A DNA stretch of 64,000 nucleotides. Origin: Phycisphaerae bacterium. Lineage in GTDB: Bacteria; Planctomycetota; Phycisphaerae; UBA1845. The translations under genes and the position numbers were made by a program. Below the pieces are notes generated by a model, which saw only the letters and a list, made by a program, of their open reading frames with translations, was not told where the DNA came from and did not search any database. Below, piece by piece: positions 1 to 64,000 of the stretch. Position 1 is the stretch's first letter. Every line of letters starts with the position of its first letter. The stretch is taken from NCBI GenBank assembly GCA_029260075.1, contig JAJDDY010000058.1, positions 124,001 through 188,000 of the forward strand, given 5' to 3'.

Positions 1-1573
1 GAGACAACGTTTCAGCACGCTCTGCCGTGTAGGAAAGACGGCAGCCGAGTAGGGCGAAGAACGTGGTGGCTGACGCCGGAACGAACAGGGCGAAGTTGAT
101 CAGGTCGTGGACAAGGAACGTCAGCAGGCCGATCGCAATTCCGGTCGCCATCAGACGATCCACGAGGCGTTCCCCATCGCGCGTCGTGCTCGACGTCCCG
201 GCGATCATGGCGAAGCCGATCAGCCAAACGACCGTCGTCGAAACAATCGTGTAATACACAAAGCTCGCATCGCTCGAGCCGATCAGCGGAATCCGGCCCA
301 CCGTGAGCACAGCGGTCAGACCGATCGCCCACGCAGCCCACGTGAAGAACGCGGGGCCTTCGTCGTCGTCGTCAACGTTGCCGTCGTCGCCGCGTCGCCG
401 CGTGACCACAAGCGAGCAGCCGACAAGCATCACGCACATCCCGAAAAGACCGAGCAAGCCCCAATCCGACGCCGCCTGCACGAACAGATTGTGCGGATTC
501 GCCACCTCCTCCGGGCTTTCGATTGGCTTGTACTTCAGATAGTGGCGGCCGAAGTTCTCGCGCCCCACGCCGGTCCATGCATGATCGGCCACGAGCTCGG
601 ACGACGCGCTCCACCACTGCCACCGGAACGTCAACGAGATACTTGGCAGCGTGCCGTGGTACCACCCGTGACCGACGACCGCCACAAGGCCCGCGAGCAC
701 GCAACACCACCCGACGACGGTCGCCCGCCTTCGATTAGCGTCGATCCGTGCGCGCAGAAGATGCGCGATCAGCCAAAAACAGAGGCCTCCTGCGCCGGAG
801 ACGAGTGCGCCGAGGCTGTTGGTTAACGAAGCTGCGTAGAGCACCGCGCCGGCTGCGACCGCAAGTGCAACGCCGCCCATGCGCCGGTCACGAGACCTCA
901 ACGTGCCGATGGCCAGGCCAAGAACCGCCAGACCGCACAGCACGAGATACGATCCTGCCACGTTGCTATGCGGCAGGAACCCCGTCGACTCGCGTGAGAG
1001 AATCCGGCGTTCGAATTGCTCGACGCGAGGTGAGTCGACGTCCACGCCCTGACGCGCCCAGAAGTCGGCCTTGTTGGATTCGTACTGTGACCAAGTGTCG
1101 TCGAACGTGAAGTAGTATTGGTCGACGCATTGGAGGACGTTGGCGCATGCAGAGCTCAGAACCACAGCCATGACCAACCGGCGATGCCACGGGCGTACGA
1201 GAAGTTGCGTAAGCACGATCGCAAGAACGGGAAGACAGAGCCAATCGATCGCTCCGCTGATTGCAATCCGCTTGTTGCCCGCGAAGACACACGACACAAT
1301 CGCAGCGACGAGAACCAACGCCGCGCCCCATTCAAGACCCGTTCGGCGATACGACGGCCCCCTCCCGCTCGCGCGTCCGAGTAACCACCCGGCGGCGGCC
1401 AGCAGAATGAGCAGATCGAAGACCAGCGTCGTGACCGGAGACGGGTCGGTCACTTCACCGAGTGCAGCCGTGAACGGGCGGCTGGCGGCGTCGTACGTCT
1501 CGCTCACCAGAGGCCGAACCGCGACCACGGCGAGAAGGATGAACAGTGAACCTGTCTTGAGAACTCGTGCCAC
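1..1573 (-). CDS. O-antigen ligase (Wzy/WaaL) family membrane protein, 3' part outside window
   Basis: Read on the minus strand from a GTG at 1573 the frame stays open for 524 codons to the window edge, so the C-terminus is missing. AGGAG lies at 1579-1583, five bases before the GTG, which fixes the start. The translation is a run of hydrophobic segments, with a large polar loop roughly mid-protein (residues about 170-200, rich in W, Y, E). About residues 350-375 read VGRENFGRHY and then NPHNLFVQ followed by WGLLGL, the signature of the O-antigen ligase / PF04932 family, which joins or polymerises glycans on the periplasmic side of the inner membrane. The next gene resembles an LPS kinase, which fits surface polysaccharide work. 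Substrate cannot be told. It could equally be a general polysaccharide polymerase. Confidence 0.8.
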   Translation of the reverse strand, partial: MARVLKTGSLFILLAVVAVRPLVSETYDAASRPFTAALGEVTDPSPVTTLVFDLLILLAAAGWLLGRASGRGPSYRRTGLEWGAALVLVAAIVSCVFAGNKRIAISGAIDWLCLPVLAIVLTQLLVRPWHRRLVMAVVLSSACANVLQCVDQYYFTFDDTWSQYESNKADFWARQGVDVDSPRVEQFERRILSRESTGFLPHSNVAGSYLVLCGLAVLGLAIGTLRSRDRRMGGVALAVAAGAVLYAASLTNSLGALVSGAGGLCFWLIAHLLRARIDANRRRATVVGWCCVLAGLVAVVGHGWYHGTLPSISLTFRWQWWSASSELVADHAWTGVGRENFGRHYLKYKPIESPEEVANPHNLFVQAASDWGLLGLFGMCVMLVGCSLVVTRRRGDDGNVDDDDEGPAFFTWAAWAIGLTAVLTVGRIPLIGSSDASFVYYTIVSTTVVWLIGFAMIAGTSSTTRDGERLVDRLMATGIAIGLLTFLVHDLINFALFVPASATTFFALLGCRLSYTAERAETLS

Positions 1574-1818
1574 GAAGGCTCCTACGCAGCCCGGACCGCT
1601 CCGGACTGACGAATCTAGTGCCGTTTCCAAGATAGGCTGTGCCGCGAATCTGTGCCATGAAGCTGTGCCGTGAATCCCTTCTCGGCACAACTCAAACCTA
1701 GGCTGTGCCGTGAATCCCTTCTCGGCACTTCTTCAATATCTCGCCGTCCCCTACTGCGCTTCTGCGGAGAATGCTATAAGATGCAATCGGGCCGCTGGGC
1801 GGTCCCTGTCCATGATGT
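1574..1818. repeat. Intergenic with tandem family C' palindromes
   Basis: Between the divergent O-antigen ligase-like and kinase genes, 1635-1728 holds repeated copies of a short palindrome (core TGTGCCGTGAATCCCTTCTC, closing with GGCA). It is a variant of the family C element found elsewhere in the window. TATAAG at 1775-1780 is a possible -10 for the kinase gene but no good -35 accompanies it. Confidence 0.7.
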
Positions 1819-2640
1819 TTGGTGGTATCTCCGTTGTCCAAAGACGTCCACAAAAGCCTGACCGCCCTCGGTGGCCGTTCGTTGCCGCAGGAGCTGAGCA
1901 TCCAGGGTCGCAGTTACAGGCTCGATCGCGTCTTCAAGAACGACTTCTTCGCCGTAACCGCCCGGTACGAAGGTGACGGCGGTCGAGTCATTGTCAAGGT
2001 TCATCGCCAAGCTTCGTTCCTTCTCGTGCCCCTCGGCTGGCTTGGTCGCATGCTGGCGAGGCGAGAGTGCGCCGCGTTCGAGCGACTTGTAAACGTACCC
2101 GGCGTGCCCCGTTTGATTGGGCGATGGGGAAAGACGGGTGTGCTCCGTGGCTACATCGAAGGCCATGCCCTATCCCGAGGAGAGCAAGTATCCGACGAGT
2201 TCCACGGCCAACTCGGCGACTTGATCGACGCCATCCACGCGCACGACATGGCCTACGTTGACCTGGAGAAATGCGAAAACGTACTGGTCGGCGACGATGG
2301 GCGTCCCTATGTGTTTGATTTCCAAATCGCCTGGCTGTCGTCCCACGGGTGGATGGGTAAGCTGTGGCCTTCTCGAAAAATTCTGGCGTGGTTTCAGGCT
2401 GGGGATCGATATCACCTCGGCAAATTGCACCGACGTACTCGGCCTGACCAGTTAACTAGCGACGAGTTGCGTGCGACCTATCGGCGGCCGTGGTATGTAC
2501 GTGGACACCGCTTCATCACTTACCCGTTCACCTGGGGTCGGCGAAAGGTGCTCAATGAACTCGATCCAAGGCGAGGAAGGGGCGAGCGCGGCCGAGTGGA
2601 CAACGGCCCGGTCGCCGGTGCGCCGGGCGGTAGCGACTAG
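1819..2640 (+). CDS. Lipopolysaccharide-kinase / RIO-like protein
   Basis: 273 residues if the TTG at 1819 is used; GTG at 1822 is an equally possible start and no clear ribosome site is visible. Residues about 145-175 read HAHDMAYVDLEKCENVLV and then YVFDFQIAW, which match the catalytic loop (D...N) and the DFG-like metal site of the LPS kinase / RIO / InaA branch of protein-kinase-like folds. Such enzymes phosphorylate Kdo or heptose of the LPS core. The neighbour is an O-antigen ligase-like gene, which supports a cell-surface role, but the acceptor is not shown by sequence. The stop codon TAG (2638-2640) coincides with the terminus of a family F repeat element, so the natural C-terminus may have been altered by that insertion. 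Confidence 0.65.
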   Translation: MVVSPLSKDVHKSLTALGGRSLPQELSIQGRSYRLDRVFKNDFFAVTARYEGDGGRVIVKVHRQASFLLVPLGWLGRMLARRECAAFERLVNVPGVPRLIGRWGKTGVLRGYIEGHALSRGEQVSDEFHGQLGDLIDAIHAHDMAYVDLEKCENVLVGDDGRPYVFDFQIAWLSSHGWMGKLWPSRKILAWFQAGDRYHLGKLHRRTRPDQLTSDELRATYRRPWYVRGHRFITYPFTWGRRKVLNELDPRRGRGERGRVDNGPVAGAPGGSD

Positions 2641-2922
2641 TTCTTTGTCACAGCTAAGACTTCGGGTTGCGTTTGTCTAATCAGAGCCGCGACTGTAAGG
2701 GAGTGGTTTCAAGCTGTCACGACCGGATTTCAAACGTCCGCTTCCTTACGGGCGCGGCTCGGTAAACCCGTCATTCTATGTGTGACAAATCTACGGGTTT
2801 CCGACGGCAACAGAGCCGTGGGCGCCAGCCCGCGGACCGATCCCACCGCTAGCGCGGAGGGCTCTGACCGGCACGTCTGGCTCCGGTGGCGCGGGCAAAG
2901 ACAACCCGAAGATTAAGATGTG
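2639..2922. mobile_element. Family F MITE-like element, interrupted by a family A REP
   Basis: The left end AGTTCTTTGTCACAG (2639-2653) matches the 14-base terminal inverted repeat of the intact F element at 49588-49752, and 2787-2922 matches the inside of that element in reverse orientation. A REP unit with its usual downstream tail sits between them. The right terminal repeat is degraded. The first two bases of the element form the last two bases of the kinase stop codon. Confidence 0.65.
2684..2762. repeat. Family A REP, paired inverted arms
   Basis: GAGCCGCGACTGTAAGG at the left and the inverted arm ending CGCGGCTCGG at the right, separated by a spacer shared with other copies (GACCGGATTTCAAACGTCCG). 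A conserved tail (AAACCCGTCATTC...) follows. It lies inside the F element. Confidence 0.85.
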
Positions 2923-2946
2923 CCGCTGCGCCAGGCCTCGCGCGGA

Positions 2947-3570
2947 TCAGTCAGCCGAATAGCCGACGCGTTCACGGACCGTGAACTGGGTGATGGCCAG
3001 GGCTTCCTTCTTCGTTTCGAGATTCTTAATAGCCGCCATGATCCTGTACGTTCCGGGCAGGAGCGTGCCGATTCGCTTGACCACGTCTCCAGTCGCCCGG
3101 TTGTGGATTACAAAATCTTGCCCGGGGTCGACGAGTCGATAACCGGTACCGCTCTTGAACTTGCCGGGTTTGGCCGCAATCGCATAAGCGAACGCCGGTC
3201 CTTCACCCTTAATCCGATCGATCACGCATGAGAAATCATGGGGCGATCCCAGAAGCGGTTCGTGCACTCGGACAAGGAAGGTCGGCGACGGTTTCACCGA
3301 TTCTTCGATAAACCACGATACGAGCGGTTCGTCGCCGTCCTTGCGAAATGTTCCCGATCTGCTGTCGATATAAATCCACGCCGCCGGGCGAAACACATCG
3401 TCCAAGCTGGGCTCGCCGCGACGACCCATAGTGGTGGGATTCTTCTTGGCCTTGGCGGTCGCGTCGGAAAGCTGGGCCGCACCCGATGCCGTCGCATCGC
3501 CATTGAACATCGCCGGCAGCAACAACGCCGACACGAGACCGAACACAATGAGCGCTGAAAGTCGTTTCAT
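2947..3570 (-). CDS. Secreted protein of unknown function
   Basis: 207 residues starting ATG at 3570; GAGGA lies about ten bases upstream on the minus strand. Residues 1-27 form a classical signal peptide (MKR, then a hydrophobic stretch LIVFGLVSALLLPAM, then a cleavable-looking ATASGA). The mature part has a short low-complexity lysine stretch (about 40-45), then a mixed beta-rich sequence containing PGTYRIMAAIKN near residue 175, which looks like a Ig-like or carbohydrate-binding strand, but I recognise no named family. It stands alone between repeat blocks. Probably periplasmic or surface exposed; no function is proposed. Confidence 0.65.
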   Translation of the reverse strand: MKRLSALIVFGLVSALLLPAMFNGDATASGAAQLSDATAKAKKNPTTMGRRGEPSLDDVFRPAAWIYIDSRSGTFRKDGDEPLVSWFIEESVKPSPTFLVRVHEPLLGSPHDFSCVIDRIKGEGPAFAYAIAAKPGKFKSGTGYRLVDPGQDFVIHNRATGDVVKRIGTLLPGTYRIMAAIKNLETKKEALAITQFTVRERVGYSAD

Positions 3571-4150
3571 ATCACCAATATCCTCAACCCGTTATCCAGG
3601 AACTTCAAATTGCGTCACGCTACGAACTCCGAAACGCGATGTCAAGGTCCCCGTGCTGGACCAACGCACGCCAAACGGTACAGTAACTCACTGGACCGCC
3701 AGGACGGCGGTTTGCATGCGCCAGGGTGATGACGGTTTGCAGCCGGCGGGACGGCGTTCTACAAGTGTCAGAGTGGTGGTCTGCATGCGCAAGCGTGGCG
3801 GTTCACGAATGCCCGGGTGGCCCATCGCTTCAGATGTCCGTGAGTCGAATCTGGCGCCGATTCAACTCGCGGACGGCTGAAACCAAGGCCTGCCCATCGC
3901 ATTGATGGGTCGCTGGCTGAGCGATAGTGCTCGGGCACGGCTCAAGTGACTGGTTCGTCCGATCCGAGCCGCGACCGTGAGGGAGCGTTTTGGAGCTCTC
4001 GCCACCGGCTTGCGATCGTCCGCTTCCTTACGGGCGCGGCTCGGTAAACCTTTCATTCGACGTATGGTAGAGCGCTAGGTCCGTGGCCCTGTTACACTTG
4101 ATATTCCGGCAGGCTTGAAGCCGCCCATAGATTTCCATCGCGAGTGATTC
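3571..4150. other. Gene-free repeat block upstream of alaS
   Basis: No convincing gene. 3690-3800 holds palindrome-like copies around GGTTTGCATGCGCC, 3812-3854 a family E copy (GGGTGGCCCATC ... GAGTCGAATC), 3890-3915 a small palindrome (GCCCATC / GATGGG), and 3966-4044 a REP. No strong promoter could be recognised before alaS. Confidence 0.6.
3966..4044. repeat. Family A REP, paired inverted arms
   Basis: GAGCCGCGACCGTGAGG left arm and inverted right arm CTTCCTTACGGGCGCGGCTC, followed by the shared tail (AAACCTTTCATTCGA). It ends about 105 bases before the alaS start. Confidence 0.85.
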
Positions 4151-7100
4151 ATGAATTCCAGCAAGGTCAGACAGCAGTTTCTCGATTTCTTCGCCGCCAA
4201 GGCCCACACCATCGTCGAATCCTCTCCAGTCGTGCCGCTGGACGACCCGACGCTGATGTTCACCAACGCGGGGATGAACCAGTTCAAGGACGTCTTTCTC
4301 GGCACCGGCTCACGATCGTACGTGCGTGCGGCGGATACGCAGAAGTGCATTCGCGCCGGCGGTAAACACAACGACCTCGACGACGTCGGCCAAGACACCT
4401 ACCACCACACGTTTTTTGAGATGCTCGGCAACTGGTCGTTCGGCGATTACTTCAAGAAGGAAGCCATCGCGTGGGCGTGGGAGCTGATGACCGAAGTGTG
4501 GGGCATCGAGAAAGATCGCCTTCACGCCACATACTTCGAAGGCGACGAGTGCGACGGTCTCGAACCGGACACCGAGACGGCCGAACTTTGGAAGACGGTC
4601 ACCGACATCAGCCCGGCCAACATCCACCCCGGCAACAAGAAGGACAACTTCTGGGAGATGGGCGACGTCGGCCCGTGCGGACCGTGCAGCGAGTTGCACA
4701 TCGATCTAACGCCCGACAAGTCCGGCGCGTCCCTGGTCAACGCCGGCGATGCCCGGGTGATTGAACTGTGGAACCTGGTGTTTATTCAGTTCAACCGTGC
4801 GAGTGACGGCAAGCTGTCACCGCTACCCGCGAAGCATGTCGATACCGGCATGGGCTTCGAGCGCGTGACGGCGGTACTGCAAGGGATGGAGCGGAGCGCG
4901 CTGGGTCGGGTGAGCAACTACGACACCGATGTGTTCACGCCGATTTTTGATGCGATTCGGAAGAGAACGGGTGCGCCAGAGTATACGGCGACACTGCCAG
5001 GTGAAACGAAGGCCGCGCTCAAACCGAGCCGCGACCGTAAGGAAGCGGAGCCGGCACCGAGCCGCGACCGCAAGGAAGCGGACCCATCACCGAGCCGCGA
5101 CCGTAAGGAAGCGGTTTCTCCAGCATGCGCCGGCGCCCCGCTCGCCTACCTCATCACGTTCCACACCTATGGCACGTGGCTACACGGCAGCGGTCGGGGT
5201 TCCGTCGATCGTGACCACAACACGCCGGGAACACCTCTTCTCGATGAGGATGCACAGCGCGAGCATGACGATTTCATCCGCCTGAAGCATGAACCGGTCA
5301 CACTGGACGAAAAACGTCGCGCCAGTGTGAACTCAACGCTCCGCGAAGTCGCGGAGTTCCGCGGTTGGACTGTTCACGCACTCAGCGTGCGAACCAATCA
5401 CGTTCACGTGGTCGTATCAGCCGACGCGCCGCCTGAGCGCGTGATGATCGATTTCAAGTCTTACGCTACACGGCGTATGGTCGAACAAGGCCTCTTTCCG
5501 CCTGAGACGAAGGCCTGGACTCGTCATGGAAGCACACGCTATTTATGGAACGAGCATGCCGTGGACGCTGCGGGTAAATATGTAATGGAGTCCCAGGGGC
5601 CCGACTTGCCGTTTGCCGAGATCGAGCAGTTGAACAAACGAGGTGGGGATTCGTCGCGTGGATTGCTTCTCGACGATCAACAGGCGCGTCCACCGCTCCC
5701 TTACGGTCGCGGCTCGGTTCAGGCGCCGACGCATGAATCGGATCAGGCGCGGACACATGAACAGGTGATGATCGACGTTTCCTATCGCGTCGTCGCCGAC
5801 CACTTGCGCTGCCTAACCTTCGCCATTACCGACGGGGCCATGCCCAGTAACGAAGGGCGGGGTTATGTGCTCCGCCGAATCCTCCGCCGAGCGGTACGTT
5901 ACGGTCGGCAATACATGGGCATGAACGAACCCTTCATGTGCGACCTCGTCGCGCCGCTTGTGGAACACATGGCTGATGCGTTTCCGGAATTGCGATCCTC
6001 GCATGGCGGAAAGAACATTGAGCACGTCGTCGAAATATTTCGCGACGAAGAGGCGTCGTTTCTAAAGACGGTCGGCAGGGGCATCGACCTACTCGACGAG
6101 GAGATCATACGCCTGTTCAGCGATGCGGTATGTGCCGATAGAGGATGGCGATGCGGAGTGACCGCGTCAGCGTCTCGTCACCTTTGCGACTACGTTCCGG
6201 AGGCGCGTGACGCCTTCGGACCTGAAACGGCCATGTTCTGGTTTGAAGACGGCGAAGGCAAAGCACAATCCATAGAGGTCAACGACTTAAGTGCCGAGGA
6301 GTTCGCCAAGCATACAAGACAACGGATTGTCATCGCAGGTGACAGCGCATTCAGGCTACATGACACGTATGGCTTTCCTATCGACCTGACCAAACTCATG
6401 GCGGAAGAGCTTGGCTTTGCAGTTGACATCGCTGAGTACGAGCGACTAATGGAGGCGGCTCGACAGCGGGCTCGCGCGTTCACCGATGGGAAGGCGATGC
6501 TCTTTGCAGAGGACCTGAGCCGGTTGAGCCCGACCGAATTCACCGGTTACGACGGTCTAAGCGCTGATGACGGAGTGGTACGCGCCTTGTTTGGTGAGGC
6601 GTCCAAGGTGTTTACGTTGGAGCAGGGCCAAGAAGGTGGACTCGTACTGTATTCCACGCCGTTCTACGCGGAACAGGGAGGCCAGATCGGCGATCGCGGA
6701 TGGCTGAAGGGCCTGGACAATGCCTGGAGCTTCGAAGTCTACGACACCAAACGTGTCGGAAACGTACACCTTCATCTTGGAAAGTGCGTTTCCGGAACCA
6801 TACAAGCGAAATCGGCGCCAGCGGTTGCGTCCGGACTAATTCCACAGTTACCGGTAGATGGACGGAGCGGCGGCGTGCGTGCGGAAGTCGATTCGCAACA
6901 CCGCGTCCCCACCACGAAAAACCACACCTCCACCCACCTGCTCAACTGGGCGTTGCGTGAGGTGCTTGGTGATCATGTTCAGCAGAAGGGATCGCTGGTC
7001 GATCCGGAGAAGACGCGGTTCGATTTCTCGCACAACAAGCCGGTTAGCGATGAACAGCTTGAGCGCGTCGAAACGCTTGTGAACGAGCAGATCACAGCCG

Positions 7101-8116
7101 GGCTTGCGGTGTACACGGCCGAGGTCGATCAGAAGCAGGCCCGTGAGATCAACACGCTGCGGGCTGTCTTCGGCGAGAAGTACCCCGACGTCGTGCGTGT
7201 GGTGTCGATCGGCGTTCCCATCGGCGAAGCCGGAAGCGACGATCCCGGCGCGCTCTTGGGTAACCCAACCAATCCCGAGTGGATGAAATTCTCCGTCGAG
7301 TTCTGCGGCGGCACACATCTGAACAACACGAGCGAGGCTGACGCGTTCGTGCTCACGACGGAAGAGGGTGTGGCCAAGGGTATCCGCCGCGTGGTCGGGG
7401 TGAGCGGTGAGGCCGCGCACACTGCGATCCAAACGGGCCGGGAACTGCTTGCGACGGCGGGGACACTCGCAAGCGAACCGCCAACGTCACCCGGCGCGGA
7501 CGATAACGACAAACAGAGCCGCGACCGTAAGGGAGCGGACGAAGTGCTATCGACGCAAGACGCCGAATCCAACCCGGAAAACTTCGCGACCCAGGTGGCC
7601 GAGCTCCAGGAGCGAGTCACCAGCGACGTCATCCCCGTACTCGTTCGGCGCCGCTTGCAGTCAGCCCTCGCCGACCTACAGAAGAAGGTGAAGGAGCAGC
7701 AGAAACAGGCTGCTTCGGCCGACGCCGGTGCGGTCATGGATCGTGTGGCTGAACTGTTCAATCAAGCCGAGACCGTGGGCGATGTGCGGATCGTGGTCGG
7801 CGATGTGCCGTCGGCCGGTTCCGACGCCCTACGTGGGGCCATCGACTGGATTCGTAACAAGACAGACGCCTCGGCCGTCCTCCTCGCCACCGCTCAAGGC
7901 GACAAGGTGACGCTGATCGCGGGGATGAGCAAGTCGGTCGTGAAACAGGGCATCAAAGCCGGCGACCTGATCCGAGAAATCGCCCCGCTGGTCGGCGGCA
8001 AAGGCGGCGGACGCCCGGACATGGCTCAGGGCGGCGGGAATGATCCAAGTGGAGTCCCCGAGGTGGTCGAACGGGCTGGTGAATGGTTGCGTCGGAAGTT
8101 CGATTCTGGCTCCTGA
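4151..8116 (+). CDS. alaS: Alanyl-tRNA synthetase with an in-frame RAYT transposase insertion
   Basis: Charges tRNA-Ala with alanine in the cytosol. 1321 residues, against about 875 for the family. Residues 1-280 are the class II catalytic core (FTNAGMNQFKDVFLG, HHTFFEMLGNWSFGDYF, motif 3 GMGFERV at 233-239). Residues about 281-538 are foreign: three tandem PSRDRKEA units (292-321), a complete HUH transposase domain (about 331-485) and an inverted REP reading PLPYGRGSV. The synthetase resumes at about 540 (DVSYRVVADHLR), then GAMPSNEGRGYVLRR. A second extra stretch of about 73 residues lies at 656-728, just before GDSAFRLHDTYGFP. The editing domain has HTSTH at 925-929 and CGGTH at 1052-1056; the C-Ala/DHHA1 part follows. 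Another in-frame REP gives SRDRKGA at 1123-1129. All synthetase motifs are intact and no frameshift is present, so the enzyme is probably functional. Both large insertions fall in linkers between domains. A terminator follows at 8247. Confidence 0.95.
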   Translation: MNSSKVRQQFLDFFAAKAHTIVESSPVVPLDDPTLMFTNAGMNQFKDVFLGTGSRSYVRAADTQKCIRAGGKHNDLDDVGQDTYHHTFFEMLGNWSFGDYFKKEAIAWAWELMTEVWGIEKDRLHATYFEGDECDGLEPDTETAELWKTVTDISPANIHPGNKKDNFWEMGDVGPCGPCSELHIDLTPDKSGASLVNAGDARVIELWNLVFIQFNRASDGKLSPLPAKHVDTGMGFERVTAVLQGMERSALGRVSNYDTDVFTPIFDAIRKRTGAPEYTATLPGETKAALKPSRDRKEAEPAPSRDRKEADPSPSRDRKEAVSPACAGAPLAYLITFHTYGTWLHGSGRGSVDRDHNTPGTPLLDEDAQREHDDFIRLKHEPVTLDEKRRASVNSTLREVAEFRGWTVHALSVRTNHVHVVVSADAPPERVMIDFKSYATRRMVEQGLFPPETKAWTRHGSTRYLWNEHAVDAAGKYVMESQGPDLPFAEIEQLNKRGGDSSRGLLLDDQQARPPLPYGRGSVQAPTHESDQARTHEQVMIDVSYRVVADHLRCLTFAITDGAMPSNEGRGYVLRRILRRAVRYGRQYMGMNEPFMCDLVAPLVEHMADAFPELRSSHGGKNIEHVVEIFRDEEASFLKTVGRGIDLLDEEIIRLFSDAVCADRGWRCGVTASASRHLCDYVPEARDAFGPETAMFWFEDGEGKAQSIEVNDLSAEEFAKHTRQRIVIAGDSAFRLHDTYGFPIDLTKLMAEELGFAVDIAEYERLMEAARQRARAFTDGKAMLFAEDLSRLSPTEFTGYDGLSADDGVVRALFGEASKVFTLEQGQEGGLVLYSTPFYAEQGGQIGDRGWLKGLDNAWSFEVYDTKRVGNVHLHLGKCVSGTIQAKSAPAVASGLIPQLPVDGRSGGVRAEVDSQHRVPTTKNHTSTHLLNWALREVLGDHVQQKGSLVDPEKTRFDFSHNKPVSDEQLERVETLVNEQITAGLAVYTAEVDQKQAREINTLRAVFGEKYPDVVRVVSIGVPIGEAGSDDPGALLGNPTNPEWMKFSVEFCGGTHLNNTSEADAFVLTTEEGVAKGIRRVVGVSGEAAHTAIQTGRELLATAGTLASEPPTSPGADDNDKQSRDRKGADEVLSTQDAESNPENFATQVAELQERVTSDVIPVLVRRRLQSALADLQKKVKEQQKQAASADAGAVMDRVAELFNQAETVGDVRIVVGDVPSAGSDALRGAIDWIRNKTDASAVLLATAQGDKVTLIAGMSKSVVKQGIKAGDLIREIAPLVGGKGGGRPDMAQGGGNDPSGVPEVVERAGEWLRRKFDSGS
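5026..5717 (+). mobile_element. REP-flanked RAYT (IS200-like HUH transposase) module inside alaS
   Basis: Three direct REP units start at 5026, 5059 and 5092, exactly 33 bases apart, and one inverted REP lies at 5693-5717. Between them the alaS frame encodes a Y1/IS200-type domain: start LAYLITFHTYGTWLHG, the HUH motif NHVHVVV (His417 and His419 of the fusion) and a candidate nucleophile Tyr477 in GKYVMESQG. From memory of the family, free-standing relatives begin M-P-L-A-Y; here the Met position is Ala and I see no in-frame start before it, so the domain seems to be made only as part of AlaRS. RAYTs are known to act on REP palindromes, and the flanking units match the REPs scattered over the window, so this may be the mobilising enzyme or its recent relative. 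Confidence 0.88.
7516..7538 (+). repeat. Family A REP half unit within alaS
   Basis: A single arm (GAGCCGCGACCGTAAGG then GAGCGG) read in the same frame as the units near 5.0 kb, giving SRDRKGA in the linker between the editing domain and the C-terminal domain. Confidence 0.85.
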
Positions 8117-8246
8117 CCGCTTCAGACAATCCCACGTCACGAATCTGCAGATATTTTTCGAAATCACTGACAGAAGTTACCCCGGCGTTCGTATTCATAG
8201 TGAAACCAACACCACCAACCATCTTCCAACCTCCAAGACCTTCGGG

Positions 8247-8276
8247 AAAGCCCGGTGCGAAAGCCCGGGCTTTTCT
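8247..8276 (+). terminator. Intrinsic terminator of alaS
   Basis: AAAGCCCGG (8247-8255) pairs with CCGGGCTTT (8265-8273) over a 9-base loop and runs into TTTTC. It lies about 130 bases after the alaS stop. Confidence 0.75.
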
Positions 8277-8283
8277 GTGTATG

Positions 8284-8706
8284 TGCCGGTGGATTCGTGG
8301 ATCGCAATATGAGCATTCTTCGCGGTCCGTTGGGACGAGAGAAGCGTCTCGTCCCAGGATTTGGATCACCGGCTGGAAGCCGGTGCCACACCGGAGTTCC
8401 GCTGGTGCGTGAATCCCTTCTCGCACCTCCGTATCTGGCAATCCCTTCGTGTGCTGGTGCGTGAATCCTTTCTCGCACCGACGTCCGCGGGAATCCTTTC
8501 CCACGCACTGCCAGAGTCGTGGAACGCAGGATAGGAATCCTGCTTGCGGATTGGGACGAGATAGGAATCTCGTCCCAGCATATCCCAGCATGAATCTCAT
8601 TCCAGCATAAAGCTCGTCCCAATCGGTAATGGATCACCGGCTGGAAGCCGGTGCCACACCAGTGTCTCAGCCGTATGGATCACCGGTTGGAAGTCGGTGC
8701 CACACC
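8284..8706. repeat. Mosaic of families B, C and D palindromes
   Basis: D copies (core GACGAGATAGGAATCTCGTC) at 8331-8359 and 8551-8581, with a related palindrome at 8526-8543; B copies (GGCACCGGCTTCCAGCCGGT or its complement) at 8363-8392, 8631-8660 and 8677-8706; C copies (GGTGCGTGAATCCCTTCTCG) at 8401-8427 and 8455-8481. D is followed by B in two places, the same order as at 36479-36543. Confidence 0.85.
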
Positions 8707-10359
8707 GGTGGCAGAATCATCTGGCGGGTTTAGCTCATCGAGCGTCAGCTTCGGGTTCTTGGCGAATGGTCGGTAGAGGGGATCGCCAAGCAGCACCTGT
8801 TGCCACGATAGGAACGGGCTGGTTTCGTAGAAGCACTCCACCAGCGTCTCGCCCGTAAGGAGTAGGCCGAAGAACCGCGTGGCGCTGGGGAACGATTCGA
8901 GGTAGGGTTCTGCCGTCGGGCCGAACGTCGCGGCGACGCCGTCATAGAGCAGGCCGGCGCACCAGTAGTTCTTGGTCTTACTCCGTAGGCTGATCATTTC
9001 GAAGCTGGCGATGTGCGCCGCGACCGCCCCTCGACGGAACGTAAACGCCGGTACGTATTTGGCCAGACTATACCACCCGCAGTACAGCGCCGCGTCGTCG
9101 CACGACCCGCGTGGAAAAACCCCCGGGCCAAGGTGAACCCGGGCGGGCAGGTCCGTCTTGTCGCGGACGAGGTGAAAGAGCCTCATGAGGTCGAGGTTGT
9201 ACCGGCGGTAGGCGTCGTTCTTCTTGAGCGGGCGGGTGTCGAAATAGCATTTGCCCGACAGGCCGACCCTTTCGACCGCCACGGCGTCGTCGATCATTCG
9301 GCGTACGATTTTCGGCGTGGGGGCGTCAAGTCGCGAGACCATCATAACTGGAGGACGACGCAACTCAGGAAACCTTACGCGAACCTCGGGACTGAGAAGG
9401 TTTGGCTGCCAGCGATACCGTCCGTAGTTTTTCCACAACACGAGCGAGAGCTCGCTGTCGAAGGCGGCGTGGCTCTCTTTCAAAGAAAGTCGTTCGATGT
9501 CCCGCTCCAGCCATTTGAGCGAGTCGAGCAATCCGAGCACTCGGCGGATGTCTTCGATCGCCGGCAGCAATTTGTCGGATAGCGGTCCCTCGTCGCGAAT
9601 GATGCGAAGGCGTTTTCGAGCCTGCAAGTATTGCCCCTCCGCATCGCCAATTTGCTTCCGCCTTGACTCGATTTGTGGTGACGATTGTTCTACCGAGGCC
9701 GCATACCGTTCGAACGATGATCGAGCGATGGATAGGGCGGCGCGGGTGCCGTCGGCTGCGGCCACGAACTCAAGAAAACGTCGATTGGCTGCCCCGCGAT
9801 TCTTCAGTTCCACAGCTGCCAGACTGTTCACGAGTTTTCGGCGAAGCGCATGATATCGCTTCTCCATCTCCAGCGCCGTCGTGGCGTTTGGCTCAGACGC
9901 TGCCGGGTGCCCTTCCTTCGTCTCGCCCGCCTGTTGCAACAGTTGCTCCATGGCTGTAACCGATTCGCCGCGAAGTTTCCGGAGCTCGTCTTGACGCTTG
10001 CGTTGTTCCTTCGTCTGCTTGATGGCGGATATTTTCAGGGGTACGTCGTAGAAGGTGACGAGGCAGAGAATCGGTTGATCGGCTGAGCGCTGTTGGATGA
10101 ACCGTCGGACGGTCGCGGCGATTTCTTCGTAGGTCTTGGCCGTAATGGATTCGCGAAGCGGCATGTCGATGCCGAGCAGTAGATCAGGCGGAACACTTCG
10201 AGCGGCTGAGTAGTGCTCAGCAAGTTGACGGGAAGCGGTGCTACGGCTGTTGTAAACCAATAGCAGATCGTTGGCCGAGAGGTCGCCTGCTTCGGCGGGG
10301 GAGATTGAGGCGATGAGTATCAATCCGAAACTCAATGCCAACCTGCCGCGTCGTTTCAT
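8680..10359 (-). CDS. TIGR03790-family secreted protein
   Basis: About 559 residues from the ATG at 10359 (MKRRGRLALSFG, a signal peptide ending near SPAEAG); ATG at 10371 is an alternative, while the frame open to 10536 runs into a REP and is not a credible start. The mature N-terminus NDLLLVYNSRSTASRQLAEHY followed by YSAARSVPPDLLLGI matches the TIGR03790 family, proteins of unknown function common in planctomycetes. The middle (about 120-300) is charged and helical, probably coiled coil; the C-terminal part has GPGVFPRGSCDDAALYCGWYS and ends GDPLYRPF, usual for the family. The last nine codons and the TGA stop lie inside a family B repeat (8677-8706), giving a C-terminus GVAPTSNR that is repeat-derived. 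No partner genes are adjacent. Confidence 0.8.
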   Translation of the reverse strand: MKRRGRLALSFGLILIASISPAEAGDLSANDLLLVYNSRSTASRQLAEHYSAARSVPPDLLLGIDMPLRESITAKTYEEIAATVRRFIQQRSADQPILCLVTFYDVPLKISAIKQTKEQRKRQDELRKLRGESVTAMEQLLQQAGETKEGHPAASEPNATTALEMEKRYHALRRKLVNSLAAVELKNRGAANRRFLEFVAAADGTRAALSIARSSFERYAASVEQSSPQIESRRKQIGDAEGQYLQARKRLRIIRDEGPLSDKLLPAIEDIRRVLGLLDSLKWLERDIERLSLKESHAAFDSELSLVLWKNYGRYRWQPNLLSPEVRVRFPELRRPPVMMVSRLDAPTPKIVRRMIDDAVAVERVGLSGKCYFDTRPLKKNDAYRRYNLDLMRLFHLVRDKTDLPARVHLGPGVFPRGSCDDAALYCGWYSLAKYVPAFTFRRGAVAAHIASFEMISLRSKTKNYWCAGLLYDGVAATFGPTAEPYLESFPSATRFFGLLLTGETLVECFYETSPFLSWQQVLLGDPLYRPFAKNPKLTLDELNPPDDSATGVAPTSNR

Positions 10360-10432
10360 CGGGATATCCATGGACTCGCGAGCAGCAAACGCCCGGCGTG
10401 TGCGTAAGAACGTGTGCGAGAGGCCCCTTGCC

Positions 10433-10500
10433 GAGCCGCGTCCGTGAGGAAGCGATCCGGGTTCGTGGGTGAAGACCGCTTCCTTACGGGCGCGGCTCGG
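10433..10500. repeat. Family A REP, paired inverted arms
   Basis: GAGCCGCGTCCGTGAGG left arm and inverted CTTCCTTACGGGCGCGGCTC right arm; the spacer differs from the common one. It is directly upstream of the TIGR03790 gene. Confidence 0.85.
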
Positions 10501-10592
10501 TTCGTCGCGGACCCTCTGATACGTCGTCTCACACACGTTCTAACATCGTCGATTGTTCCACCTACGCTGCACCGAGCGTCCGTCTCTCTCCA

Positions 10593-10653
10593 GTGTGGCA
10601 CCGGCATCCTGCCGACGATTCTTCGTGTGGCACCGGCAACCTGCCGGTGATCC
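10593..10653. repeat. Two family B palindromes
   Basis: GTGTGGCACCGGCATCCTGC at 10593-10619 and GTGTGGCACCGGCAACCTGC through GGTGATCC at 10625-10653, tandem copies 32 bases apart. Confidence 0.8.
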
Positions 10654-10809
10654 TAATTCTCCAGCGTCTAGCTGGTCCGCTCTTCCGCGTATTCCAATAC
10701 TGGCGCCGCTAAGATCATCCGGCCACGCTTCCGATACACACATCGTAGGGAGGTTGACCCGCGCTACCGTCGCGGCGCTACGTGTACTCCCGAGTGATCA
10801 CCGACCACC

Positions 10810-11040
10810 ATGTTACGAAGATTCCGTCAGCGATCGAGTGGCCACACCGCCGATGTCTGGGTCGACATCGGCTGGTTGGGTTACACGGTTGAGCTGTACG
10901 AAGATGGGTGCTTCGTTGATCGAAAGCATAAGCGCATTCGGCCGGCGTCAGGCGTCGAGGAGCATCTTGCCGGTACGTGCAGCGCGGCCCTCATACACTT
11001 TGATCGCCAAGGCGGCGTTCGATGTACATGGGCGCGGTGA
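10810..11040 (+). CDS. Possible small protein of unknown function
   Basis: A 76-codon frame from ATG 10810 that encodes a balanced, protein-like sequence (DVWVDIGWLGYTVELYEDG) with codon use like its neighbours. No ribosome site, no known family and no neighbours that would vouch for it; it lies in a repeat-rich 870-base gap between the TIGR03790 gene and a tRNA. It may be a chance frame or a gene remnant. Confidence 0.3.
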   Translation: MLRRFRQRSSGHTADVWVDIGWLGYTVELYEDGCFVDRKHKRIRPASGVEEHLAGTCSAALIHFDRQGGVRCTWAR

Positions 11041-11403
11041 GCGTCGTCCCATCTCCCCGAGGCTGTGTCGTGAACCCCCGTCTCGGCACTATTCCAGCCA
11101 GCCAACACCACCAGCTGACCCTTGCGCTCAGCCGCCACCCTATTCTGCATCGTATTGCGCTTGGGGTGGGTAGACCAGTCGGCGCACTCCCTTGCAGTTC
11201 GTTGATCAACAGCTACTCTTCCATCGCGTCGACGGCAACCCGCCCGCGACAAGGGGCTGCGTTGAGACCCTGAGGGTAATCCGCCGATTGATCACCGGCG
11301 GGAAGCCGTTGTCACACTCTTGCAAGGGGTTGTCAACGATAACAGCTTATGCCAGACTGACCCCACTGAAGAGCACGTCGCGGTCGGTTTTCGCGGCGTT
11401 CAA
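11041..11403. other. Intergenic with degenerate B and C' palindromes
   Basis: A C' variant lies at about 11061-11088 (GGCTGTGTCGTGAACC ... CTCGGCAC) and a degenerate B copy at 11289-11318. Otherwise nothing is recognisable before the tRNA. Confidence 0.5.
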
Positions 11404-11490
11404 GGAGCGGTGTCCGAGTGGCTGAAGGGGCCGCACTGGAAATGCGGTGTACGGGCAACCGTACCGAGGGTTCGAATCCCTCCCGCTCCG
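11404..11490 (+). tRNA. tRNA-Ser (anticodon GGA)
   Basis: An 87-base cloverleaf: acceptor GGAGCGG (11404-11410) pairs with CCGCTCC (11483-11489), discriminator G at 11490. Anticodon stem CCGCA/TGCGG holds the loop CTGGAAA with GGA at 11438-11440, reading UCC and UCU. A long variable arm (TACGGGCAACCGTA) is the class II hallmark of tRNA-Ser. The T arm contains GGTTCGAATCC. CCA is not encoded. Confidence 0.95.
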
Positions 11491-12265
11491 ATGATTGTAA
11501 CGGATGGTGGTGGCGATGCTTGGGTGTGATCCGAAGCGGCGTTTGGTCGTCGATGCGCGAGGATAGGGTGTACGGCGATGCGGCCCTAGGCCTTGCGGAC
11601 ACCGGCGATCCCTTGGGATCGTCCGGTCGCCGGCAAGGCTGCAATTATCTCTCGGCGTCGCGAGCCTGGTTCAGGCTGGATGCCAACGTTAGAACGATGC
11701 GCCGGGACGAGGCAGTCGATGCACACTCCTCGGAAGGTCCGGACGAGTTGGTCGTTGGACCGGTCCACCACGTGGCCAGCCCTGACCAATCATCCAAACC
11801 TTTCCTCCTTCACGCGTCCCCTGCGAAAAGCACCTTGGCTCCGACTGCTCAGCCGACGAACTAGCGATCTGATCTCGTAGAGCGGCTAAGATATGCCGGC
11901 CGTCCCGGCGCACGTTTCAACTGTCTACACGTCGACCCTTCAAACTTGGGCTCGGTGTACGATCTATTAAGTGCCACATCTTGGCACAAAGCGCGACGCA
12001 TGAACGCGTCAGCGTGGATTCCATCGAACTCGATGGCCTTGCAATCAGGCGCGGCAGAATGAGGGCCATAGTTGGCCGCTCGAACACCCGGTGATAACTA
12101 CGCTGCTTAACCCGTTACAGAAGACTGTTTGATCCAGTAGGTCGCCATGATCGGCATCCTGCCCTGGAATCAAGTGATTATTGGTCTGTGTACGAGTCAA
12201 GGCAAATGAAAAGACAGTTTTTTGTGAGATTTTTTCCGCGCGGTCTCACGAAGCTGTAGGGCGTA
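11491..12265. other. Gene-free 775-base region
   Basis: No convincing coding frame. Small hairpins are visible: GGCGATCCC/GGGATCGTCC near 11600-11635, AGTGCCACATCTTGGCAC near 11972-11989, and GTGAGA/TCTCAC at about 12223-12250 just after the end of the OstA-like gene. None has a T-run in the right direction to be a clear terminator. No RNA gene recognised. Confidence 0.5.
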
Positions 12266-15200
12266 CTACTGGCGTGATTTGAACGACGGCGCGGCAATGC
12301 CCTCGATACGACGCGTCTTGAGATTATAGAACAGATGTGTTCCTGACGCTTGCATGGGTAGTTGTCCCTCGCGTTGAATCACGATTTGCATTTTGCGCTC
12401 AAGCGAACCGTACACGGAAAGAAGCGCACGGTCGCGCAGGTAGACGAGTCGGCCGGCGGTCAATGACAAGTGTTGTCCTCGGTCTTGGAGAACGACATGG
12501 CCGGTGGCTTCGAACTGTGCCAGACTTCTGGCACTAAGACGTCCCATGCGTCGAGCCCGTTTCTTGGAAGTCTCCTTGCTGCGATCGAGGAAATCGATCG
12601 CGAGCACGTCGCAGTTCATCAGGGTGGCGCGTCCGGGCGGTAGGGTGGACGTGTCGGCGCCCACGGCGCCGCGAATCCTCATGAGCTCGGCGCCGCTGAA
12701 ATGCTTCATCTGCACCTTGCCTTCGAAACGAAGTTGATCGATCGAAAAATCGTAGATCATCTCAGTTTGCCACTGAATCAATGTATTGGACGCACCGTCC
12801 GTCTTGTCGAAACCGAAAAGCCCGTCCTGCGACGCCGAGGCGTCCGCCAAGACTTCGTCTACGGGCCGGTTGTCCTCGACAAGAAGCGAGCCCGGGCCTT
12901 CGATCAGCATCTTGGACACATCGTGCCGAAGATTGACCGATAGAATCGGCCCCTCGATGCGCACGCGGCTCGTCATGCGTCCGGTGTCGGGATCGAACTG
13001 TGACGTTAGGGCGATGGCCTGTCCGGTGGCCAGAATCCGCGCCGGTTCCTTGGAAAACCGCGTGGCGGCCAATTTCAGCCCGAGCGGTTTGTCGCTCGGC
13101 TCCTCATGCGTGGCGACGTCTTCGAAGATGGTCCGGTCGCGTGATGGATCGGTCTCCGGCGCATCATCGAATTCGATCTCAAGCCGCTGGCAATCGAACG
13201 TCGTGGTGGTCTCGCTCGTGGCGTGAACCGAGCCGACGAACACCGCGCGATTTTCGCGACCGCGGTACTTCATCCAATCGGTCCAGGTGATGACGATGGG
13301 GATCGCTTTCGCCAATCGACGACCGTCAAGGTCTTTGTAGGACAGGAAGGAAAGTCGGCCCGCGCCGGGAACGTCCGCCCACTGGTCGCGGGCGTCGACG
13401 CGGATGGTCCGGCCGGTGACGGTGAACGATTCGAGCTCGACTGTACACGGGTGGTCTTCGGAACCCTCCACATGCGCCGTTGTAATCGTTTGCCCATCGA
13501 CCACATCGCAGAGCAATCGCTCAGCCCGGATTTTCAATCCTTGTGCGGGGTCAGCGACAATGACTTGCCCGGCGGCCTCAAGTCGTCGGACGCCGATTCG
13601 TGGCTTCGGTGGTGCGACATCCTTTGGTCGATTGGCCAACGCACTGAACGCGCCGATGTCGCCGGACGCGACCGCTTTGGCGAACGCTGCGGCGATGTCG
13701 ATGGGCGGCGGCGACGGGTTGATCATCTCAAACGTGACCACCAACTTGTCATGAGCCCGAATCGTTCGAGTCTGTTGGACGGCTTCGATGTCGCCGAGTG
13801 CGGTGGCGACGCGGGGAACGGCGTGTCCTTCGCCGTTGATCGTCATTTCAAGCTCGACTTCGCGGCAGGTCAGCTCGTCCTCCGCGTGGACCATGTGTAC
13901 GTGTCCGACGGCGTTCATTTGCTCGATGGTTTGACCTCGGGTTGCGTGTGACGCCGGGGAAAACCTCAGGGCCATACTGTCCGCGTCGAGCTTCGTGTCG
14001 CCATCCGCGAAACGCACCGTGCCGAGGAACGTGGCCTGATCCATCACCCGCCGCTCACGCGATAGCACGTGTCCGGTGTAATCGGTTCGCGATTCGTTTT
14101 CGTAGTGACCGGTGGCGTGCAGCGATTCGGCGAACGCGATGGTCGAGGCTGATTCGCGAGCCATCAGCGCCAAGCCAGCCACGGCGGGCGCGCTTGTCGA
14201 GCCAATCTCGCGGACGAGTCGACCAGGACCGCCGACGTCGATCGCCAAATCGTCGCCAGTCCGTCTGGTCTGAATGCTTTGCCCGGCGATGGTACCCTGA
14301 CCGGCGTAGCGCACCTCGGCGTCATGGTCGTCGTTTCCGGTCACGGTTAGATCGGACGCATCACCGTCGTAGATCATGTTCGCGCCCGAGGCTCGCCCTT
14401 GCGGAATGGAAAGCACGGCCGGCGTGCCGATGGCGGTCACCTTCGATTGAACATTTCCCGCACATTGTTCCTTGTCGTCGGTGCACACTTCCACAAGCAG
14501 CCGGTCGGTCCATTGAAGGACGATCGATTGAGAGGCAGCGACCGGAGTTTCACTGGTCGCGCGGCTGTGCGGACCGTCCGGTTTGGATGACGTGGCCGTT
14601 TCAAAGCCGGTGAATACGCGAATGACCTCTAATGCACTTGCAGCCAACCTGCCTTCAATATCGTGCTCGCTGCCCTGTGTAACTTCCACGTCGCCCTCGA
14701 AGCGTGCGACGTATCTTTGGGGGTCGCCTTCCGAGATGTTGGCGTCGACGTCGAAGATCGGCACGCCATCGGCCGTGAAGGCGATGGGTTCGGTTGGATC
14801 CTTGGGCGAACCGGTGGCGTTGGCTTGAGCTACGGCGTCGGCGCCCTTCGTTCCGCCAAGTTGCTCGGCGATCGATCGCCGACGAGGCTGGTTGGATTGA
14901 GTCGGATCGGCGTCATCCGTTGTCGCCGGTGCGCTGTCGCGCAGCACAATTCGGCCGCCGTGACTAATCCGGAGCGAGTCGACGCGATCTTCCTCTTCGT
15001 CCAGACGCACCTCGAGATCGGAGGCTTCAAGCTCGACGTCGCGAGCCACAAGGGTCCACGAGTTGGGCAGAATGATTTTCGCATATTCCAGATCGAATTC
15101 GATCTCCTTGGTCTCGATCCGAATGATGTCGGCGTCGTGAACTTGCTCGCGTGCAGCCGGCGGAAGAAGGGCGCGGTCGGCCTCGGTCAGGCGGTCGTAT

Positions 15201-15781
15201 TCGATAACGACACCGCCGGTCAGCGTGCCCCGAGACGGTTCGAACCCGCCGCCCTTGTTACGCTCCGCTTCCCAATATCCCCGCTCGGCCGTGATGCGTA
15301 GGGCGTTGCCGTCGCGGGTGCGCATGCGTATTTCCGGCTCGGTAAGAAGGAACATGTCTGACGCGTTCGGGACGGGTGTCCACGTGTTGACCGATACCTC
15401 AATTCCGCCACGATTGCCGCGTTTGGGATATACAGTCAGACGGACTTTGCGACCGGGGCCGACGTCGAGAAGGTCGGAGGGCAACTGCGCCGAGTCGAGC
15501 GCGTCGGGCGCCAAGTGCGACTCGCCTTGAACGGCGTACTGTGTGCGCGCGTCGACGATCGAGTCCGCCGGCAACTGGCTTGACGTGTAGATAGCGTAGC
15601 AGACCAGAAGGATCGCGAGGGTGGCGCTGGCGACGACGAGCGTGCGCACTAGCCCTGATCCGCGTCGTCTATTCGACAGCGCGTTACCGAACTTGGACCG
15701 CGAAGTTGCGAACCGGTTGCATGCGTTCGATGCGATAAGCCGCGAAGCGGTGTGACGCTTGCCCATGTGCCTAGTTCGCAT
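12266..15781 (-). CDS. Giant LptC/OstA-like LPS transport protein
   Basis: 1171 residues from ATG 15781; MGKRH at 15766 is an alternative start. A single membrane anchor lies at about residues 45-66, the rest being periplasmic. The sequence is a long series of beta-strand repeats. Several segments resemble the OstA/LptA/LptC jelly-roll (for example ARFEGDVEVTQGSEHDIEG, MNAVGHVHMVHAEDELTCRE and, near the C-terminus, FEATGHVVLQDRGQHLSLTAG). Ordinary LptC is about 190 residues, LptA about 185, so this looks like several jelly-roll modules fused to one anchor, perhaps bridging inner to outer membrane. kdsC lies directly upstream and overlaps by 11 bases, as kdsC-lptC do in proteobacteria, which supports an Lpt role. 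Assignment to the superfamily is fairly sure; a division into exact modules is not possible by eye. Confidence 0.75.
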   Translation of the reverse strand: MRTRHMGKRHTASRLIASNACNRFATSRSKFGNALSNRRRGSGLVRTLVVASATLAILLVCYAIYTSSQLPADSIVDARTQYAVQGESHLAPDALDSAQLPSDLLDVGPGRKVRLTVYPKRGNRGGIEVSVNTWTPVPNASDMFLLTEPEIRMRTRDGNALRITAERGYWEAERNKGGGFEPSRGTLTGGVVIEYDRLTEADRALLPPAAREQVHDADIIRIETKEIEFDLEYAKIILPNSWTLVARDVELEASDLEVRLDEEEDRVDSLRISHGGRIVLRDSAPATTDDADPTQSNQPRRRSIAEQLGGTKGADAVAQANATGSPKDPTEPIAFTADGVPIFDVDANISEGDPQRYVARFEGDVEVTQGSEHDIEGRLAASALEVIRVFTGFETATSSKPDGPHSRATSETPVAASQSIVLQWTDRLLVEVCTDDKEQCAGNVQSKVTAIGTPAVLSIPQGRASGANMIYDGDASDLTVTGNDDHDAEVRYAGQGTIAGQSIQTRRTGDDLAIDVGGPGRLVREIGSTSAPAVAGLALMARESASTIAFAESLHATGHYENESRTDYTGHVLSRERRVMDQATFLGTVRFADGDTKLDADSMALRFSPASHATRGQTIEQMNAVGHVHMVHAEDELTCREVELEMTINGEGHAVPRVATALGDIEAVQQTRTIRAHDKLVVTFEMINPSPPPIDIAAAFAKAVASGDIGAFSALANRPKDVAPPKPRIGVRRLEAAGQVIVADPAQGLKIRAERLLCDVVDGQTITTAHVEGSEDHPCTVELESFTVTGRTIRVDARDQWADVPGAGRLSFLSYKDLDGRRLAKAIPIVITWTDWMKYRGRENRAVFVGSVHATSETTTTFDCQRLEIEFDDAPETDPSRDRTIFEDVATHEEPSDKPLGLKLAATRFSKEPARILATGQAIALTSQFDPDTGRMTSRVRIEGPILSVNLRHDVSKMLIEGPGSLLVEDNRPVDEVLADASASQDGLFGFDKTDGASNTLIQWQTEMIYDFSIDQLRFEGKVQMKHFSGAELMRIRGAVGADTSTLPPGRATLMNCDVLAIDFLDRSKETSKKRARRMGRLSARSLAQFEATGHVVLQDRGQHLSLTAGRLVYLRDRALLSVYGSLERKMQIVIQREGQLPMQASGTHLFYNLKTRRIEGIAAPSFKSRQ

Positions 15782-16295
15782 CCTCAGACTGAACGCCGCC
15801 GTACGGCGCCGTGGACCATTGCCCGCGTTTTCGCAAGATAAGCTCCACCACCTCCGCCACCGCGCCGCGACCTCCGCCGCGTCGTGTGACGTATTCCGCC
15901 GCGCGTTTTACCGGGGCGACGGCGTCCGTAACCGCAATGGGCAGCGCGCAGCGAGACATCGGACCAAGGTCCGGGAGGTCGTCGCCAACATAGGCCGTCG
16001 ACGCATCATCGCAACCTGCGGAAGTTACTACTTCGTTGTACACCTTCAGTTTGTCAGCCACGCCGGTGCGAACTATTTCGATTCCGAGTTCGCGAGCGCG
16101 TTTGGAGACGTCGTCGCCGCGTCGGCCGGATGAGATGGCTACCGTGTGGCCGTGACTCATCCAGAGTTTGAGAGCGCAGCCGTCGTTGACGTGGAACGCC
16201 CTTGCCCAATCGCCGTTGGAGCAAGAGACGATCCGCCCGTCGGTGAGCACGCCGTCGACGTCCAGAATGAGCAACTCGATCGCGGTCCAGTTCAT
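15771..16295 (-). CDS. kdsC: 3-deoxy-D-manno-octulosonate-8-phosphate phosphatase
   Basis: Removes the phosphate from Kdo-8-P to give Kdo for the LPS inner core. 174 residues, the usual size for this cap-less HAD enzyme. Motif I is LLILDVDGVLTDG (nucleophile and acid Asp11/Asp13 region), motif II ISSGRRGDD, motif III Lys in VADKLKVY and motif IV YVGDDLPDLGPM. The tail VTRRGGGRGAVAEVVELIL is typical for KdsC tetramers. It is the first gene of a two-gene operon with the OstA-like gene, which it overlaps by 11 bases. Kdo production implies an LPS outer membrane. Confidence 0.93.
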   Translation of the reverse strand: MNWTAIELLILDVDGVLTDGRIVSCSNGDWARAFHVNDGCALKLWMSHGHTVAISSGRRGDDVSKRARELGIEIVRTGVADKLKVYNEVVTSAGCDDASTAYVGDDLPDLGPMSRCALPIAVTDAVAPVKRAAEYVTRRGGGRGAVAEVVELILRKRGQWSTAPYGGVQSEDAN

Positions 16296-16782
16296 CGGGT
16301 ACAGCCTTGTGTTGAAGTACGCCCCGATACCCCGGAACGTGGGGAGGGGCTTGCGGACGGGCGATTCCCCCCGTTGGTGTAACCATACCGGTATTTTGGG
16401 GGCGAGGGAACCTTGGATCGCGGCTGGTGTTCTCGGGGCTGCATGACAGTCTTGGGGTGCCTACGGAAGGTGTCACCGTTGGAGCAATGCGCGCCGGCCT
16501 TACGCACTACGCGAGGGGATGCGAAGAAGTCTAGCAGGCCTGTATCCCGTCCCCGCCAAAACAGTCACACACCCTGTTCTCGGGGAGACGGAAGGGATTC
16601 CGGCACCAGCGTATTTCCCGCCACGGTTAGGTGCGAGAAGGGATTCACGCGCCAGCGTGGCGCTGCGGAAAGAATGCACTTGCCAGCGTTTGGGAGGCCA
16701 ACGGTGTAAGTTGGGAGGCAAACGGCGCAAGAGTGGATTCAGGCCCCGGCGGCGGACCTGCGGCGGATTCGCGGGCGGGTGC
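16296..16782. other. Intergenic, family C copy and a short direct repeat
   Basis: Upstream of kdsC and downstream of the M28 peptidase. A family C palindrome is at 16630-16657 and two near copies of TGGGAGGC(C/A)AACGG at about 16690-16730. No gene is supported. Confidence 0.55.
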
Positions 16783-18399
16783 TTACGATGCGCCCAGCCG
16801 CTCCGGCATATCGGCGATGATGTACGCCATGGTGGCCAAGACGGCCACGTTCTCTGATATTTCGCGCGGGTCCACCTTGTCGATCGTGTCAGCCATCGTG
16901 TGGTGGTAGTCGAAATACTTGGAGCCTTCGACGCGGTGCCCCATCAGCACGAAACCAGCGTCCTTCATCTGTCCGACATCGGCGCCGCTGTGGCCGACCT
17001 TGGTGGACATGGGGCCGATGTGCGGTTCGATCAGGCTCAGAATTTCGCTCACTTGCCGTTCCGCGATTCGTAGTCGATCTTTGTCCAAGCAATCCAACGA
17101 GTAGCCAACCGGCTTGAACACGCCGCTGTCGGCTTCGATGGCGGCGACGTGCTTGCTGAGTTCGTCGGCATGATCCTTGGCATACGCCCGTCCGCCAGCC
17201 ATGCCGTTTTCCTCGTTGGTCCACAAGACAACGCGGATGGTGCGGCGCGGAATCATGTCGAGTTTTCGTAAGACGTTGATGGCTTCCATCGCCACGATGG
17301 ATGGACCGCCGTCGTCGTGGGCGCCGCAACCGACGTCCCACGAATCGATGTGCCCGCCGATCACGACAATTTCTTCGGGGCTGGTTGTGCCCCGTAATTC
17401 CGCCACAACGTTGGCCGACACGGCATCGGGTAGCGTTCTGGCTTCCATCTTCAGGTTCACCACGGTTCGGATGCCGCGCGCTTGGAGTCGGGTAAGCATT
17501 TCCGCGTCTTCGACAGTGATGGCGGCTGTGGGGATTTTCACCTTGGCATCGCCGTATCGCATCGCACCGGTGTGCGGACTCCGCAAACTTGTTGCTGTGA
17601 CGGATCGAACGAGCGATGCAACAGCACCCAGCTCCGCGGCCATTCGTGCGCCGTGAACGCGGTACTTCACGGTCGACCCATAAGCGGCGCCGTTCTCGGC
17701 GTCGTAGGGCGGCATGACTTTATTGAACAGCACGATCTTGCCGCGAACCTGAGCCGCCACTTTGTCGAGCCCATCTTCGTCGGCGACGACCAGCACCGGC
17801 GCCGTGATGCCGTCGGATGGCGTTCCGACCGACCCGCCCAATCCGAGCATGCGCAGCGTCGCGACGCGGGGTTCGAGCATGGTGACGGATTCGTTCCCTC
17901 GAACCCAATGCGGGACCATGACCTTCTCACGGTGGGCGTTGGCTTGGCCGTCTTGATGCATGGTCTCGACGGCCCAATCGATCGCCCGCTCGAGCGAATC
18001 GGATCCGCTTAGTCGGTGTCCAATGGATAAGCAAAGATATTCCAAACGGTCGTAGGCTTCGTTGTCGGCGAGGGCGGCGTTGATGATTTGGTCGGCCTGC
18101 GATTTGTATCGTGAGGCCAAGGGTTCGCGCTCCTTGGCGTCCGAATCGGTGCCCGAATTTTCGTCCTTATCCGCCGAGTTTTTCTCGGCCGGGTCCATGC
18201 CCAACTCGAGTTTCGCCGACCCCACCTTGACTGAGCACCCCGCGAGGTTGAGGGCCAAGAAAAGAGTAAGCCAGACTGGTCCCAGGTTGGTTCTTCCGAA
18301 CGGTGTCGTTCCGGACCTATCGCCGGTCCCGTGCGTTAGTGTGTCATGAGCTCTTGGTGATCCGCGCAATGTCATGCCTCCCAGGTTGTACGTCGACAA
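16783..18399 (-). CDS. M28 family zinc aminopeptidase/carboxypeptidase, lipoprotein
   Basis: 538 residues. A lipobox LNLAGC ends at Cys55 after a hydrophobic stretch, unusually far from the start at 18399; no closer in-frame start was found. Residues about 65-95 are a charged linker. A PA (protease-associated) domain lies at about 190-330 (PVLVVADEDGLDKVAAQVRGKIVLFN). The M28 catalytic domain follows with the zinc ligands visible: GGHIDSWD, AHDDGG, TNEENG, EADSG and YHHTMADT. This arrangement matches carboxypeptidase Q-like exopeptidases. It should act in the periplasm or at the outer membrane on peptides. Single gene, flanked by repeat blocks. Confidence 0.88.
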   Translation of the reverse strand: MSTYNLGGMTLRGSPRAHDTLTHGTGDRSGTTPFGRTNLGPVWLTLFLALNLAGCSVKVGSAKLELGMDPAEKNSADKDENSGTDSDAKEREPLASRYKSQADQIINAALADNEAYDRLEYLCLSIGHRLSGSDSLERAIDWAVETMHQDGQANAHREKVMVPHWVRGNESVTMLEPRVATLRMLGLGGSVGTPSDGITAPVLVVADEDGLDKVAAQVRGKIVLFNKVMPPYDAENGAAYGSTVKYRVHGARMAAELGAVASLVRSVTATSLRSPHTGAMRYGDAKVKIPTAAITVEDAEMLTRLQARGIRTVVNLKMEARTLPDAVSANVVAELRGTTSPEEIVVIGGHIDSWDVGCGAHDDGGPSIVAMEAINVLRKLDMIPRRTIRVVLWTNEENGMAGGRAYAKDHADELSKHVAAIEADSGVFKPVGYSLDCLDKDRLRIAERQVSEILSLIEPHIGPMSTKVGHSGADVGQMKDAGFVLMGHRVEGSKYFDYHHTMADTIDKVDPREISENVAVLATMAYIIADMPERLGAS

Positions 18400-18809
18400 A
18401 TCTCTTGGGTATCACGCGCCAGGAGAAATCGAGCTAAGCGGAACGGGCACGTTCCGCACAGACGATCGCTCGCGCGATCGGCTGGATACTGAGGGTTCTC
18501 CGGGTGCATACGACCGCGGTCATTGTATCGAGCCTCGCGGTTGCCACCAGGGGATCAGGGTGCGAGAAAGGAATCACGCACTAGCGATAGATGATTGGGG
18601 TGCGAGAGAGGATTCATGCACCAGCGATAGGGGATTGGGGCGCGAGAAGGGATTCACGCACCAGCGGTTCACGCACCAGCCGAGATTCACGCACCCGCGA
18701 GCACCAGCCGATTGACGCACAAGCGAAACAGCTCGCGCTTGCCGATAACCGGTACATGACGACGTACGCTTGTTCCCGCGAGAAGCGACGTTTACCATAG
18801 AGGCCATGG
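18400..18809. repeat. Intergenic with tandem family C palindromes (18559-18722)
   Basis: Three ordered copies of the C element (GTGCGAGAAAGGAATCACGC and variants) are spaced about 40 bases with GATAG..GATTGGGG between them, followed by partial copies (CACGCACCAGC). Confidence 0.75.
18770..18798 (+). promoter_or_regulatory. Candidate sigma-70 promoter for the phosphatase operon
   Basis: TTGTTC (18770-18775), 17 bases, TACCAT (18793-18798), just upstream of the first alkaline-phosphatase-superfamily gene. Confidence 0.4.
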
Positions 18810-18896
18810 GTGCAACGGGGGCGCGTGGCCCCGCGAAGACAACATCGCGAGATTTGCCCTGGAGACCCGCATCTGTGGGAATCGCCGGCGGTACCG

Positions 18897-21089
18897 ATGA
18901 CTGAGTCAGACGACATCACAATAGCCCGTCGCCACCGCGCTGTTGCCGGACCGCGATTGCTGCTGGCGATCGCTTTCGTTGTGCTGACGCTGCCCACGGA
19001 TGCCCAGGCCTACATCGGTCCCGGCGCCGGATTCGCCGTCGGTACGACCTTGTTCGCCTTCTTCGTAGCGTTCTTCTCCGGGTTGGCCGCGATTTTTCTC
19101 TGGCCGTTCCGCTGGATGGTCCGCGCCATTCGTGGGCGTCGAGCGCTGGCCAAGGCCAGGGTGGAGCGCGTCGTGATTCTTGGGCTGGACGGCATGGAAC
19201 CATCGCTAGCCGAGCGTTTCATGGCCGAGGGCAAGCTTCCCAACCTTAGCCGGTTGGCGAGGCAAGGCTGCTACAAGAAGCTGGGCACGACGTTGCCGCC
19301 GTTGTCGCCCGTGGCGTGGTCGACGTTTTCGACGGGTTGCAACCCGGGTAAGCACAACATTTTCGACTTTCTCACTCGCGACAAGCGTTCGTATATGCCG
19401 GTGTTGTCGTCTGTGAAAATCACCGGGGCGACGCGGTCTGTGAAGATCGGTCCGTATCGAATCCCGCTGGGCAAGCCGGACATTCGCATGTTGCGTCGCG
19501 GCAAGCCGTTTTGGAACGTGTTGGGCGAGCACGGCATCTTCAGCAACATCATACGCGTACCCATCACGTTTCCGCCGGAGCCGTTTCGCGGCACGCTTCT
19601 GTCCGCGATGTGCGTGCCGGATCTGCGCGGTACGCAGGGTACGTTCACGTTTTATACGACCCGTAGCGAAACGGACGACGACCTGATCAGCGGTGAGACG
19701 ATTCGCGTGAAGCGCGATGGCCCGGTGATTCGTTCGAACCTGATCGGTCCGGACAATTCGATATCCGAGAAGCCCGGGCCGATGACGTGTGCGTTCCACA
19801 TGACACTTGGCGCGAACGGCTCGGCCACACTGAAGGTCAGCGGCGACACACACGAGTTGACCGAGGGCACGTATTCACCGTGGGTCCGCGTGGCGTTCAA
19901 AGCGGCGCCGGGCATCAAGGTTAGAGGCATCTGCCAATTTCTCCTGCTGCGTAAGCATCCTGAAGTCGAGCTATACGTCACGCCCATCCAAATTGATCCG
20001 GACAGCCCGGCCATGCCCATCGCTCACCCGAGTGTGTTCTCGACGTACCTGTCCAAGTCGCGGGGGCTTTATGCGACGCTCGGGCTGGCAGAGGATACTT
20101 GGGCACTCAACGCGAAGCTTCTCGGCGATGACGATTTTCTTCATCAATGCAACCAGGCCGACGACGAGCGGGAGGATATGTTTTTCGACGGTTTGGAGAA
20201 GGTGAAGCGAGGGCTTTGCGTTTGCGTGTTCGACGGCATGGATCGAATCCAGCACATGTTCTGGAGGTACATGGACGCCGACCATCCGGCCCACGACGGC
20301 CAGGCGACAACTCAGCGACGCGACGCCATCGAAACGCTCTATCGGAACATGGACGTACTCGTGGGCAAGACCATGCGCGAGTGCGATGACGATTCGGTGC
20401 TGATGGTGATCTCCGACCATGGGTTCAACACGTTTCGGCGCGGCGTGGATCTCAATCGCTGGCTCGAGAAGAATGGTTACCTCACGCTCAAACCCGGGGG
20501 TCACGGGAAGAAGTATCTGGCCGGTGTGGATTGGAGTCGCACCAAGGCGTATGCGATCGGACTCGCGGGAATCTGGCTCAACATCAAGGGTCGCGAGTCT
20601 CAGGGCGTCGTCGATCCGAGCGAGGCCGCCGCGCTACGGCAGGAATTGGCCGAGCAGCTCACCGGTTTGCGTGACGACGAGAAGGATTGCCTTGCGGTCT
20701 CGAAAGCGTACAACGCCCACGCGACGTATCGCGGTCCGTACCGGCAGGAGTCGCCGGATATTATCGTCGGCTACAACAACGGTTACCGAATCTCGTGGGA
20801 GGCGGCCATCGGACAGCCCACCGAGCAGGTCTTTCACGACAACAACAAGGCGTGGAGCGGCGACCATTGCATCGATCCGAAACTCGTACCCGGTGTGCTT
20901 TTTTGCAGTCGGAAGATCAAGGACGAGCGTCCGCGATTGATGGACCTCGGCGCTACCGTGCTCGATCTGTTTGGCGTGGCGGTTCCGCCGAACATGGACG
21001 GTCGTCCGTTGGCCGTGGCCGATGCCGGGGCGCCCGAGCCTGCGGCTGCAATCAGTGAGTCGTCAACGCAAGCGGTGGTGACGTCGTGA
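18897..21089 (+). CDS. Membrane-anchored alkaline phosphatase superfamily (type I phosphodiesterase) protein
   Basis: 730 residues from ATG 18897; a GTG at 18810 would add 29 residues of unlikely sequence. Two hydrophobic stretches (about 20-40 and 45-75) form an N-terminal anchor, followed by VERVVILGLDGMEPSLAERF, the first metal site of the family. SPVAWSTFSTGCNPGKHNIFDF carries the expected nucleophile region (Ser/Thr), VLMVISDHGFNTF the DH metal pair, and WSGDHCIDPKLVPGVLF the last His. The enzyme class hydrolyses phosphate mono- or diesters or transfers phospho-groups, here on the periplasmic side. It overlaps the paralogous next gene by ATGA, so the two are translationally coupled. Substrate unknown. 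Confidence 0.82.
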   Translation: MTESDDITIARRHRAVAGPRLLLAIAFVVLTLPTDAQAYIGPGAGFAVGTTLFAFFVAFFSGLAAIFLWPFRWMVRAIRGRRALAKARVERVVILGLDGMEPSLAERFMAEGKLPNLSRLARQGCYKKLGTTLPPLSPVAWSTFSTGCNPGKHNIFDFLTRDKRSYMPVLSSVKITGATRSVKIGPYRIPLGKPDIRMLRRGKPFWNVLGEHGIFSNIIRVPITFPPEPFRGTLLSAMCVPDLRGTQGTFTFYTTRSETDDDLISGETIRVKRDGPVIRSNLIGPDNSISEKPGPMTCAFHMTLGANGSATLKVSGDTHELTEGTYSPWVRVAFKAAPGIKVRGICQFLLLRKHPEVELYVTPIQIDPDSPAMPIAHPSVFSTYLSKSRGLYATLGLAEDTWALNAKLLGDDDFLHQCNQADDEREDMFFDGLEKVKRGLCVCVFDGMDRIQHMFWRYMDADHPAHDGQATTQRRDAIETLYRNMDVLVGKTMRECDDDSVLMVISDHGFNTFRRGVDLNRWLEKNGYLTLKPGGHGKKYLAGVDWSRTKAYAIGLAGIWLNIKGRESQGVVDPSEAAALRQELAEQLTGLRDDEKDCLAVSKAYNAHATYRGPYRQESPDIIVGYNNGYRISWEAAIGQPTEQVFHDNNKAWSGDHCIDPKLVPGVLFCSRKIKDERPRLMDLGATVLDLFGVAVPPNMDGRPLAVADAGAPEPAAAISESSTQAVVTS

Positions 21090-23140
21090 TGAAGCGTTTT
21101 CGATTCACAGTCGTGAGTGCGTTGTTACCGCTGGTCGCTTGCGCGCTAGTGTTCGTCCCGTCATGCGCTCGGGAACAGCAGGCGTCGTCGCCGAAGCCGA
21201 AGGTCATCGTGATCGGATTCGACGGCATGGACCCGCGTCTGTGCAAGCGTCTGATGGACGCCGGCCAGCTACCGAATCTCGATCGCATGCGACAAGCCGG
21301 CGGGTTCAAACCGCTTGGCACAACCATTCCGCCGCAGAGTCCGGTGGCGTGGGCGAGCTTCATCACCGGCGCCAACCCCGGCGTGCATGGCATTTTCGAT
21401 TTCATTCATCGCGACCCCACCAAGCAGTGCGCCCCGTACTATGCGGCTGCCGAGACTACGGAGGGCGAGGGTGGATGGGAGGTCGGCGAGCACAAGATTC
21501 CCCTGACGTTTTGGCCATTCAACCATGAGCCGCCGAAGACCCTGCTACGCCGAGGAGGTACGCCGTTTTGGGACTATCTCGACAACGCGGGTGTACCGGT
21601 TTGGATTTACGATATACCCGCGAACTATCCGCCAAGCCCGTCGAAGCATGGCCACGTCCACTGCCTTGCCGGCATGGGTGTGCCGGACTTGCTCGGCGGA
21701 TACGGCACGTATCAATTCTTTTCCGAGGACACGTTGGTGAGCAAGAGCGAAGGCGGCGGCCTGCGCACGCCGCTCGTGTTCAGCGGCGACCGGGCGACGA
21801 TCCGTCTGGTCGGCCCGGAAAACACCGTGTTGCAACATCCGACCGCCACGCACGTTGAACTCGAAGTGTTTCGTCACCCAACCGACGCGGCTGCACGCAT
21901 CGATTGGCAGGGGCGAACGGTGGTGTTGAACGAAGGCGAGTGGAGCGACTGGCAGCGCGTGGAATTTGAAATGGAGATGCCGCAGTTTCTACCGAACCGG
22001 TCCGTTCCGGGAATCTGCCGCTTCTATCTCCAGGAGGTTCGCCCAAACTTTCGCCTTTACGTGACGCCCATCAACATCGACCCCACCGACCCGGCCGGCC
22101 AAAAAATCAGCGAGCCGAAAGATTTCGTAACAGAAATAGCCGAGGAGCTTGGCCCGTTTCCCACGGCCGGATTCCAGGAGGATCACAAAGCCCTATCGAA
22201 TCGAGTTTTTGATGACGCTGAATACAAGCGGCAGGCGGACTATGTGTTGACCGAGCGTCTTTCGCTTCATGACTTCGCGTTCGATCGATACGACGACGGG
22301 CTGTTGTTTTTCTACTTTTCCAGCACCGACGTACAGGCCCACATGTTCTGGTGGGATTCTGACGAGAAACACCCCGTTCGCTCGGCGGAGGACGCGAAGA
22401 AATACAATCAGGTGATCATTGACTTGTATCGCCAGATGGACGGCGTCGTCGGAGAAATCGTCGATCGGTACGGTGACGACGCCACGATACTGGTCATGTC
22501 CGATCACGGGTTCTGCAACTTTCGAAGACAGTTCAACGTCAACACGTGGCTACGTGAAAACGGATACGTCAAGCCCGACGATTGTCGTTCGCTCATCAAC
22601 CCGGCCCGTCGCCCGCTGGTCGATTGGCGTCAAACGAGAGCTTATGGATTCGGGCTGAACGGTCTATACATTAACTTGCAAGGTAGGGAGAAGTTCGGCA
22701 TCGTCGCGGAGGCGGATCGTGATACGTTGCTCGACGAAATCAGTGACAAGCTCTTGGCGGTGCGCGATCCGGTGGACGGGCAGCCCGTCGTGGCTACGGT
22801 CTATCGCAGCGACGAGGTTTACTCTGGGCCGCTTGCGTCGACGGCGCCCGATTTGATCATCGGATACCATCGCGGCTATCGGGCGTCGTGGTCTACGACG
22901 CTGGGCAATGTGAGCAAGAGCGTGTTGAGCGACAACAAGTCGGCGTGGAGCGCGGACCACTGCATTGCGGCTGAACAGGTGCCGGGCGTTATTTTCAGCA
23001 ACAAGCCAATTCGCAAGTTAGATCCGTCGCTGATTGATGTGGCTCCGACGATCTTGGAATCGTTGGGCGTTGCACCACCGTCGAGCATGGAAGGGCGGAG
23101 CTTGTTCTCATCGGACGCCGAGGCGAGCGCCAAGTATTAG
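21086..23140 (+). CDS. Alkaline phosphatase superfamily lipoprotein, paralogue of the preceding gene
   Basis: 684 residues. N-terminal lipobox FVPSC (Cys near residue 28) makes this a lipoprotein where its upstream paralogue is a membrane protein. The same family landmarks appear in the same order: VIVIGFDGMDPRLCKRL, SPVAWASFITGANPGVHGIFDF, ILVMSDHGFCNFRRQFNVNTWL, ADHCIAAEQVPGVIFSN and the closing DVAPTILESLGV. The two proteins are alike over their whole length, so a tandem duplication is likely. Start ATG 21086 sits in the stop of the upstream gene. Probably periplasmic phosphohydrolase; substrate unknown. Confidence 0.82.
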   Translation: MMKRFRFTVVSALLPLVACALVFVPSCAREQQASSPKPKVIVIGFDGMDPRLCKRLMDAGQLPNLDRMRQAGGFKPLGTTIPPQSPVAWASFITGANPGVHGIFDFIHRDPTKQCAPYYAAAETTEGEGGWEVGEHKIPLTFWPFNHEPPKTLLRRGGTPFWDYLDNAGVPVWIYDIPANYPPSPSKHGHVHCLAGMGVPDLLGGYGTYQFFSEDTLVSKSEGGGLRTPLVFSGDRATIRLVGPENTVLQHPTATHVELEVFRHPTDAAARIDWQGRTVVLNEGEWSDWQRVEFEMEMPQFLPNRSVPGICRFYLQEVRPNFRLYVTPINIDPTDPAGQKISEPKDFVTEIAEELGPFPTAGFQEDHKALSNRVFDDAEYKRQADYVLTERLSLHDFAFDRYDDGLLFFYFSSTDVQAHMFWWDSDEKHPVRSAEDAKKYNQVIIDLYRQMDGVVGEIVDRYGDDATILVMSDHGFCNFRRQFNVNTWLRENGYVKPDDCRSLINPARRPLVDWRQTRAYGFGLNGLYINLQGREKFGIVAEADRDTLLDEISDKLLAVRDPVDGQPVVATVYRSDEVYSGPLASTAPDLIIGYHRGYRASWSTTLGNVSKSVLSDNKSAWSADHCIAAEQVPGVIFSNKPIRKLDPSLIDVAPTILESLGVAPPSSMEGRSLFSSDAEASAKY

Positions 23141-23179
23141 GCACAGTCCGCCACTTCGGGCTGCAACGGAGGTATGTAG

Positions 23180-23365
23180 ATGGCAAGAGTAAAGATCGAT
23201 GACGCGCTGTTTCAACGCGTCAAGAAGATGTCCGAACAGGCTGGGTATAGTTCTCCGGAGGAGTTCGTCAGTCACGTGATCGAGAAGGAATTGTCGATGC
23301 TGGAGTCCATCGATACCAACGAGGACTTAACCGATCGACTCAAGGGTTTGGGGTATATCGAATAG
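23180..23365 (+). CDS. Small 61-residue protein following the phosphatases
   Basis: Preceded by a strong ribosome site (GGAGGT at 23169-23174, six bases before ATG), so it is surely translated. The first half (MARVKIDDALFQRVKKMSEQ) resembles a ribbon-helix-helix strand and helix; the end (LTDRLKGLGYIE) resembles the C-terminal tail often seen in sulfatases and related phosphatases. It lies 39 bases after the second phosphatase and probably belongs to that operon. It could be a DNA-binding regulator or an accessory peptide; neither is proven. Confidence 0.7.
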   Translation: MARVKIDDALFQRVKKMSEQAGYSSPEEFVSHVIEKELSMLESIDTNEDLTDRLKGLGYIE

Positions 23366-23570
23366 CTCGCCGGACGGAAACACCGGGCGGATTTGCGCAA
23401 GCGTGGGTGCGAGATAGGAATCACGCACCAGCGGTGCCGGTGCGTCCGGGACACACCCTACGGTTTTCCAGCGCCAGCGGGAGCGAAGCTCTTGTGTGGC
23501 ACCGGCTTCCAGCCGGTGATCCGAATTGCACGAAGCAATTTCACGAAACGATCGCAGTAGGAACTGATCA
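23366..23570. repeat. Intergenic with families C, H and B
   Basis: C copy 23406-23432, H palindrome (GGTGCGTCCGGGACACACC) 23439-23459, and B copy 23494-23522 in a row. Confidence 0.8.
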
Positions 23571-24527
23571 TTGGAGAGACTGAACACAATACTCATCGGC
23601 ATCGCCGACGCTGTCCTCTGGTGTCGCGACGCTGTCGTATCCCTCGCGGTCATGGTCGGTCATGCGCTTGACGCGATAGCCGAGCCAGTCCTCTCGCCAC
23701 TCGTTGCCTTCGTGAATCCGATCTTAACGAGCATTGTCGACGGTGTCTTCGCCGCGCTCGCGCCGTTACCGGTTTGGTGCGGTCTCACCCTGTTTTCCGT
23801 GCTGGCTGGCCTTCTTTCACTTGGCGTGTTTCGCCTCTGCTCAAATCAAGTTGCGATCAGCCGGGCGCTCGATGATATCAAGGCCAACCTCCTAGCGCTC
23901 AAGCTGTACAAGGACGAACTCCGGGTGACATTTCGGTGTCAGTATCGCATCGCCGGAGCGATCGCACGGTTGCAGTGGCACATGTTTCGGCCGGTCGCGG
24001 TGATGTTGCTCCCGATGCTACCGCTCTTGGGTCAACTCGGCGTTCGCTATCAATGGCGACCGTTACATCCGGGTGAGCAAACGCAGATCGACATGATCGT
24101 AGACGAATCTGCGGAAGGGCAGGGGCTCGGTGGTTTGCAGGTGACGCTTGAGGCTGACCCTGCGGTCACCGTGGAGACGCCGGCGGTTCCCGGTGACGGC
24201 AAGCTCGTGTGGCGAATCCATGCCGACAGGACGGGTCGTCATGTTCTGAAGTTTCACGTGGGCGACGCCATCGTAGAGAAGGAACTTGTGGTGTCGGACG
24301 GGTTCGCCCGCGTGAGCCCGACACGCGCCAAGACCGATTGGACGACGCAGCTATTGCAACCGGTCGAGCCGGCGCTTCCCGAGACCGGTTCGGTTCGATC
24401 GATTCATATTGACTACCCGTCGGTCGATTCCTGGGTCTACGGGTCCGACTATTGGATCGTCCACCTATTCGTAGTGTCGATGTTGGTTGCGCTCGTCTTC
24501 AGGCCAATCTTTGGCGTTCGGTTCTAA
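23571..24527 (+). CDS. Membrane protein with EMC3/Oxa1-like topology
   Basis: 318 residues from a TTG start. Hydrophobic segments lie at about 45-60, 63-86, 138-158 and at the very end (300-315). Between the second and third is a charged helix pair (ISRALDDIKANLLALKLYKDELRVTFRCQ), then RPVAVMLLPMLPLLGQLG and RPLHPGEQ. This TM-coiled-coil-TM order resembles DUF106/EMC3 and the Oxa1/YidC insertase superfamily. After it comes a periplasmic beta-domain (about 165-285) that ordinary EMC3 proteins lack. It follows the phosphatase operon on the same strand after a 205-base repeat gap. The insertase comparison is an inference from topology. Confidence 0.6.
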   Translation: MERLNTILIGIADAVLWCRDAVVSLAVMVGHALDAIAEPVLSPLVAFVNPILTSIVDGVFAALAPLPVWCGLTLFSVLAGLLSLGVFRLCSNQVAISRALDDIKANLLALKLYKDELRVTFRCQYRIAGAIARLQWHMFRPVAVMLLPMLPLLGQLGVRYQWRPLHPGEQTQIDMIVDESAEGQGLGGLQVTLEADPAVTVETPAVPGDGKLVWRIHADRTGRHVLKFHVGDAIVEKELVVSDGFARVSPTRAKTDWTTQLLQPVEPALPETGSVRSIHIDYPSVDSWVYGSDYWIVHLFVVSMLVALVFRPIFGVRF

Positions 24528-24565
24528 TGTTGGGTCGCGACGCCGGTGACGGATTCGACCGCTCC

Positions 24566-24644
24566 GAGCCGCGACCGCGTGGGAGCGCTTTCAATCTGTT
24601 ACGACCGCATTGCAAACGTCCACTTCCTTACGGGCGCGGCTCGG
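24566..24644. repeat. Family A REP, paired inverted arms
   Basis: GAGCCGCGACCGCGTGGGAG left arm, inverted CTTCCTTACGGGCGCGGCTC right arm, with the shared spacer and tail (AAACCCGCTATTCGATGGGTGACGG). Confidence 0.85.
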
Positions 24645-24754
24645 GAAACCCGCTATTCGATGGGTGACGGCGCTCTCGCGTTTCATCCACCAGGCTTTGC
24701 GCCGAGCGATCGCTTACTATCGCCCCGACCGTGTGTGATGCTGTCCCGCATCCG

Positions 24755-24783
24755 TTGTACGCCGCGCCTGCTGGCGTTATAAT
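24755..24783 (+). promoter_or_regulatory. Sigma-70-like promoter upstream of the aminotransferase
   Basis: TTGTAC (24755-24760), 17 bases, TATAAT (24778-24783). It would give a leader of about 200 bases before the aminotransferase start; no riboswitch was recognised in it. Confidence 0.6.
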
Positions 24784-24993
24784 GCGTGCGTTCTTTCGTG
24801 GCCGATCGTCGTGCGACGTGTTGCGCTGACGTTTCCGGCGCCCAGCGCCGCCTGTTGAACGAGGCCGGTACGATGGCGTCGTTGCGCCCCGGTGACAATC
24901 AGTTGCTGTTCCATAGCTGGGGTGTGGCGACGATGAACAAAAGGCTGGATGTTGGTACCACACTCGTTCGACGAGCCAGTAGGGAGGTGAGAC

Positions 24994-26193
24994 GTGGATA
25001 ATCCAATTGCCGATCGCGTTCGATCGATTCGCCAGTCCGACATCCGCCGCTACTCCGCTATTTGTGCTGCGATGAACGGTGTGAACTTGTCGCAAGGCGT
25101 GTGCGATCAACCGGCACCCGATGCCGTCAAGAAGGCAGCCAAGGCGGCCATCGACGCCGATCACGCCACGTATACAAATCTTCGGGGCATCATCGAACTG
25201 CGCGAAGCCATCGCCACGAAGATGCGTGATTTCAACAAGATCGATTGTGATCCCGAGAAGGAAGTTGTCGTCACCGTCGGCAGCGCCGGATCGTTCGCGT
25301 GCGCCGTGTTGTCTATCCTCAACGCCGGTGACGAGTGCATTGTTTTCTCTCCGTACTACAGCTATCACGTGAATCTTCTGACGCTCTTTGGTATGAAGGT
25401 CAAGTTCGTTGATCTTCATCCGCCGGACTGGTCTTACGATCCGCAACAGCTCGCCGACGCATTCACTGATCGCACGAAAATGGTTCTCGTGTGTACGCCG
25501 GGCAACCCGTCTGGAAAGGTGTTCACCAAGGCGGAGCTGCTCGACATCGCCTCGCTCGCCAACAAGCACAACGCGTGGATCGTCACCGACGAGATCTACG
25601 AATACATTACGTACGAGGGGCACGAACACGTTAGCGTTGCGAGCTTGCCCGAGGCGAAAGGTCGGACGTTGACCATCAGCGGCTCGTCCAAGACCTACGC
25701 CGTAACCGGTTGGCGTGTGGGTTATGCAGTTGGACCTGCCGAGCTCATCGAGCGCATGTCCGTCATCAACGACCAGTTGTACATTTGTGCACCCGCCCCG
25801 CTGCAGCATGGCATCGTCGCGGGAATGGGGCTTCCCGGGTCGTATTATGATCAGATGAGACGCGACTATCTTGCCAAACGCGAGTTATTGGTCGATACGC
25901 TCCGGGGGATCGGGTTTACGCCGTACGTACCGAATGGCAGCTATTACCTTCTCGCGTCGTTCGATCCCGGACGATGGGACGGCGCGACGGCCGCGACGGA
26001 GTCGATTTTGGAATCGGTCGGCGTAGCCACGGTTCCCGGTTCGGCCTTCTATCGGGATCCGGCCGATGGGGCGCACCAGCTTCGCTTCTGTTACGCCAAG
26101 CAGATGCGCGATCTCGAGATGGCCTGTGAGCGGCTCCGACAGTTGCCGCATCAAAAAGTTTCGGCACCCCATGCGGTTTCGGACGTATCATAG
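24994..26193 (+). CDS. Class I/II PLP-dependent aminotransferase
   Basis: 399 residues, GTG start with GGGAGGTGA five bases upstream. Fold type I landmarks: NLSQGVCDQPAP near the N-terminus, TVGSAGSFACAVLSIL, CTPGNPSGKV, IVTDEIYEYITY, the PLP lysine in SGSSKTYAVTGWRVGYA (about residue 233) and the substrate-carboxylate Arg in HQLRFCYAK. Family members transfer amino groups from aspartate, aromatic amino acids or kynurenine; the exact donor is not readable. It stands alone with its own promoter and is 19 kb from the kynurenine cluster, so a link to it is speculative. Confidence 0.88.
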   Translation: MDNPIADRVRSIRQSDIRRYSAICAAMNGVNLSQGVCDQPAPDAVKKAAKAAIDADHATYTNLRGIIELREAIATKMRDFNKIDCDPEKEVVVTVGSAGSFACAVLSILNAGDECIVFSPYYSYHVNLLTLFGMKVKFVDLHPPDWSYDPQQLADAFTDRTKMVLVCTPGNPSGKVFTKAELLDIASLANKHNAWIVTDEIYEYITYEGHEHVSVASLPEAKGRTLTISGSSKTYAVTGWRVGYAVGPAELIERMSVINDQLYICAPAPLQHGIVAGMGLPGSYYDQMRRDYLAKRELLVDTLRGIGFTPYVPNGSYYLLASFDPGRWDGATAATESILESVGVATVPGSAFYRDPADGAHQLRFCYAKQMRDLEMACERLRQLPHQKVSAPHAVSDVS

Positions 26194-26280
26194 AACAGTG
26201 GCCTAGTGGCCACGGTCATTGTGGACCATCGTGGGATGGCATCGAGTGACTTGGAAAGCGACGCTTGGAGTTGACGTGTA

Positions 26281-27339
26281 ATGAAGCGGTTCTTGACTTG
26301 TTCCATCGTGGCGACTTTCGTTCTGGCCGCCTTCACACTGCGTGCGAAAGCCGAGTTGAACATCGGCTCTGACGCGCCGCCGCTACATGTTTCGGAATGG
26401 GTCAAGGGGGCGCCCGTAGACTTCGCCAAGGATGCATCGAAGCGGATTCACGTGCTGGAGTTTTGGGCGGTCTGGTGTCCACCGTGCAAAATGTCCGTGC
26501 CGTTGCTGACCGACATGCAGAAGAAGTTTGGCAAGGACGTCACGATTATCGGGATCACCGAACCCGATATGGGCCAAAACTCGCCCTCCTCCATTCGTCG
26601 CTTCGTCAAAGAAAAGGGCAGCGGGATGGGCTACACCGTAGCCATCGACAGCGGCCGAACGACGCAGTCATACATGGTCGCCGCCGGCGCCATGGGCATC
26701 CCCCACGCCTTCGTCATCGACAAGAAGGGGAAGATCGCTTGGCAGGGCAGCCCGCTTGATCCCGCGCTGGGCGACGTCCTCAGCGAACTCGTCGCCGGGA
26801 CGTACGACGTGGAGAGCGCCAAGGTTGCGGCCCAAGTGGATAGCCGCATCGAGCAAATCGGGATGTTGGCTCAGATGGGTCAGTGGCGCGGCGTCTGGGA
26901 CGGTCTTGTCGATGTGCTCAAGATCGACCCCGCCAACGCGTTTGCACTGTCCGCCCTACGCGATATCGCCGTCGAGGAACTTGACGACACCGCCGGATTT
27001 CGCGGCTGGGTCACGCTGCACCTTGAAGCCAACCGCAACAACGCCAAGGCCATGCAAATCCTGGCGGACACCCTCTGGTCGGCGCCGGACCTGCGGACTC
27101 GTTTCCCGGACCTGGCGCTTGATGCGGCCAAAGCCGCCTATGAGGCGCCAGGAAAACGAAACGCCAGTGCAGTGGCCACGTACGCGCGAGCGATGTACCA
27201 CCTTGGCGCGTTAGATCGGGCCATCGCGCTTCAGCAGGACGCCATCGCTCTGGTCGGCGATCAGGATCGCGAGGCGATTCGCACTACATTGGACTACTAC
27301 CGCACGTGCAAGAAACTGCTCCGTTCGCTTGAACAGTAG
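26281..27339 (+). CDS. TlpA/ResA-like thioredoxin with C-terminal helical repeats
   Basis: 352 residues with a signal peptide (MKRFLTCSIVATFVLAAFTL, then AKAELN). Residues about 27-180 are a thioredoxin fold of the TlpA/ResA branch: SDAPPL, then FWAVWCPPCKMSVPLL with the CPPC redox pair at about residues 64-67, and the cis-Pro loop MGIPHAFVIDKKG. Residues 190-350 are alpha-helical and alanine-rich, resembling TPR units. It should act in the periplasm as a disulfide reductase or in cytochrome c maturation. No ccm genes are next to it; it begins 87 bases after the aminotransferase and may share its transcript. Confidence 0.88.
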   Translation: MKRFLTCSIVATFVLAAFTLRAKAELNIGSDAPPLHVSEWVKGAPVDFAKDASKRIHVLEFWAVWCPPCKMSVPLLTDMQKKFGKDVTIIGITEPDMGQNSPSSIRRFVKEKGSGMGYTVAIDSGRTTQSYMVAAGAMGIPHAFVIDKKGKIAWQGSPLDPALGDVLSELVAGTYDVESAKVAAQVDSRIEQIGMLAQMGQWRGVWDGLVDVLKIDPANAFALSALRDIAVEELDDTAGFRGWVTLHLEANRNNAKAMQILADTLWSAPDLRTRFPDLALDAAKAAYEAPGKRNASAVATYARAMYHLGALDRAIALQQDAIALVGDQDREAIRTTLDYYRTCKKLLRSLEQ

Positions 27340-27363
27340 TTGCCCCTGCGACGCTGTCTGATC

Positions 27364-27586
27364 TGATCTGCGACCGTGAGGGAGCGTTTTCGAGCTGCCT
27401 ATTGAACAAGTGTGGCACCGACTTCCAGCCGGTGATCCGTTAGCGATTGCCGCCTGTCGACGAGAGCAAGTCCCGTTTTCACGTGCGGGATCGCGGTGAC
27501 GCGCTTGAATGCCTGCATTGTTCAACACCGTGCTATCTGTCATGACCGGATTTCAGACGTCCGCTTTGTTTACATGTGCGGCTCGG
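27364..27586. repeat. Family A REP split by a family G element
   Basis: The left arm (TCTGCGACCGTGAGGGAGCG) and a right arm (CAGACGTCCGCTTTG ... GCGGCTCGG at 27550-27586) match other REPs, including the spacer CATGACCGGATTTCAGACG, but about 140 bases of foreign sequence separate them. Confidence 0.75.
27402..27525. mobile_element. Family G MITE-like element, copy 1
   Basis: About 124 bases bounded by TTGAACAA (27402-27409) and TTGTTCAA (27518-27525), containing a family B palindrome at 27410-27438. A related copy is at 34609-34735. It has no coding capacity and lies inside a REP. Confidence 0.6.
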
Positions 27587-27712
27587 TACACCCGTCAGTC
27601 GAGGTGTGACGGAGCGACGGAACGGATTCTCGCTTCAGCTTCGCGGGTTTAGGCACAAGCTGGCGATTTTTCAGGGAATTGTCCAAAGGCATCCACGGTG
27701 CTCCCACCACCC

Positions 27713-28351
27713 ATGAAACCATTCGACACCTTCACAGAACTGGTCACCGCTGATCGTACCGGTAGGGATAACTACCGAACGCTCCTGTCGTGCGTCGTAC
27801 CCCGTCCGATCGCGTTTGTATCGACGATTTCCTCAGACGGCATCGCTAATCTTGCGCCGTTCTCCTTCTTCAACGCGGTGGGGTCGACGCCTCCGGCGGT
27901 CATGTTCTGTCCCGCGATGCGCCGTGACGGCACGCCGAAGGACACGCTGACCAACGTTCGCGATTTGGGCGAATTTGTTGTGAACGTCGTACCCTATTCC
28001 ATTCGCGAGTCCATGAACCAAGCCGCTTTCGACTACGCCCCCGACGAGGACGAATTCGCCTTCGCCGGTTTTACTCCGCTGCCATGTCGTTTCGTTCGCC
28101 CGAGTAGAGTGGCGGAATCGCCCGTGCAGATGGAGTGCAAACTGATCCAGATCGTTCACGTTGGCGATGACCCCCGTGGCGCAGACATTTGCATCGGCGA
28201 AATTCTCTGCTTTCACGTGGCAAACGGTTGCCTGGCCGACGATGGTTCCGTGGACGTCGATAGGATCGATCTCATTGGCCGCCTCGGGGCACAAGATTAC
28301 ACGACGACGCGCGATCGATTCAGCCAGCCGCGACCAAAGCGGGGCGATTGA
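27713..28351 (+). CDS. Flavin reductase-like FMN-binding protein
   Basis: 212 residues from ATG 27713 (GTG at 27698 is in frame but less likely). The sequence fits the flavin reductase like / FMN-binding split-barrel family: YRTLLSCVVPRPIAFVSTIS near the N-terminus, NLAPFSFFNAVGSTPPAVMF forming the flavin pocket, KDTLTNVRDLGEFVVNVV, and IGEILCFHV. Members bind FMN and many are conserved without a known substrate. Nothing nearby indicates a partner oxygenase. Cytosolic. Confidence 0.85.
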   Translation: MKPFDTFTELVTADRTGRDNYRTLLSCVVPRPIAFVSTISSDGIANLAPFSFFNAVGSTPPAVMFCPAMRRDGTPKDTLTNVRDLGEFVVNVVPYSIRESMNQAAFDYAPDEDEFAFAGFTPLPCRFVRPSRVAESPVQMECKLIQIVHVGDDPRGADICIGEILCFHVANGCLADDGSVDVDRIDLIGRLGAQDYTTTRDRFSQPRPKRGD

Positions 28352-28383
28352 CCCAAGCTGTCATGGCCCGAAAGCATGGCCGT

Positions 28384-28412
28384 TTGTCAAGCGTTTTTGC
28401 ACGCTCTATACT
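28384..28412 (+). promoter_or_regulatory. Sigma-70-like promoter
   Basis: TTGTCA (28384-28389), 17 bases, TATACT (28407-28412). Points toward the zinc-ribbon and mutY genes with a leader of about 340 bases. Confidence 0.6.
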
Positions 28413-28454
28413 ATAGCGCGTGTTGTCGGCGACCTTGCGTAGTATGGAGTTCTT

Positions 28455-28538
28455 GTCTGGGTGGCCCATCTCTTCAGAGGTGGGGTACTCGGATCCGTCT
28501 GGGTGGCCCATCCTTTTAAGGGTGGGGGACTCGAATCC
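28455..28538. repeat. Two tandem family E palindromes
   Basis: TGGGTGGCCCATCTCTTCAG and TGGGTGGCCCATCCTTTTAA, each followed by a GGGG(T/G)(A/G)CTCG segment; related copies at 3812-3854, 39993-40032 and 45219-45256. Confidence 0.75.
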
Positions 28539-28759
28539 AGTGTCGATCCGTGTCCGCCTCGGCTACCGACATAGATCGCGCAACGCTTCAATAGATCACC
28601 GACCGAGCACGTTCGACCTGTCGTTTCCGGCGGGCGGCTTGGTGGGGCACTGGGCTTCTTGGTCGATGTAAGGACGGGCCGTAGAGTTTCGTGCTGTTGA
28701 TATGATGTGTCGCAATAAGCGACCGCAGGTTTCCGAATCTGGGTAAACGCGATTCCAAG

Positions 28760-28954
28760 ATGATGTTCGATTTGTTTGTCGCTCGCGGTGCTGCAAGGCT
28801 TGAGGGCTTGGTCTGCATTGCTGCCGTCGTTGCCGTTGTCTTGCTTGCCACGTCCATTCGCCGGTGTTCGCGTCGCTGTAGCAAGTGCCGAGAAGTCAAC
28901 CGAAGTGTGGCGGTGTTCTGTTCGCAGTGCGGCACGCGCTTGCCCGGTCGATAG
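28760..28954 (+). CDS. Small membrane zinc-ribbon protein
   Basis: 64 residues. A hydrophobic helix (LVCIAAVVAVVLLATSI, about 17-33) precedes a CxxC...CxxC zinc ribbon (CSKCREVNRSVAVFCSQCG), a layout typical of single-pass membrane zinc ribbons. It ends two bases before the first possible start of mutY, so they are probably co-transcribed. The alternative, that the frame is only part of a longer mutY N-terminus, is unlikely because the frames differ. Function unknown. Confidence 0.6.
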   Translation: MMFDLFVARGAARLEGLVCIAAVVAVVLLATSIRRCSRRCSKCREVNRSVAVFCSQCGTRLPGR

Positions 28955-28961
28955 CGTGGTG

Positions 28962-30101
28962 ATGAATTCGCGGCGCCGCGTAGACCAAGAAGATTCCCTT
29001 CCATCAGCGCAGCGTATCGCCATCCGTCGCAAGCTGCTTCGTTGGTATGATCAACACCGACGCGACCTTCCCTGGCGTAACCGGCCGGGGGACGCCTACG
29101 CCCAATGGGTCGCCGAGGTCATGCTTCAGCAGACGCGCGTGGATACGGTTCTCCGCTACTTCGATCGCTTTCTGAAACGATTCCCCAACATCAATACACT
29201 TGCAAACGCCCGCTCCGAAACCGTGCTCAAACATTGGGAGGGGTTAGGTTACTACCGGCGCGTATTGAACTTGCATCGCGCTGCGCAAGTCGTTCGTGAC
29301 GCTGGGCATGGACTGCCCACGACATCCGAAGGATTCGCAAACCTACCGGGCGTGGGCAAGTATACGGCCGCCGCCATCGCATCGATCGCCTTGGGCGAAC
29401 GCATTGCGGCGGTTGATGGCAACGTCGCCCGAGTCGTAGCCCGTCTCTTTGCGATCGAGGAAGACGTGTTGGCGTCCGGTGGTCGACGCCGGGTCGAGGC
29501 GTTGGCCGACCAACTGATCTCAGCCCGTCGCCCCGGCGACTTCAACGAGGCATGGATGGATCTCGGCAGTCTGGTCTGTAAGCCTCGATCCCCGGAATGC
29601 CCCCGGTGCCCACTTCGCACGAACTGTGCTGCCTTGGAGTTGGGGCTGACTGGTTCGATTCCCAATAGGGATGCGCGGCGGCGTCTGCTACCCAAACAAT
29701 TGGATCTTGTAGCTGCCGTCTTGATGTGCGGTGACCGCATGTTTGTGGAACGACGTCCGCCCGGCGGACTTTGGGCTGGGCTCTGGGCGTTCCCCTGCAT
29801 CGATCATTCCGCCAGCGTCACGGCCAGCACGGCGTTGCGACGGCTCGTTAGGGCGTATGGTATGAAGGTGATCGGCAAGCCGCACCAAGCCGGCGTTCTG
29901 GAGCACCGGCTTACACATCGTGCGGTCACGTTTCATGTGGTGGTGGGCTCGGTTGCAGAGGCGAGCGTGCCAGAGTCCAACGGACTGGGGCGGTGGGTAA
30001 CACTGCGTGGGTTCGCGAGGCTGAGTGTGTCAACAGCCCATCGGCGTGTCCTTCGAACGGCTATGCGTACACTGGAAGTGCCACCACCTGGCACTTATTG
30101 A
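28962..30101 (+). CDS. mutY: A/G-specific adenine DNA glycosylase
   Basis: Removes adenine mispaired with 8-oxoguanine. 379 residues from ATG 28962 (GTG at 28956 or 28959 possible); the frame upstream to 28776 overlaps the zinc-ribbon gene and is not likely to be coding. Domains: the helical glycosylase core with WVAEVMLQQTRVDTV (catalytic Glu), helix-hairpin-helix LPGVGKYTAAAIASIALGE, the catalytic Asp in AVDGNVARV, and the 4Fe-4S ligands in the pattern C-x6-C-x2-C-x5-C (CKPRSPECPRCPLRTNC). The C-terminal third (about 230-379) is the NUDIX-like 8-oxoG sensor. Complete. Confidence 0.93.
   Translation: MNSRRRVDQEDSLPSAQRIAIRRKLLRWYDQHRRDLPWRNRPGDAYAQWVAEVMLQQTRVDTVLRYFDRFLKRFPNINTLANARSETVLKHWEGLGYYRRVLNLHRAAQVVRDAGHGLPTTSEGFANLPGVGKYTAAAIASIALGERIAAVDGNVARVVARLFAIEEDVLASGGRRRVEALADQLISARRPGDFNEAWMDLGSLVCKPRSPECPRCPLRTNCAALELGLTGSIPNRDARRRLLPKQLDLVAAVLMCGDRMFVERRPPGGLWAGLWAFPCIDHSASVTASTALRRLVRAYGMKVIGKPHQAGVLEHRLTHRAVTFHVVVGSVAEASVPESNGLGRWVTLRGFARLSVSTAHRRVLRTAMRTLEVPPPGTY
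30077..30097 (+). other. Hairpin overlapping the end of mutY
   Basis: AAGTGCCA and TGGCACTT pair perfectly over a 5-base loop inside the last codons of mutY. There is no T-run, so terminator function is doubtful. Confidence 0.3.
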
Positions 30102-30707
30102 ATCGCCGCATGAAGGGAGGTAGAACGGGCTAAGGCCGTACGCTACACGACGTTGTCGTCGTGTTATGGGCGGCGTCGGCGACCACCTCTTTGACGGAGC
30201 GTTGTATCTCGGAATTGTTCAGTGTTGCCGTTCGATACCCCCAACCTCGCTTGAGTTTGCCGACATTTGGCAATATGGCGATCCAATTCACCTAATCAGG
30301 TTAACCCGGATGGCGAATTATTTTCTTGTTCGTGACGGGCTCTAACCGTTACAATGGCAGCTTGTGCGTCGAGTTCAAGGTTCTTAGGTTCGGCGCTGTC
30401 GCTGCAGTTCGGGCCAGTCTGGATGGTGCGCCGCGCATCATGTGTTCTCTGTACATGGAGTTGCTGATTGCCTGGCGCCGCGTGTTGTAGGAGTTCAACG
30501 GAGCCATGGTGACGAGCTCTTCGCTAGTTGGCAGGTTTCTGCCGGTGAGAGAGTCAGGTTCATGTTTGTGCATTATTGACTTCGTGTTTCCGTGTGTATC
30601 GGGTGTCGCGTCTTCGTATTGTGGTTGGAGCGTTTTGGAATCGGTCCGAAGGAATCGTGATCGGTCAGAACAGGTCGAGAAATCAAGGGAAGAAGGAGAA
30701 AGGAATC
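30102..30707. other. 606-base gap before the large secreted protein
   Basis: No supported gene. The AT-richer stretch 30270-30360 contains a promoter-like pair. From that start the mRNA leader would be about 340 bases; I see no riboswitch or short open frame with a ribosome site in it. Confidence 0.5.
30326..30355 (+). promoter_or_regulatory. Candidate promoter for the large secreted protein
   Basis: TTGTTC (30326-30331), 18 bases, TACAAT (30350-30355). Confidence 0.4.
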
Positions 30708-32792
30708 ATGGTAAGGAATCTCAAGACTCATCAGTGGTTTGGAAGTGGTGCGATTGTTGCCGCAGCCTTTGTCGCAATGAATGCTTCGGCGTGGGGTCAG
30801 GAGGCGACGCCACTGCGTATGCAGGCGATCGCCGGTTTGACTACGGGCGTGCATGTGGCCCCCGCGCATGCGACCGTCCCACAAGGCGCAAGTGTTCGGT
30901 TTGTACAATCATTTCCTTCTTCGGGTCCGGTCGGCTCGGGGTTGGGTAGCGGCCTCGTTTGGGTCGGTGCCGAGGAAGTTTCGCGAACCGACAGCGAATC
31001 CGTTGCGGAGTGTTTCTTCAATGAGTCGGGAACGTATGACGTGGCCGCACGTATGGTCACCGGTTCTGGCCGGGTTGAGTGGCAAAACTCATGCCGCGTC
31101 TCTGTCGTCAGTACGCCGGTCGATCGGATTGGTGTCGAAAACGTCGACGGATATACAAGGGTTATTCACGTGACGCAGGGTACGCCGTTCAACGTCGCGT
31201 ATGACTACTTCAGTCGTGAAGATTCAATTGCCGGGCTCCAGACGGTTGAGCCTGCCAATACGCTGCGGCGGCTTGATGGTCGCCGGTCGCGTCGGGCGCA
31301 GTCCAAGTCGATTCGCGAAGGCGAGGTTTTCGTTACGTCTGTGGACCGCACGATCACGCTGAACGCAGCCGTCAATATGAGAATCTTCTCCGACGTAGTC
31401 GAGTGGCGCGTTGATGGTCGCCCGTTTGCTTTGGGTCAGTCGGCTGAGTTCCGCTTCGCCACACCCGGTCGGCATACGATTTCGGTGGGTCCGCCGCGAA
31501 ACGCGCGGGAGTTGACCCTGGACGTGTACAGCGTAGAGATCACCAGCCATATCAACGGGACGGATTTCATTCGCCAGGGCGTTCCGGTGACGTTTGAGGC
31601 CGTGACCAATCCGCCCGGGTTTGAAGAGTACATTACGTGGATCGCCACCACGAAGTTCGGGACGATGTCGACCGTCGCGGGAGCCGGCCGAACGTTCACG
31701 GTTCGCTTTGACGATACCGTCGGCGACGATCCTGACAATGGAAGATTTCAATGGCTCGGTGTAAGAGCGGACAACGTCGCGTTTGGTCAGGACCAGAAGG
31801 CGGGTGCTTGCATCCTTCCCGACGCCGGGTGCGAGGACGCGCTGGGGCTACGCATACTGCCGACCGCTTGCTTCGACCTAGGCGGCTCCTTCTTCGGTGC
31901 GCTGACAACCTGTGCCGCAGATTGTGAGCCTGCTGCTGCGTGCTGTTTGCCTGATGGGACATGCACCGAAACGGGCGAAGAGTGGTGTACAGGCCGTTCG
32001 GGAACTTGGCAGGGCGTACCCGTGGAATGTGCGACAAAGGACGTTGTTGTTATCGACCACGCGGCACAGGCCGCGGGGGGATGCGGGCATCGAGTCGAGA
32101 CCGTTTTGATCTGGGGACTGGGTGGTGGTCCAGCGGGTAGTTGCGATCCCGTGCTTGGCGATCGTGATTTTTGGAAGACGGCGTACGACGCGCAGGGTAC
32201 ATGTTTGACCTTCGGATCTGCCAGCGTTCCGGCGATTCCTTCAGGCTTCTTTGGGACTGGTTCTGATCCGTTTTCGGGTACCGTCTGTTTCCTCGGCGCT
32301 TCGTTGGAGATTCCGGGTGCTGGCATCGCCGATACGGTGATTCTCCGGACCGGGCCCGATCCGTTCGCCCCATGTGATCCGATTGGCGCGAACCAAACAG
32401 TTCCTATCGAAATCGTTGAGCTAAGTCTCAGGAGCATCGATCCGATTAGTGTGGGTTTCAACAGTGGTGCGACCACCGAGCAATGGGATGTCGCCATCGG
32501 TTTGTCGCCGGGCGGCCAGGCCGCTGGATCAGTCTTGACGGCCAGTAAGACGCATTGCAACGGGGGAACATTTGATACAACGCTGAACATTGACGGCGAA
32601 GCAGCGTTTACCCAGCTTGGTTCCCAAGGTGCTCCGCTTACGCTCGACCTTGGTACGCAGGTTCTACAATCAGCTGGCGGACCGTGGGTTCATCAGATTG
32701 GACCAGTCAATGCGCATCCGCCGGGTTGCTCTGGCATGGTTTACGGACTGAACGATCCTGTTCCCGGGGCCGATTGTCCGGTTTGTCCGTAG
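30708..32792 (+). CDS. Large secreted protein with a planctomycete cysteine module
   Basis: 694 residues from ATG 30708, behind AAGGAG at 30692-30697; the frame upstream to 30576 does not encode a signal peptide. Residues about 10-34 form a signal peptide ending ASAWGQ. The N-terminal half (35-370) has beta-sandwich, PKD/Ig-like character (SFPSSGPVG, FRFATPGRHTISVG). Around residues 400-440 is a cysteine-rich module AACCLPDGTCTETGEEWCTG, then GTWQGVPVEC, a pattern I know from many planctomycete secreted proteins. The C-terminal part is again beta-rich with isolated cysteines, closing GADCPVCP. A surface or matrix protein is likely. Ends at a strong terminator. Single gene. Confidence 0.7.
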   Translation: MVRNLKTHQWFGSGAIVAAAFVAMNASAWGQEATPLRMQAIAGLTTGVHVAPAHATVPQGASVRFVQSFPSSGPVGSGLGSGLVWVGAEEVSRTDSESVAECFFNESGTYDVAARMVTGSGRVEWQNSCRVSVVSTPVDRIGVENVDGYTRVIHVTQGTPFNVAYDYFSREDSIAGLQTVEPANTLRRLDGRRSRRAQSKSIREGEVFVTSVDRTITLNAAVNMRIFSDVVEWRVDGRPFALGQSAEFRFATPGRHTISVGPPRNARELTLDVYSVEITSHINGTDFIRQGVPVTFEAVTNPPGFEEYITWIATTKFGTMSTVAGAGRTFTVRFDDTVGDDPDNGRFQWLGVRADNVAFGQDQKAGACILPDAGCEDALGLRILPTACFDLGGSFFGALTTCAADCEPAAACCLPDGTCTETGEEWCTGRSGTWQGVPVECATKDVVVIDHAAQAAGGCGHRVETVLIWGLGGGPAGSCDPVLGDRDFWKTAYDAQGTCLTFGSASVPAIPSGFFGTGSDPFSGTVCFLGASLEIPGAGIADTVILRTGPDPFAPCDPIGANQTVPIEIVELSLRSIDPISVGFNSGATTEQWDVAIGLSPGGQAAGSVLTASKTHCNGGTFDTTLNIDGEAAFTQLGSQGAPLTLDLGTQVLQSAGGPWVHQIGPVNAHPPGCSGMVYGLNDPVPGADCPVCP

Positions 32793-32837
32793 GTCTGACA
32801 CGGGGCGATTGATCACTGCACCTATCGCGTAGAATTC

Positions 32838-32876
32838 ACTCCCCGCGTTGGCGTTGGCCGGCGCGGGGAGTTTTTT
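32838..32876 (+). terminator. Strong intrinsic terminator
   Basis: CTCCCCGCG (32839-32847) pairs with CGCGGGGAG (32862-32870), followed by TTTTTT (32871-32876). It closes the secreted-protein gene. Confidence 0.9.
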
Positions 32877-32997
32877 CATAATTGTCACACGGCAAGCCGG
32901 ATCGCCACGGGTTTTCCGAGTGTCCGTGCCTGCTCACGGGGCTCCGGCCCGCCACGTAGACCGAGAAGTCGAGAATTCGTCGGTGAGCAGAGTAGGC

Positions 32998-33025
32998 TTG
33001 TCATTTCCCCTGTCTTGGTTATACT
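32998..33025 (+). promoter_or_regulatory. Sigma-70-like promoter of rpmB
   Basis: TTGTCA (32998-33003), 16 bases, TATACT (33020-33025), about 80 bases before the L28 start. Confidence 0.6.
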
Positions 33026-33103
33026 CGCGGGGCTTGGCCGGTGACGGCGGGACTGTGCCCGACGCCGGGCTCACGGACGATTTGTCGAAGCTGAGGTTTA
33101 ATT

Positions 33104-33391
33104 ATGTCGCGAGTTTGCTTCTTTACTGGAAAACGGACCCGAGCGGGGCGATCGATCGCCCGGCGAGGAAAGGCCAAATACCTCGGCGGCGTGGGTCGAA
33201 AGACCACCGGCGTAACGAAACGCAAGTTCAAGCCGAACATCCAGAAGGTACGTGCAGTGGTTGATGGCAACGTCTGCCGAATTCGCGTATCGGCCAAGGC
33301 CATTCGACTCGGTCTTGTCGTAAAGCCACCCAAGCGAACGTGGCGACCGGATCAAACTGCTTCGGCAGATACAGCCACGTCCTCCAACTAG
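33104..33391 (+). CDS. rpmB: 50S ribosomal protein L28
   Basis: A component of the large ribosomal subunit. 95 residues; the core MSRVCFFTGKRTRAGRSIAR, then VTKRKFKPNIQKVR and IRVSAKAIR is the standard L28 sequence. The C-terminal 20 residues (RTWRPDQTASADTATSSN) extend beyond the usual 62-78 residue proteins. The GAGGTT at 33091-33096 is a weak ribosome site. Its cysteine-containing N-terminus (only one Cys) lacks the full zinc-binding CxxC pairs of the C+ form. It has its own promoter and no ribosomal neighbours. Confidence 0.93.
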   Translation: MSRVCFFTGKRTRAGRSIARRGKAKYLGGVGRKTTGVTKRKFKPNIQKVRAVVDGNVCRIRVSAKAIRLGLVVKPPKRTWRPDQTASADTATSSN

Positions 33392-33818
33392 GCCAGGCGG
33401 GCACGACGACTCCGTCCAGGCGGGGGCGGTCGTCTGAAGATTGGCGCCGGCAGCGCGCCATCGCCTTTTGTACATTCGACGTCCGACATTTGGTTCGGCA
33501 GCCATCGTCGGGTTGCGGAGCTTGCATCGCCCACTCGCTGACTTTCCACTTCATCACCGATCGCCCGAACGCTCTCGGCCTCCATCCTCCGATAAGACGG
33601 CATGGAGCGCAGCACATCGCATCGCCTTGGCGGCAACTTGACAACCACGACGGTTTCGTAAATGGTTGCGTGCGTGCGCGAATATTTATCAGAGGGTTTG
33701 CAATGAACCGAGCCGCGATCGCAAGGGAGCGGTTTTCACCCTTGAGGCGGGACCGCTTCTTCACGGGCGCGGCTCGCCAAGAGGCTTCCCACACACTTTC
33801 TACGACTGAGGGACGAGA
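33392..33818. other. Intergenic with a REP
   Basis: No gene supported; a REP lies at 33710-33776 just ahead of the first YbjQ gene. The stretch 33400-33700 shows no recognised repeat or RNA. Confidence 0.5.
33710..33776. repeat. Family A REP, paired inverted arms
   Basis: GAGCCGCGATCGCAAGGGAG left arm, inverted CTTCTTCACGGGCGCGGCTC right arm, short version of the spacer. Confidence 0.8.
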
Positions 33819-34142
33819 ATGATCGTCGTGAACACCGAGACCATCGTGGGCTATACGATTTGCGAAACCAAGGGCCTGGTTCAGGGCAACACCATTCGTG
33901 CCAAGCACGTCGGACGCGACTTGGCAGCGGGCCTCAAGAACCTCGTCGGCGGGGAGTTGGTCGGTTATACGGAACTGCTGATCGAAGCCCGCCGTCAGGC
34001 GACGGAGCGTATGTTGGCGCAGGCGGAACAGCTCGGGGCCAACGCCGTCGTTAACGTACGCTTCACGACCAGTGCGATCACGCAGGGTGCGGCTGAACTG
34101 TATGCCTATGGTACGGCCGTTGTTGTGGAACGCGAGGCCTAG
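33819..34142 (+). CDS. YbjQ/UPF0145 family protein
   Basis: 107 residues, almost exactly the length of the family. ETIVGYTICETKGLVQGNTIRAKHVGRDL, then LVGGELVGYTELL, AEQLGANAVVNVRFTTS and ELYAYGTAVVV are the conserved blocks of YbjQ, a small pentameric protein of unknown role with a heavy-metal-binding annotation in older databases. It is followed after three bases by a membrane-anchored paralogue, so the two form an operon. ATG 33819 chosen because the family starts at this point. Confidence 0.88.
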   Translation: MIVVNTETIVGYTICETKGLVQGNTIRAKHVGRDLAAGLKNLVGGELVGYTELLIEARRQATERMLAQAEQLGANAVVNVRFTTSAITQGAAELYAYGTAVVVEREA

Positions 34143-34145
34143 CGG

Positions 34146-34601
34146 ATGTCTTGGGTTCTGCTTATCCAACTCGGTCCGGTCGTCGCGCTGCTTGTCCTCG
34201 GTTTCAGCGTAGGATCGTTCGTCGAGCGGCGTCATCTTCGCCGACTTGCGATACGCGAGTTGGCGTTGGCCGACCTGCTGGTCACTGCGTCGAGAACGGT
34301 CGAGTCGGGGCGTTCCGAGGCGTTGGGCTTAGTCGTGGGCGAAGTCGTGATTGCGTCGGATTACTTCAAGTCGTTTGTGGCCAGGTTGCGAAGTATCGTC
34401 GGCGGCGAGCTAGGCACGTTCGAATCGCTCATGGAGCGTGCGCGGCGCGAAGCCTTGGTACGCATGCTCGAATCGGCGAAGGGGCTCGGTGCCGACTCCG
34501 TCATCAACGTTCGATTCGCCACGAGCAACATCGGCAGCATGGCCGCAAAGCGACCGTCGGCGATGGTGGAGATGTACGCCTACGGTACGGCGATTCGCTA
34601 A
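34146..34601 (+). CDS. Membrane-anchored YbjQ paralogue
   Basis: 151 residues. An N-terminal helix (LLIQLGPVVALLVLGFSVGSFV, about 5-26) precedes a divergent YbjQ domain: TASRTVESGRSEALGLVVGEVV, IVGGELGTFESLMERAR, AKGLGADSVINVRFATSN and MVEMYAYGTAI. The core TIV-GY motif is replaced (TASRTVESGR). It directly follows the soluble copy; tandem duplication followed by gain of an anchor is the simplest explanation. The two may form mixed oligomers at the membrane. Confidence 0.8.
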   Translation: MSWVLLIQLGPVVALLVLGFSVGSFVERRHLRRLAIRELALADLLVTASRTVESGRSEALGLVVGEVVIASDYFKSFVARLRSIVGGELGTFESLMERARREALVRMLESAKGLGADSVINVRFATSNIGSMAAKRPSAMVEMYAYGTAIR

Positions 34602-34608
34602 CCGCCTG

Positions 34609-34735
34609 TTGATAAAGTGTGGCACCGGCTTCCAGCCAGTGATCTATTAGCGGGTTCCGCCTCTTGACGGGGACAAGTTCCGTAGTCTCGGGCAGGTTCG
34701 CGGCGACGTGGTTGAATACCAGCCTTGTTCGACAA
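34609..34735. mobile_element. Family G MITE-like element, copy 2
   Basis: Aligned throughout with 27402-27525: both begin TTGA(A/T)(C/A)AA-GTGTGGCACCG, share GTGATC...TTAGCG and ...GACAAGT(T/C)CCGT... and end with TTGTTC. It contains the B palindrome at 34617-34645. It starts eight bases after the YbjQ paralogue stop. Confidence 0.6.
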
Positions 34736-34818
34736 ACTGCTAACCGAGTGCGTCATCATCGACGCGGCTTCGATCGTTGAAGCGGCGCGCGATGGCTCTC
34801 TGCAGGCCGATCGAATGA

Positions 34819-35700
34819 ATGCGACATCTCATGTCCAACCTTGATCACGATCCATCGATCGGCGGCGAGCCGCAATTCCGATCGGATACCTTCGACGGCG
34901 ATTCGTCGGAGGATAAGGTCGCCCGAAAGTTCGAGCGCCAAGTCGCGAAGACAGACGCTACGGAAGAGCTAGCAAAGCATTCGGTCTTCGACGAGTTGGC
35001 CACGCTGCCCAATCGTCCGCACGTCGTTATCGAATGCGACTGGCCTTGTCGGCGGTGCGGATACAACCTGCGCGGTTTGATGACCGGCCATCCCTGTCCC
35101 GAGTGTGGCGTTGTCGAACATTACGAGCCGCCGCGCGATGGCGAGATTACGTACGCACAATGGGCGAGCGAGAGGGCGTCCAAAAACCAGCGATCGCGCA
35201 TGGTTGTTTGGCTGGCGATGGCCGGTGCAATGGCCTGCGGGTTACCGTTCGGCGCCGGATATGCGATCCTCTCAACGGAGTTGTCCGGCGCGGTCAACTT
35301 CATGCTCATCGGGCCCGTCGTTGCAGAAGTGTTGAAAATCGGCGTGGCTGTGACGCTGCTCGAACGCCAACGGAGACTCATTTCATCACGCCGCAACTTG
35401 TATGTCATCACACTCGGCACGGCGTTTATGTTCGCGGTGGCGCAAAACATATTCCTTGTGCAATTGTTGAGTCCGCCGCTGGTCGTGCAGGTCTATCGGT
35501 GGACAGCGGGGATTGCGGCGCACGTCTTGCTCGCAAGCATCGCCACCCGCGCGCTCGAGCCGATGCTGGTCGCCACCGAAGCAGGTCACCGGTCGATCAA
35601 CCTCGCACCGGCAGCGTCCGCGCTGGTCTGGGCGATTGTGGCCCACGCCGTGTTCAATGCCTGCGTGTTCTTTCGCGGATACGTCGGGTTTGGGATTTAG
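34819..35700 (+). CDS. Zinc-ribbon PrsW-like membrane protein
   Basis: 293 residues. A CxxC...CxxC ribbon lies at residues about 75-95 (CRRCGYNLRGLMTGHPCPECG). After it come about six membrane segments. In these are VVAEVLKI, VAQNIFLVQ, RWTAGIAAHVLL and VAHAVFNACVFF, which line up with the PrsW intramembrane metalloprotease motifs EExxK, EN, R...H and HxxFN. The first acidic residue of EExxK is Ala and the E of EN is Gln, so if it is PrsW-like, catalysis may be altered or lost. Translation may start at 34831. Related fusions of a zinc ribbon with a membrane protease are common in planctomycetes (from memory). Assignment is moderately sure. Confidence 0.6.
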   Translation: MRHLMSNLDHDPSIGGEPQFRSDTFDGDSSEDKVARKFERQVAKTDATEELAKHSVFDELATLPNRPHVVIECDWPCRRCGYNLRGLMTGHPCPECGVVEHYEPPRDGEITYAQWASERASKNQRSRMVVWLAMAGAMACGLPFGAGYAILSTELSGAVNFMLIGPVVAEVLKIGVAVTLLERQRRLISSRRNLYVITLGTAFMFAVAQNIFLVQLLSPPLVVQVYRWTAGIAAHVLLASIATRALEPMLVATEAGHRSINLAPAASALVWAIVAHAVFNACVFFRGYVGFGI

Positions 35701-36060
35701 GCGCGGCTCTCTCGTTCAGAAAGATGGTGCGTCCGGGACGCACCATACCGGGCTGTAGTTCCGTCGCCTCGGCGTCGCCTCACCCAGTGCCGGGTGGCGT
35801 CGAGGCGATGGGACGGAAGGGGCGGCCCCCGGCAGTCCCTACCCGAGGCCGAGCACGCCCACCGGAGGCAAGGATGAGGATTAAGACCCCCGCCACGTGT
35901 GTGCCGGGGAGTTGCTTAATACAATGGCGGATTGCTCAATTCACGCTGAACCAGTACACAGGGAAGCTATCCGCCAGTCCGTACGTGACAAACTGGACGT
36001 TTTCGCCAACGCTTGGGTAGAAACGCACCCTAGAGAACCTGATAAGAAGAGTAAGAAACC
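35701..36060. other. Intergenic with palindromes
   Basis: A perfect H palindrome ATGGTGCGTCCGGGACGCAC (to 35746) and a long imperfect hairpin at about 35757-35810 (CGCCTCGGCGTCGCC / GGCGTCGAGGCG). No gene is supported. Confidence 0.6.
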
Positions 36061-36321
36061 GTGAAAGAGTGCGACGACTGCGGCCGCAAGAACCCGAACA
36101 ACGCCGCCTATTGCGGGCAGTGTGGGCGTGTGCTCGCGTTGGTTCCAATCGCTCGACCGGCGCCGCCTATAGTATCCCCGGCTATACCACCACCCAAGCG
36201 TGCGCAGGATGGCTCTTGGAAATCAAGGCCGGGCCGCATGCTGGCCACAATCTTGTTTGTCGCGGGTTTGCTTTTGCTCATCCCGGTCTTTGTTGAGATG
36301 GCGGGTTGCCTCGTCTATTGA
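36061..36321 (+). CDS. Small zinc-ribbon membrane protein
   Basis: 86 residues from a GTG. The N-terminus MKECDDCGRKNPNNAAYCGQCG is a zinc ribbon (CxxC x14 CxxC), a proline-rich linker follows (PIARPAPPIVSPAIPPP, about 30-46), and a single hydrophobic helix (about 60-80, ATILFVAGLLLLIPVF) ends the protein. It is the mirror order of the 28760 protein. Such proteins are frequent in planctomycetes and have no known function. Confidence 0.7.
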   Translation: MKECDDCGRKNPNNAAYCGQCGRVLALVPIARPAPPIVSPAIPPPKRAQDGSWKSRPGRMLATILFVAGLLLLIPVFVEMAGCLVY

Positions 36322-36716
36322 CAGTCAGGTAGGACAGGTCGTTGACCTGCCTCTCCCATGATCGATGATCGATCGTCAATGTCGGGAAGATCGATCGAAG
36401 TCGACCCGGGCCAATTCGGATCAAGTCAACCTATCATGACCGGCTCAACATCCTGCGGTGATGAACAGAGAAGGTGTCGGGACGAGATAGGAATCTCGTC
36501 CCAGCATGCTAATGGGATCACCGGCTGGAAGCCGGTGCCACACAAGAGGGGCCAACTGCGCATGCCGGCGACGTCTGGGACTTCGCATTCCCGCCGGGCG
36601 CGTCTAGCGGCGACGAGTGATTGCAGCGCGAACGTGTCCGCGCTTTCAGCTTGGGCACGACGCCCGCCGCGCTTTCAGCTTGGGCACGCCAACCGCCTCG
36701 ACCACCCGCGTGCGTT
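36322..36716. repeat. Intergenic with D-B composite and direct repeats
   Basis: D palindrome at 36479-36507 directly followed by a B palindrome at 36515-36543 (same order as near 8.3 and 8.6 kb); two 22-base direct repeats (CCGCGCTTTCAGCTTGGGCA...) start at 36638 and 36667. Confidence 0.8.
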
Positions 36717-37658
36717 TCAGCCGAGAAAACCGTCTGCGATGGTGACTAACTCTTTGACGTGGGCTACGCTGGCGTCGAGGAGTTTTCGCTCGCCGTCGCT
36801 CAGCTCGACCTCGATGACTTTCTCCACGCCGCCGCTGCCAAGGACGGCTGGTACGCCGATGAAGTAGCCGCCGACGCCGTATTCACTATCACAGAACGCG
36901 GCGCACGGCAGGATGCGTTTCTTGTCTTTGACGATGGCCTCGGCCATTTGAATCGACCCGGCTGCGGGGGCGTAGTAGGCGCTGGTACCCATGAGCTTGA
37001 CGATTTCGCCGCCGCCCATTTTGGCGCGGTTGATGATGGCTGTCAGGCGATCTTCGGGGATCAATTGCGATACGGGTATGCCGGAAACGGATGTGTAACG
37101 CGGCAGCGGGACCATGTCGTCGCCGTGTCCGCCCATCAGCAGGGCGCTGATGTCTTCAACGCTACAGCCGAGTTCCATGGCGATGAAGGTACGGTAGCGG
37201 GCGATGTCGAGGCAACCGGCTTGACCGATGACGCGGTGGGTGGGGAAGTCGGTGGACTTCCATGCGGTGTAGACCATCGCGTCGAGCGGGTTGGAGACCA
37301 CGATCAGAATGGTTTCGGGGGCGACCTTGGCGATTTCCTTACAGACCGAGCCGACAATTTTGACGTTGGTTTGAATGAGGTCGTCGCGACTCATGCCCGG
37401 CTTGCGCGGGATACCTGCGGTGACGATCACGACGTCACTGCCTTCCGCCGGGGCGTAGTCGCTGGTGCCGGTGATGTTGGCGTCGAAGCGCAAGACCGGT
37501 CCACACTGGGCAAGGTCCAGCGCCTTTCCGGCTGTCTTGTCGGCGCATTGGGGGATGTCAATCAGAACGATGTCGCCGAGTTCCTTTTGGGCGGCCCAAA
37601 CGGCACACGTGGCGCCGACGTTGCCGGCCCCGATGATTGTGATCTTTGCACGTTTCAT
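36717..37658 (-). CDS. mdh: Malate dehydrogenase (lactate-type family)
   Basis: Oxidises malate to oxaloacetate with NAD in the TCA cycle. 313 residues from ATG 37658 (AAAGGA upstream); the frame open to 37745 has no further family similarity. ITIIGAGNVGATCAVW is the dinucleotide-binding loop, GIPRKPGMSRDDL carries the mobile-loop Arg, VVSNPLDAMVY, then GQAGCLDIARYRTFIA, and MGGHGDDMVPLPRY has the catalytic His. The Arg of GIPRKPG-MSR (rather than Gln) marks it as malate rather than lactate specific. It is complete, alone, and followed by repeats on both sides. Confidence 0.93.
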   Translation of the reverse strand: MKRAKITIIGAGNVGATCAVWAAQKELGDIVLIDIPQCADKTAGKALDLAQCGPVLRFDANITGTSDYAPAEGSDVVIVTAGIPRKPGMSRDDLIQTNVKIVGSVCKEIAKVAPETILIVVSNPLDAMVYTAWKSTDFPTHRVIGQAGCLDIARYRTFIAMELGCSVEDISALLMGGHGDDMVPLPRYTSVSGIPVSQLIPEDRLTAIINRAKMGGGEIVKLMGTSAYYAPAAGSIQMAEAIVKDKKRILPCAAFCDSEYGVGGYFIGVPAVLGSGGVEKVIEVELSDGERKLLDASVAHVKELVTIADGFLG

Positions 37659-38056
37659 GGTTTCGATTCCTTTATCTTGTTTACCCGCGCCGACTCGTCC
37701 GTTAACCGTCGAGGGGGCGATGAACTTGTCTCTTCGTGGCCGCATGTTGGCGGCTGGCTACGCTGTCGTCTGTGGTGCGAGAAAGGATTCACGCACCAGC
37801 ATTTGGTCTGGTTTCAGAAAGGATTCACGCACCATCGCATCTACGCACCAGCATGTCTACGCACCGGCAACCTGTAAGGTGCGAGAAAGGATTCACGCAC
37901 CAGCTTGCTGTCGTCTGTGGTGCGAGAAGGGATTCACGCACCAGCATTGGTCTGGTTCGAGAAAGGATTCACGCACCAGCGAGCACCAGCATATCTACGC
38001 ACCAGGGCGTACCATCTAATCGTACAGCGCGACAAAGGATTCACGCAATGGTCAGG
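37659..38056. repeat. Family C array between mdh and truB
   Basis: At least five copies of GGTGCGAGAAAGGATTCACG, plus ACCAGC, at 37774-37800, 37816-37834 (partial), 37878-37904, 37919-37945 and 37953-37980, plus loose CTACGCACCAG pieces. A segment of about 73 bases beginning GCTGTCGTCTGTGG at 37762 is duplicated at 37907. Spacing is irregular and units are palindromic. Confidence 0.85.
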
Positions 38057-38812
38057 TCATTGCGAGGCGGTGCTTTCTGAGGAGGAGACCGGTCGCGTCG
38101 GAATCTCCATCGCCGTTGGGGAGAGCAATTCACGTGCCAACTCCAGGGGCACGAGGTACTCGTCGGGACCGCCGGCGGATTCGAGCCGCTCGATCGACCA
38201 CGAGTCCTCAATTGAAAACGGGCCAACGGACCGTCGAACCAGGGACGTAAGGCATCCGCCAGTCCCGAGCTTCAGGCCCAAGTCGCGGATGAGCGAGCGG
38301 ACGTATGTTCCGCGCCCGCAACACATCTCGAAGTCGAGTGCCGGCCAGCGGTAGCTGTGCAGATGGATCCAGTAGATGCGAATGGGTCTGGCGCGAAGCT
38401 TGAGCGTCTCGCCCATCCCCGCGCGCTTGTATGCCGGAACACCGTTTACTTTCACGGCGCTGATGGCCGGCGGCGTCTGCTCAATATCGCCCTCAAACGA
38501 TGCGAGGGCTGAACGCACGGCGTCGCCGCTGGGTGGTTGGGCTACGTCGACCGGTTTCAGCGGGCGATCGCTGTCGAAGCTCTCGCTGGTCACGTCCAGG
38601 CGGGCGGTTGCGCGGTAGACCTTGGGCTGATCCATAATGGACTCGACGAGCTTGGTCGCTCGACCTAAACAGAGCACGAGCACGCCGGATGCACCGGGGT
38701 CCAGGGTTCCCGCATGCCCACTCTTGCGCTGACCGGTGATCGCGCGAACGCGGTACAGCGCCTTGGCTGAGGTGATCCCCAGCGACTTATTGAAATCGAT
38801 AATTCCGTCCAA
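38057..38812 (-). CDS. truB: tRNA pseudouridine-55 synthase
   Basis: Makes pseudouridine 55 in the T loop of tRNAs. 251 residues; MDGIIDFNKSLGITSAKAL, then GHAGTLDPGASGVLVLC with the catalytic Asp near residue 38, then YRATARLDVTSESFDSD, and QTPPAISAVKVNGVPAYKRAG and CGRGTYVRSLIRDLG. It lacks the longer C-terminal PUA domain of E. coli TruB, as in many bacteria. Start ATG 38812 fits the family. Not with rbfA/infB here, which is unusual but not rare in this phylum. Confidence 0.93.
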   Translation of the reverse strand: MDGIIDFNKSLGITSAKALYRVRAITGQRKSGHAGTLDPGASGVLVLCLGRATKLVESIMDQPKVYRATARLDVTSESFDSDRPLKPVDVAQPPSGDAVRSALASFEGDIEQTPPAISAVKVNGVPAYKRAGMGETLKLRARPIRIYWIHLHSYRWPALDFEMCCGRGTYVRSLIRDLGLKLGTGGCLTSLVRRSVGPFSIEDSWSIERLESAGGPDEYLVPLELARELLSPTAMEIPTRPVSSSESTASQ

Positions 38813-39104
38813 GGCGTGATCCGAGAGTCATGTCCTACTGTGTCGCAAGTCTGCGTCGTTCTGCTGTGTCGTGAATCCCTTCCTGCTGTGTCGTGAATCC
38901 CTTCTCGACACACGGCTGGCGACAACAGACGGCCGACACAAGCGTGAAACTTGGCCAGTAATCAGCCACGCCATTCGTGCGGGTTCGTCCGAACCGAGCC
39001 GCGAGCGTAAGGGAGTGGTGTCAAGCCGCCCGCGTCGGTAATCGCACTTCCGCTCCCTCACGATTGCGGCTCGGCAGACCCCTTGTTCGAGGCGTGACAA
39101 GGCA
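38813..39104. other. Intergenic with C' and REP elements
   Basis: Tandem partial C' units (TGCTGTGTCGTGAATCCCTT) at about 38867-38922, then a REP at 38996-39074. Confidence 0.7.
38996..39074. repeat. Family A REP, paired inverted arms
   Basis: GAGCCGCGAGCGTAAGGGAG left arm, inverted CGCTCCCTCACGATTGCGGC then TCGG right arm. Confidence 0.8.
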
Positions 39105-39458
39105 CTACTCAGCTTGTCGTTGGAGGATGGCTGACACCTTGGCGCCGCCTTGCTCGTACGTCAGCTCCAGCGTTCCGTCCAGCCGCTTGCGGGTCCTGTA
39201 CGTTCTTGGCAGCGTGTACCCTTGAACCACGTCAAGGGTGGACCCGTTCCATTGGTATTGTCCCGTACCGGTTCGTGGGCTACCGTCCTGTGTCCAGCTT
39301 GCGGTGTAGTTTTTGTTGGCGTCGAACGTGATCGTGTCGAGCGGGAACGGGACGGTGGGTGGATCCACAGACACCGTCTCCCACGATCCGTCTAGGCTAC
39401 AGCCCGTCGACGTCACGACGAGCGCTGTTGCGGTAAGCAATGCACCAAGTCTGACCAT
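39105..39458 (-). CDS. Small lipoprotein of unknown function
   Basis: 117 residues from ATG 39458 (GGAAGGGAA upstream on the minus strand); the longer frame to 39596 has a poor N-terminus. A lipobox VTSTGC puts the modified Cys at residue 20, followed by SLDGSWETVSVDP. The rest (TITFDANKNYTASW, GTGQYQWNGSTLDVV, GTLELTYEQGG) looks like a small beta-barrel of the lipocalin-like type that reads ...GxW... near its start. No named family is recognised. Outer-membrane facing. Confidence 0.65.
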   Translation of the reverse strand: MVRLGALLTATALVVTSTGCSLDGSWETVSVDPPTVPFPLDTITFDANKNYTASWTQDGSPRTGTGQYQWNGSTLDVVQGYTLPRTYRTRKRLDGTLELTYEQGGAKVSAILQRQAE

Positions 39459-39627
39459 CAGATTTGTTCCCTTCCGTACGAGCGGGATGAAACCGGCGAT
39501 AACTCCGCCGTCGGAGTCGTAGTCCGTCCAAACTGTTGATCGATATCGCTTCGGCGGCGTAGGTGTGAAGTATCGCGCCGCGGGGACCGATGTCAATCGT
39601 CTGGTTCGGCGGCATCGGTGCGGATTA

Positions 39628-39656
39628 TTGCGGATGGGGCGGCTTGGGCGTATACT
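39628..39656 (+). promoter_or_regulatory. Sigma-70-like promoter of the FmdB-like gene
   Basis: TTGCGG (39628-39633), 17 bases, TATACT (39651-39656), about 40 bases before the start codon. Confidence 0.5.
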
Positions 39657-39700
39657 TTTTGCGTCGAATGTGTCGATGGCACACGGTGGAGCGATGGCCT

Positions 39701-39928
39701 ATGCCGATCTATGAATATGTTTGCGGCTCGTGCCGGCATGAGTTTGAAGAGTTGGCGCGGTCGATGTCTGACGCCGAATCGCCGTCGTGTCCGAATTGCG
39801 ATGCCAAAACCGTGGAGCGCAGAATGAGCGTGTTTTCATCGCAGCAAGGCGACGCCGGAGGGAGGGATTTTCCCATCGGCGGTGGCTGTGGGCGGTGCGG
39901 CGATCCGAACGGCCCTTGCTCGTCATAG
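39701..39928 (+). CDS. FmdB-type zinc-ribbon protein
   Basis: 75 residues from ATG 39701. MPIYEYVCGSCRHEFE and CPNCDAKTVERRMSVFSS are the hallmark of the FmdB / putative regulatory protein family (zinc ribbon, CxxC and CxxC), followed by a glycine- and cysteine-rich tail (GGGCGRCGDPNGPC). Usual length is 70-110. Role unknown; some members accompany C1 metabolism but nothing here suggests that. Confidence 0.85.
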   Translation: MPIYEYVCGSCRHEFEELARSMSDAESPSCPNCDAKTVERRMSVFSSQQGDAGGRDFPIGGGCGRCGDPNGPCSS

Positions 39929-39992
39929 TCGCCTTCGCGCGGTTATCGATGCTCGAACTGATGGGTGTTCGTATGGCGTCGAATTCGGGGTC

Positions 39993-40032
39993 GATTCGAG
40001 TCCCCCACGGCTAAAGCCATAGGCCCCCACCG
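39993..40032. repeat. Family E palindrome
   Basis: GATTCGAGTCCCCCACGGCT, then AAAGCCATAGGCCCCCAC. It ends about 105 bases before the DUF6677-like gene. Confidence 0.7.
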
Positions 40033-40139
40033 GGTGATTGCTCGGGGCTGACAGGCAGGAACCTCGACCCCACGGTGTCTTTTGGGGGCGGTTACGGTTA
40101 ACGCGGTTTGGCGTGAAGATCAGCGCTTCGGAGCCTCGG

Positions 40140-40601
40140 ATGGCGAACGAGCAACAGTCCACGATGGTACGCATGCCAATCTCCGCATTACTCGGATGGA
40201 TCGTGCCGGGCTTGGGGCACATCTACTTGGGTCATCGCGGTCGCGGGCTCGTATTTCTGGTAACTATCACAGCCACGTTCTGGACGGGCGTCGCCATCGG
40301 CGGCGTGAAGGCCACCGTCGATCCGCAGACGCGCAAGCTCTGGTTCTTTGCACAGCTTTGCACGGCTGGGAATACCGCTGCGGCGTACGCTATGCATCGT
40401 TCGATCGTGGCACGAGAGGCGCGAACCGGGGTGACGGTACCCAAGTCGTTTTGGGCGTCGGTCGATGTCGGCGTTCACTATACCGGTGTGGCTGGCCTAT
40501 TGAATCTCCTGGTCGTGTTCGATGCCATCGGTCGCAGCGAAGCGCCCTCGCCGGTGAGGGTGCGGGGTGGCGGTCAACAGGGCGATAGGGGCGATCCATG
40601 A
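40140..40601 (+). CDS. Small membrane protein, DUF6677-like
   Basis: 153 residues from ATG 40140. ISALLGWIVPGLGHIYLGHRGRGLVFLVTITATF gives a first helical hairpin typical of membrane proteins annotated DUF6677 in planctomycetes, then two or three more membrane segments (LWFFAQLCTAG, GVAGLLNLLVVFDAIG). The stop overlaps the next start by four bases (ATGA), so it is coupled to the 76-residue protein. Family naming is from memory and tentative; the membrane topology is clear. Confidence 0.6.
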   Translation: MANEQQSTMVRMPISALLGWIVPGLGHIYLGHRGRGLVFLVTITATFWTGVAIGGVKATVDPQTRKLWFFAQLCTAGNTAAAYAMHRSIVAREARTGVTVPKSFWASVDVGVHYTGVAGLLNLLVVFDAIGRSEAPSPVRVRGGGQQGDRGDP

Positions 40602-40828
40602 CGACTGCGATCTTGGGGTTGTTCGATAGCGGCATGACGCTTAGCAGCATGCAGCGATTTTTGTTCATGCTGCCGTTGTGTTTGAGCATCGCCGTGGTGT
40701 ACAAAACCACTCGGTGTGAACAGCTCAGCGACGTGCCGGTCGCAGCCGGTGTTCTTTGGGTGACGATCGTCGGCGGTATGTATGCGGTCGGCTTGGGACT
40801 TTGGATCTTGTTCAGTATCGCCGTGTAG
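40598..40828 (+). CDS. 76-residue membrane protein
   Basis: Starts in the ATGA overlap with the gene before it. Two hydrophobic helices (about 18-36 and 48-74) with a short loop TTRCEQLSDVPV. No known family; the coupling to the DUF6677-like gene suggests they form a unit. Followed 80 bases later by the metal transporter gene. Confidence 0.65.
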   Translation: MTTAILGLFDSGMTLSSMQRFLFMLPLCLSIAVVYKTTRCEQLSDVPVAAGVLWVTIVGGMYAVGLGLWILFSIAV

Positions 40829-40908
40829 CCGCACGTCCGGGACGGGGCGTTTCATGCCACCGTCCAGCAACGCACGCCACTCGGTGCGTTGATTGCGAAG
40901 CCGCCAAC

Positions 40909-41682
40909 ATGATGTCCGACGTACCTCACGATCACGCCGCAGAGCACCTGAACGACGCCCGTCAGCGCGCGAGGCAGATGCTCAGTGGCGAAACCCACCT
41001 CGGTGCCATGGACGATTGGGGACGTGTGATCGTCAGCGCACGTGATTCCGTTATTCTTGTTTGGCTTACATGGGTCGCGCTGCACGGATTTGGCGATCCG
41101 TCCTTCGGTGGACATATGCTTGTGGCCATGGCGGTGAGCTTGGCGATGCTGGTGGGCATCTCGACCGGCCGATCGACGTTGGCGCAGGTCCAACACTATT
41201 CAAGTGAATTCGAGCGCGAGCGGGATGAGATACGGAACAATTTTGATCATGAACGAGAAGAGGTTGTGGCGTTATACCGGGCTAAGGGGTTCACTGGGTC
41301 GCTGCTTGAGAGCGTGGTTGACACGCTCTGCTCTGACGACGACCAGTTGCTCAAATTGATGATGGAGGAAGAGCTCGGCCTGTCGATGCACCATGTGCAG
41401 CATCCTTTCCTTGTGGGGCTCATTAACTGTTTCGCAGCGATGGCGGCTGGGCTGACGTTGGCCTTGCCGGTGCTGTGGATGGCGCCCGGCTTCGTCTTCT
41501 CGTGGATGATCGTGGGAGGGCTTGCGATCATGGCGTTGCTGGCGATCGGATCGGTTCGGGCGACTACACGTAGCGGTTTCGAGTTCTTCACTGCCGGCGT
41601 GGTAACCGCGATCGTCACCGGCGGCGTGGTCTACTTTCTTGCGCAATGGTTTGTTCAACTACGCGAAGGGGCTTCGACCTAG
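40909..41682 (+). CDS. VIT1/CCC1-type Fe/Mn transporter
   Basis: 257 residues from ATG 40909. LGAMDDWGRVIVSARDSVILVWLTW opens TM1; FEREREDEIRNNF-like sequence (ERDEIRNNFDHEREEV, about 105-125) and the acidic stretch DDQLLKLMMEEELGLSMHH form the cytosolic metal-binding helices of the CCC1 family; HPFLVGLINCFAAMAAGLTLALPVL and the last two helices complete a five-TM protein. Family members export or store Fe(II)/Mn(II). It precedes a P1B-type ATPase by 15 bases, so the two probably share a transcript and a metal-handling task. Confidence 0.75.
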   Translation: MMSDVPHDHAAEHLNDARQRARQMLSGETHLGAMDDWGRVIVSARDSVILVWLTWVALHGFGDPSFGGHMLVAMAVSLAMLVGISTGRSTLAQVQHYSSEFERERDEIRNNFDHEREEVVALYRAKGFTGSLLESVVDTLCSDDDQLLKLMMEEELGLSMHHVQHPFLVGLINCFAAMAAGLTLALPVLWMAPGFVFSWMIVGGLAIMALLAIGSVRATTRSGFEFFTAGVVTAIVTGGVVYFLAQWFVQLREGAST

Positions 41683-41697
41683 CCCGTCGACGAACTG

Positions 41698-43698
41698 ATG
41701 CACGATCACCTCCACTACAGCGCGTCGCGAACCGCCCTAAAGCCGGTGCTCTCCGAACAGTCGGTCTTCGACGCCGTCGATTCCAGCGTCGATGTATTCT
41801 ACACACCTTCTGCTCGCTGGATCGCACGCTGTACCGATCTCTTCGTCGCCGGTGGGGCGGGCGTCTGTCTGCTCTGTGCGTGGATTCTCTCGCTCGTCGC
41901 AGTCGCGCCGCCGCTGCAAAACCTGCTGATCCTGCTGGCCTTCACGATCGCCGGCATTCCCGCGCTCAGTGTCGTTTGGGGCAAGCTCAAGAAATTCCGT
42001 ATCGACGTCGACCTGCTCATGCTGCTGGGGGCGGGGTTGGCTGCGTTCATTGGGAGCCCGTTCGAAGGTGCGTTGCTGCTCTTCCTTTTCTCGCTGTCGG
42101 GCGGGCTTGAGGGATTCGCGTTGCAGCGCACGCAGCAAGCCATCGTGTCCCTTAGAAAGCTTGCGCCTACAGAAGCCACACTGCTCGAAGACGGTGAGAC
42201 GAGGCGTGTACCGCTCCGGCGGGTTGAGATTGGCGTGACGGTGTTGGTGAGGCCGGGCGAAAAACTCCCCGTGGACGGCGAGGTCATCGGCGGAAACTCA
42301 TCCGTGGACGAATCCGCCTTGACCGGTGAATCGATTCCACGCGACTGTCAACCCGGTGACGCGGTCTATGCGGGCACCCAAAACCTCCACGGACGCCTCG
42401 AATTGCGCGTTACCAAGAAAACGACGGATACGACGCTCGCCAAGGTCGTCAGTCTGGTGACCGAGGCCCGTCACCACCCCGCGAAGGCGCAGCGCATGAT
42501 CGATCGAATCGGGCCGACCTATTCCATCGTCGTGATTGTTTCGTCCGTGGCTGTCGTGCTCGTTGCGAAGATGGTCTTCGGGTTAGGCACGAACGATGCG
42601 CTTCATCGGGGCATTGCCCTGCTGATCGTCGCCAGCCCCTGCGCGCTGATCATTGCGACGCCGGTTGCTTATCTCTCCGCCATGGCGGCGGCGGCGCGGT
42701 GTGGTGTGTTGGTTAAGGGCGGCGCGCACTTGGAGATCGTAGCCATGGCGAGGGTGGTCGCGTTTGACAAGACCGGTACGCTGACGACCGGTCAGATTCG
42801 CTTGACCGACATCGAAGCCAACGGTCAGATCGACGAGTCGCAAACGCTTCGCTATGCGCACGCGGTTGAAGCATCGAGCACGCATCCGTTGGGTGCAGCG
42901 GTACGCGACGCGTTTCGTGATCGCGGCCTCAGTTCCGTCAGCGTGACCGACTATCGCATGCTTCCTGGTGAGGGCGAAGAGGGCGTTGTCGAAGGATCGA
43001 AGGTTTGGATCGGTCGACCGGAATTGCTCACACAGCACATCGGTGCGGATGCGGCGGAGTCGTTGGCGGGGCGGACGCAGGCATTGCGTTCGCAGGGTAA
43101 GACGGTCTCGGCCATCGTGATCGACAAAACGGCGGGGCTGCTGGCGTTCCAAGATACGATCCGCCCCAGCGCTGCAGATTGCGTCGCGTCGCTTCGACGG
43201 CAAAAAATACAGCACATAGAGATGGTAACGGGTGATCACGAGATCGTTGGCGGGCAGGTGGCCAAGAAGCTCGGGCTTGACGGTTATCGCGCGGAGCTCG
43301 CGCCACATGACAAACTGACGGCAATTCGCAGTTTGCAGGAACAGTACGGTGTAATTGTTGTCGTTGGTGACGGGATCAACGACGCGCCGGCGCTGGCCCA
43401 CGCCGACGTGGGTGTAGCTATGGGTTCGATCGGCACGGACGTCGCGATGGAAGCGGCCGATATCGTGCTGATGCAGGACCGGATCGAACGCGTAGCGTGG
43501 CTGCACCGCCATGCCCTGCGAACCAGATCCATCGTGCGCCAAAACCTCTCGCTCGCGATCGCAGTCATTACCATTCTTAGTGGCGTCGCCGTGATGGGCT
43601 CCATACCACTGCCACTAGCGGTCATCGGTCACGAGGGTAGCACCGTCCTCGTGGGCCTCAACGCACTCCGCCTGTTGCGGACGGACGAAACCACTTAG
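41698..43698 (+). CDS. P1B-type metal-transporting ATPase, P1B-4-like
   Basis: 666 residues. It has no N-terminal CxxC metal domain, only His-bearing MHDHLHY. SVDESALTGESIPR is the A-domain loop (TGE), SPC (313-315) in the membrane metal site, DKTGTLT with phosphorylated Asp357, HP in STHPLG, MVTGDHEIV and GDGINDAPAL. The TM8 end is HEGSTVLVGLNALRLL (His645). SPC combined with HEGST and no HMA domain is the pattern of the P1B-4 (Co/Fe/Zn, CtpD/CoaT) group. ZntA-type pumps have Asp at that place. It probably exports Fe(II) or Co(II); the CCC1-type partner just upstream supports iron. Confidence 0.88.
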   Translation: MHDHLHYSASRTALKPVLSEQSVFDAVDSSVDVFYTPSARWIARCTDLFVAGGAGVCLLCAWILSLVAVAPPLQNLLILLAFTIAGIPALSVVWGKLKKFRIDVDLLMLLGAGLAAFIGSPFEGALLLFLFSLSGGLEGFALQRTQQAIVSLRKLAPTEATLLEDGETRRVPLRRVEIGVTVLVRPGEKLPVDGEVIGGNSSVDESALTGESIPRDCQPGDAVYAGTQNLHGRLELRVTKKTTDTTLAKVVSLVTEARHHPAKAQRMIDRIGPTYSIVVIVSSVAVVLVAKMVFGLGTNDALHRGIALLIVASPCALIIATPVAYLSAMAAAARCGVLVKGGAHLEIVAMARVVAFDKTGTLTTGQIRLTDIEANGQIDESQTLRYAHAVEASSTHPLGAAVRDAFRDRGLSSVSVTDYRMLPGEGEEGVVEGSKVWIGRPELLTQHIGADAAESLAGRTQALRSQGKTVSAIVIDKTAGLLAFQDTIRPSAADCVASLRRQKIQHIEMVTGDHEIVGGQVAKKLGLDGYRAELAPHDKLTAIRSLQEQYGVIVVVGDGINDAPALAHADVGVAMGSIGTDVAMEAADIVLMQDRIERVAWLHRHALRTRSIVRQNLSLAIAVITILSGVAVMGSIPLPLAVIGHEGSTVLVGLNALRLLRTDETT

Positions 43699-43737
43699 AA
43701 CATGTGTGAAGACGTAACAGAGGGTCTTCGGTGAACC

Positions 43738-43806
43738 GAGCCGCGACCGTAAGGAAGCGGTTTGTTGCGTGCCAGCCGGAATCGCTTCCGTACGGTCGCG
43801 GCTCGG
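43738..43806. repeat. Family A REP, paired inverted arms
   Basis: GAGCCGCGACCGTAAGGAAG left arm, inverted GCTTCCGTACGGTCGCGGCT right arm, between the ATPase and SDR genes. Confidence 0.85.
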
Positions 43807-43833
43807 AAAACTGCTTCTCAAACACGCTCAAAG

Positions 43834-43861
43834 TTGATCGTTACGGCCTGGCCGTTATCAT
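43834..43861 (+). promoter_or_regulatory. Promoter placing transcription start at the SDR start codon
   Basis: TTGATC (43834-43839), 16 bases, TATCAT (43856-43861). The A of ATG (43868) is seven bases after the -10, and there is no ribosome site, so the mRNA may be leaderless. Confidence 0.5.
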
Positions 43862-43867
43862 TGCGGC

Positions 43868-44653
43868 ATGAATGATCTACAAGGAAAACGTGCGTTGGTG
43901 TGCGGTGGTTCGCAGGGTATCGGGCACGCCTGTGCTCTCGAACTTGCCGCAGCTGGTGCGTCGGTAACATTGGCGGCGCGGACGGAAGATTCGCTTCGTC
44001 GCGCTGTGGGCGAACTCGATACGTCGTCCGGTCAAACACATACGTACATCGTGGCGGATTTTTCCGATCCACCTTCGGTTGTTTCCGCAGTCGAACAGCG
44101 CCTCGCGGCTGACGGACCGTTTCACGTTCTCGTAAACAACACCGGCGGCCCGCCGTCCGGTCCGATCGTCGACGCGGCCCCCGATGCATTCCTTGCGGCG
44201 GCGTCTAATCATGTCGTGTGCAACCAACTGCTCGCTCAGACGCTTCTGCCGGGCATGAAACAGCTTGGCTATGGTCGCATTATCAACATCATCTCGACTT
44301 CGGTCATCCAGCCCATCGCCGGTTTGGGCGTGTCCAACACAACCCGTGGGGCCGTCGCCAACTGGGGTCGGACCTGGTCGGCGGAGCTGGCGCCGCTCGG
44401 CATCACGGTCAACAACCTGCTGCCCGGCTATACCGATACCGTGCGTCTTCAGTCCCTGTTCGACAAGAAAGCCAAGCGACTCGGTCAAGAGCCGGACCGT
44501 GTAAAGAAAGACACCATCGCGGCCATCCCGATGCAACGTTTGGCGAACCCGCGCGAAATCGGAGCGGTCGTGGCGTTTCTCGCATCGCCAGCGGCGTCGT
44601 ATGTGACCGGTGTGAATCTTCCGGTCGACGGGGGTAGGACCGCGGTTCAGTAA
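43868..44653 (+). CDS. Short-chain dehydrogenase-like protein with altered active site
   Basis: 261 residues. GGSQGIGHACALELAAAGA is the NAD(P) loop, NNTGGPPSGP the second landmark (normally NNAG), IISTSV the Ser. The usual YxxxK is replaced: aligned residues read SNTTRG, with Ser in place of Tyr and Arg in place of Lys. The C-terminal PVDGG is normal. Relatives with this NNTGGPP/SNTTRG signature occur in many bacteria, so it is a subfamily and not a decayed gene, but it may not act as a conventional dehydrogenase. It is next to a RidA-like deaminase and the kynurenine operon; a role with 2-aminomuconate metabolism is only an inference. Confidence 0.85.
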   Translation: MNDLQGKRALVCGGSQGIGHACALELAAAGASVTLAARTEDSLRRAVGELDTSSGQTHTYIVADFSDPPSVVSAVEQRLAADGPFHVLVNNTGGPPSGPIVDAAPDAFLAAASNHVVCNQLLAQTLLPGMKQLGYGRIINIISTSVIQPIAGLGVSNTTRGAVANWGRTWSAELAPLGITVNNLLPGYTDTVRLQSLFDKKAKRLGQEPDRVKKDTIAAIPMQRLANPREIGAVVAFLASPAASYVTGVNLPVDGGRTAVQ

Positions 44654-44779
44654 CAACGATCGACGAACAGCGATCGGTATCCGTACGTCGGCCGGTCATA
44701 GAGACGTGTGACGCGTATTTTCCGCATGAGCAGATGGACTCGATCACCGGGCTCCGTTTTTGATCTAAATGGGTAGGCC

Positions 44780-45202
44780 ATGACAGACGACGTCACAAGC
44801 AAGCGCGCACCGGAACCCGTTGGGGCGTTTCCACATGCCAAGCGCGTCGGAAGCCTCATGTTTCTTTCTGGTATGGGGCCGCGCAAGCGGGGCACGAAGG
44901 AGATCCCCGGCGTGACGTTTGATGCCGACGGGCGCGTTGTTGATTACGACATTGCGGCTCAGAGTGTTGCGGTGTTTGAGAATGTTCGCACGGTGTTGGA
45001 AGACGCTGGTGTCGAGTTCGCCGCGATTGTCGATGTGACGGTCTTCTTGACGGACATCAAGAAAGACTTCACGACGTTCAATCGGCTATACGCTGAGCAC
45101 TTCGCCGGACCGGGCAAGCCGAACCCGACGCGTACTACTGTGGAGGTCAACCGACTGCCCACGCCCATCGCCGTTGAGTTGAAGGTGATCGCTTTGGCGT
45201 AG
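44780..45202 (+). CDS. RidA-family enamine/imine deaminase, probable 2-aminomuconate deaminase
   Basis: 140 residues. YjgF/YER057c/RidA fold: GSLMFLSGMGPRKRG, VFENVRTVLEDAGVEFAAIVDVTVFLTD, NPTRTTVEVNRLPTPIAVELKVIAL with the conserved Arg (PTRTTVEV) that binds substrate carboxylate. RidA proteins hydrolyse reactive enamines/imines; the subgroup in kynurenine clusters (AmnD/NbaF) deaminates 2-aminomuconate. Adjacent to all other kynurenine genes here, which makes the specific assignment plausible. Same strand and 126 bases after the SDR. Confidence 0.8.
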   Translation: MTDDVTSKRAPEPVGAFPHAKRVGSLMFLSGMGPRKRGTKEIPGVTFDADGRVVDYDIAAQSVAVFENVRTVLEDAGVEFAAIVDVTVFLTDIKKDFTTFNRLYAEHFAGPGKPNPTRTTVEVNRLPTPIAVELKVIALA

Positions 45203-45218
45203 ATCCTAACGGGCGGCG

Positions 45219-45256
45219 GATTCGAGTCCCCCACGGCTAAAGCCATGGGCCACCAT
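45219..45256. repeat. Family E palindrome
   Basis: GATTCGAGTCCCCCACGGCT then AAAGCCATGGGCCACCAT. It lies between the convergent RidA and kynB genes. Confidence 0.7.
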
Positions 45257-45330
45257 ACGAGCACACACGCACTTCGGTGCCGCGCGTTGTCATCAGACGA
45301 GTGCTGGTCTGATTCCCATTCGCCGGACCG

Positions 45331-45945
45331 TTACCCACGCAAAATCGCGCGCACCGGGCTTGCGTCGAAGCCGACCAACTTCAACGGGAGTGCGATCAAT
45401 TCGTACAGGCCATCGGGCACGTCGGTGAGTACGAGACCCTCCAGAATGGCCACACTATTGGCCAGGCAGGCGCGGTGCGCCGAAAGATCTTTGGAACTGA
45501 ACAGGTCCACGCTTGGGGTGTCGACCCCTAGAAGCTCTACGCCGGTTTCGGCTAGCTCTTGAACGAGCTCGGTTGACAACGCGACGAAGTCTTCGTTGAA
45601 CTTCGTTGGGTCTGGAAAGCTGCCCGTGTGAAGGAGCAGCCGGTCAGCCTCGATGGGTTCGGTAATATGGTCGAAGGTGATCAGCGTGTTCGGTGGGACA
45701 TCGACGGTGAGCACCTGACACGGTCCGACGTAAAGGTCGATGGGAAGTTTGTCGATGGTCGCGGCGTCGAGGCCATAGTGACTGGGTGCGTCGGCGTGGG
45801 CCCCGAGATGAACCGTCGCGCGCAGCGTCGACAGCGTCAAGTTCCCGCCGCGCTTCATGTCCAACAGTACCTCGCGCGACGGCGGCGTGTCGCCGGGCCA
45901 TACGTTCAACGTCTCATCGATGGGTGGTGATATGTCGTAGATCAT
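45331..45945 (-). CDS. kynB: Kynurenine formamidase
   Basis: Hydrolyses N-formylkynurenine to kynurenine. 204 residues from ATG 45945, which overlaps the TDO stop (ATGA). The cyclase-type motif HLGAHADAPSHY (HxGTHxDxPxH) supplies the metal ligands; MIYDISPPIDETLNVWPGDTP and TGVELLGVDTPSVD, then LEGLVLTDVPDGLYELIALPLKL are the other family blocks. The longer frame to 46086 is not coding. Last gene of the kynurenine operon, ending before the convergent RidA gene. Confidence 0.9.
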   Translation of the reverse strand: MIYDISPPIDETLNVWPGDTPPSREVLLDMKRGGNLTLSTLRATVHLGAHADAPSHYGLDAATIDKLPIDLYVGPCQVLTVDVPPNTLITFDHITEPIEADRLLLHTGSFPDPTKFNEDFVALSTELVQELAETGVELLGVDTPSVDLFSSKDLSAHRACLANSVAILEGLVLTDVPDGLYELIALPLKLVGFDASPVRAILRG

Positions 45946-46727
45946 AGCTCGTGTCGAATCGCCCAAAGATCGGGAAAAACAGGTTGAAACAAGGACTTTC
46001 GAAGGAACGCGACGCCGTCCGATCCACCGGTGCCGCCCTTGTTGCCGATCGTGCGCTCGACCATTTTTACATGTCGGTAGCGCCACTCTTGCAAACCCTC
46101 ATCGAAGTCCGTCATCAGCTCCAACAGGATAGCAATCTCCGGCACGCCGCGATAGAGCTTCAACAAACCCTGCTGCACCGACGAGTTGGCTGCCGTGGGA
46201 AGGGTGCGGTCGCGCCGACGGAGTTCGTCGGGTACGATCACGCCGCGATGTTGCAGGAAAACATAGAAGTCGTCCACCAGGCTCGGTTCGGCGAGGCGGC
46301 GCTGCAGGTCGGAATAGGACGGTGCGTCGTTGGAATAATGCACGAGCATGTCTTTTCGCTTGTACCCCAGCAAGAATTCCAACTCTCGAAACTGAACTGA
46401 TTGGAATCCTGATGCGGTATCGAGGCGATCGCGAAAGCTCGTGAACGACATCGGCGTCATGGTTTCAAGAACGTCGAGCTGGCTGACCATGGTCTTCATG
46501 ACCATGCGACAACGCTTGAGCGTAGCGATCGCGCCGTACAGATCATCTGCGGCGAAGTTACGCTTGATCTTGTCGAACTCGTGGAGCATGAGCTTGAACC
46601 ACAGCTCGTAGACCTGATGGATGACGATGAACAAGGTCTCGTCGTGTTCCTCAGGATCGGATTTGCAGTGTTGAAGATTCAACAGGCTGCCGAGTTCCAG
46701 GTAATTCCAATACGTCAGTGACATCAA
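45942..46727 (-). CDS. kynA: Tryptophan 2,3-dioxygenase
   Basis: Haem enzyme that opens the indole ring of tryptophan with O2 to N-formylkynurenine, the committed step of the pathway. 261 residues. MSLTYWNYLELGSLLNLQ, DETLFIVIHQVYELWFKLMLHE (distal pocket, tryptophan-binding), SFRDRLDTASGFQSVQFRELEFLLG (the substrate-carboxylate Arg) and EWRYRHVKMVERTIGNKGGTGG with the proximal haem His. All catalytic residues are present. Overlaps kynB downstream and follows the KMO gene by about 60 bases. Confidence 0.93.
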   Translation of the reverse strand: MMSLTYWNYLELGSLLNLQHCKSDPEEHDETLFIVIHQVYELWFKLMLHEFDKIKRNFAADDLYGAIATLKRCRMVMKTMVSQLDVLETMTPMSFTSFRDRLDTASGFQSVQFRELEFLLGYKRKDMLVHYSNDAPSYSDLQRRLAEPSLVDDFYVFLQHRGVIVPDELRRRDRTLPTAANSSVQQGLLKLYRGVPEIAILLELMTDFDEGLQEWRYRHVKMVERTIGNKGGTGGSDGVAFLRKSLFQPVFPDLWAIRHEL

Positions 46728-46788
46728 ACGGCACTCCAGAGAAACTCAACAACGCGTCCACTCGGTTTGGGGATAACTTTCAGGTAAA

Positions 46789-48126
46789 TCATCGCACGAT
46801 CATCATAATCCCAACAAACAGGGCAACCACGATCGTGCCGACGATCGCCCAAACGATCTTGCGCACGGTTTCGTCCTGCCGCTTCGCTCGCTCAACGGCG
46901 TCCTTGTATGGCATGCGCGTAAATGTCGCCAGCGAGTAGAGCGGGATGTACCAGTTGGGGAAGAACCAGTGAAGGAGTTTTTCCTTTTTCTTTTTCCTAA
47001 TGAACGCCGGCGATCCCGTGTGGTCGCGCATTTCCACGAAGTTGGCGATGGCCATGTCGGCCAGGGTGTCCACGTGGACCTTGCGTCGCTCGTGGTAGTC
47101 GGCGAACGCACGTTGTAGGCTAGGCTTGTGTCGGTCGATGCACTCCATGAGAACGAGGAGGTCTTCGAACCCGGCGTTCATACCCTGACCGTAGAACGGC
47201 ACGACGGCATGACAGGCGTCGCCAAGCAGCACGACCTTGTCCTTGTGGTACCAGGGAGAGGTTCGGACCGTCATCAATGAGCCGACGGGATTGGCAAAGT
47301 ACTGATCTACAAGGTCGGGCATGTGCGGGACGGCGTCGGGAAAGTTTTCGTTGAACATCAGGCGCAGTGCGTCCGGCGTATCAACAGCCGCGAAACTGGA
47401 CGGACCGTCGAATGGCCAGAACAGCGTGCAGGTATACGAGCCGTCTTCGTTCGGCAGGGCGATCATCATAAACGACCGACGTGGCCAAATGTGCAAGGCG
47501 TTACGTTCCATCTGAAACGTTCCGCCCGGTCCCGCTGGTATCGTTAGCTCTTTATACCCGTGCGCCAGATGCGACTGGCTGACGTCGTATCGCTCCGTTC
47601 GCTGCATTCCACGCCGGACCGCGGAGAACGCGCCGTCGGCGCCAACGATGACCGATCCGTTTGCGGTGGTCTGTTCGCCGGTCTTGGTGTCGACGAACTT
47701 CGCGGTGGGCCGCTCAGGATCAACATGAGTACACTTCTTGTTGAAATGTAGTGTGACGCCGTCACATTGTCCCGCAGCGTCTAGCAGTAGGGCGTTGAGA
47801 TCGCCGCGAGAAACCGAGTTGATGGCTTGACCGCGTTTGCCGTACGGCTGAAACGTGAGGGCTCCGGATTGTGCGTGGATCATCCGACCGGGCATGGCGA
47901 CGGCTTTGGATAAAACCTGATCGGCCAGACCGACGCCCTCCAGACCGCAGATGCCCCGGTGCGACAGCGCGAGATTGATGGAGCGACCGGCGGGCATTTC
48001 GCTCGTCTTGGGGTCGTCGCGCATCTCGTACACGTCGACGCGATAGCCGGCTTGGCCCAAGTGTGTAGCCAGCAACGAACCGCAAGGTCCGCCGCCGACA
48101 ATTGTGAACGTGGGTCGATCTGACAT
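46789..48126 (-). CDS. kmo: Kynurenine 3-monooxygenase with a C-terminal membrane helix
   Basis: FAD/NADPH enzyme that makes 3-hydroxykynurenine. 445 residues. TIVGGGPCGSLLATHLGQAG is the FAD loop, VYEMRDDP ends the first Rossmann strand, SVIVGADGAFSAVRR has the DG motif and VVLLGDACHAVVPFYGQGMNAGFEDL the GD motif. Residues about 385-445 form PNWYIPLYSLATFTRMPY and a hydrophobic helix IVWAIVGTIVVALFVGIMMIV (about 423-444) at the C-terminus. The membrane tail is typical of mitochondrial KMO; soluble pseudomonad KMO lacks it. So the enzyme is probably membrane-attached. Spaced 80 bases from kynU. Confidence 0.93.
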   Translation of the reverse strand: MSDRPTFTIVGGGPCGSLLATHLGQAGYRVDVYEMRDDPKTSEMPAGRSINLALSHRGICGLEGVGLADQVLSKAVAMPGRMIHAQSGALTFQPYGKRGQAINSVSRGDLNALLLDAAGQCDGVTLHFNKKCTHVDPERPTAKFVDTKTGEQTTANGSVIVGADGAFSAVRRGMQRTERYDVSQSHLAHGYKELTIPAGPGGTFQMERNALHIWPRRSFMMIALPNEDGSYTCTLFWPFDGPSSFAAVDTPDALRLMFNENFPDAVPHMPDLVDQYFANPVGSLMTVRTSPWYHKDKVVLLGDACHAVVPFYGQGMNAGFEDLLVLMECIDRHKPSLQRAFADYHERRKVHVDTLADMAIANFVEMRDHTGSPAFIRKKKKEKLLHWFFPNWYIPLYSLATFTRMPYKDAVERAKRQDETVRKIVWAIVGTIVVALFVGIMMIVR

Positions 48127-48205
48127 TTCCGTATGCTATCCGCCCGTGCCGACGAACGCGACGCGCCGCTCGGCTCTGCGTCACGCTCCACCGATTGCGA
48201 CAAGG

Positions 48206-49480
48206 TCAACCATGCGTCTGTTCGGCCATAATCTTCGCGAATCGCCACACGTCCTGATACGTGTTGTAGAGCGGGACCGGTGCGACACGAATGATGTCCG
48301 GCGGACGAAAGTCGCACACGACGCCGTCGAGCGTCAACGAGTCCACGAGTTCTTTCGCACCTTCGCGAACCAAGATCGACAACTGACACCCGCGCCGGTT
48401 GGGATCACGGGGGGTGATCACTTCGAAGCGATGGCCGTCGAGCTGATCGATCAGGAATTCGAGATACGCGGTGAGTCGACGCGACTTGTCGCATAGGTTG
48501 TCCATGCCGACTTCGTCGAACAGATCGTACGAAGCCTTGACCGCCGTCAGGCCGAAAATCGGCGGATTGCTGACTTGCCAACCGTCGGCGCCGGGTCGGG
48601 GAACGAAGTCCGATTCCAGGTGCATGCGGAATCGCGTTTCGGGATCGTTGCCCCACCACCCGCCGAATCGTAAGAGATCGGTACGCGAAGCGTGGCGTTG
48701 ATGCACGAAGCATCCACCCACCGCACCCGGTCCCCCGTTGAGGTACTTGTAGTTGCACCATGCCGCGAAATCCACGCCCCAATCGTGAAGATCTAGCCGT
48801 ACGTTTCCGGCGGCGTGGGCGAGATCGAACCCCACCAAGCAACCGCGTTCCTGCGCCGCGGCCGTGATGCGTGGCATGTCGAACAACTGACCGGTGAAGA
48901 AGTTCACGCCCCCAAACAGCACGAGCGCGATGGTCTCACCCTGATCGGCCAGGATGGTCTCGATGTCCTCCTGAAGAACCAAACGCTCGCCGGAACGCGG
49001 CTTGACGACGATCAACGCATCGTCCGGGTCGAGACCGTGATAGTGAAGTTGGGTCTTGACAGCGTACGTGTCAGACGGAAACGCGGCGTCTTCCATGAGG
49101 ATTTTGCATCGCGTTTTCGTCGGCTTGTAGAACGACACCATCATCAGATGCAGGTTGACGGTCAGCGTGTTCATCAAAACTGTTTCGTCCGGGCCGGCGC
49201 CGACGAGTCGACCGGCCGGTTCGCGAAACTGCTCGTGATAGCGGAACCATGGGCGTTTGCCTGCGAAGTGACCGGCCACACCGTGGTTCGCCCAGTCGGA
49301 CAGTTCCTCGTCGAGCATCGCACGCACCGATTTGGGTTGTAGTCCGAGTGAGTTCCCTGCGAAGTATGTGGCGTCGGAACCATCCGGTGCTTTTGGGATA
49401 TGGAATCGGTCACGAAAGGCGCGCAGTGGATCGGTAGCGTCACACTGTTTAGCGAAGTCTTCGCCCGTTTCAAAAATCAT
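48206..49480 (-). CDS. kynU: Kynureninase
   Basis: PLP enzyme that cleaves 3-hydroxykynurenine to 3-hydroxyanthranilate and alanine. 424 residues. YFAGNSLGLQPKSVRAMLDEELSDWANHGVAGHF at the N-terminus, VLMNTLTVNLHLMMVSFYKPT, GCLVGFDLAHAAGNVRL with the PLP Asp, and AAWCNYKYLNGGPGAVGGCFVH with the PLP lysine (about residue 243). Bacterial kynureninases are usually 410-420, so length is normal. In the operon after ACMSD; the gap of 270 bases between them carries an F element. Confidence 0.93.
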   Translation of the reverse strand: MIFETGEDFAKQCDATDPLRAFRDRFHIPKAPDGSDATYFAGNSLGLQPKSVRAMLDEELSDWANHGVAGHFAGKRPWFRYHEQFREPAGRLVGAGPDETVLMNTLTVNLHLMMVSFYKPTKTRCKILMEDAAFPSDTYAVKTQLHYHGLDPDDALIVVKPRSGERLVLQEDIETILADQGETIALVLFGGVNFFTGQLFDMPRITAAAQERGCLVGFDLAHAAGNVRLDLHDWGVDFAAWCNYKYLNGGPGAVGGCFVHQRHASRTDLLRFGGWWGNDPETRFRMHLESDFVPRPGADGWQVSNPPIFGLTAVKASYDLFDEVGMDNLCDKSRRLTAYLEFLIDQLDGHRFEVITPRDPNRRGCQLSILVREGAKELVDSLTLDGVVCDFRPPDIIRVAPVPLYNTYQDVWRFAKIMAEQTHG

Positions 49481-49587
49481 GGATAGGATCCGTTTGATAG
49501 GTCGTCTCGATACCCGGAGCGTGAATCCTATCTCGCTCCCCGCGTCGTACAGAGAAAGGATTCATGGCACAACACTCATGTAGTCCC
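49481..49587. repeat. Degenerate C-type palindrome upstream of kynU
   Basis: GCGTGAATCCTATCTCGC (49519-49536) and GAGAAAGGATTCATGGCAC (49552-49570) are remnants of family C. Confidence 0.5.
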
Positions 49588-49752
49588 AGTGCTTTGTCAC
49601 AACCTAATCTTCGGGTTGTCGTCGCCCGCACCACCGGAGGCAGGCGCGCCGGCCAGAGCCCGCCGCGCTAGCGGTGGGACCGATGTCCGCGGGCTGGCGC
49701 CCACGGCTCTGATGCCGTCGCAAACCCGTAGATTTAGCTGTGACAAAGCACT
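49588..49752. mobile_element. Family F MITE-like element, intact copy
   Basis: 165 bases with perfect 14-base terminal inverted repeats: AGTGCTTTGTCACA (49588-49601) and TGTGACAAAGCACT (49739-49752). The inside includes CGCTAGCGGTGGGACCGATG and GGGCTGGCGCCCACGGCTCT. No coding capacity. Its right terminus forms two bases of the ACMSD stop codon; a rearranged copy is at 2639-2922. A transposase for it was not found in the window. Confidence 0.8.
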
Positions 49753-50782
49753 AGACTTCTGGTCTGCTCAACCCTAGAAAATCCGCTGCCGTATCGTGCA
49801 ACAGTTGCCTTTTCGTCGCGTCCGGCAATTCGTTCATCGAGTCGATTAACGATCCGGGGTTGGTCTCGCCGAGCGGAAAGGGATAGTCCGAGCCGAGCGC
49901 CACGCGATCAAGTCCGACAAGCTGAATCAAGTAGCGAAGGGCGTCGGCGTCGTGCACCAGCGAATCGACATAGAACCGCCCGAGGTAGTCGCGCGGGTTA
50001 ACGTTGTTGTCCACGGCGCAAAGGTCGGGGCGGACATTGAACGCATGCTCGACGCGACCGACCGTGCCGGGAAACGCGCCGCCGCCGTGGGCGAAACCGA
50101 TACGCAGCGTCGGCAAGCGTTCGAGTACGCCGCCGAATATCACTGAGCAAATCGCCAGCGATGTTTCCGCCGGCATACCCACAAGCCACGGCAGCCAATA
50201 CTTACCCATCCGATCTTTGCCCATCATGTCCCACGGATGAACGAAGACAGCCGCACCCAGCTCGGCGGCGCATTCGAAGACCGAGAACAGCGCCGGGTCG
50301 TTCAGGTTCCAATCGTTGACGTGCGTGCCGATCTGCACGCCTGCGAGATTTAGCTCGCGGACGCACCGCTCAAGCTCGGCGACCGCGAGATTCGGCGCTT
50401 GCATGGGGAGCGTACCCAGGCCGACGAATCGCGTCGGATGATCTGACACTACGCCGGCGACGTGGTCGTTCAACAGGCGAGAGAGGTCGAGCGCGTCGTC
50501 CGGCATGGCCCAATAGCTGAACATGATCGGCACGGTAGACAGTGCCTGCATCGCCACGCCACAACGATCGCAGTCTTCAATCCTGCGTTGCGGCGACCAG
50601 CAATTGTCTTGAATTTCTCGGAAAAAGACGCCGTCGCGCGTCATGCGTGCGCAGCACGGTTTGTGGTGTTCGAGGTGAACGAAGCCGCCGTATCCATACT
50701 TCTCGCGTAAGTCGGGCCAAGTCTTCGGAAGAATGTGCGTGTGGATATCAATCTTCAAGAGGAAGCACCCCGCGCGCTGCAT
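49751..50782 (-). CDS. nbaD: 2-amino-3-carboxymuconate-6-semialdehyde decarboxylase (ACMSD)
   Basis: Zinc amidohydrolase-fold decarboxylase that diverts the HAO product toward 2-aminomuconate rather than quinolinate/NAD. 343 residues. [16 protein letters not shown] with the HxH zinc pair, then [51 protein letters not shown] and the Asp in [10 protein letters not shown]. Most family members start directly at (M)KIDIHTH, so a TTG at 50758 is an alternative start. The stop TAG overlaps the terminus of an F element. Second gene of the kynurenine operon. Confidence 0.92.
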
Positions 50783-50879
50783 ACCGACGTGGGAGCGTGA
50801 ACGACGACAGCATGCGTTCCTACTCGCTCCCGGTTCGCGCGATCATCGGTTTCGACATACAATTCGTTCGGCGACAAGA

Positions 50880-51404
50880 CTACGCCGCCGGAGCGGGCGG
50901 TTGCATGATGGTTCCGCATTTATTGCACGTACGTACCGACTCGTTCGCCCAGTACTCGTCGAGCACCGTCTTGAGTTGGCCGACGATATCCTTCAAGGTG
51001 AACTCCGGATCATGCAGAATGTCGCCGCACTTCTCGCAATAGAATCGAACGTGGTCGAGTTGTCCGGCCGGTCGCTGGCGTTCCACGACCATGCCGATCG
51101 TTCCCGTCCCGCGTTGCGGCGAATGCGGAATCAGCGGCGGCAGCAGGAAGATGTCTCCTTCCTTGATGTGGATGTCGCGCGAGGAACCGTCTTCCATGAT
51201 CTTGACGACGATGTCGCCCTCGATCTGATAGAACAACTCCTCCGTCGGATTGATGTGGTAATCTTTGCGCGCGTTCGGCCCGCCGACGATCATGACGATG
51301 AAGTCGCGGTCCTTCCACACGCATTGATTGCCCACCGGCGGTTTGAGCAGGTGGCGGTGCTCATCGATCCAACCTTTTAGATTCAGCGCAGCTAATTTCG
51401 ACAT
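50880..51404 (-). CDS. nbaC: 3-hydroxyanthranilate 3,4-dioxygenase
   Basis: Non-haem iron cupin enzyme that opens the ring of 3-hydroxyanthranilate. 174 residues, the usual bacterial size. KDYHINPTEELFYQIEGD carries the Fe ligands His and Glu and LLPPLIPHSPQRG the third. The tail has two CxxC pairs (CEKCG and CNKCG) that bind a rubredoxin-like Fe in bacterial HAO. GAGAGGA precedes ATG 51404. First gene of the operon behind a promoter at 51460-51487. Confidence 0.95.
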   Translation of the reverse strand: MSKLAALNLKGWIDEHRHLLKPPVGNQCVWKDRDFIVMIVGGPNARKDYHINPTEELFYQIEGDIVVKIMEDGSSRDIHIKEGDIFLLPPLIPHSPQRGTGTIGMVVERQRPAGQLDHVRFYCEKCGDILHDPEFTLKDIVGQLKTVLDEYWANESVRTCNKCGTIMQPPAPAA

Positions 51405-51459
51405 GGCAGCGTCCTCTCAACGAATCAAACCGTCCGATCGCTCACAAACAACAATCGCG

Positions 51460-51487
51460 AGTCTAGGTTACGGGTCGTTTTCGTCAA
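51460..51487 (-). promoter_or_regulatory. Promoter of the kynurenine operon
   Basis: On the minus strand TTGACG (51487-51482), 16 bases, TAGACT (51465-51460), about 56 bases before the HAO start. The AT-rich leader (GATTGTTGTTTGTGAGCG) shows no clear operator repeat. Confidence 0.6.
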
Positions 51488-51497
51488 GATTGCCGCG

Positions 51498-52586
51498 TCA
51501 CCGCGAAACGCCGATTTCGGCCACGAACGCAGCCACGTCATCGGCATCAATGCTACAGTTGCAGGAGACGTCGACGTTGGCGCATTCGCCGGTCGGAGGA
51601 TCAGCGTGGAAACACCGTTGCAATAGTGCGAAATCGGATAAGTCCGTCCGACCATCGTCGTCAAAATCACCCGGAACGAGGCTCGGCACTCCGCATAGGT
51701 CGCCGGTCCCCGGGTCACAACAGGACACGGTCTCGTCGAAGTTGGGCGTGTTGACGCATGTGCCGTCCGGCGCGCAGACGTCAGTCGTGCAGACGCTATT
51801 GTCCGCGCAATCCGAGTTCAGTTGACACGGAACCAAGACAAGTGCAGACCTCGCGTTGAGCGGTTGGACAATGCTGTTGTCGACCTGAAGCAGGATCGAA
51901 TCTGGCGACGGAAACAGGCCTACCTCGTACCGTCCGACCGCATCGCTCGAAACATCGAGCACAAGCGTTCCAACGTACAGCCGTGTACCGGGATCTTCGA
52001 TGGCGTCTTTGGGGTCGAGCAGGGTGCTGGCGAACCGAAAATCCAGAGCGGTCAGGTCGACGGCTGCCAGATTTCTGGTGGGCGGAAAAATGAAATCAGG
52101 TCGCCCGCCGTACATGAAACCAGGCTCGCAGAAACCGCCAACGAGAATTGGAAAATCGCACCGCGAACCTTCGCAGGTTTCCCCAACGTCTACGAACGGG
52201 CAGTCGCTATCCACGGTGCAGGCGTCGCCAAGAAACGAGCAGACCCCCCCGAACGCATCGATGCATGTTTGATCGTCGCTGCACGGCACCAGCGTCGGCG
52301 TTAGGAATCCACGAACGCCGTTCGTATATCCGGATGAGTCGACAACGACTTGAAACCCCTTGAGGGTTGGGACGCCGTCCAAATCCGGATCCCAGCCGTC
52401 AACGAAGATCTCAAGCGTAATCCGTTGGCCGCCGGAGGGCAGGATGATTTCGTTATTGGCGGCGTTGATGGTGTGTACGCCATCCGAGGCGACGGGAACA
52501 ATGATAATGTTTGCACACCGACCGCGAGGAACGCCGGATAGGGCGATGGCCCACGCCACCAGGCAGATTGTTCGTGTGCGTATCAT
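51498..52586 (-). CDS. Secreted protein with dockerin-like C-terminus
   Basis: 362 residues from ATG 52586, an N-terminal signal peptide (MIRTRTICLVAWAIALSGV). The first part is beta-rich (EIILPSGGQRITLEIFVDGW), with a cysteine-rich stretch about residues 105-160 (CSDDQTCIDAFGGVCSF, ACTVDSDCPF, ETCEGSRC) and another about 265-300 (CQLNSDCADNSVCTTDVCAP). These resemble the eukaryote-like cysteine modules frequent in planctomycete surface proteins. The end GDFDDDGRTDLSDFALLQRCF, then CNCSIDADDVAAFV holds two calcium-loop (DxDxDG-like) repeats of the dockerin type. Binding partner unknown. Confidence 0.7.
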   Translation of the reverse strand: MIRTRTICLVAWAIALSGVPRGRCANIIIVPVASDGVHTINAANNEIILPSGGQRITLEIFVDGWDPDLDGVPTLKGFQVVVDSSGYTNGVRGFLTPTLVPCSDDQTCIDAFGGVCSFLGDACTVDSDCPFVDVGETCEGSRCDFPILVGGFCEPGFMYGGRPDFIFPPTRNLAAVDLTALDFRFASTLLDPKDAIEDPGTRLYVGTLVLDVSSDAVGRYEVGLFPSPDSILLQVDNSIVQPLNARSALVLVPCQLNSDCADNSVCTTDVCAPDGTCVNTPNFDETVSCCDPGTGDLCGVPSLVPGDFDDDGRTDLSDFALLQRCFHADPPTGECANVDVSCNCSIDADDVAAFVAEIGVSR

Positions 52587-53186
52587 TCCCCGTTCCCCCA
52601 GTCCCGAGCAACGTCGTGCCGCTCTAGTGTGCCCACAATGAGACAAGCAATGGGTACGCCCCGGTCAGCTCGACGGCGCCGCCTGTCGTATTCCGCGATT
52701 GCCTTCGGACCCGACAGCCGGACGCATGGGATTGTAAGTGCAATTGTGCCGCGAATCACCCTCGGACCGGAATTTTTCTTTGGCCAGCGTCCGGTAAGAC
52801 GATTTATCTCGAGGTACCGTGGGAGCAGGGATGAGCCGAGGACGACCTGTGACCTGTATGGGCCGTCGTTTACACCCGCTTTCCCGGCGCATTTAATGGG
52901 TAGGCATCCCGAACTCCATTCCTGGAGTTTCCGTCACAGAGTGTTACCGGGCGCCGCTCGTACCCTCCGGCGCCGCGGCCAACCAACTCTTCTCTTGCTC
53001 CGTGGCACCTCGACTGACAAGTCTACCGAGCCGCGCACGTGAGGAAGCGGACGTATAGTATCCGGTCGTGACAGCTTGAAATCGCTCCCTGACGGTCGCG
53101 GCTCGGATCGGACGAACCCATCACTCGAGTCGCAGCAGACCACTAGAAGCTGTCGCAGCGGAACTTTTCCCGCTATGGTACCGCCC
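52587..53186. other. 600-base gap with a REP
   Basis: Divergent between the dockerin-like gene and der. No gene supported; a REP is at 53028-53106. 52587-53020 shows nothing recognisable beyond scattered short palindromes. Confidence 0.5.
53028..53106. repeat. Family A REP, paired inverted arms
   Basis: GAGCCGCGCACGTGAGGAAG left arm, inverted CGCTCCCTGACGGTCGCGGC then TCGG right arm. The long frame upstream of der would start inside it. Confidence 0.85.
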
Positions 53187-54524
53187 ATGTCGCTACCTAT
53201 GGTTGCCATTGTGGGCCGACCCAACGTCGGCAAAAGCAGTCTGTTCAACGTCCTCGCGCGACGGCGCAAGAGCATTGTCGAGGCCACGCCAGGCGTGACG
53301 CGCGATCGTGTTGCGGCGGTGTGCGACGTGGACGATACGTACTTCGAAGTGGTCGACACGGGCGGTCATGGCTTGGTCGATCGGGACGATCTCGAGGAGC
53401 ATGTTGAGCGTCAGATTCAATACGCCATGGACCAGGCGGCGCTGATCCTTTTCGTGGTGGACGCGCGCGAAGGGTTGAGCCCGCTCGATCACAGCACGGC
53501 CGAGCTCTTGCGTAAGAGCAATCGCGCGGATCGCGTTCGCCTGATCGCCAACAAGGTGGACACCGAGGCGCAGGAAGCCCAGATGGGCGAGTTCGCCCGG
53601 CTGGGGTTCGGACAGCCGCAGGCGGTCAGCGCACTCCACGGGTATGGCCGCACCGAGCTGCGCGAACTGATCGTTGGTGCGGTCGGCGATCTCAGCGACG
53701 AGGTGCCCACCGACCCGGTGATGAAGATCGCCCTTGTTGGTAAGCGCAACGCGGGCAAGAGTACGTTTGTCAACTCGTTGGTCGGCGAGGACCGTGTGAT
53801 CGTCAGCGAAATTCCGGGCACGACGCGCGACAGCGTCGATGTTCTTCTTGAGAAAGACGGTCGATCGATCATGCTGATCGACACCGCCGGCGTTCGCAAG
53901 AAACGCATGATGAAGGAAGATCTTGAGTACTATGCGTACGTCCGCGCCACGCAAGCGGTTCGACGCGCCGACGTCGTGCTCATGTTGATCGACGGTACGG
54001 AACCGGTGGGTCAGGTCGACAAACGTTTGGGGAATCTGATCAGCGGCGAATACAAACCGTGCATCCTGGTGGTGAACAAGTGGGATCTCGTCAAGGGACG
54101 CGCCGGCTCGGAAGTCTACGGCGAATACCTGACGAAGGTGCTTCCCGGAATGAGTTTCGCGCCCATCGCCTTCACCGCCGCCGTGAACAATAGAAACACG
54201 TACGCCGCCCTCGATCTCGCTGCCGAACTGTTCAAACAATCCCGCACGCGCGTCGGCACGGGACAGCTCAACCAGGCGTTTCGTGAGATTATCTCAGCCC
54301 ATAGGCCTCGTTCGCGACACGGAAAAAAACCGGGCAGGCTGTTCTACGCGACGCAGGTTTCCATCCAGCCGCCCACGATTGTCGTGTTCGCTAACAACCC
54401 GGATCTTGTGGACCAGACCTACGAGCGGTATCTGGTCAACCAGTTTCGTGAGTTGTTGCCGTTCTCGGAAATTCCCATACGATTGTCGCTACGAGCGCGG
54501 CGCAGCTCGTCACGCGCGTCGTGA
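53187..54524 (+). CDS. der: Ribosome-associated GTPase Der (EngA)
   Basis: Double GTPase needed for 50S subunit maturation. 445 residues from ATG 53187 (MSLPMVAIVGRPN); ATG at 53175 is an alternative and the frame back to 53076 is REP sequence. Domain 1: GRPNVGKSS, PGVTRD, DTGG, NKVD (about residues 10-165). Domain 2: GKRNAGKST, PGTTRDSVD, DTAG and NKWD (about 180-345). A KH-like domain ends the protein (RPRSRHGKKPGRLFYATQVSIQPPTIVVFAN). All G motifs are intact. Confidence 0.95.
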   Translation: MSLPMVAIVGRPNVGKSSLFNVLARRRKSIVEATPGVTRDRVAAVCDVDDTYFEVVDTGGHGLVDRDDLEEHVERQIQYAMDQAALILFVVDAREGLSPLDHSTAELLRKSNRADRVRLIANKVDTEAQEAQMGEFARLGFGQPQAVSALHGYGRTELRELIVGAVGDLSDEVPTDPVMKIALVGKRNAGKSTFVNSLVGEDRVIVSEIPGTTRDSVDVLLEKDGRSIMLIDTAGVRKKRMMKEDLEYYAYVRATQAVRRADVVLMLIDGTEPVGQVDKRLGNLISGEYKPCILVVNKWDLVKGRAGSEVYGEYLTKVLPGMSFAPIAFTAAVNNRNTYAALDLAAELFKQSRTRVGTGQLNQAFREIISAHRPRSRHGKKPGRLFYATQVSIQPPTIVVFANNPDLVDQTYERYLVNQFRELLPFSEIPIRLSLRARRSSSRAS

Positions 54525-54606
54525 TGCTCATGCGAGTTTGCGGGTATGGAGTGATGTGAGCCGGTTGGTCTTTCTGTCCTGTGGTTGATTCGGCGGGGTG
54601 ATCACG

Positions 54607-55092
54607 ATGAGTATCGAGCTACACTGTCCGCAATGTACGAAGTTGATTCGAGCGCCTGATGCAGCCGGGGGCAAGCGCGGGAAGTGCCCCTACTGCCAAG
54701 CGTCGATGTATATTCCAACGCCTCCCGATGAAGAAGAGGAAATTGGGCTCGCGCCGATCGACGCGGACTTGGACCGCACCGACGCAGAAGCGCAAGCGGA
54801 ATCGGCGCGTTTGATGTCTGAGATGGTCCACGAGAAGGGCAGTCCGACCGACAGTGCGGCCGCCGCGTCCGACGATGTAGATGTCAACGCACTGTTGTTC
54901 ACCTACGTGAACGCCATGCACCAATCGAAGCTCGACGACGCCCAGTCCGCCGTCAAAGCACTGAAACGCGCCGGCTCTGCGGTTCGCGGGGAGCTTCGTA
55001 AGACCATTCAAACCTCACCGCCAACCATCCAAGGCATTCCGGATCCGCTTGTCGCGGGGTTCCTGAAGATGCTACTCGATGATCTCGGTTGA
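54607..55092 (+). CDS. Zinc-ribbon protein with charged middle
   Basis: 161 residues from ATG 54607 (GTG at 54598 in frame). IELHCPQCTKLIRAPDAAGGKRGKCPYC is a CxxC...CxxC ribbon of the type found in many planctomycete proteins, the next 50 residues are acidic and disordered, and the C-terminal 80 are helical (DDVDVNALLFTYVNAMHQS, LRKTIQT). No family known. Its last 21 bases overlap the end of the convergent cytochrome b-c gene. Confidence 0.7.
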   Translation: MSIELHCPQCTKLIRAPDAAGGKRGKCPYCQASMYIPTPPDEEEEIGLAPIDADLDRTDAEAQAESARLMSEMVHEKGSPTDSAAAASDDVDVNALLFTYVNAMHQSKLDDAQSAVKALKRAGSAVRGELRKTIQTSPPTIQGIPDPLVAGFLKMLLDDLG

Positions 55093-57231
55093 CGTTGTAG
55101 GCGCGACGGGCTGTGAGTCGTGAATCCATTGCGCAACCAGCCGAATGTCTCGGTCTGAAAGACGGTCAGCGAAACCGGTCATGATTGCGTGTTCTTTGCC
55201 GCGAGCGCGATAGCGCGATGCATGTGATGGTTCGGCGATCATGAGCGCCATCCAGTCGACCGATCCATAGCCCGCCATTTCCGGAGCCTTTAGCGTGCCC
55301 GTCTGTTCGCCGCCATAGGTGTGACACTCGTTGCAAGTGAGCATGAAGAAGCGGCGACCACGCTCGATTTCGGTGCTCGAGGTGGGGGGCGTCTCTGGAT
55401 TCGCTGGAGTAACGGCGACGTCGCCTGTGCCGATGTGGGCCAGCCTACGCGGTCGTTGCGATTCGTCTTCCAGATACGCGGCCACCGCATCAAAATTGGC
55501 CAGCAGTGCCTCGGTAGTGTCATCGTCGGCGGCGTCGTCCATGGCCTCATTCACCCAGCGGCGCATGCGCGTGTGGGCTGGTTCACCGTCCGATTTTTTC
55601 ATCAAGCCGAAGTATCGATCGCTCATCGGGTCGGCCAGCAATCCGCGAATCCATTGACGACCAGCATATCCGGCGAGGTCAGACGCGTCGGCGGGTTCTT
55701 TCGGCACGTTGCCAAGTCCGTTGTGACCGTCGAACCGATGACACGTGGCGCAGTTGGCAGCAAACAACTCCGGGCCGCGCGTGTCGGGATCGTTGGCGAG
55801 TAGCGCTAGTGGCCCCTCCGGCGGAACACCGTTTACGTTTGCGAGCGCGATCGCTCGAAGCCCTAGTCGTCGAGCACGGTCGCGCCGTTCATGGAACGAT
55901 CGCGTGCGCAGGGCGTGCTCTTCGTGCGTCGTTAACGGCTGTTCGGCGGATTGCTTATCGTGTATTGCGCGGATGGCGGCGTCGCTCGGGTCGACGTCAC
56001 TCCACAGAGCTATCGCGGAAAGAACGCCCACGCCGAGAACCATACCACCGGCGAGAACGGTCGTGATGCGATGGGCGGCGCGCTCAGGGAGGATGCGACT
56101 CCAATAGGGGAGCAGCATCCACAGCCCAGCCAGCGCTCCGGGGATGGCGATCGCCCCGATCATTTCCATCTTGGCTCCAGTGAAGTACTTGAGCCATTGA
56201 TAAAGAAACAGCGTATGCCATTCCGGTCGAGCGGGATAGCTTGATGCACCCGGATCTGCCGGCGCATCCAAAAGGTACGAGCCCCGCACTGCGCAGACAT
56301 ACCACGCTACGCCGCCCACGAGCGCGAACGCTATCGCACACATCGACGCGTTGCGTAGTCGTTGAACAGCGTCACGTGATCCGACAGATCCAGCTTGGTT
56401 TCCCGATATGCCCGCGTCCACGCAAGGCTTGTCTCGGGTCTTACGAAGTCGGACTAGGAACAGCGCTATCGCCGGAAGAATCATAACGTGAAGCGTGTAC
56501 ACTCGTGTGAGCATCAAGTGGCCGAACGCGACGCCACCGACGACAAGACGCTGTAGCACGTCGCCGATTTCGGGGGTTCGGGCGAGAATGTTTACGCGAA
56601 CCTTCGTGCCCCAATAACCTTCCTGGTCCCACGGGAGCATGTGGCCGGTTAGCGAAAGCGACAAGGTTACGCTGAGCAACAACAACGTCGAACACCAGAT
56701 GAGCGGGTGTCGCGTGCGGTAGGTCTTAATGGCGACGAAATGCGCCAGGTGCGCGGCGAGGACGATCAACATCGCGTCCGACGCGAAATGATGCAGTGAG
56801 CGGACCAACCAACCGGCGGGCATTTTCGCTTGAATGTACCACACGCTCGACCACGCGGTGGTTGTCGATGGGCTATAGACCGTCATCAACATCAGACCGG
56901 TTGCGATCTGTAGCGCGAACAGGAAGACGGTCGTGGCGCCGAGCGAGCGACCCCATGTGCCGACAACGCTCGCTGTGCGTCCGTTCCTAGCTTGAGGACG
57001 CTTGACGCGAACGGCTCCCTCGCGATTCTTCTCGTCGACTCGATCGGAGCGTGACGGTTGCGTGTCTTGACGTTTCGGCGTTTCGCTCTCTTGGATGCTC
57101 GAAGTTTCGGCACTCTGGTCTACGGTGTCTCGTACGGGAACTTCGCGCTCCGGATTCGCAGCGGCTCCGACGTCCGCATCCTGCGGGCTGTCAGACTCGA
57201 CGCCACCGTGTCCATCGGATTCCGACATCAT
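55072..57231 (-). CDS. Cytochrome b / cytochrome c fusion of a bc-type complex
   Basis: 719 residues from ATG 57231, overlapping the Rieske stop (ATGA). The N-terminal 100 residues are acidic, disordered and lack family similarity. Residues about 85-220 form the cytochrome b four-helix core: HHFASDAMLIVLAAHLAHF and LTGHMLPWDQEGYWGTKV, then GHLMLTRVYTLHVMILP give four haem-ligand His. Subunit IV-like helices follow (about 290-420). Then two class I cytochrome c domains: CATCH (about 510) and CNECH (about 640). This corresponds to PetB, PetD and two c-haems in one chain. It oxidises quinol, with the Rieske protein, and passes electrons to cytochrome c or oxidase. Membrane-bound. Fusion of b and diheme c is rare and known from a few phyla. 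Confidence 0.85.
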   Translation of the reverse strand: MMSESDGHGGVESDSPQDADVGAAANPEREVPVRDTVDQSAETSSIQESETPKRQDTQPSRSDRVDEKNREGAVRVKRPQARNGRTASVVGTWGRSLGATTVFLFALQIATGLMLMTVYSPSTTTAWSSVWYIQAKMPAGWLVRSLHHFASDAMLIVLAAHLAHFVAIKTYRTRHPLIWCSTLLLLSVTLSLSLTGHMLPWDQEGYWGTKVRVNILARTPEIGDVLQRLVVGGVAFGHLMLTRVYTLHVMILPAIALFLVRLRKTRDKPCVDAGISGNQAGSVGSRDAVQRLRNASMCAIAFALVGGVAWYVCAVRGSYLLDAPADPGASSYPARPEWHTLFLYQWLKYFTGAKMEMIGAIAIPGALAGLWMLLPYWSRILPERAAHRITTVLAGGMVLGVGVLSAIALWSDVDPSDAAIRAIHDKQSAEQPLTTHEEHALRTRSFHERRDRARRLGLRAIALANVNGVPPEGPLALLANDPDTRGPELFAANCATCHRFDGHNGLGNVPKEPADASDLAGYAGRQWIRGLLADPMSDRYFGLMKKSDGEPAHTRMRRWVNEAMDDAADDDTTEALLANFDAVAAYLEDESQRPRRLAHIGTGDVAVTPANPETPPTSSTEIERGRRFFMLTCNECHTYGGEQTGTLKAPEMAGYGSVDWMALMIAEPSHASRYRARGKEHAIMTGFADRLSDRDIRLVAQWIHDSQPVAPTTSTEIIE

Positions 57232-57902
57232 GCGATTGGTCGCTTGTCTGGTGCGCCGGTGCGGAACTCGACGTATTGAATTTCGACCCATCGCTCGCCG
57301 GATTCGTCTGCGGCGGTGATGCGGCAGGACAGTTGATCCATGTCGCGCGGCGACGGTCCGCTCACGCGGCGCCCGGCGCCGTCGAAATCACTCACATGAC
57401 ATGGGCAGTTGAACCCGTTGCGATCGGTGTCAGCGACGCCTGTCGAATTCGACGCTACAGCCAAGTCAATGCCGCAGCCCAGATGTGGACAAATCGTCTG
57501 CAGGCAACGCACCTCGGTCGAAGCTTCCTCGATCGTGATGTTCGTGTGTGATGCTTGCTCAATCTCGCTGGGCGCGGCCCGGTGTTCAGTGCGAATCAAC
57601 CACACGGAGCCAATCGGGTTGGAAGGATAGTGCGTAAACGCGTCCCATCGATCGGCGATGACGACAACGCGAGTGGGCTGTCCGAGCGAAAGCGAGGACA
57701 GGGCGGCGACGCGAATGTAGGGCGAAGAGGGAGGCGGTGCAGGGCCATCGCTGGTCGGATTGTCGCCATCAGGTTCTGGCTGGCGAACGGTAGCGCCGCG
57801 AAGGAACTTGAAACCGGGAATCAGTACAGCCGCAGCCATGCCGGCTTGAATCAGTCTGACCAATGACCTGATGAACACACGTCGTTGCACAGCGAAACGC
57901 AT
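57228..57902 (-). CDS. Rieske iron-sulfur protein of the bc-type complex
   Basis: 224 residues. The N-terminus FIRSLVRLIQAGMAAAVLIPG is a single membrane anchor (about 10-32); the 2Fe-2S cluster is bound by CPHLGC and CPCHVSDF (C-x-H-x2-C ... C-x-C-H) and the C-terminal loop follows. A proline-rich stretch follows the anchor (about 40-60). It is the first gene of the pair, overlaps the cytochrome gene by four bases and has an upstream gap of 300 bases with a strong hairpin. Confidence 0.9.
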   Translation of the reverse strand: MRFAVQRRVFIRSLVRLIQAGMAAAVLIPGFKFLRGATVRQPEPDGDNPTSDGPAPPPSSPYIRVAALSSLSLGQPTRVVVIADRWDAFTHYPSNPIGSVWLIRTEHRAAPSEIEQASHTNITIEEASTEVRCLQTICPHLGCGIDLAVASNSTGVADTDRNGFNCPCHVSDFDGAGRRVSGPSPRDMDQLSCRITAADESGERWVEIQYVEFRTGAPDKRPIA

Positions 57903-58202
57903 CCGATGGACCGGCGGCGAAACCGCGGTACCGACCGCATTACGAAGCGTCGGCTGCGATCTATTTTACCGGCGATCAACCACGACGTGCAAGTCGTCGC
58001 CGTCGACGGAGATGGCCAAGTGAGCAGACGTGATAGCCACAGGCGGGGGGGCCGTGGCTATCACGCCGTTTGGGGACAATTCGCAGAAGAGTCGAAGGTC
58101 GGAGCGCACGCCGATTGAGCGAATCTCGCGTTCGAACGATGACGAGTTCGGCGGTCGTACTGCATGGGGCGAAAACCCGACTCGTCTTGCTCGACGCGCC
58201 GG
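57903..58202. other. Gap between Rieske and the anti-sigma-like gene
   Basis: Gene-free. Contains a perfect 12-base inverted repeat (see 58029-58065). No other recognisable signal. Confidence 0.5.
58029..58065. other. Perfect 12-base inverted repeat
   Basis: CGTGATAGCCAC (58029-58040) and GTGGCTATCACG (58054-58065) with a G-rich loop. It is 3' to the anti-sigma-like gene and 5' to the Rieske gene (both on minus). No T-run on either strand; it could be an RNA processing/stability hairpin or an operator. Confidence 0.5.
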
Positions 58203-59309
58203 CTACTCGCGGTCGCGAATCGGCTTGTGAAACCGAACGGACTTCGGCTCGGCATCATCCGCAAGAACAAGCCGGACTGCATTGGCGTCATCGAGGGCTT
58301 CGTCGGATGTTTGGAAGTCCATGGTCATCTCGCCACCGTCTGGTTTGGTGAACGTCAGTGCGACGGTGTCATCCTCGCCCCATGAGACGTCGGTGGGTTT
58401 CGCGTCCGCTGGAGCCAGGCCGGACGCACTTCCGAGGAGTTGAACAACTTGTTGGCCGTCGTTGCCGTCGGTTACCACAACGACTTGAACCCCCGAAAGT
58501 TCTTGTGCGAATCCCGTATGGCCGATGTCCAAACCGCCCACCGGTAGAACGAACAGCTCGCGCGTCCGGCCGTCGGTCGTGACCCAATTATCGAGCATTT
58601 CGGAGTTGCCAAGTCGCTCGCGTAATCCTTCGACGTTGAGGCTTCGCAGCAGCGCCTGCCCGCAGAGCTGTTTCGTATCGCCGTCGGCGACTTCGTTGAG
58701 ATTGATCGTCACCTGCGTGGCGTCGTCCGAGGCGTCAGCTTCCTGCGCTTCGATCGTCACATCGTCGTTGGCCGCGAGAACACTAATCGTCATGAAGTTC
58801 TCGTCGGGCGTGGTCTCGTCCCCGACGATAATGCTTCCACTTTGGCCTTCCTCGACAATGATTGTGGCGCGAATGGGTTTGCCATTCGGCTTTTCGGACG
58901 AGAGTGTAAGCTGCGTGAGTTGTTCGTCCACACCTTCCCCGTCGAGCGTTTCGATGAGCAGCGAACCGTCAGCACCGAGGTTCATCATGATTGGATCGCC
59001 GTTGTCGCCAACCTTTTCGAGCACGGCGTCCACCGTCTTCGCCCCGTCGCCGTCGACAAGTTGAAGGGTGACGAAAATCCGTTTGACGGTCTTGCCGGCA
59101 TCAGTGGCTGCGAATCCGACGCCACCAACCAGCATGACCGCAAGCGAAACGATCAGCGCGCGATGTCTACGGAAACCAGACGGTTGCTTATGCGTATGGA
59201 ACTCTTGCATGAGTTTCTCCTCTAAGGCGTTTTTGTGATCGTTAGTCGTCCGCTGCGGTGACCGCAGGGACGCCAGTGCACGGTCTACGTTGTCGAATTG
59301 TTCGTGCAC
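58203..59309 (-). CDS. Putative membrane anti-sigma factor / ECF partner
   Basis: 368 residues. N-terminal 45 residues soluble (MHEQFDNVDRALASL), a single helix at about 49-69 (LIVSLAVMLVGGVGFAATDAG), and a long beta-rich extracytoplasmic part with mostly Asp/Glu/Val (EVADGDTKQLCGQALLRS). It starts four bases after the sigma-factor stop, the classical order for an ECF sigma and its anti-sigma. The cytosolic N-terminus lacks the HxxxCxxC zinc anti-sigma motif, so it is a different type or a co-expressed envelope protein. The ligand is unknown. Confidence 0.6.
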   Translation of the reverse strand: MHEQFDNVDRALASLRSPQRTTNDHKNALEEKLMQEFHTHKQPSGFRRHRALIVSLAVMLVGGVGFAATDAGKTVKRIFVTLQLVDGDGAKTVDAVLEKVGDNGDPIMMNLGADGSLLIETLDGEGVDEQLTQLTLSSEKPNGKPIRATIIVEEGQSGSIIVGDETTPDENFMTISVLAANDDVTIEAQEADASDDATQVTINLNEVADGDTKQLCGQALLRSLNVEGLRERLGNSEMLDNWVTTDGRTRELFVLPVGGLDIGHTGFAQELSGVQVVVVTDGNDGQQVVQLLGSASGLAPADAKPTDVSWGEDDTVALTFTKPDGGEMTMDFQTSDEALDDANAVRLVLADDAEPKSVRFHKPIRDRE

Positions 59310-59313
59310 GATA

Positions 59314-60096
59314 CTACCTCCCCGTTGAGAGTGTTTCGCGAAGCGCCACGCGCGCCCGCGACAATCTGGATTTCACCGTTCCGAGGCGCCATCCAGTGAC
59401 GGTAGCCACCTCTGCCAGCGCCAACCCCTCGAGGTAGTGTAGCGCGAGCACGGTCTGGAATTTGGGCGACAACTTCAACATGGCCGCCCGAGCCGCGACA
59501 GGGTCGAACCCGTCGTCGGTTGATCTAGCAGCGACTGACGCGGTGGCTTCCAACGACTCCGGAAGCGCTAGAAATCCGCGTCGACGCCGACCTCTTGACC
59601 AGCGGTTTACTGAATGCGTTGCGATTCGGTAGAACCAAGCACGAATCGGAACACCACGGTGTCGATAGCGTGGCAGCGATCTCATGGCTGAAAGAAACAC
59701 CTCAGCCACCAGGTCTTCCGCAGAATGGACATTGCCCACACGACGGAGCACATAACCTGCGATGGCGTCGTAGTGAATCCGATAGAGCACGGCGAACGCT
59801 TTCGGATCGCGCTTGGCCTGCGCTACCAGCTCTCGCTCGTCGCCCGCCTCCCAGCTCGTCGTCTCTGTCTCGCTGCGCGGGTGGACATCCCGCTTGTTGT
59901 GCTCTTGATAGAGCGGTAGCGCAAGCGGCATAGACACCGGCCCACTCGGTGTGGGTTTGATCGGGCGATGTTCGCCCAATTCGCGGTGCAGGTTGGCGAA
60001 TGCTGAAAGTTCTGTCACGATCGCGCTCTCGGACTCGAAACCATCGGGACGGGCACAACCCGCCTGAAGTCGCCTGGCGACCCCTTCCGGTCTCAT
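59314..60096 (-). CDS. ECF-type RNA polymerase sigma factor
   Basis: About 260 residues from ATG 60096; the first 60-80 residues have no family similarity, so a later start (GTG near 60016 or ATG 59931) may be real. Region 2: FAVLYRIHYDAIAGYVLRRVGNVHSAEDLVAEVFLSAMRSLPRYRHRG, with SAEDLVAEVF as the -10 contact block. Region 4: LSPKFQTVLALHYLEGLALAEVATVTGWRLGTVKSRLSRARVAL, the helix-turn-helix for -35. This is the normal ECF pair. It is followed directly by a probable membrane partner, which would release it on an envelope signal. Confidence 0.85.
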   Translation of the reverse strand: MRPEGVARRLQAGCARPDGFESESAIVTELSAFANLHRELGEHRPIKPTPSGPVSMPLALPLYQEHNKRDVHPRSETETTSWEAGDERELVAQAKRDPKAFAVLYRIHYDAIAGYVLRRVGNVHSAEDLVAEVFLSAMRSLPRYRHRGVPIRAWFYRIATHSVNRWSRGRRRRGFLALPESLEATASVAARSTDDGFDPVAARAAMLKLSPKFQTVLALHYLEGLALAEVATVTGWRLGTVKSRLSRARVALRETLSTGR

Positions 60097-60099
60097 CAC

Positions 60100-60319
60100 T
60101 CATAATAAGTCAACGCGACCCATTTGGGTTCCCATTATTCGTAACATTTTGTGCCGGGAGGGCGAAACGTCGAAGTGTCAACAAATCGAAACGTCAAAAC
60201 GTCAAAACGTCGAAAAATCGAAATGATCTATACGGCAGCGCCGTACGCTCGGATCCATCCTCGAAGGACGGAAAGGAGCCGCCCACGAAGATTTCTCGTC
60301 TTTCGACATTTTGACGTGT
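60100..60319. repeat. Short-period A-rich repeat (family I)
   Basis: At 60165-60225 several near copies of CGAAACGTCAAAACGTC follow each other, with the inverse (GACATTTTGACGTGTCTACG) at 60302-60325. No gene supported; the repeat separates the ECF operon from carbamate kinase. Confidence 0.7.
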
Positions 60320-61318
60320 CTACGTTTCTCGACCGATGCAGGTGCCGATGTGTGCGGCTATGGCGGGCGAGAATCGTCTTTGTGCGTTTGCGTTCTTCGA
60401 GGATGCGCTATGCGTGAGCGACCCGATGATGGCGTGGGGATTCTCTTGCGTCGAAGCTTCAAGAAAGTTGATCGCGCCTTGGATTTTCGGCCCCATAGAC
60501 CCGGCCGGAAACTGACCGTCGTCAAGCCATTGCTTGGCTTCGGCTAACGTCATGTGGTCTAAGTGGCGCTCTTTCGGTGTGCCAAAGTCCAGGCAGACGC
60601 CGTCCACGTTCGTAAGAATCATGAGTAAGTCAGCATTAAGCTCTGCCGCCAGGCGTGCACTGGCGAAGTCTTTGTCGACGACGGCGCGCACGCCGTGCAT
60701 CGCGCCCCGGTCGTCACGCACGACCGGAATCCCGCCGCCGCCGCACACCACGAGCGTTTCTCCCGCCTGAACGGCGCGACGGATGCTCTCGATTTCCAAG
60801 ATACCGATTGGAAGGGGTGACGGCACCACGCGGCGATACGTTCCGGGTGAAACTTCGGCGGTTTGCCACTGTTCCTCGCAGGCCAATCGCTCAGCGTCGT
60901 CGGTGGAGAGGTGGCGGCCGATCGGTTTTGTCGGATTGGCAAAAGAGGGGTCGTCAGCATCTACGAGCACGGACGTAACGACGGCGGTGACCGTTCGGTT
61001 GTCGCCGCGCTGGACCAGTTCATTCATCACGGCTTGGGCGATCATATAACCCATGCCGCCCTGGACGTGCGCGACAGCGACTTCCATCGATAGCGGATAG
61101 ATGACCCCTGCTGCCGCTTTGTTGCGAACGAGAAAATTTCCGATCTGCGGACCGTTTCCATGTGTAATGACAAGGCGGTGACCCTCGCCGATGAGGTCCG
61201 CGAGCGAACACGCCGTGGCTCGTGAGTTTTCGAATTGTTCGGCCACGTTGCCTACCTGGTCCGGCCGCGATATCGCGTTGCCACCCAAGGCCACAACTAT
61301 GAGCGATCCATTGTCCAT
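60320..61318 (-). CDS. arcC: Carbamate kinase
   Basis: Transfers phosphate between carbamoyl phosphate and ADP, giving ATP, ammonia and CO2; the last step of arginine deiminase-type or purine catabolic routes. 332 residues, the family about 310. LIVVALGGNAISR, VITHGNGPQIGN, GMGYMIAQAV, VVCGGGGIPVVRD, VVDKDFASARLAAELNAD and FPAGSMGPK are all present. The last 15 residues reach the family I repeat region. No arginine or purine genes neighbour it. Confidence 0.92.
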   Translation of the reverse strand: MDNGSLIVVALGGNAISRPDQVGNVAEQFENSRATACSLADLIGEGHRLVITHGNGPQIGNFLVRNKAAAGVIYPLSMEVAVAHVQGGMGYMIAQAVMNELVQRGDNRTVTAVVTSVLVDADDPSFANPTKPIGRHLSTDDAERLACEEQWQTAEVSPGTYRRVVPSPLPIGILEIESIRRAVQAGETLVVCGGGGIPVVRDDRGAMHGVRAVVDKDFASARLAAELNADLLMILTNVDGVCLDFGTPKERHLDHMTLAEAKQWLDDGQFPAGSMGPKIQGAINFLEASTQENPHAIIGSLTHSASSKNANAQRRFSPAIAAHIGTCIGRET

Positions 61319-61445
61319 ACTGATGCTCCGGCTGGCATTTGACGAAACCGAGGGCTAGAAGTCGACAGTCGTTCATCGACAACGACGGGTCGAACGATTA
61401 AGAAACGTTCTGTCGGACGACCGACAAATCGGTGCCACAAGTCGC

Positions 61446-62495
61446 TCAGTCGACCATGGAAGGTTGGAGTTCGAGACCGCGACCCCACCCCTGTTCTCGG
61501 ACGGCCTCGGTAATCCGCTCGGCCATCTCCACGGCGGCTACGCCGTCCTCCGCGCTGACCGCGGGGGTTTGGCGTGTGCGGATAGATTCGAGGAACGACT
61601 CGAGTTCTGCGCGAAGCGGTTCCTGGTCGTCGACCTGAAGCGGTTCTACGTTGATCATCGACCCGAAGTCCAACGAGTGCGCCTGCGATTGCATTTGAGA
61701 AAGATCTTCGAAGTTGCGTTCCTTGGCCATCCGAATCAGATCCAAGTTGTCCGCGAGCTTGATGGCGACGCCGGATTTCTTCTGATAGTCCATCGAAAGA
61801 TAGCCGGTCGGGGCGAACACGCGAATTTTTCGCTCCGTCTTGAGCGCAAGACGTGAGGCCGTCATGTTCACCACGGTGTCGTTAGCGAAGCGGATGCGGG
61901 CGTTGGCGACGTCTTCGCAATCACTGAGGACGTTCACACCGACGGCGTCGACCGTGTACTCACGCTGGCGGACGAGGTGCAGCACAATATCGATGTCGTG
62001 GATCATCATGTCGAACACAACGCCTATGTCGGCACTTCGAAACGTGAATGGACTGATCCGGTGCGTTTCGATAAATCGCGGCGTGACCTCCATGCGAAGT
62101 AACGCTTGCACGACCGGGTTGAATCGTTCCGAATGCCCGACCTGTAGAAGTCGTCCGTGCTCGCGCGACGTCGCCAACATACGCTTGGCGGTGACAGTGT
62201 CGGGTGCGATCGGTTTTTCGACCAACACGTCCACGCCGCGGGCCATCAGCTCGGATACGACATCGGCGTGGTATACGGTAGGTACAGCCACAGAGGCTGC
62301 GTCGACCTCGCACGTCATATCAGCGACGGAGGCATACGCCGTGCCCCCGTGCTCGGCGGCGATGCCCTTCGCACGCGACAGGTCTTTGTCCACGACGGCC
62401 ACGAGTTCGCAGTCCTTCAGCTCACCATAAATGCGCGCATGATGACGACCCATGTGTCCGACGCCGATCACTGCGACCCGTAGTAATTGCTTCAT
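61446..62495 (-). CDS. Gfo/Idh/MocA-type oxidoreductase beside lpxA
   Basis: 349 residues. VAVIGVGHMGRHHARIYGEL is the NAD loop, then EKPIAPDTVTAKRML (the family Lys-Pro) and GHSERFNPVVQALL, then a C-terminal beta-sheet domain (VVFDMMIHDIDIVLHLV). Position between lpxA and carbamate kinase, 16 bases after lpxA, suggests a lipid A precursor role. In Acidithiobacillus and Leptospira a Gfo/Idh dehydrogenase (GnnA) next to lpxA makes the 3-keto sugar for diaminoglucose lipid A. The transaminase GnnB is not beside it here, so this assignment is only a suggestion. Confidence 0.85.
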   Translation of the reverse strand: MKQLLRVAVIGVGHMGRHHARIYGELKDCELVAVVDKDLSRAKGIAAEHGGTAYASVADMTCEVDAASVAVPTVYHADVVSELMARGVDVLVEKPIAPDTVTAKRMLATSREHGRLLQVGHSERFNPVVQALLRMEVTPRFIETHRISPFTFRSADIGVVFDMMIHDIDIVLHLVRQREYTVDAVGVNVLSDCEDVANARIRFANDTVVNMTASRLALKTERKIRVFAPTGYLSMDYQKKSGVAIKLADNLDLIRMAKERNFEDLSQMQSQAHSLDFGSMINVEPLQVDDQEPLRAELESFLESIRTRQTPAVSAEDGVAAVEMAERITEAVREQGWGRGLELQPSMVD

Positions 62496-62510
62496 GGATA
62501 ATCCCGTAGG

Positions 62511-63587
62511 TTAGGCTTCCTCGCGGACGAACGTGGCCGTCACGTTCTTGTCGCGGTCGAGCACGACGTCGATGGGGTTGCTGGTTCCGTTGAGGCCGCC
62601 GTTCCAACCCGCAAACGTCCAACCGGATTCCGGGTCGGCGACGAGTTGCATTCCTTGGATAGTGGTGTCCCTAGCCTTGAGTTGGTTCACGCTACCGCTG
62701 CCGACGATGTCGATCGTGAGGCGGTGGGGCGTGGAGAGTTTCCAGCTGTCGCGATGGATTGCGTCAGCGCGAAGCGATTCGAGGTATCGGCCGTGTCGAC
62801 CGTGGGCGAACGAGCGAAGAAGGAACTCGCACAGGTAACGGACGTGGGAGTTGTTGGATTCGCCGTTGAGGATTTCCTCGACGCGCTCCCGAATACCCGT
62901 GCCACTGAGTCGCGCGCGGCGAGAGAAGATTTTCAAGAACGTACCCTTGAGCGCCGCGATGTCGTCATAGTGGAATCCGCTCCGCTGCAGACCGACACCG
63001 TTGACCATGCGGACTTCGGTACGCGTACCGCGGGCTGCCACGACGACCATGTATGGAGGCACGTCGGCTGAAACGCGTGTCATTCCGCCTACGAAGGCGT
63101 GGTGCCCGATGGTAACGAAATGATGCACGGCGCAGTGCCCGCCCATGTTAACATGATCCTGCACGTGAACGTGTCCGGCGAATTGGACGTAGTTGGCAAA
63201 GATGCAGTTATTGCCGATGACGCAGTCGTGTGCGATGTGCACACCGATCAGCACGAGGTTGTTGTCGCCGATGCGCGTCACACCGCCGCCGTTGCCCGTA
63301 CCCGGATGTACCGACACCATTTCGCGAAACACGTTGCCTTCGCCGATTTCCAGTGTCGTCTTTTCGCCTTGGAATTTGATATCCTGCGGCGGGGTTCCGA
63401 GGACCGCCTGCGGAAAGACCTCGCAGTTGTCACCGAGCGTGGTGTGGCCTTCGATGGTCACATGGTGGTGTATCTTGCAACCGTCTCCGAGCACCACGTT
63501 CGGTCCGATCACGGAAAACGCTCCGACGTCGACGTCTTGCCCGAGCTGTGCGCCTCGGCTGATGATGGCTGTTGTATGGACGCTCAC
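62511..63587 (-). CDS. lpxA: LpxA (UDP-GlcNAc O-acyltransferase) with a C-terminal InlB-like repeat
   Basis: First enzyme of lipid A synthesis; moves a hydroxyacyl chain from ACP to UDP-GlcNAc. 358 residues instead of about 260. Residues 1-190 are the left-handed beta helix of hexapeptide repeats, with VHIAHDCVIGNN carrying the catalytic His. Residues 190-285 are the usual helical cap (MVNGVGLQRSGF). Residues 288-358 (HRLTIDIVGSGSVN to FAGWNGGLNGTSN and NVTATF) match the divergent InlB B-repeat family, a module usually found in secreted proteins. No stop or frameshift separates it. In an operon with FabZ upstream and Gfo/Idh downstream. Confidence 0.93.
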   Translation of the reverse strand: MSVHTTAIISRGAQLGQDVDVGAFSVIGPNVVLGDGCKIHHHVTIEGHTTLGDNCEVFPQAVLGTPPQDIKFQGEKTTLEIGEGNVFREMVSVHPGTGNGGGVTRIGDNNLVLIGVHIAHDCVIGNNCIFANYVQFAGHVHVQDHVNMGGHCAVHHFVTIGHHAFVGGMTRVSADVPPYMVVVAARGTRTEVRMVNGVGLQRSGFHYDDIAALKGTFLKIFSRRARLSGTGIRERVEEILNGESNNSHVRYLCEFLLRSFAHGRHGRYLESLRADAIHRDSWKLSTPHRLTIDIVGSGSVNQLKARDTTIQGMQLVADPESGWTFAGWNGGLNGTSNPIDVVLDRDKNVTATFVREEA

Positions 63588-63610
63588 GTTGTTCCTCTTC
63601 TCCTTGCGCG

Positions 63611-64000
63611 TCAGTGCGATGTCGAATCAGTCAGTATGAATTTGATTTCGGCCTCGGCCACAAGCCGATCGCCTACGCGGGCCGTACCTTTGATGTGCCC
63701 CGTGTTGGAACGCACGCGAATCGTTTCTGCTTCCAGAACCAATTGATCACCCGGCCGCACCGGGTGTCGAAACTTGGCTTTGTCGAGCGAGAGCAGAACA
63801 GCCACCTTGCCCTTGTGCTCCAACTCTTGACTGAGCAAAACGCCGCCAATTTGGGCCAGCGCCTCGATGACCAAGACGCCGGGCATGATCGGCTCGCCTG
63901 GGTAGTGGCCTTGGAAGTAGGGCTCGTTGATCGAGACGTTCTTGATGCCCACGATGCGCTTCGTGCCGTCGATCTCGATGATGCGGTCGACCATGAGAAA
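63611..64000 (-). CDS. fabZ: FabZ (3-hydroxyacyl-ACP dehydratase) domain, start outside window
   Basis: Dehydrates 3-hydroxyacyl-ACP in fatty-acid synthesis. At least 130 residues; the frame is open to the window end and reads FLMVDRIIEIDG, matching the internal PFLLVDR of FabZ, so the real start is beyond the edge and ATG 63994 is not it. GHYPGEPIMPGVLVIEALAQ has the catalytic His and Glu. In planctomycetes FabZ is often fused to LpxC (from memory); as it precedes lpxA by 23 bases that is likely here too. Shares the lipid A operon. Confidence 0.92.
   Translation of the reverse strand, partial: FLMVDRIIEIDGTKRIVGIKNVSINEPYFQGHYPGEPIMPGVLVIEALAQIGGVLLSQELEHKGKVAVLLSLDKAKFRHPVRPGDQLVLEAETIRVRSNTGHIKGTARVGDRLVAEAEIKFILTDSTSH

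Follow-up and report, generated by a model that had tools for sequence, protein, structure and literature searches.

Organisation of the lpxA locus

The window, i.e., the whole 64,000-nucleotide stretch of DNA that was analysed, carries at 62511..63587 of the minus strand one open reading frame of 358 codons with a GTG start and with neither internal stops nor frameshifts. LpxA is the cytoplasmic enzyme of the first step of lipid A synthesis. The preliminary description had read this frame as an LpxA with an InlB-like repeat at its C-terminus, and both parts were recovered by profile searches. Residues 2-259 match the LpxA equivalogs NF003657 (E 1.5e-91, 306.2 bits, cut-off 226) and TIGR01852 (E 3.9e-89, 298.3 bits, cut-off 231.05), and residues 175-258 match PF13720 (E 7.7e-12, 45.9 bits, cut-off 24.5). 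The divergent InlB B-repeat profile PF18998, suggested at the outset as a check on the repeat, found it at residues 296-355 (E 3.4e-7, 30.6 bits, above the curated cut-off of 23.6); with the C-terminal 84 amino acids searched alone the match reached E 2.3e-8 and 34.4 bits, and TIGR02543 matched the same piece (22.6 bits, cut-off 20.95). The features of the gene and its neighbours are as follows.

60320..61318, minus strand: carbamate-kinase-like gene (our reading), after the Gfo/Idh gene
61446..62495, minus strand: Gfo/Idh/MocA oxidoreductase, nearest to UDP-GlcNAc 3-dehydrogenase (NF040723, 206.9 bits, below the cut-off of 450)
62511..62513, minus strand: stop codon of the fused gene
62514..62726, minus strand: divergent InlB B-repeat-like domain, residues 288-358 (Pfam match 296-355; PF18998, AlphaFold2, tail tree)
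62727..62768, minus strand: linker, residues 274-287; D275, R279 and W282 do not vary among the tailed LpxAs (alignments)
62769..63038, minus strand: LpxA C-terminal helical domain, residues 184-273, with the family motif SFAHGRHGRYLESLR at its end (PF13720; modelled helices to residue 271)
63039..63587, minus strand: LpxA left-handed beta-helix, residues 1-183, with HIAHDC (H117, H120) (NF003657/TIGR01852, alignment to 1lxa and 1j2z)
63611..64000, minus strand: FabZ end of the fused lpxC-fabZ gene, whose remainder lies outside the window at L033:3612-4931 (NF009667, TIGR00325, TIGR01750)

The frame opens straight into the LpxA beta-helix, without a signal peptide. The query matches the LpxA of E. 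coli (1LXA) with an E value of 1.7e-58 and that of H. pylori (1J2Z) with 5.4e-60, and in the alignment to both H120 of HIAHDC lines up with the catalytic histidine of the E. coli enzyme; H117, A119, H120, D121 and C122 are unchanged across 29 relatives. The fused protein is like these two enzymes in the beta-helix, the helical C-terminal domain, HIAHDC and the lipid A cluster, but past the helical domain it has 85 extra residues, which form a conserved linker followed by a beta-domain. Among the solved LpxA chains listed, lengths run from 189 to 305 residues, and none matches the query beyond residue 261. The LpxA part is complete even if the tail is left aside, and its catalytic histidine is in place, so the tail is probably an accessory.

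In the genome of the window the gene order is skp, lpxD, the fused lpxC-fabZ, the tailed lpxA and the Gfo/Idh oxidoreductase gene, and it is similar in relatives, where lpxC and fabZ also form one fused gene. LpxC-FabZ is likewise a fusion within the same pathway; it unites two enzymes, whereas the fused LpxA gains a non-enzymatic domain. The Gfo/Idh gene adjoins lpxA in most relatives, and with its nearest match, below the cut-off, being UDP-GlcNAc 3-dehydrogenase, the lipid A of this lineage may possibly hold 2,3-diamino sugars (GlcN3N). No match to the carbamate-kinase-like gene was found beside lpxA in the loci of relatives. At the locus L037, lpxA comes after an scpB-like gene (ORF reading) and the tail is still present. 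A second, tail-less LpxA of 271 amino acids is encoded off the cluster (G000:C21:10047-10844; L078:5030-5845, minus strand). It is ~38% identical to the cluster copy and scores above the LpxA equivalog cut-off, and similar second copies are present in nearly all family and order genomes examined. No case of a fusion in this paralogue was seen.

Distribution and descent of the fused gene

In a first survey of 60 related genomes, that of the window included, the match extended over the tail in 15 members of the family, and in most other genomes it ended at residue ~275-298. Four more tailed genomes (G251, G255, G344 and G359), again of this family, came from a class-wide sample of 397, and among the LpxAs listed from that sample none outside the family was tailed. 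In a phylum-wide sample (392 genomes, at most 11 candidates scored in each), an LpxA end and a tail occurred together only in the gene of the window. Open frames of the right size elsewhere in the class or phylum were exported PF18998 proteins or, once, a plain LpxA. Overall, 19 genomes carry the tail; by group code they represent 15 genera, all from one Phycisphaerae family of an uncultured lineage. The fusion, which the preliminary description had proposed to look for in related planctomycetes, thus recurs in 18 relatives within the family.

The named contigs with the fusion are metagenome-assembled genomes of Phycisphaerae or Planctomycetota, including the single-contig, 3.8 Mb CP070718. 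Such data are prone to assembly errors, and a misassembly or frameshift joining two genes had been named beforehand as what would undo the observation. However, the frame is intact, the in-frame junction is identical in all 19 genomes, which come from separate assemblies, one of them the 3.8 Mb single contig, and the downstream gene begins just 15 bp past the fused gene. Because independent assemblies of 15 genera keep the same fusion, an artefact is excluded for practical purposes.

PF18998 is common in the genomes of the family. The repeat had been said to belong normally to exported proteins, and indeed, judged by eye, every further carrier inspected, whether from these genomes or from the phylum sample, has a lipobox or a signal peptide or resembles an extracellular repeat protein. 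LpxA is the sole cytosolic carrier among those found. Its tail is like PF18998 (Flg_new_2) in the pattern GxGxV...LxAxxxxGxxFxxWxG...P...VxAxF, in the above-cut-off match and in the all-beta prediction; unlike in the exported-looking carriers, the domain is single, C-terminal and attached to a cytosolic enzyme.

When a tree was built from the 271 columns of the LpxA part, leaving the tail aside, the 19 tailed sequences fell together with three tail-less ones into one clade with a support of 97/88. L024, one of the three, is truncated where its contig ends and is almost identical to the tailed L048; the other two, L018 (genome G013) and L019 (genome G006), are real losses inside the tailed clade. 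Both retain a stub of the linker, DPVHR-(D)SW or DPVHR-(A)TW, and the tail-less outgroups are without it. A second tree, of only 73 columns, was built from the LpxA tails and 37 exported PF18998 domains of the same family, and it placed every LpxA tail in one clade (97/91). Multiple independent fusions are supported by neither tree, and the two together argue for one capture, vertical inheritance and two losses. Overall, it appears nearly certain from these comparisons that the fusion is genuine and evolved in this way. The tail can be regarded as dispensable, since two lineages within the tailed clade have lost it. In G013, the 3' end of lpxA with its stub reads into the palindrome CACCCTCTCCCTCACAGGGAGAGGGCAGGGTGAGGG (L052 ~5180-5215; G013:C47:4035-4068), a REP-like element (CCCTCTCCC...GGGAGAGGG) with a second close copy elsewhere in the genome, and this element is a possible cause of the loss in that lineage. 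In G006, lpxA ends in a stop codon that overlaps with the probable start of the following gene.

The origin of the gene may be pictured as one recombination in the ancestor from which a sub-clade of the family descends. The cluster copy of lpxA would have received, in frame at its 3' end, a single PF18998 domain, the donor most likely being among the numerous exported proteins with this domain. The fusion would then have been kept by vertical descent over at least 15 genera, with the two losses coming later.

Predicted structure and conservation of the tail

AlphaFold2 modelled the tail alone as six beta-strands and no helix, with a mean pLDDT of 83.7 and most strand blocks at 92-96, and in the full chain the strands mostly had a pLDDT of 89-96. 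The linker (271-286) was modelled at low confidence (pLDDT 42-57). Among solved structures, no significant match of the tail was found by sequence or by shape (best Foldseek E 0.96; best VIA Z 5.2, no clear match), and the weak structural matches were mostly to beta-domains of surface proteins. From these models we infer a folded, non-catalytic beta-module seated on the C-terminal helices; thus joined, it would be displayed in three copies by the LpxA trimer. The InlB B repeat of Listeria is described as a beta-grasp-like fold that lacks the helix, and a 'sticky patch' that may serve in binding is reported on its strand beta-2 (PMC8900821). The two are alike as small helix-less beta-domains, predicted in the case of the tail, and the patch is a precedent in the kind of domain only. 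InlB is an exported invasion protein, unlike LpxA, and since the structure search with the tail model gave no significant match, a fold common to both would be conjecture.

Synonymous sites were saturated in most pairs, and dN/dS was read from the least saturated ones. In the two closest pairs it was ~0.11-0.12 for the tail (0.104/0.943 in L011/L044 and 0.150/1.277 in L011/L043), which points to purifying selection. Mean pairwise identity was 73% in the beta-helix, 71% in the helical domain and 47% in the tail. The tails differed by 0.41, 0.33 and 0.63 at codon positions 1, 2 and 3, the third being the richest, and this excess, together with the low dN/dS, indicates that the tail is translated and constrained, yet less so than the enzyme. 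None of the 19 tails contains a frameshift or stop, and most of their invariant positions are the hallmarks of the PF18998 fold, unchanged over 15 genera. The dN/dS near 0.11, the uninterrupted tails and the invariant hallmarks all speak against a fusion that simply drifted in and persists as a cheap appendage with no selected role today. Such an origin would agree with the faster evolution of the tail compared to the core, with the two losses and with the lack of an evident functional site, and it is considered rather improbable.

A loop region (W323, N329-G-x-L332, N337-P338) is specifically conserved in the LpxA tails. W323 is present in 95% of them compared to 22% of the exported PF18998 domains, N329 in 79% compared to 0%, L332 in 89% compared to 11% and P338 in 100% compared to 19%. 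Some of the exported copies have related motifs (SGxxNP), and the conservation of the loop could be partly inherited from the founder domain. Across the tailed LpxAs, the net charge of the tail varies from -4 to +4 and its GRAVY from -0.64 to -0.01. In the core alignment, no LpxA residues tracking the presence of the tail were found beyond phylogeny, and the two losers differ at 1 and 3 of the 103 core columns that are invariant in the tailed enzymes.

Possible roles and significance of the fusion

A role in docking or assembly is favoured because the LpxA tails specifically conserve the loop together with the linker residues D275, R279 and W282. The tail would offer a surface to a cytosolic partner or between trimers, acting via the loop and the linker, and its role would not be catalysis, export or membrane binding. 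On the residue patterns, this mechanism is put forward tentatively. The low identity of the tails between genera, the predominance of fold hallmarks among their invariant positions, the low-confidence model of the linker, the loop conservation perhaps owed in part to the founder domain, the dispensability evident from the two losses and a partner protein that is still hypothetical count against it; moreover, nothing suggests a tight docking on the core, since core residues do not change in step with the tail. Taken as a whole, one capture with vertical retention of a docking or assembly module is the best explanation at hand, at somewhat less than an even chance.

The beta-domain might instead merely stabilise or solubilise the LpxA trimer or shield its C-terminal end, with no partner involved. 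Hallmark positions shared with the exported copies, a freely drifting surface charge and a tail that can be lost are what such a cap would lead one to expect. It would also be expected to contact the core, yet core residues do not track the tail, and the retention of lineage-specific loop and linker residues is not accounted for; this reading is regarded as unlikely, albeit not by far. Another proposal sees in the tail a module that tunes the choice of acceptor or acyl chain by binding a sugar nucleotide, acyl-ACP or a glycan precursor. The aromatic and asparagine residues conserved in one loop region (W323, N329 and N337) would suit a binding site, and the second, tail-less LpxA would permit a division of labour. 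In comparison, the acidic ACP would want a positive charge, and none is conserved in the tail; the catalytic core is complete without it, and close tail-less relatives have the same lipid A cluster. A substrate-binding function is accordingly judged improbable.

LpxA and LpxD act two steps apart in the pathway. This, and the proximity of their genes in the genome of the window, would fit an anchoring of LpxA by its tail to LpxD or to the inner membrane for channelling, partners that the preliminary description had already suggested. The composition of the tail, neither hydrophobic nor conserved basic, speaks against a membrane anchor, and the charge range of -4 to +4 disfavours electrostatic binding to the membrane or to ACP alike. 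Moreover, the tail remains where lpxD has left the cluster: lpxD is absent upstream of lpxC-fabZ in the tailed loci L035, L038-L041, L043-L045, L050 and L051, each lpxD-less cluster checked has an LpxD match elsewhere in its genome, and several tailed genomes retain lpxD in place. The tail is hence not tied to a loss of lpxD, and the evidence is against a need for lpxD as a neighbouring gene, a statement about gene position and not about binding to the LpxD protein. A tether of either kind is thus deemed very improbable.

The docking or assembly reading has a broader form, in which a beta-module of exported proteins entered the cytosol in a single recruitment and became a conserved docking or assembly surface on the first enzyme of lipid A synthesis; this planctomycete lineage would then assemble or regulate its lipid A enzymes in a manner not known from other bacteria. 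This form is possible, if doubtful. LpxA and PF18998 are each well known. A search of the open-access literature, with most subscription journals outside its scope, found no LpxA with a PF18998 domain, and no paper on PF18998 under its Pfam short name, in line with the earlier remark, in which no described example was known.

A study of the planctomycete Planctopirus limnophila (PMC10632474) reports nearly all of the genes for lipid A synthesis (lpxABCDKL) to be essential, so a modified LpxA is of some consequence. The gene is a clear case of a domain usually confined to exported proteins that was captured, and then retained, by a core cytosolic enzyme. The natural pairs of tailed and tail-lost LpxAs make the role of the domain directly testable, and if the tail is inert, the family still offers a clean example of long-retained domain accretion. 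Overall, lipid A assembly in Phycisphaerae may be organised differently from the textbook pathway.
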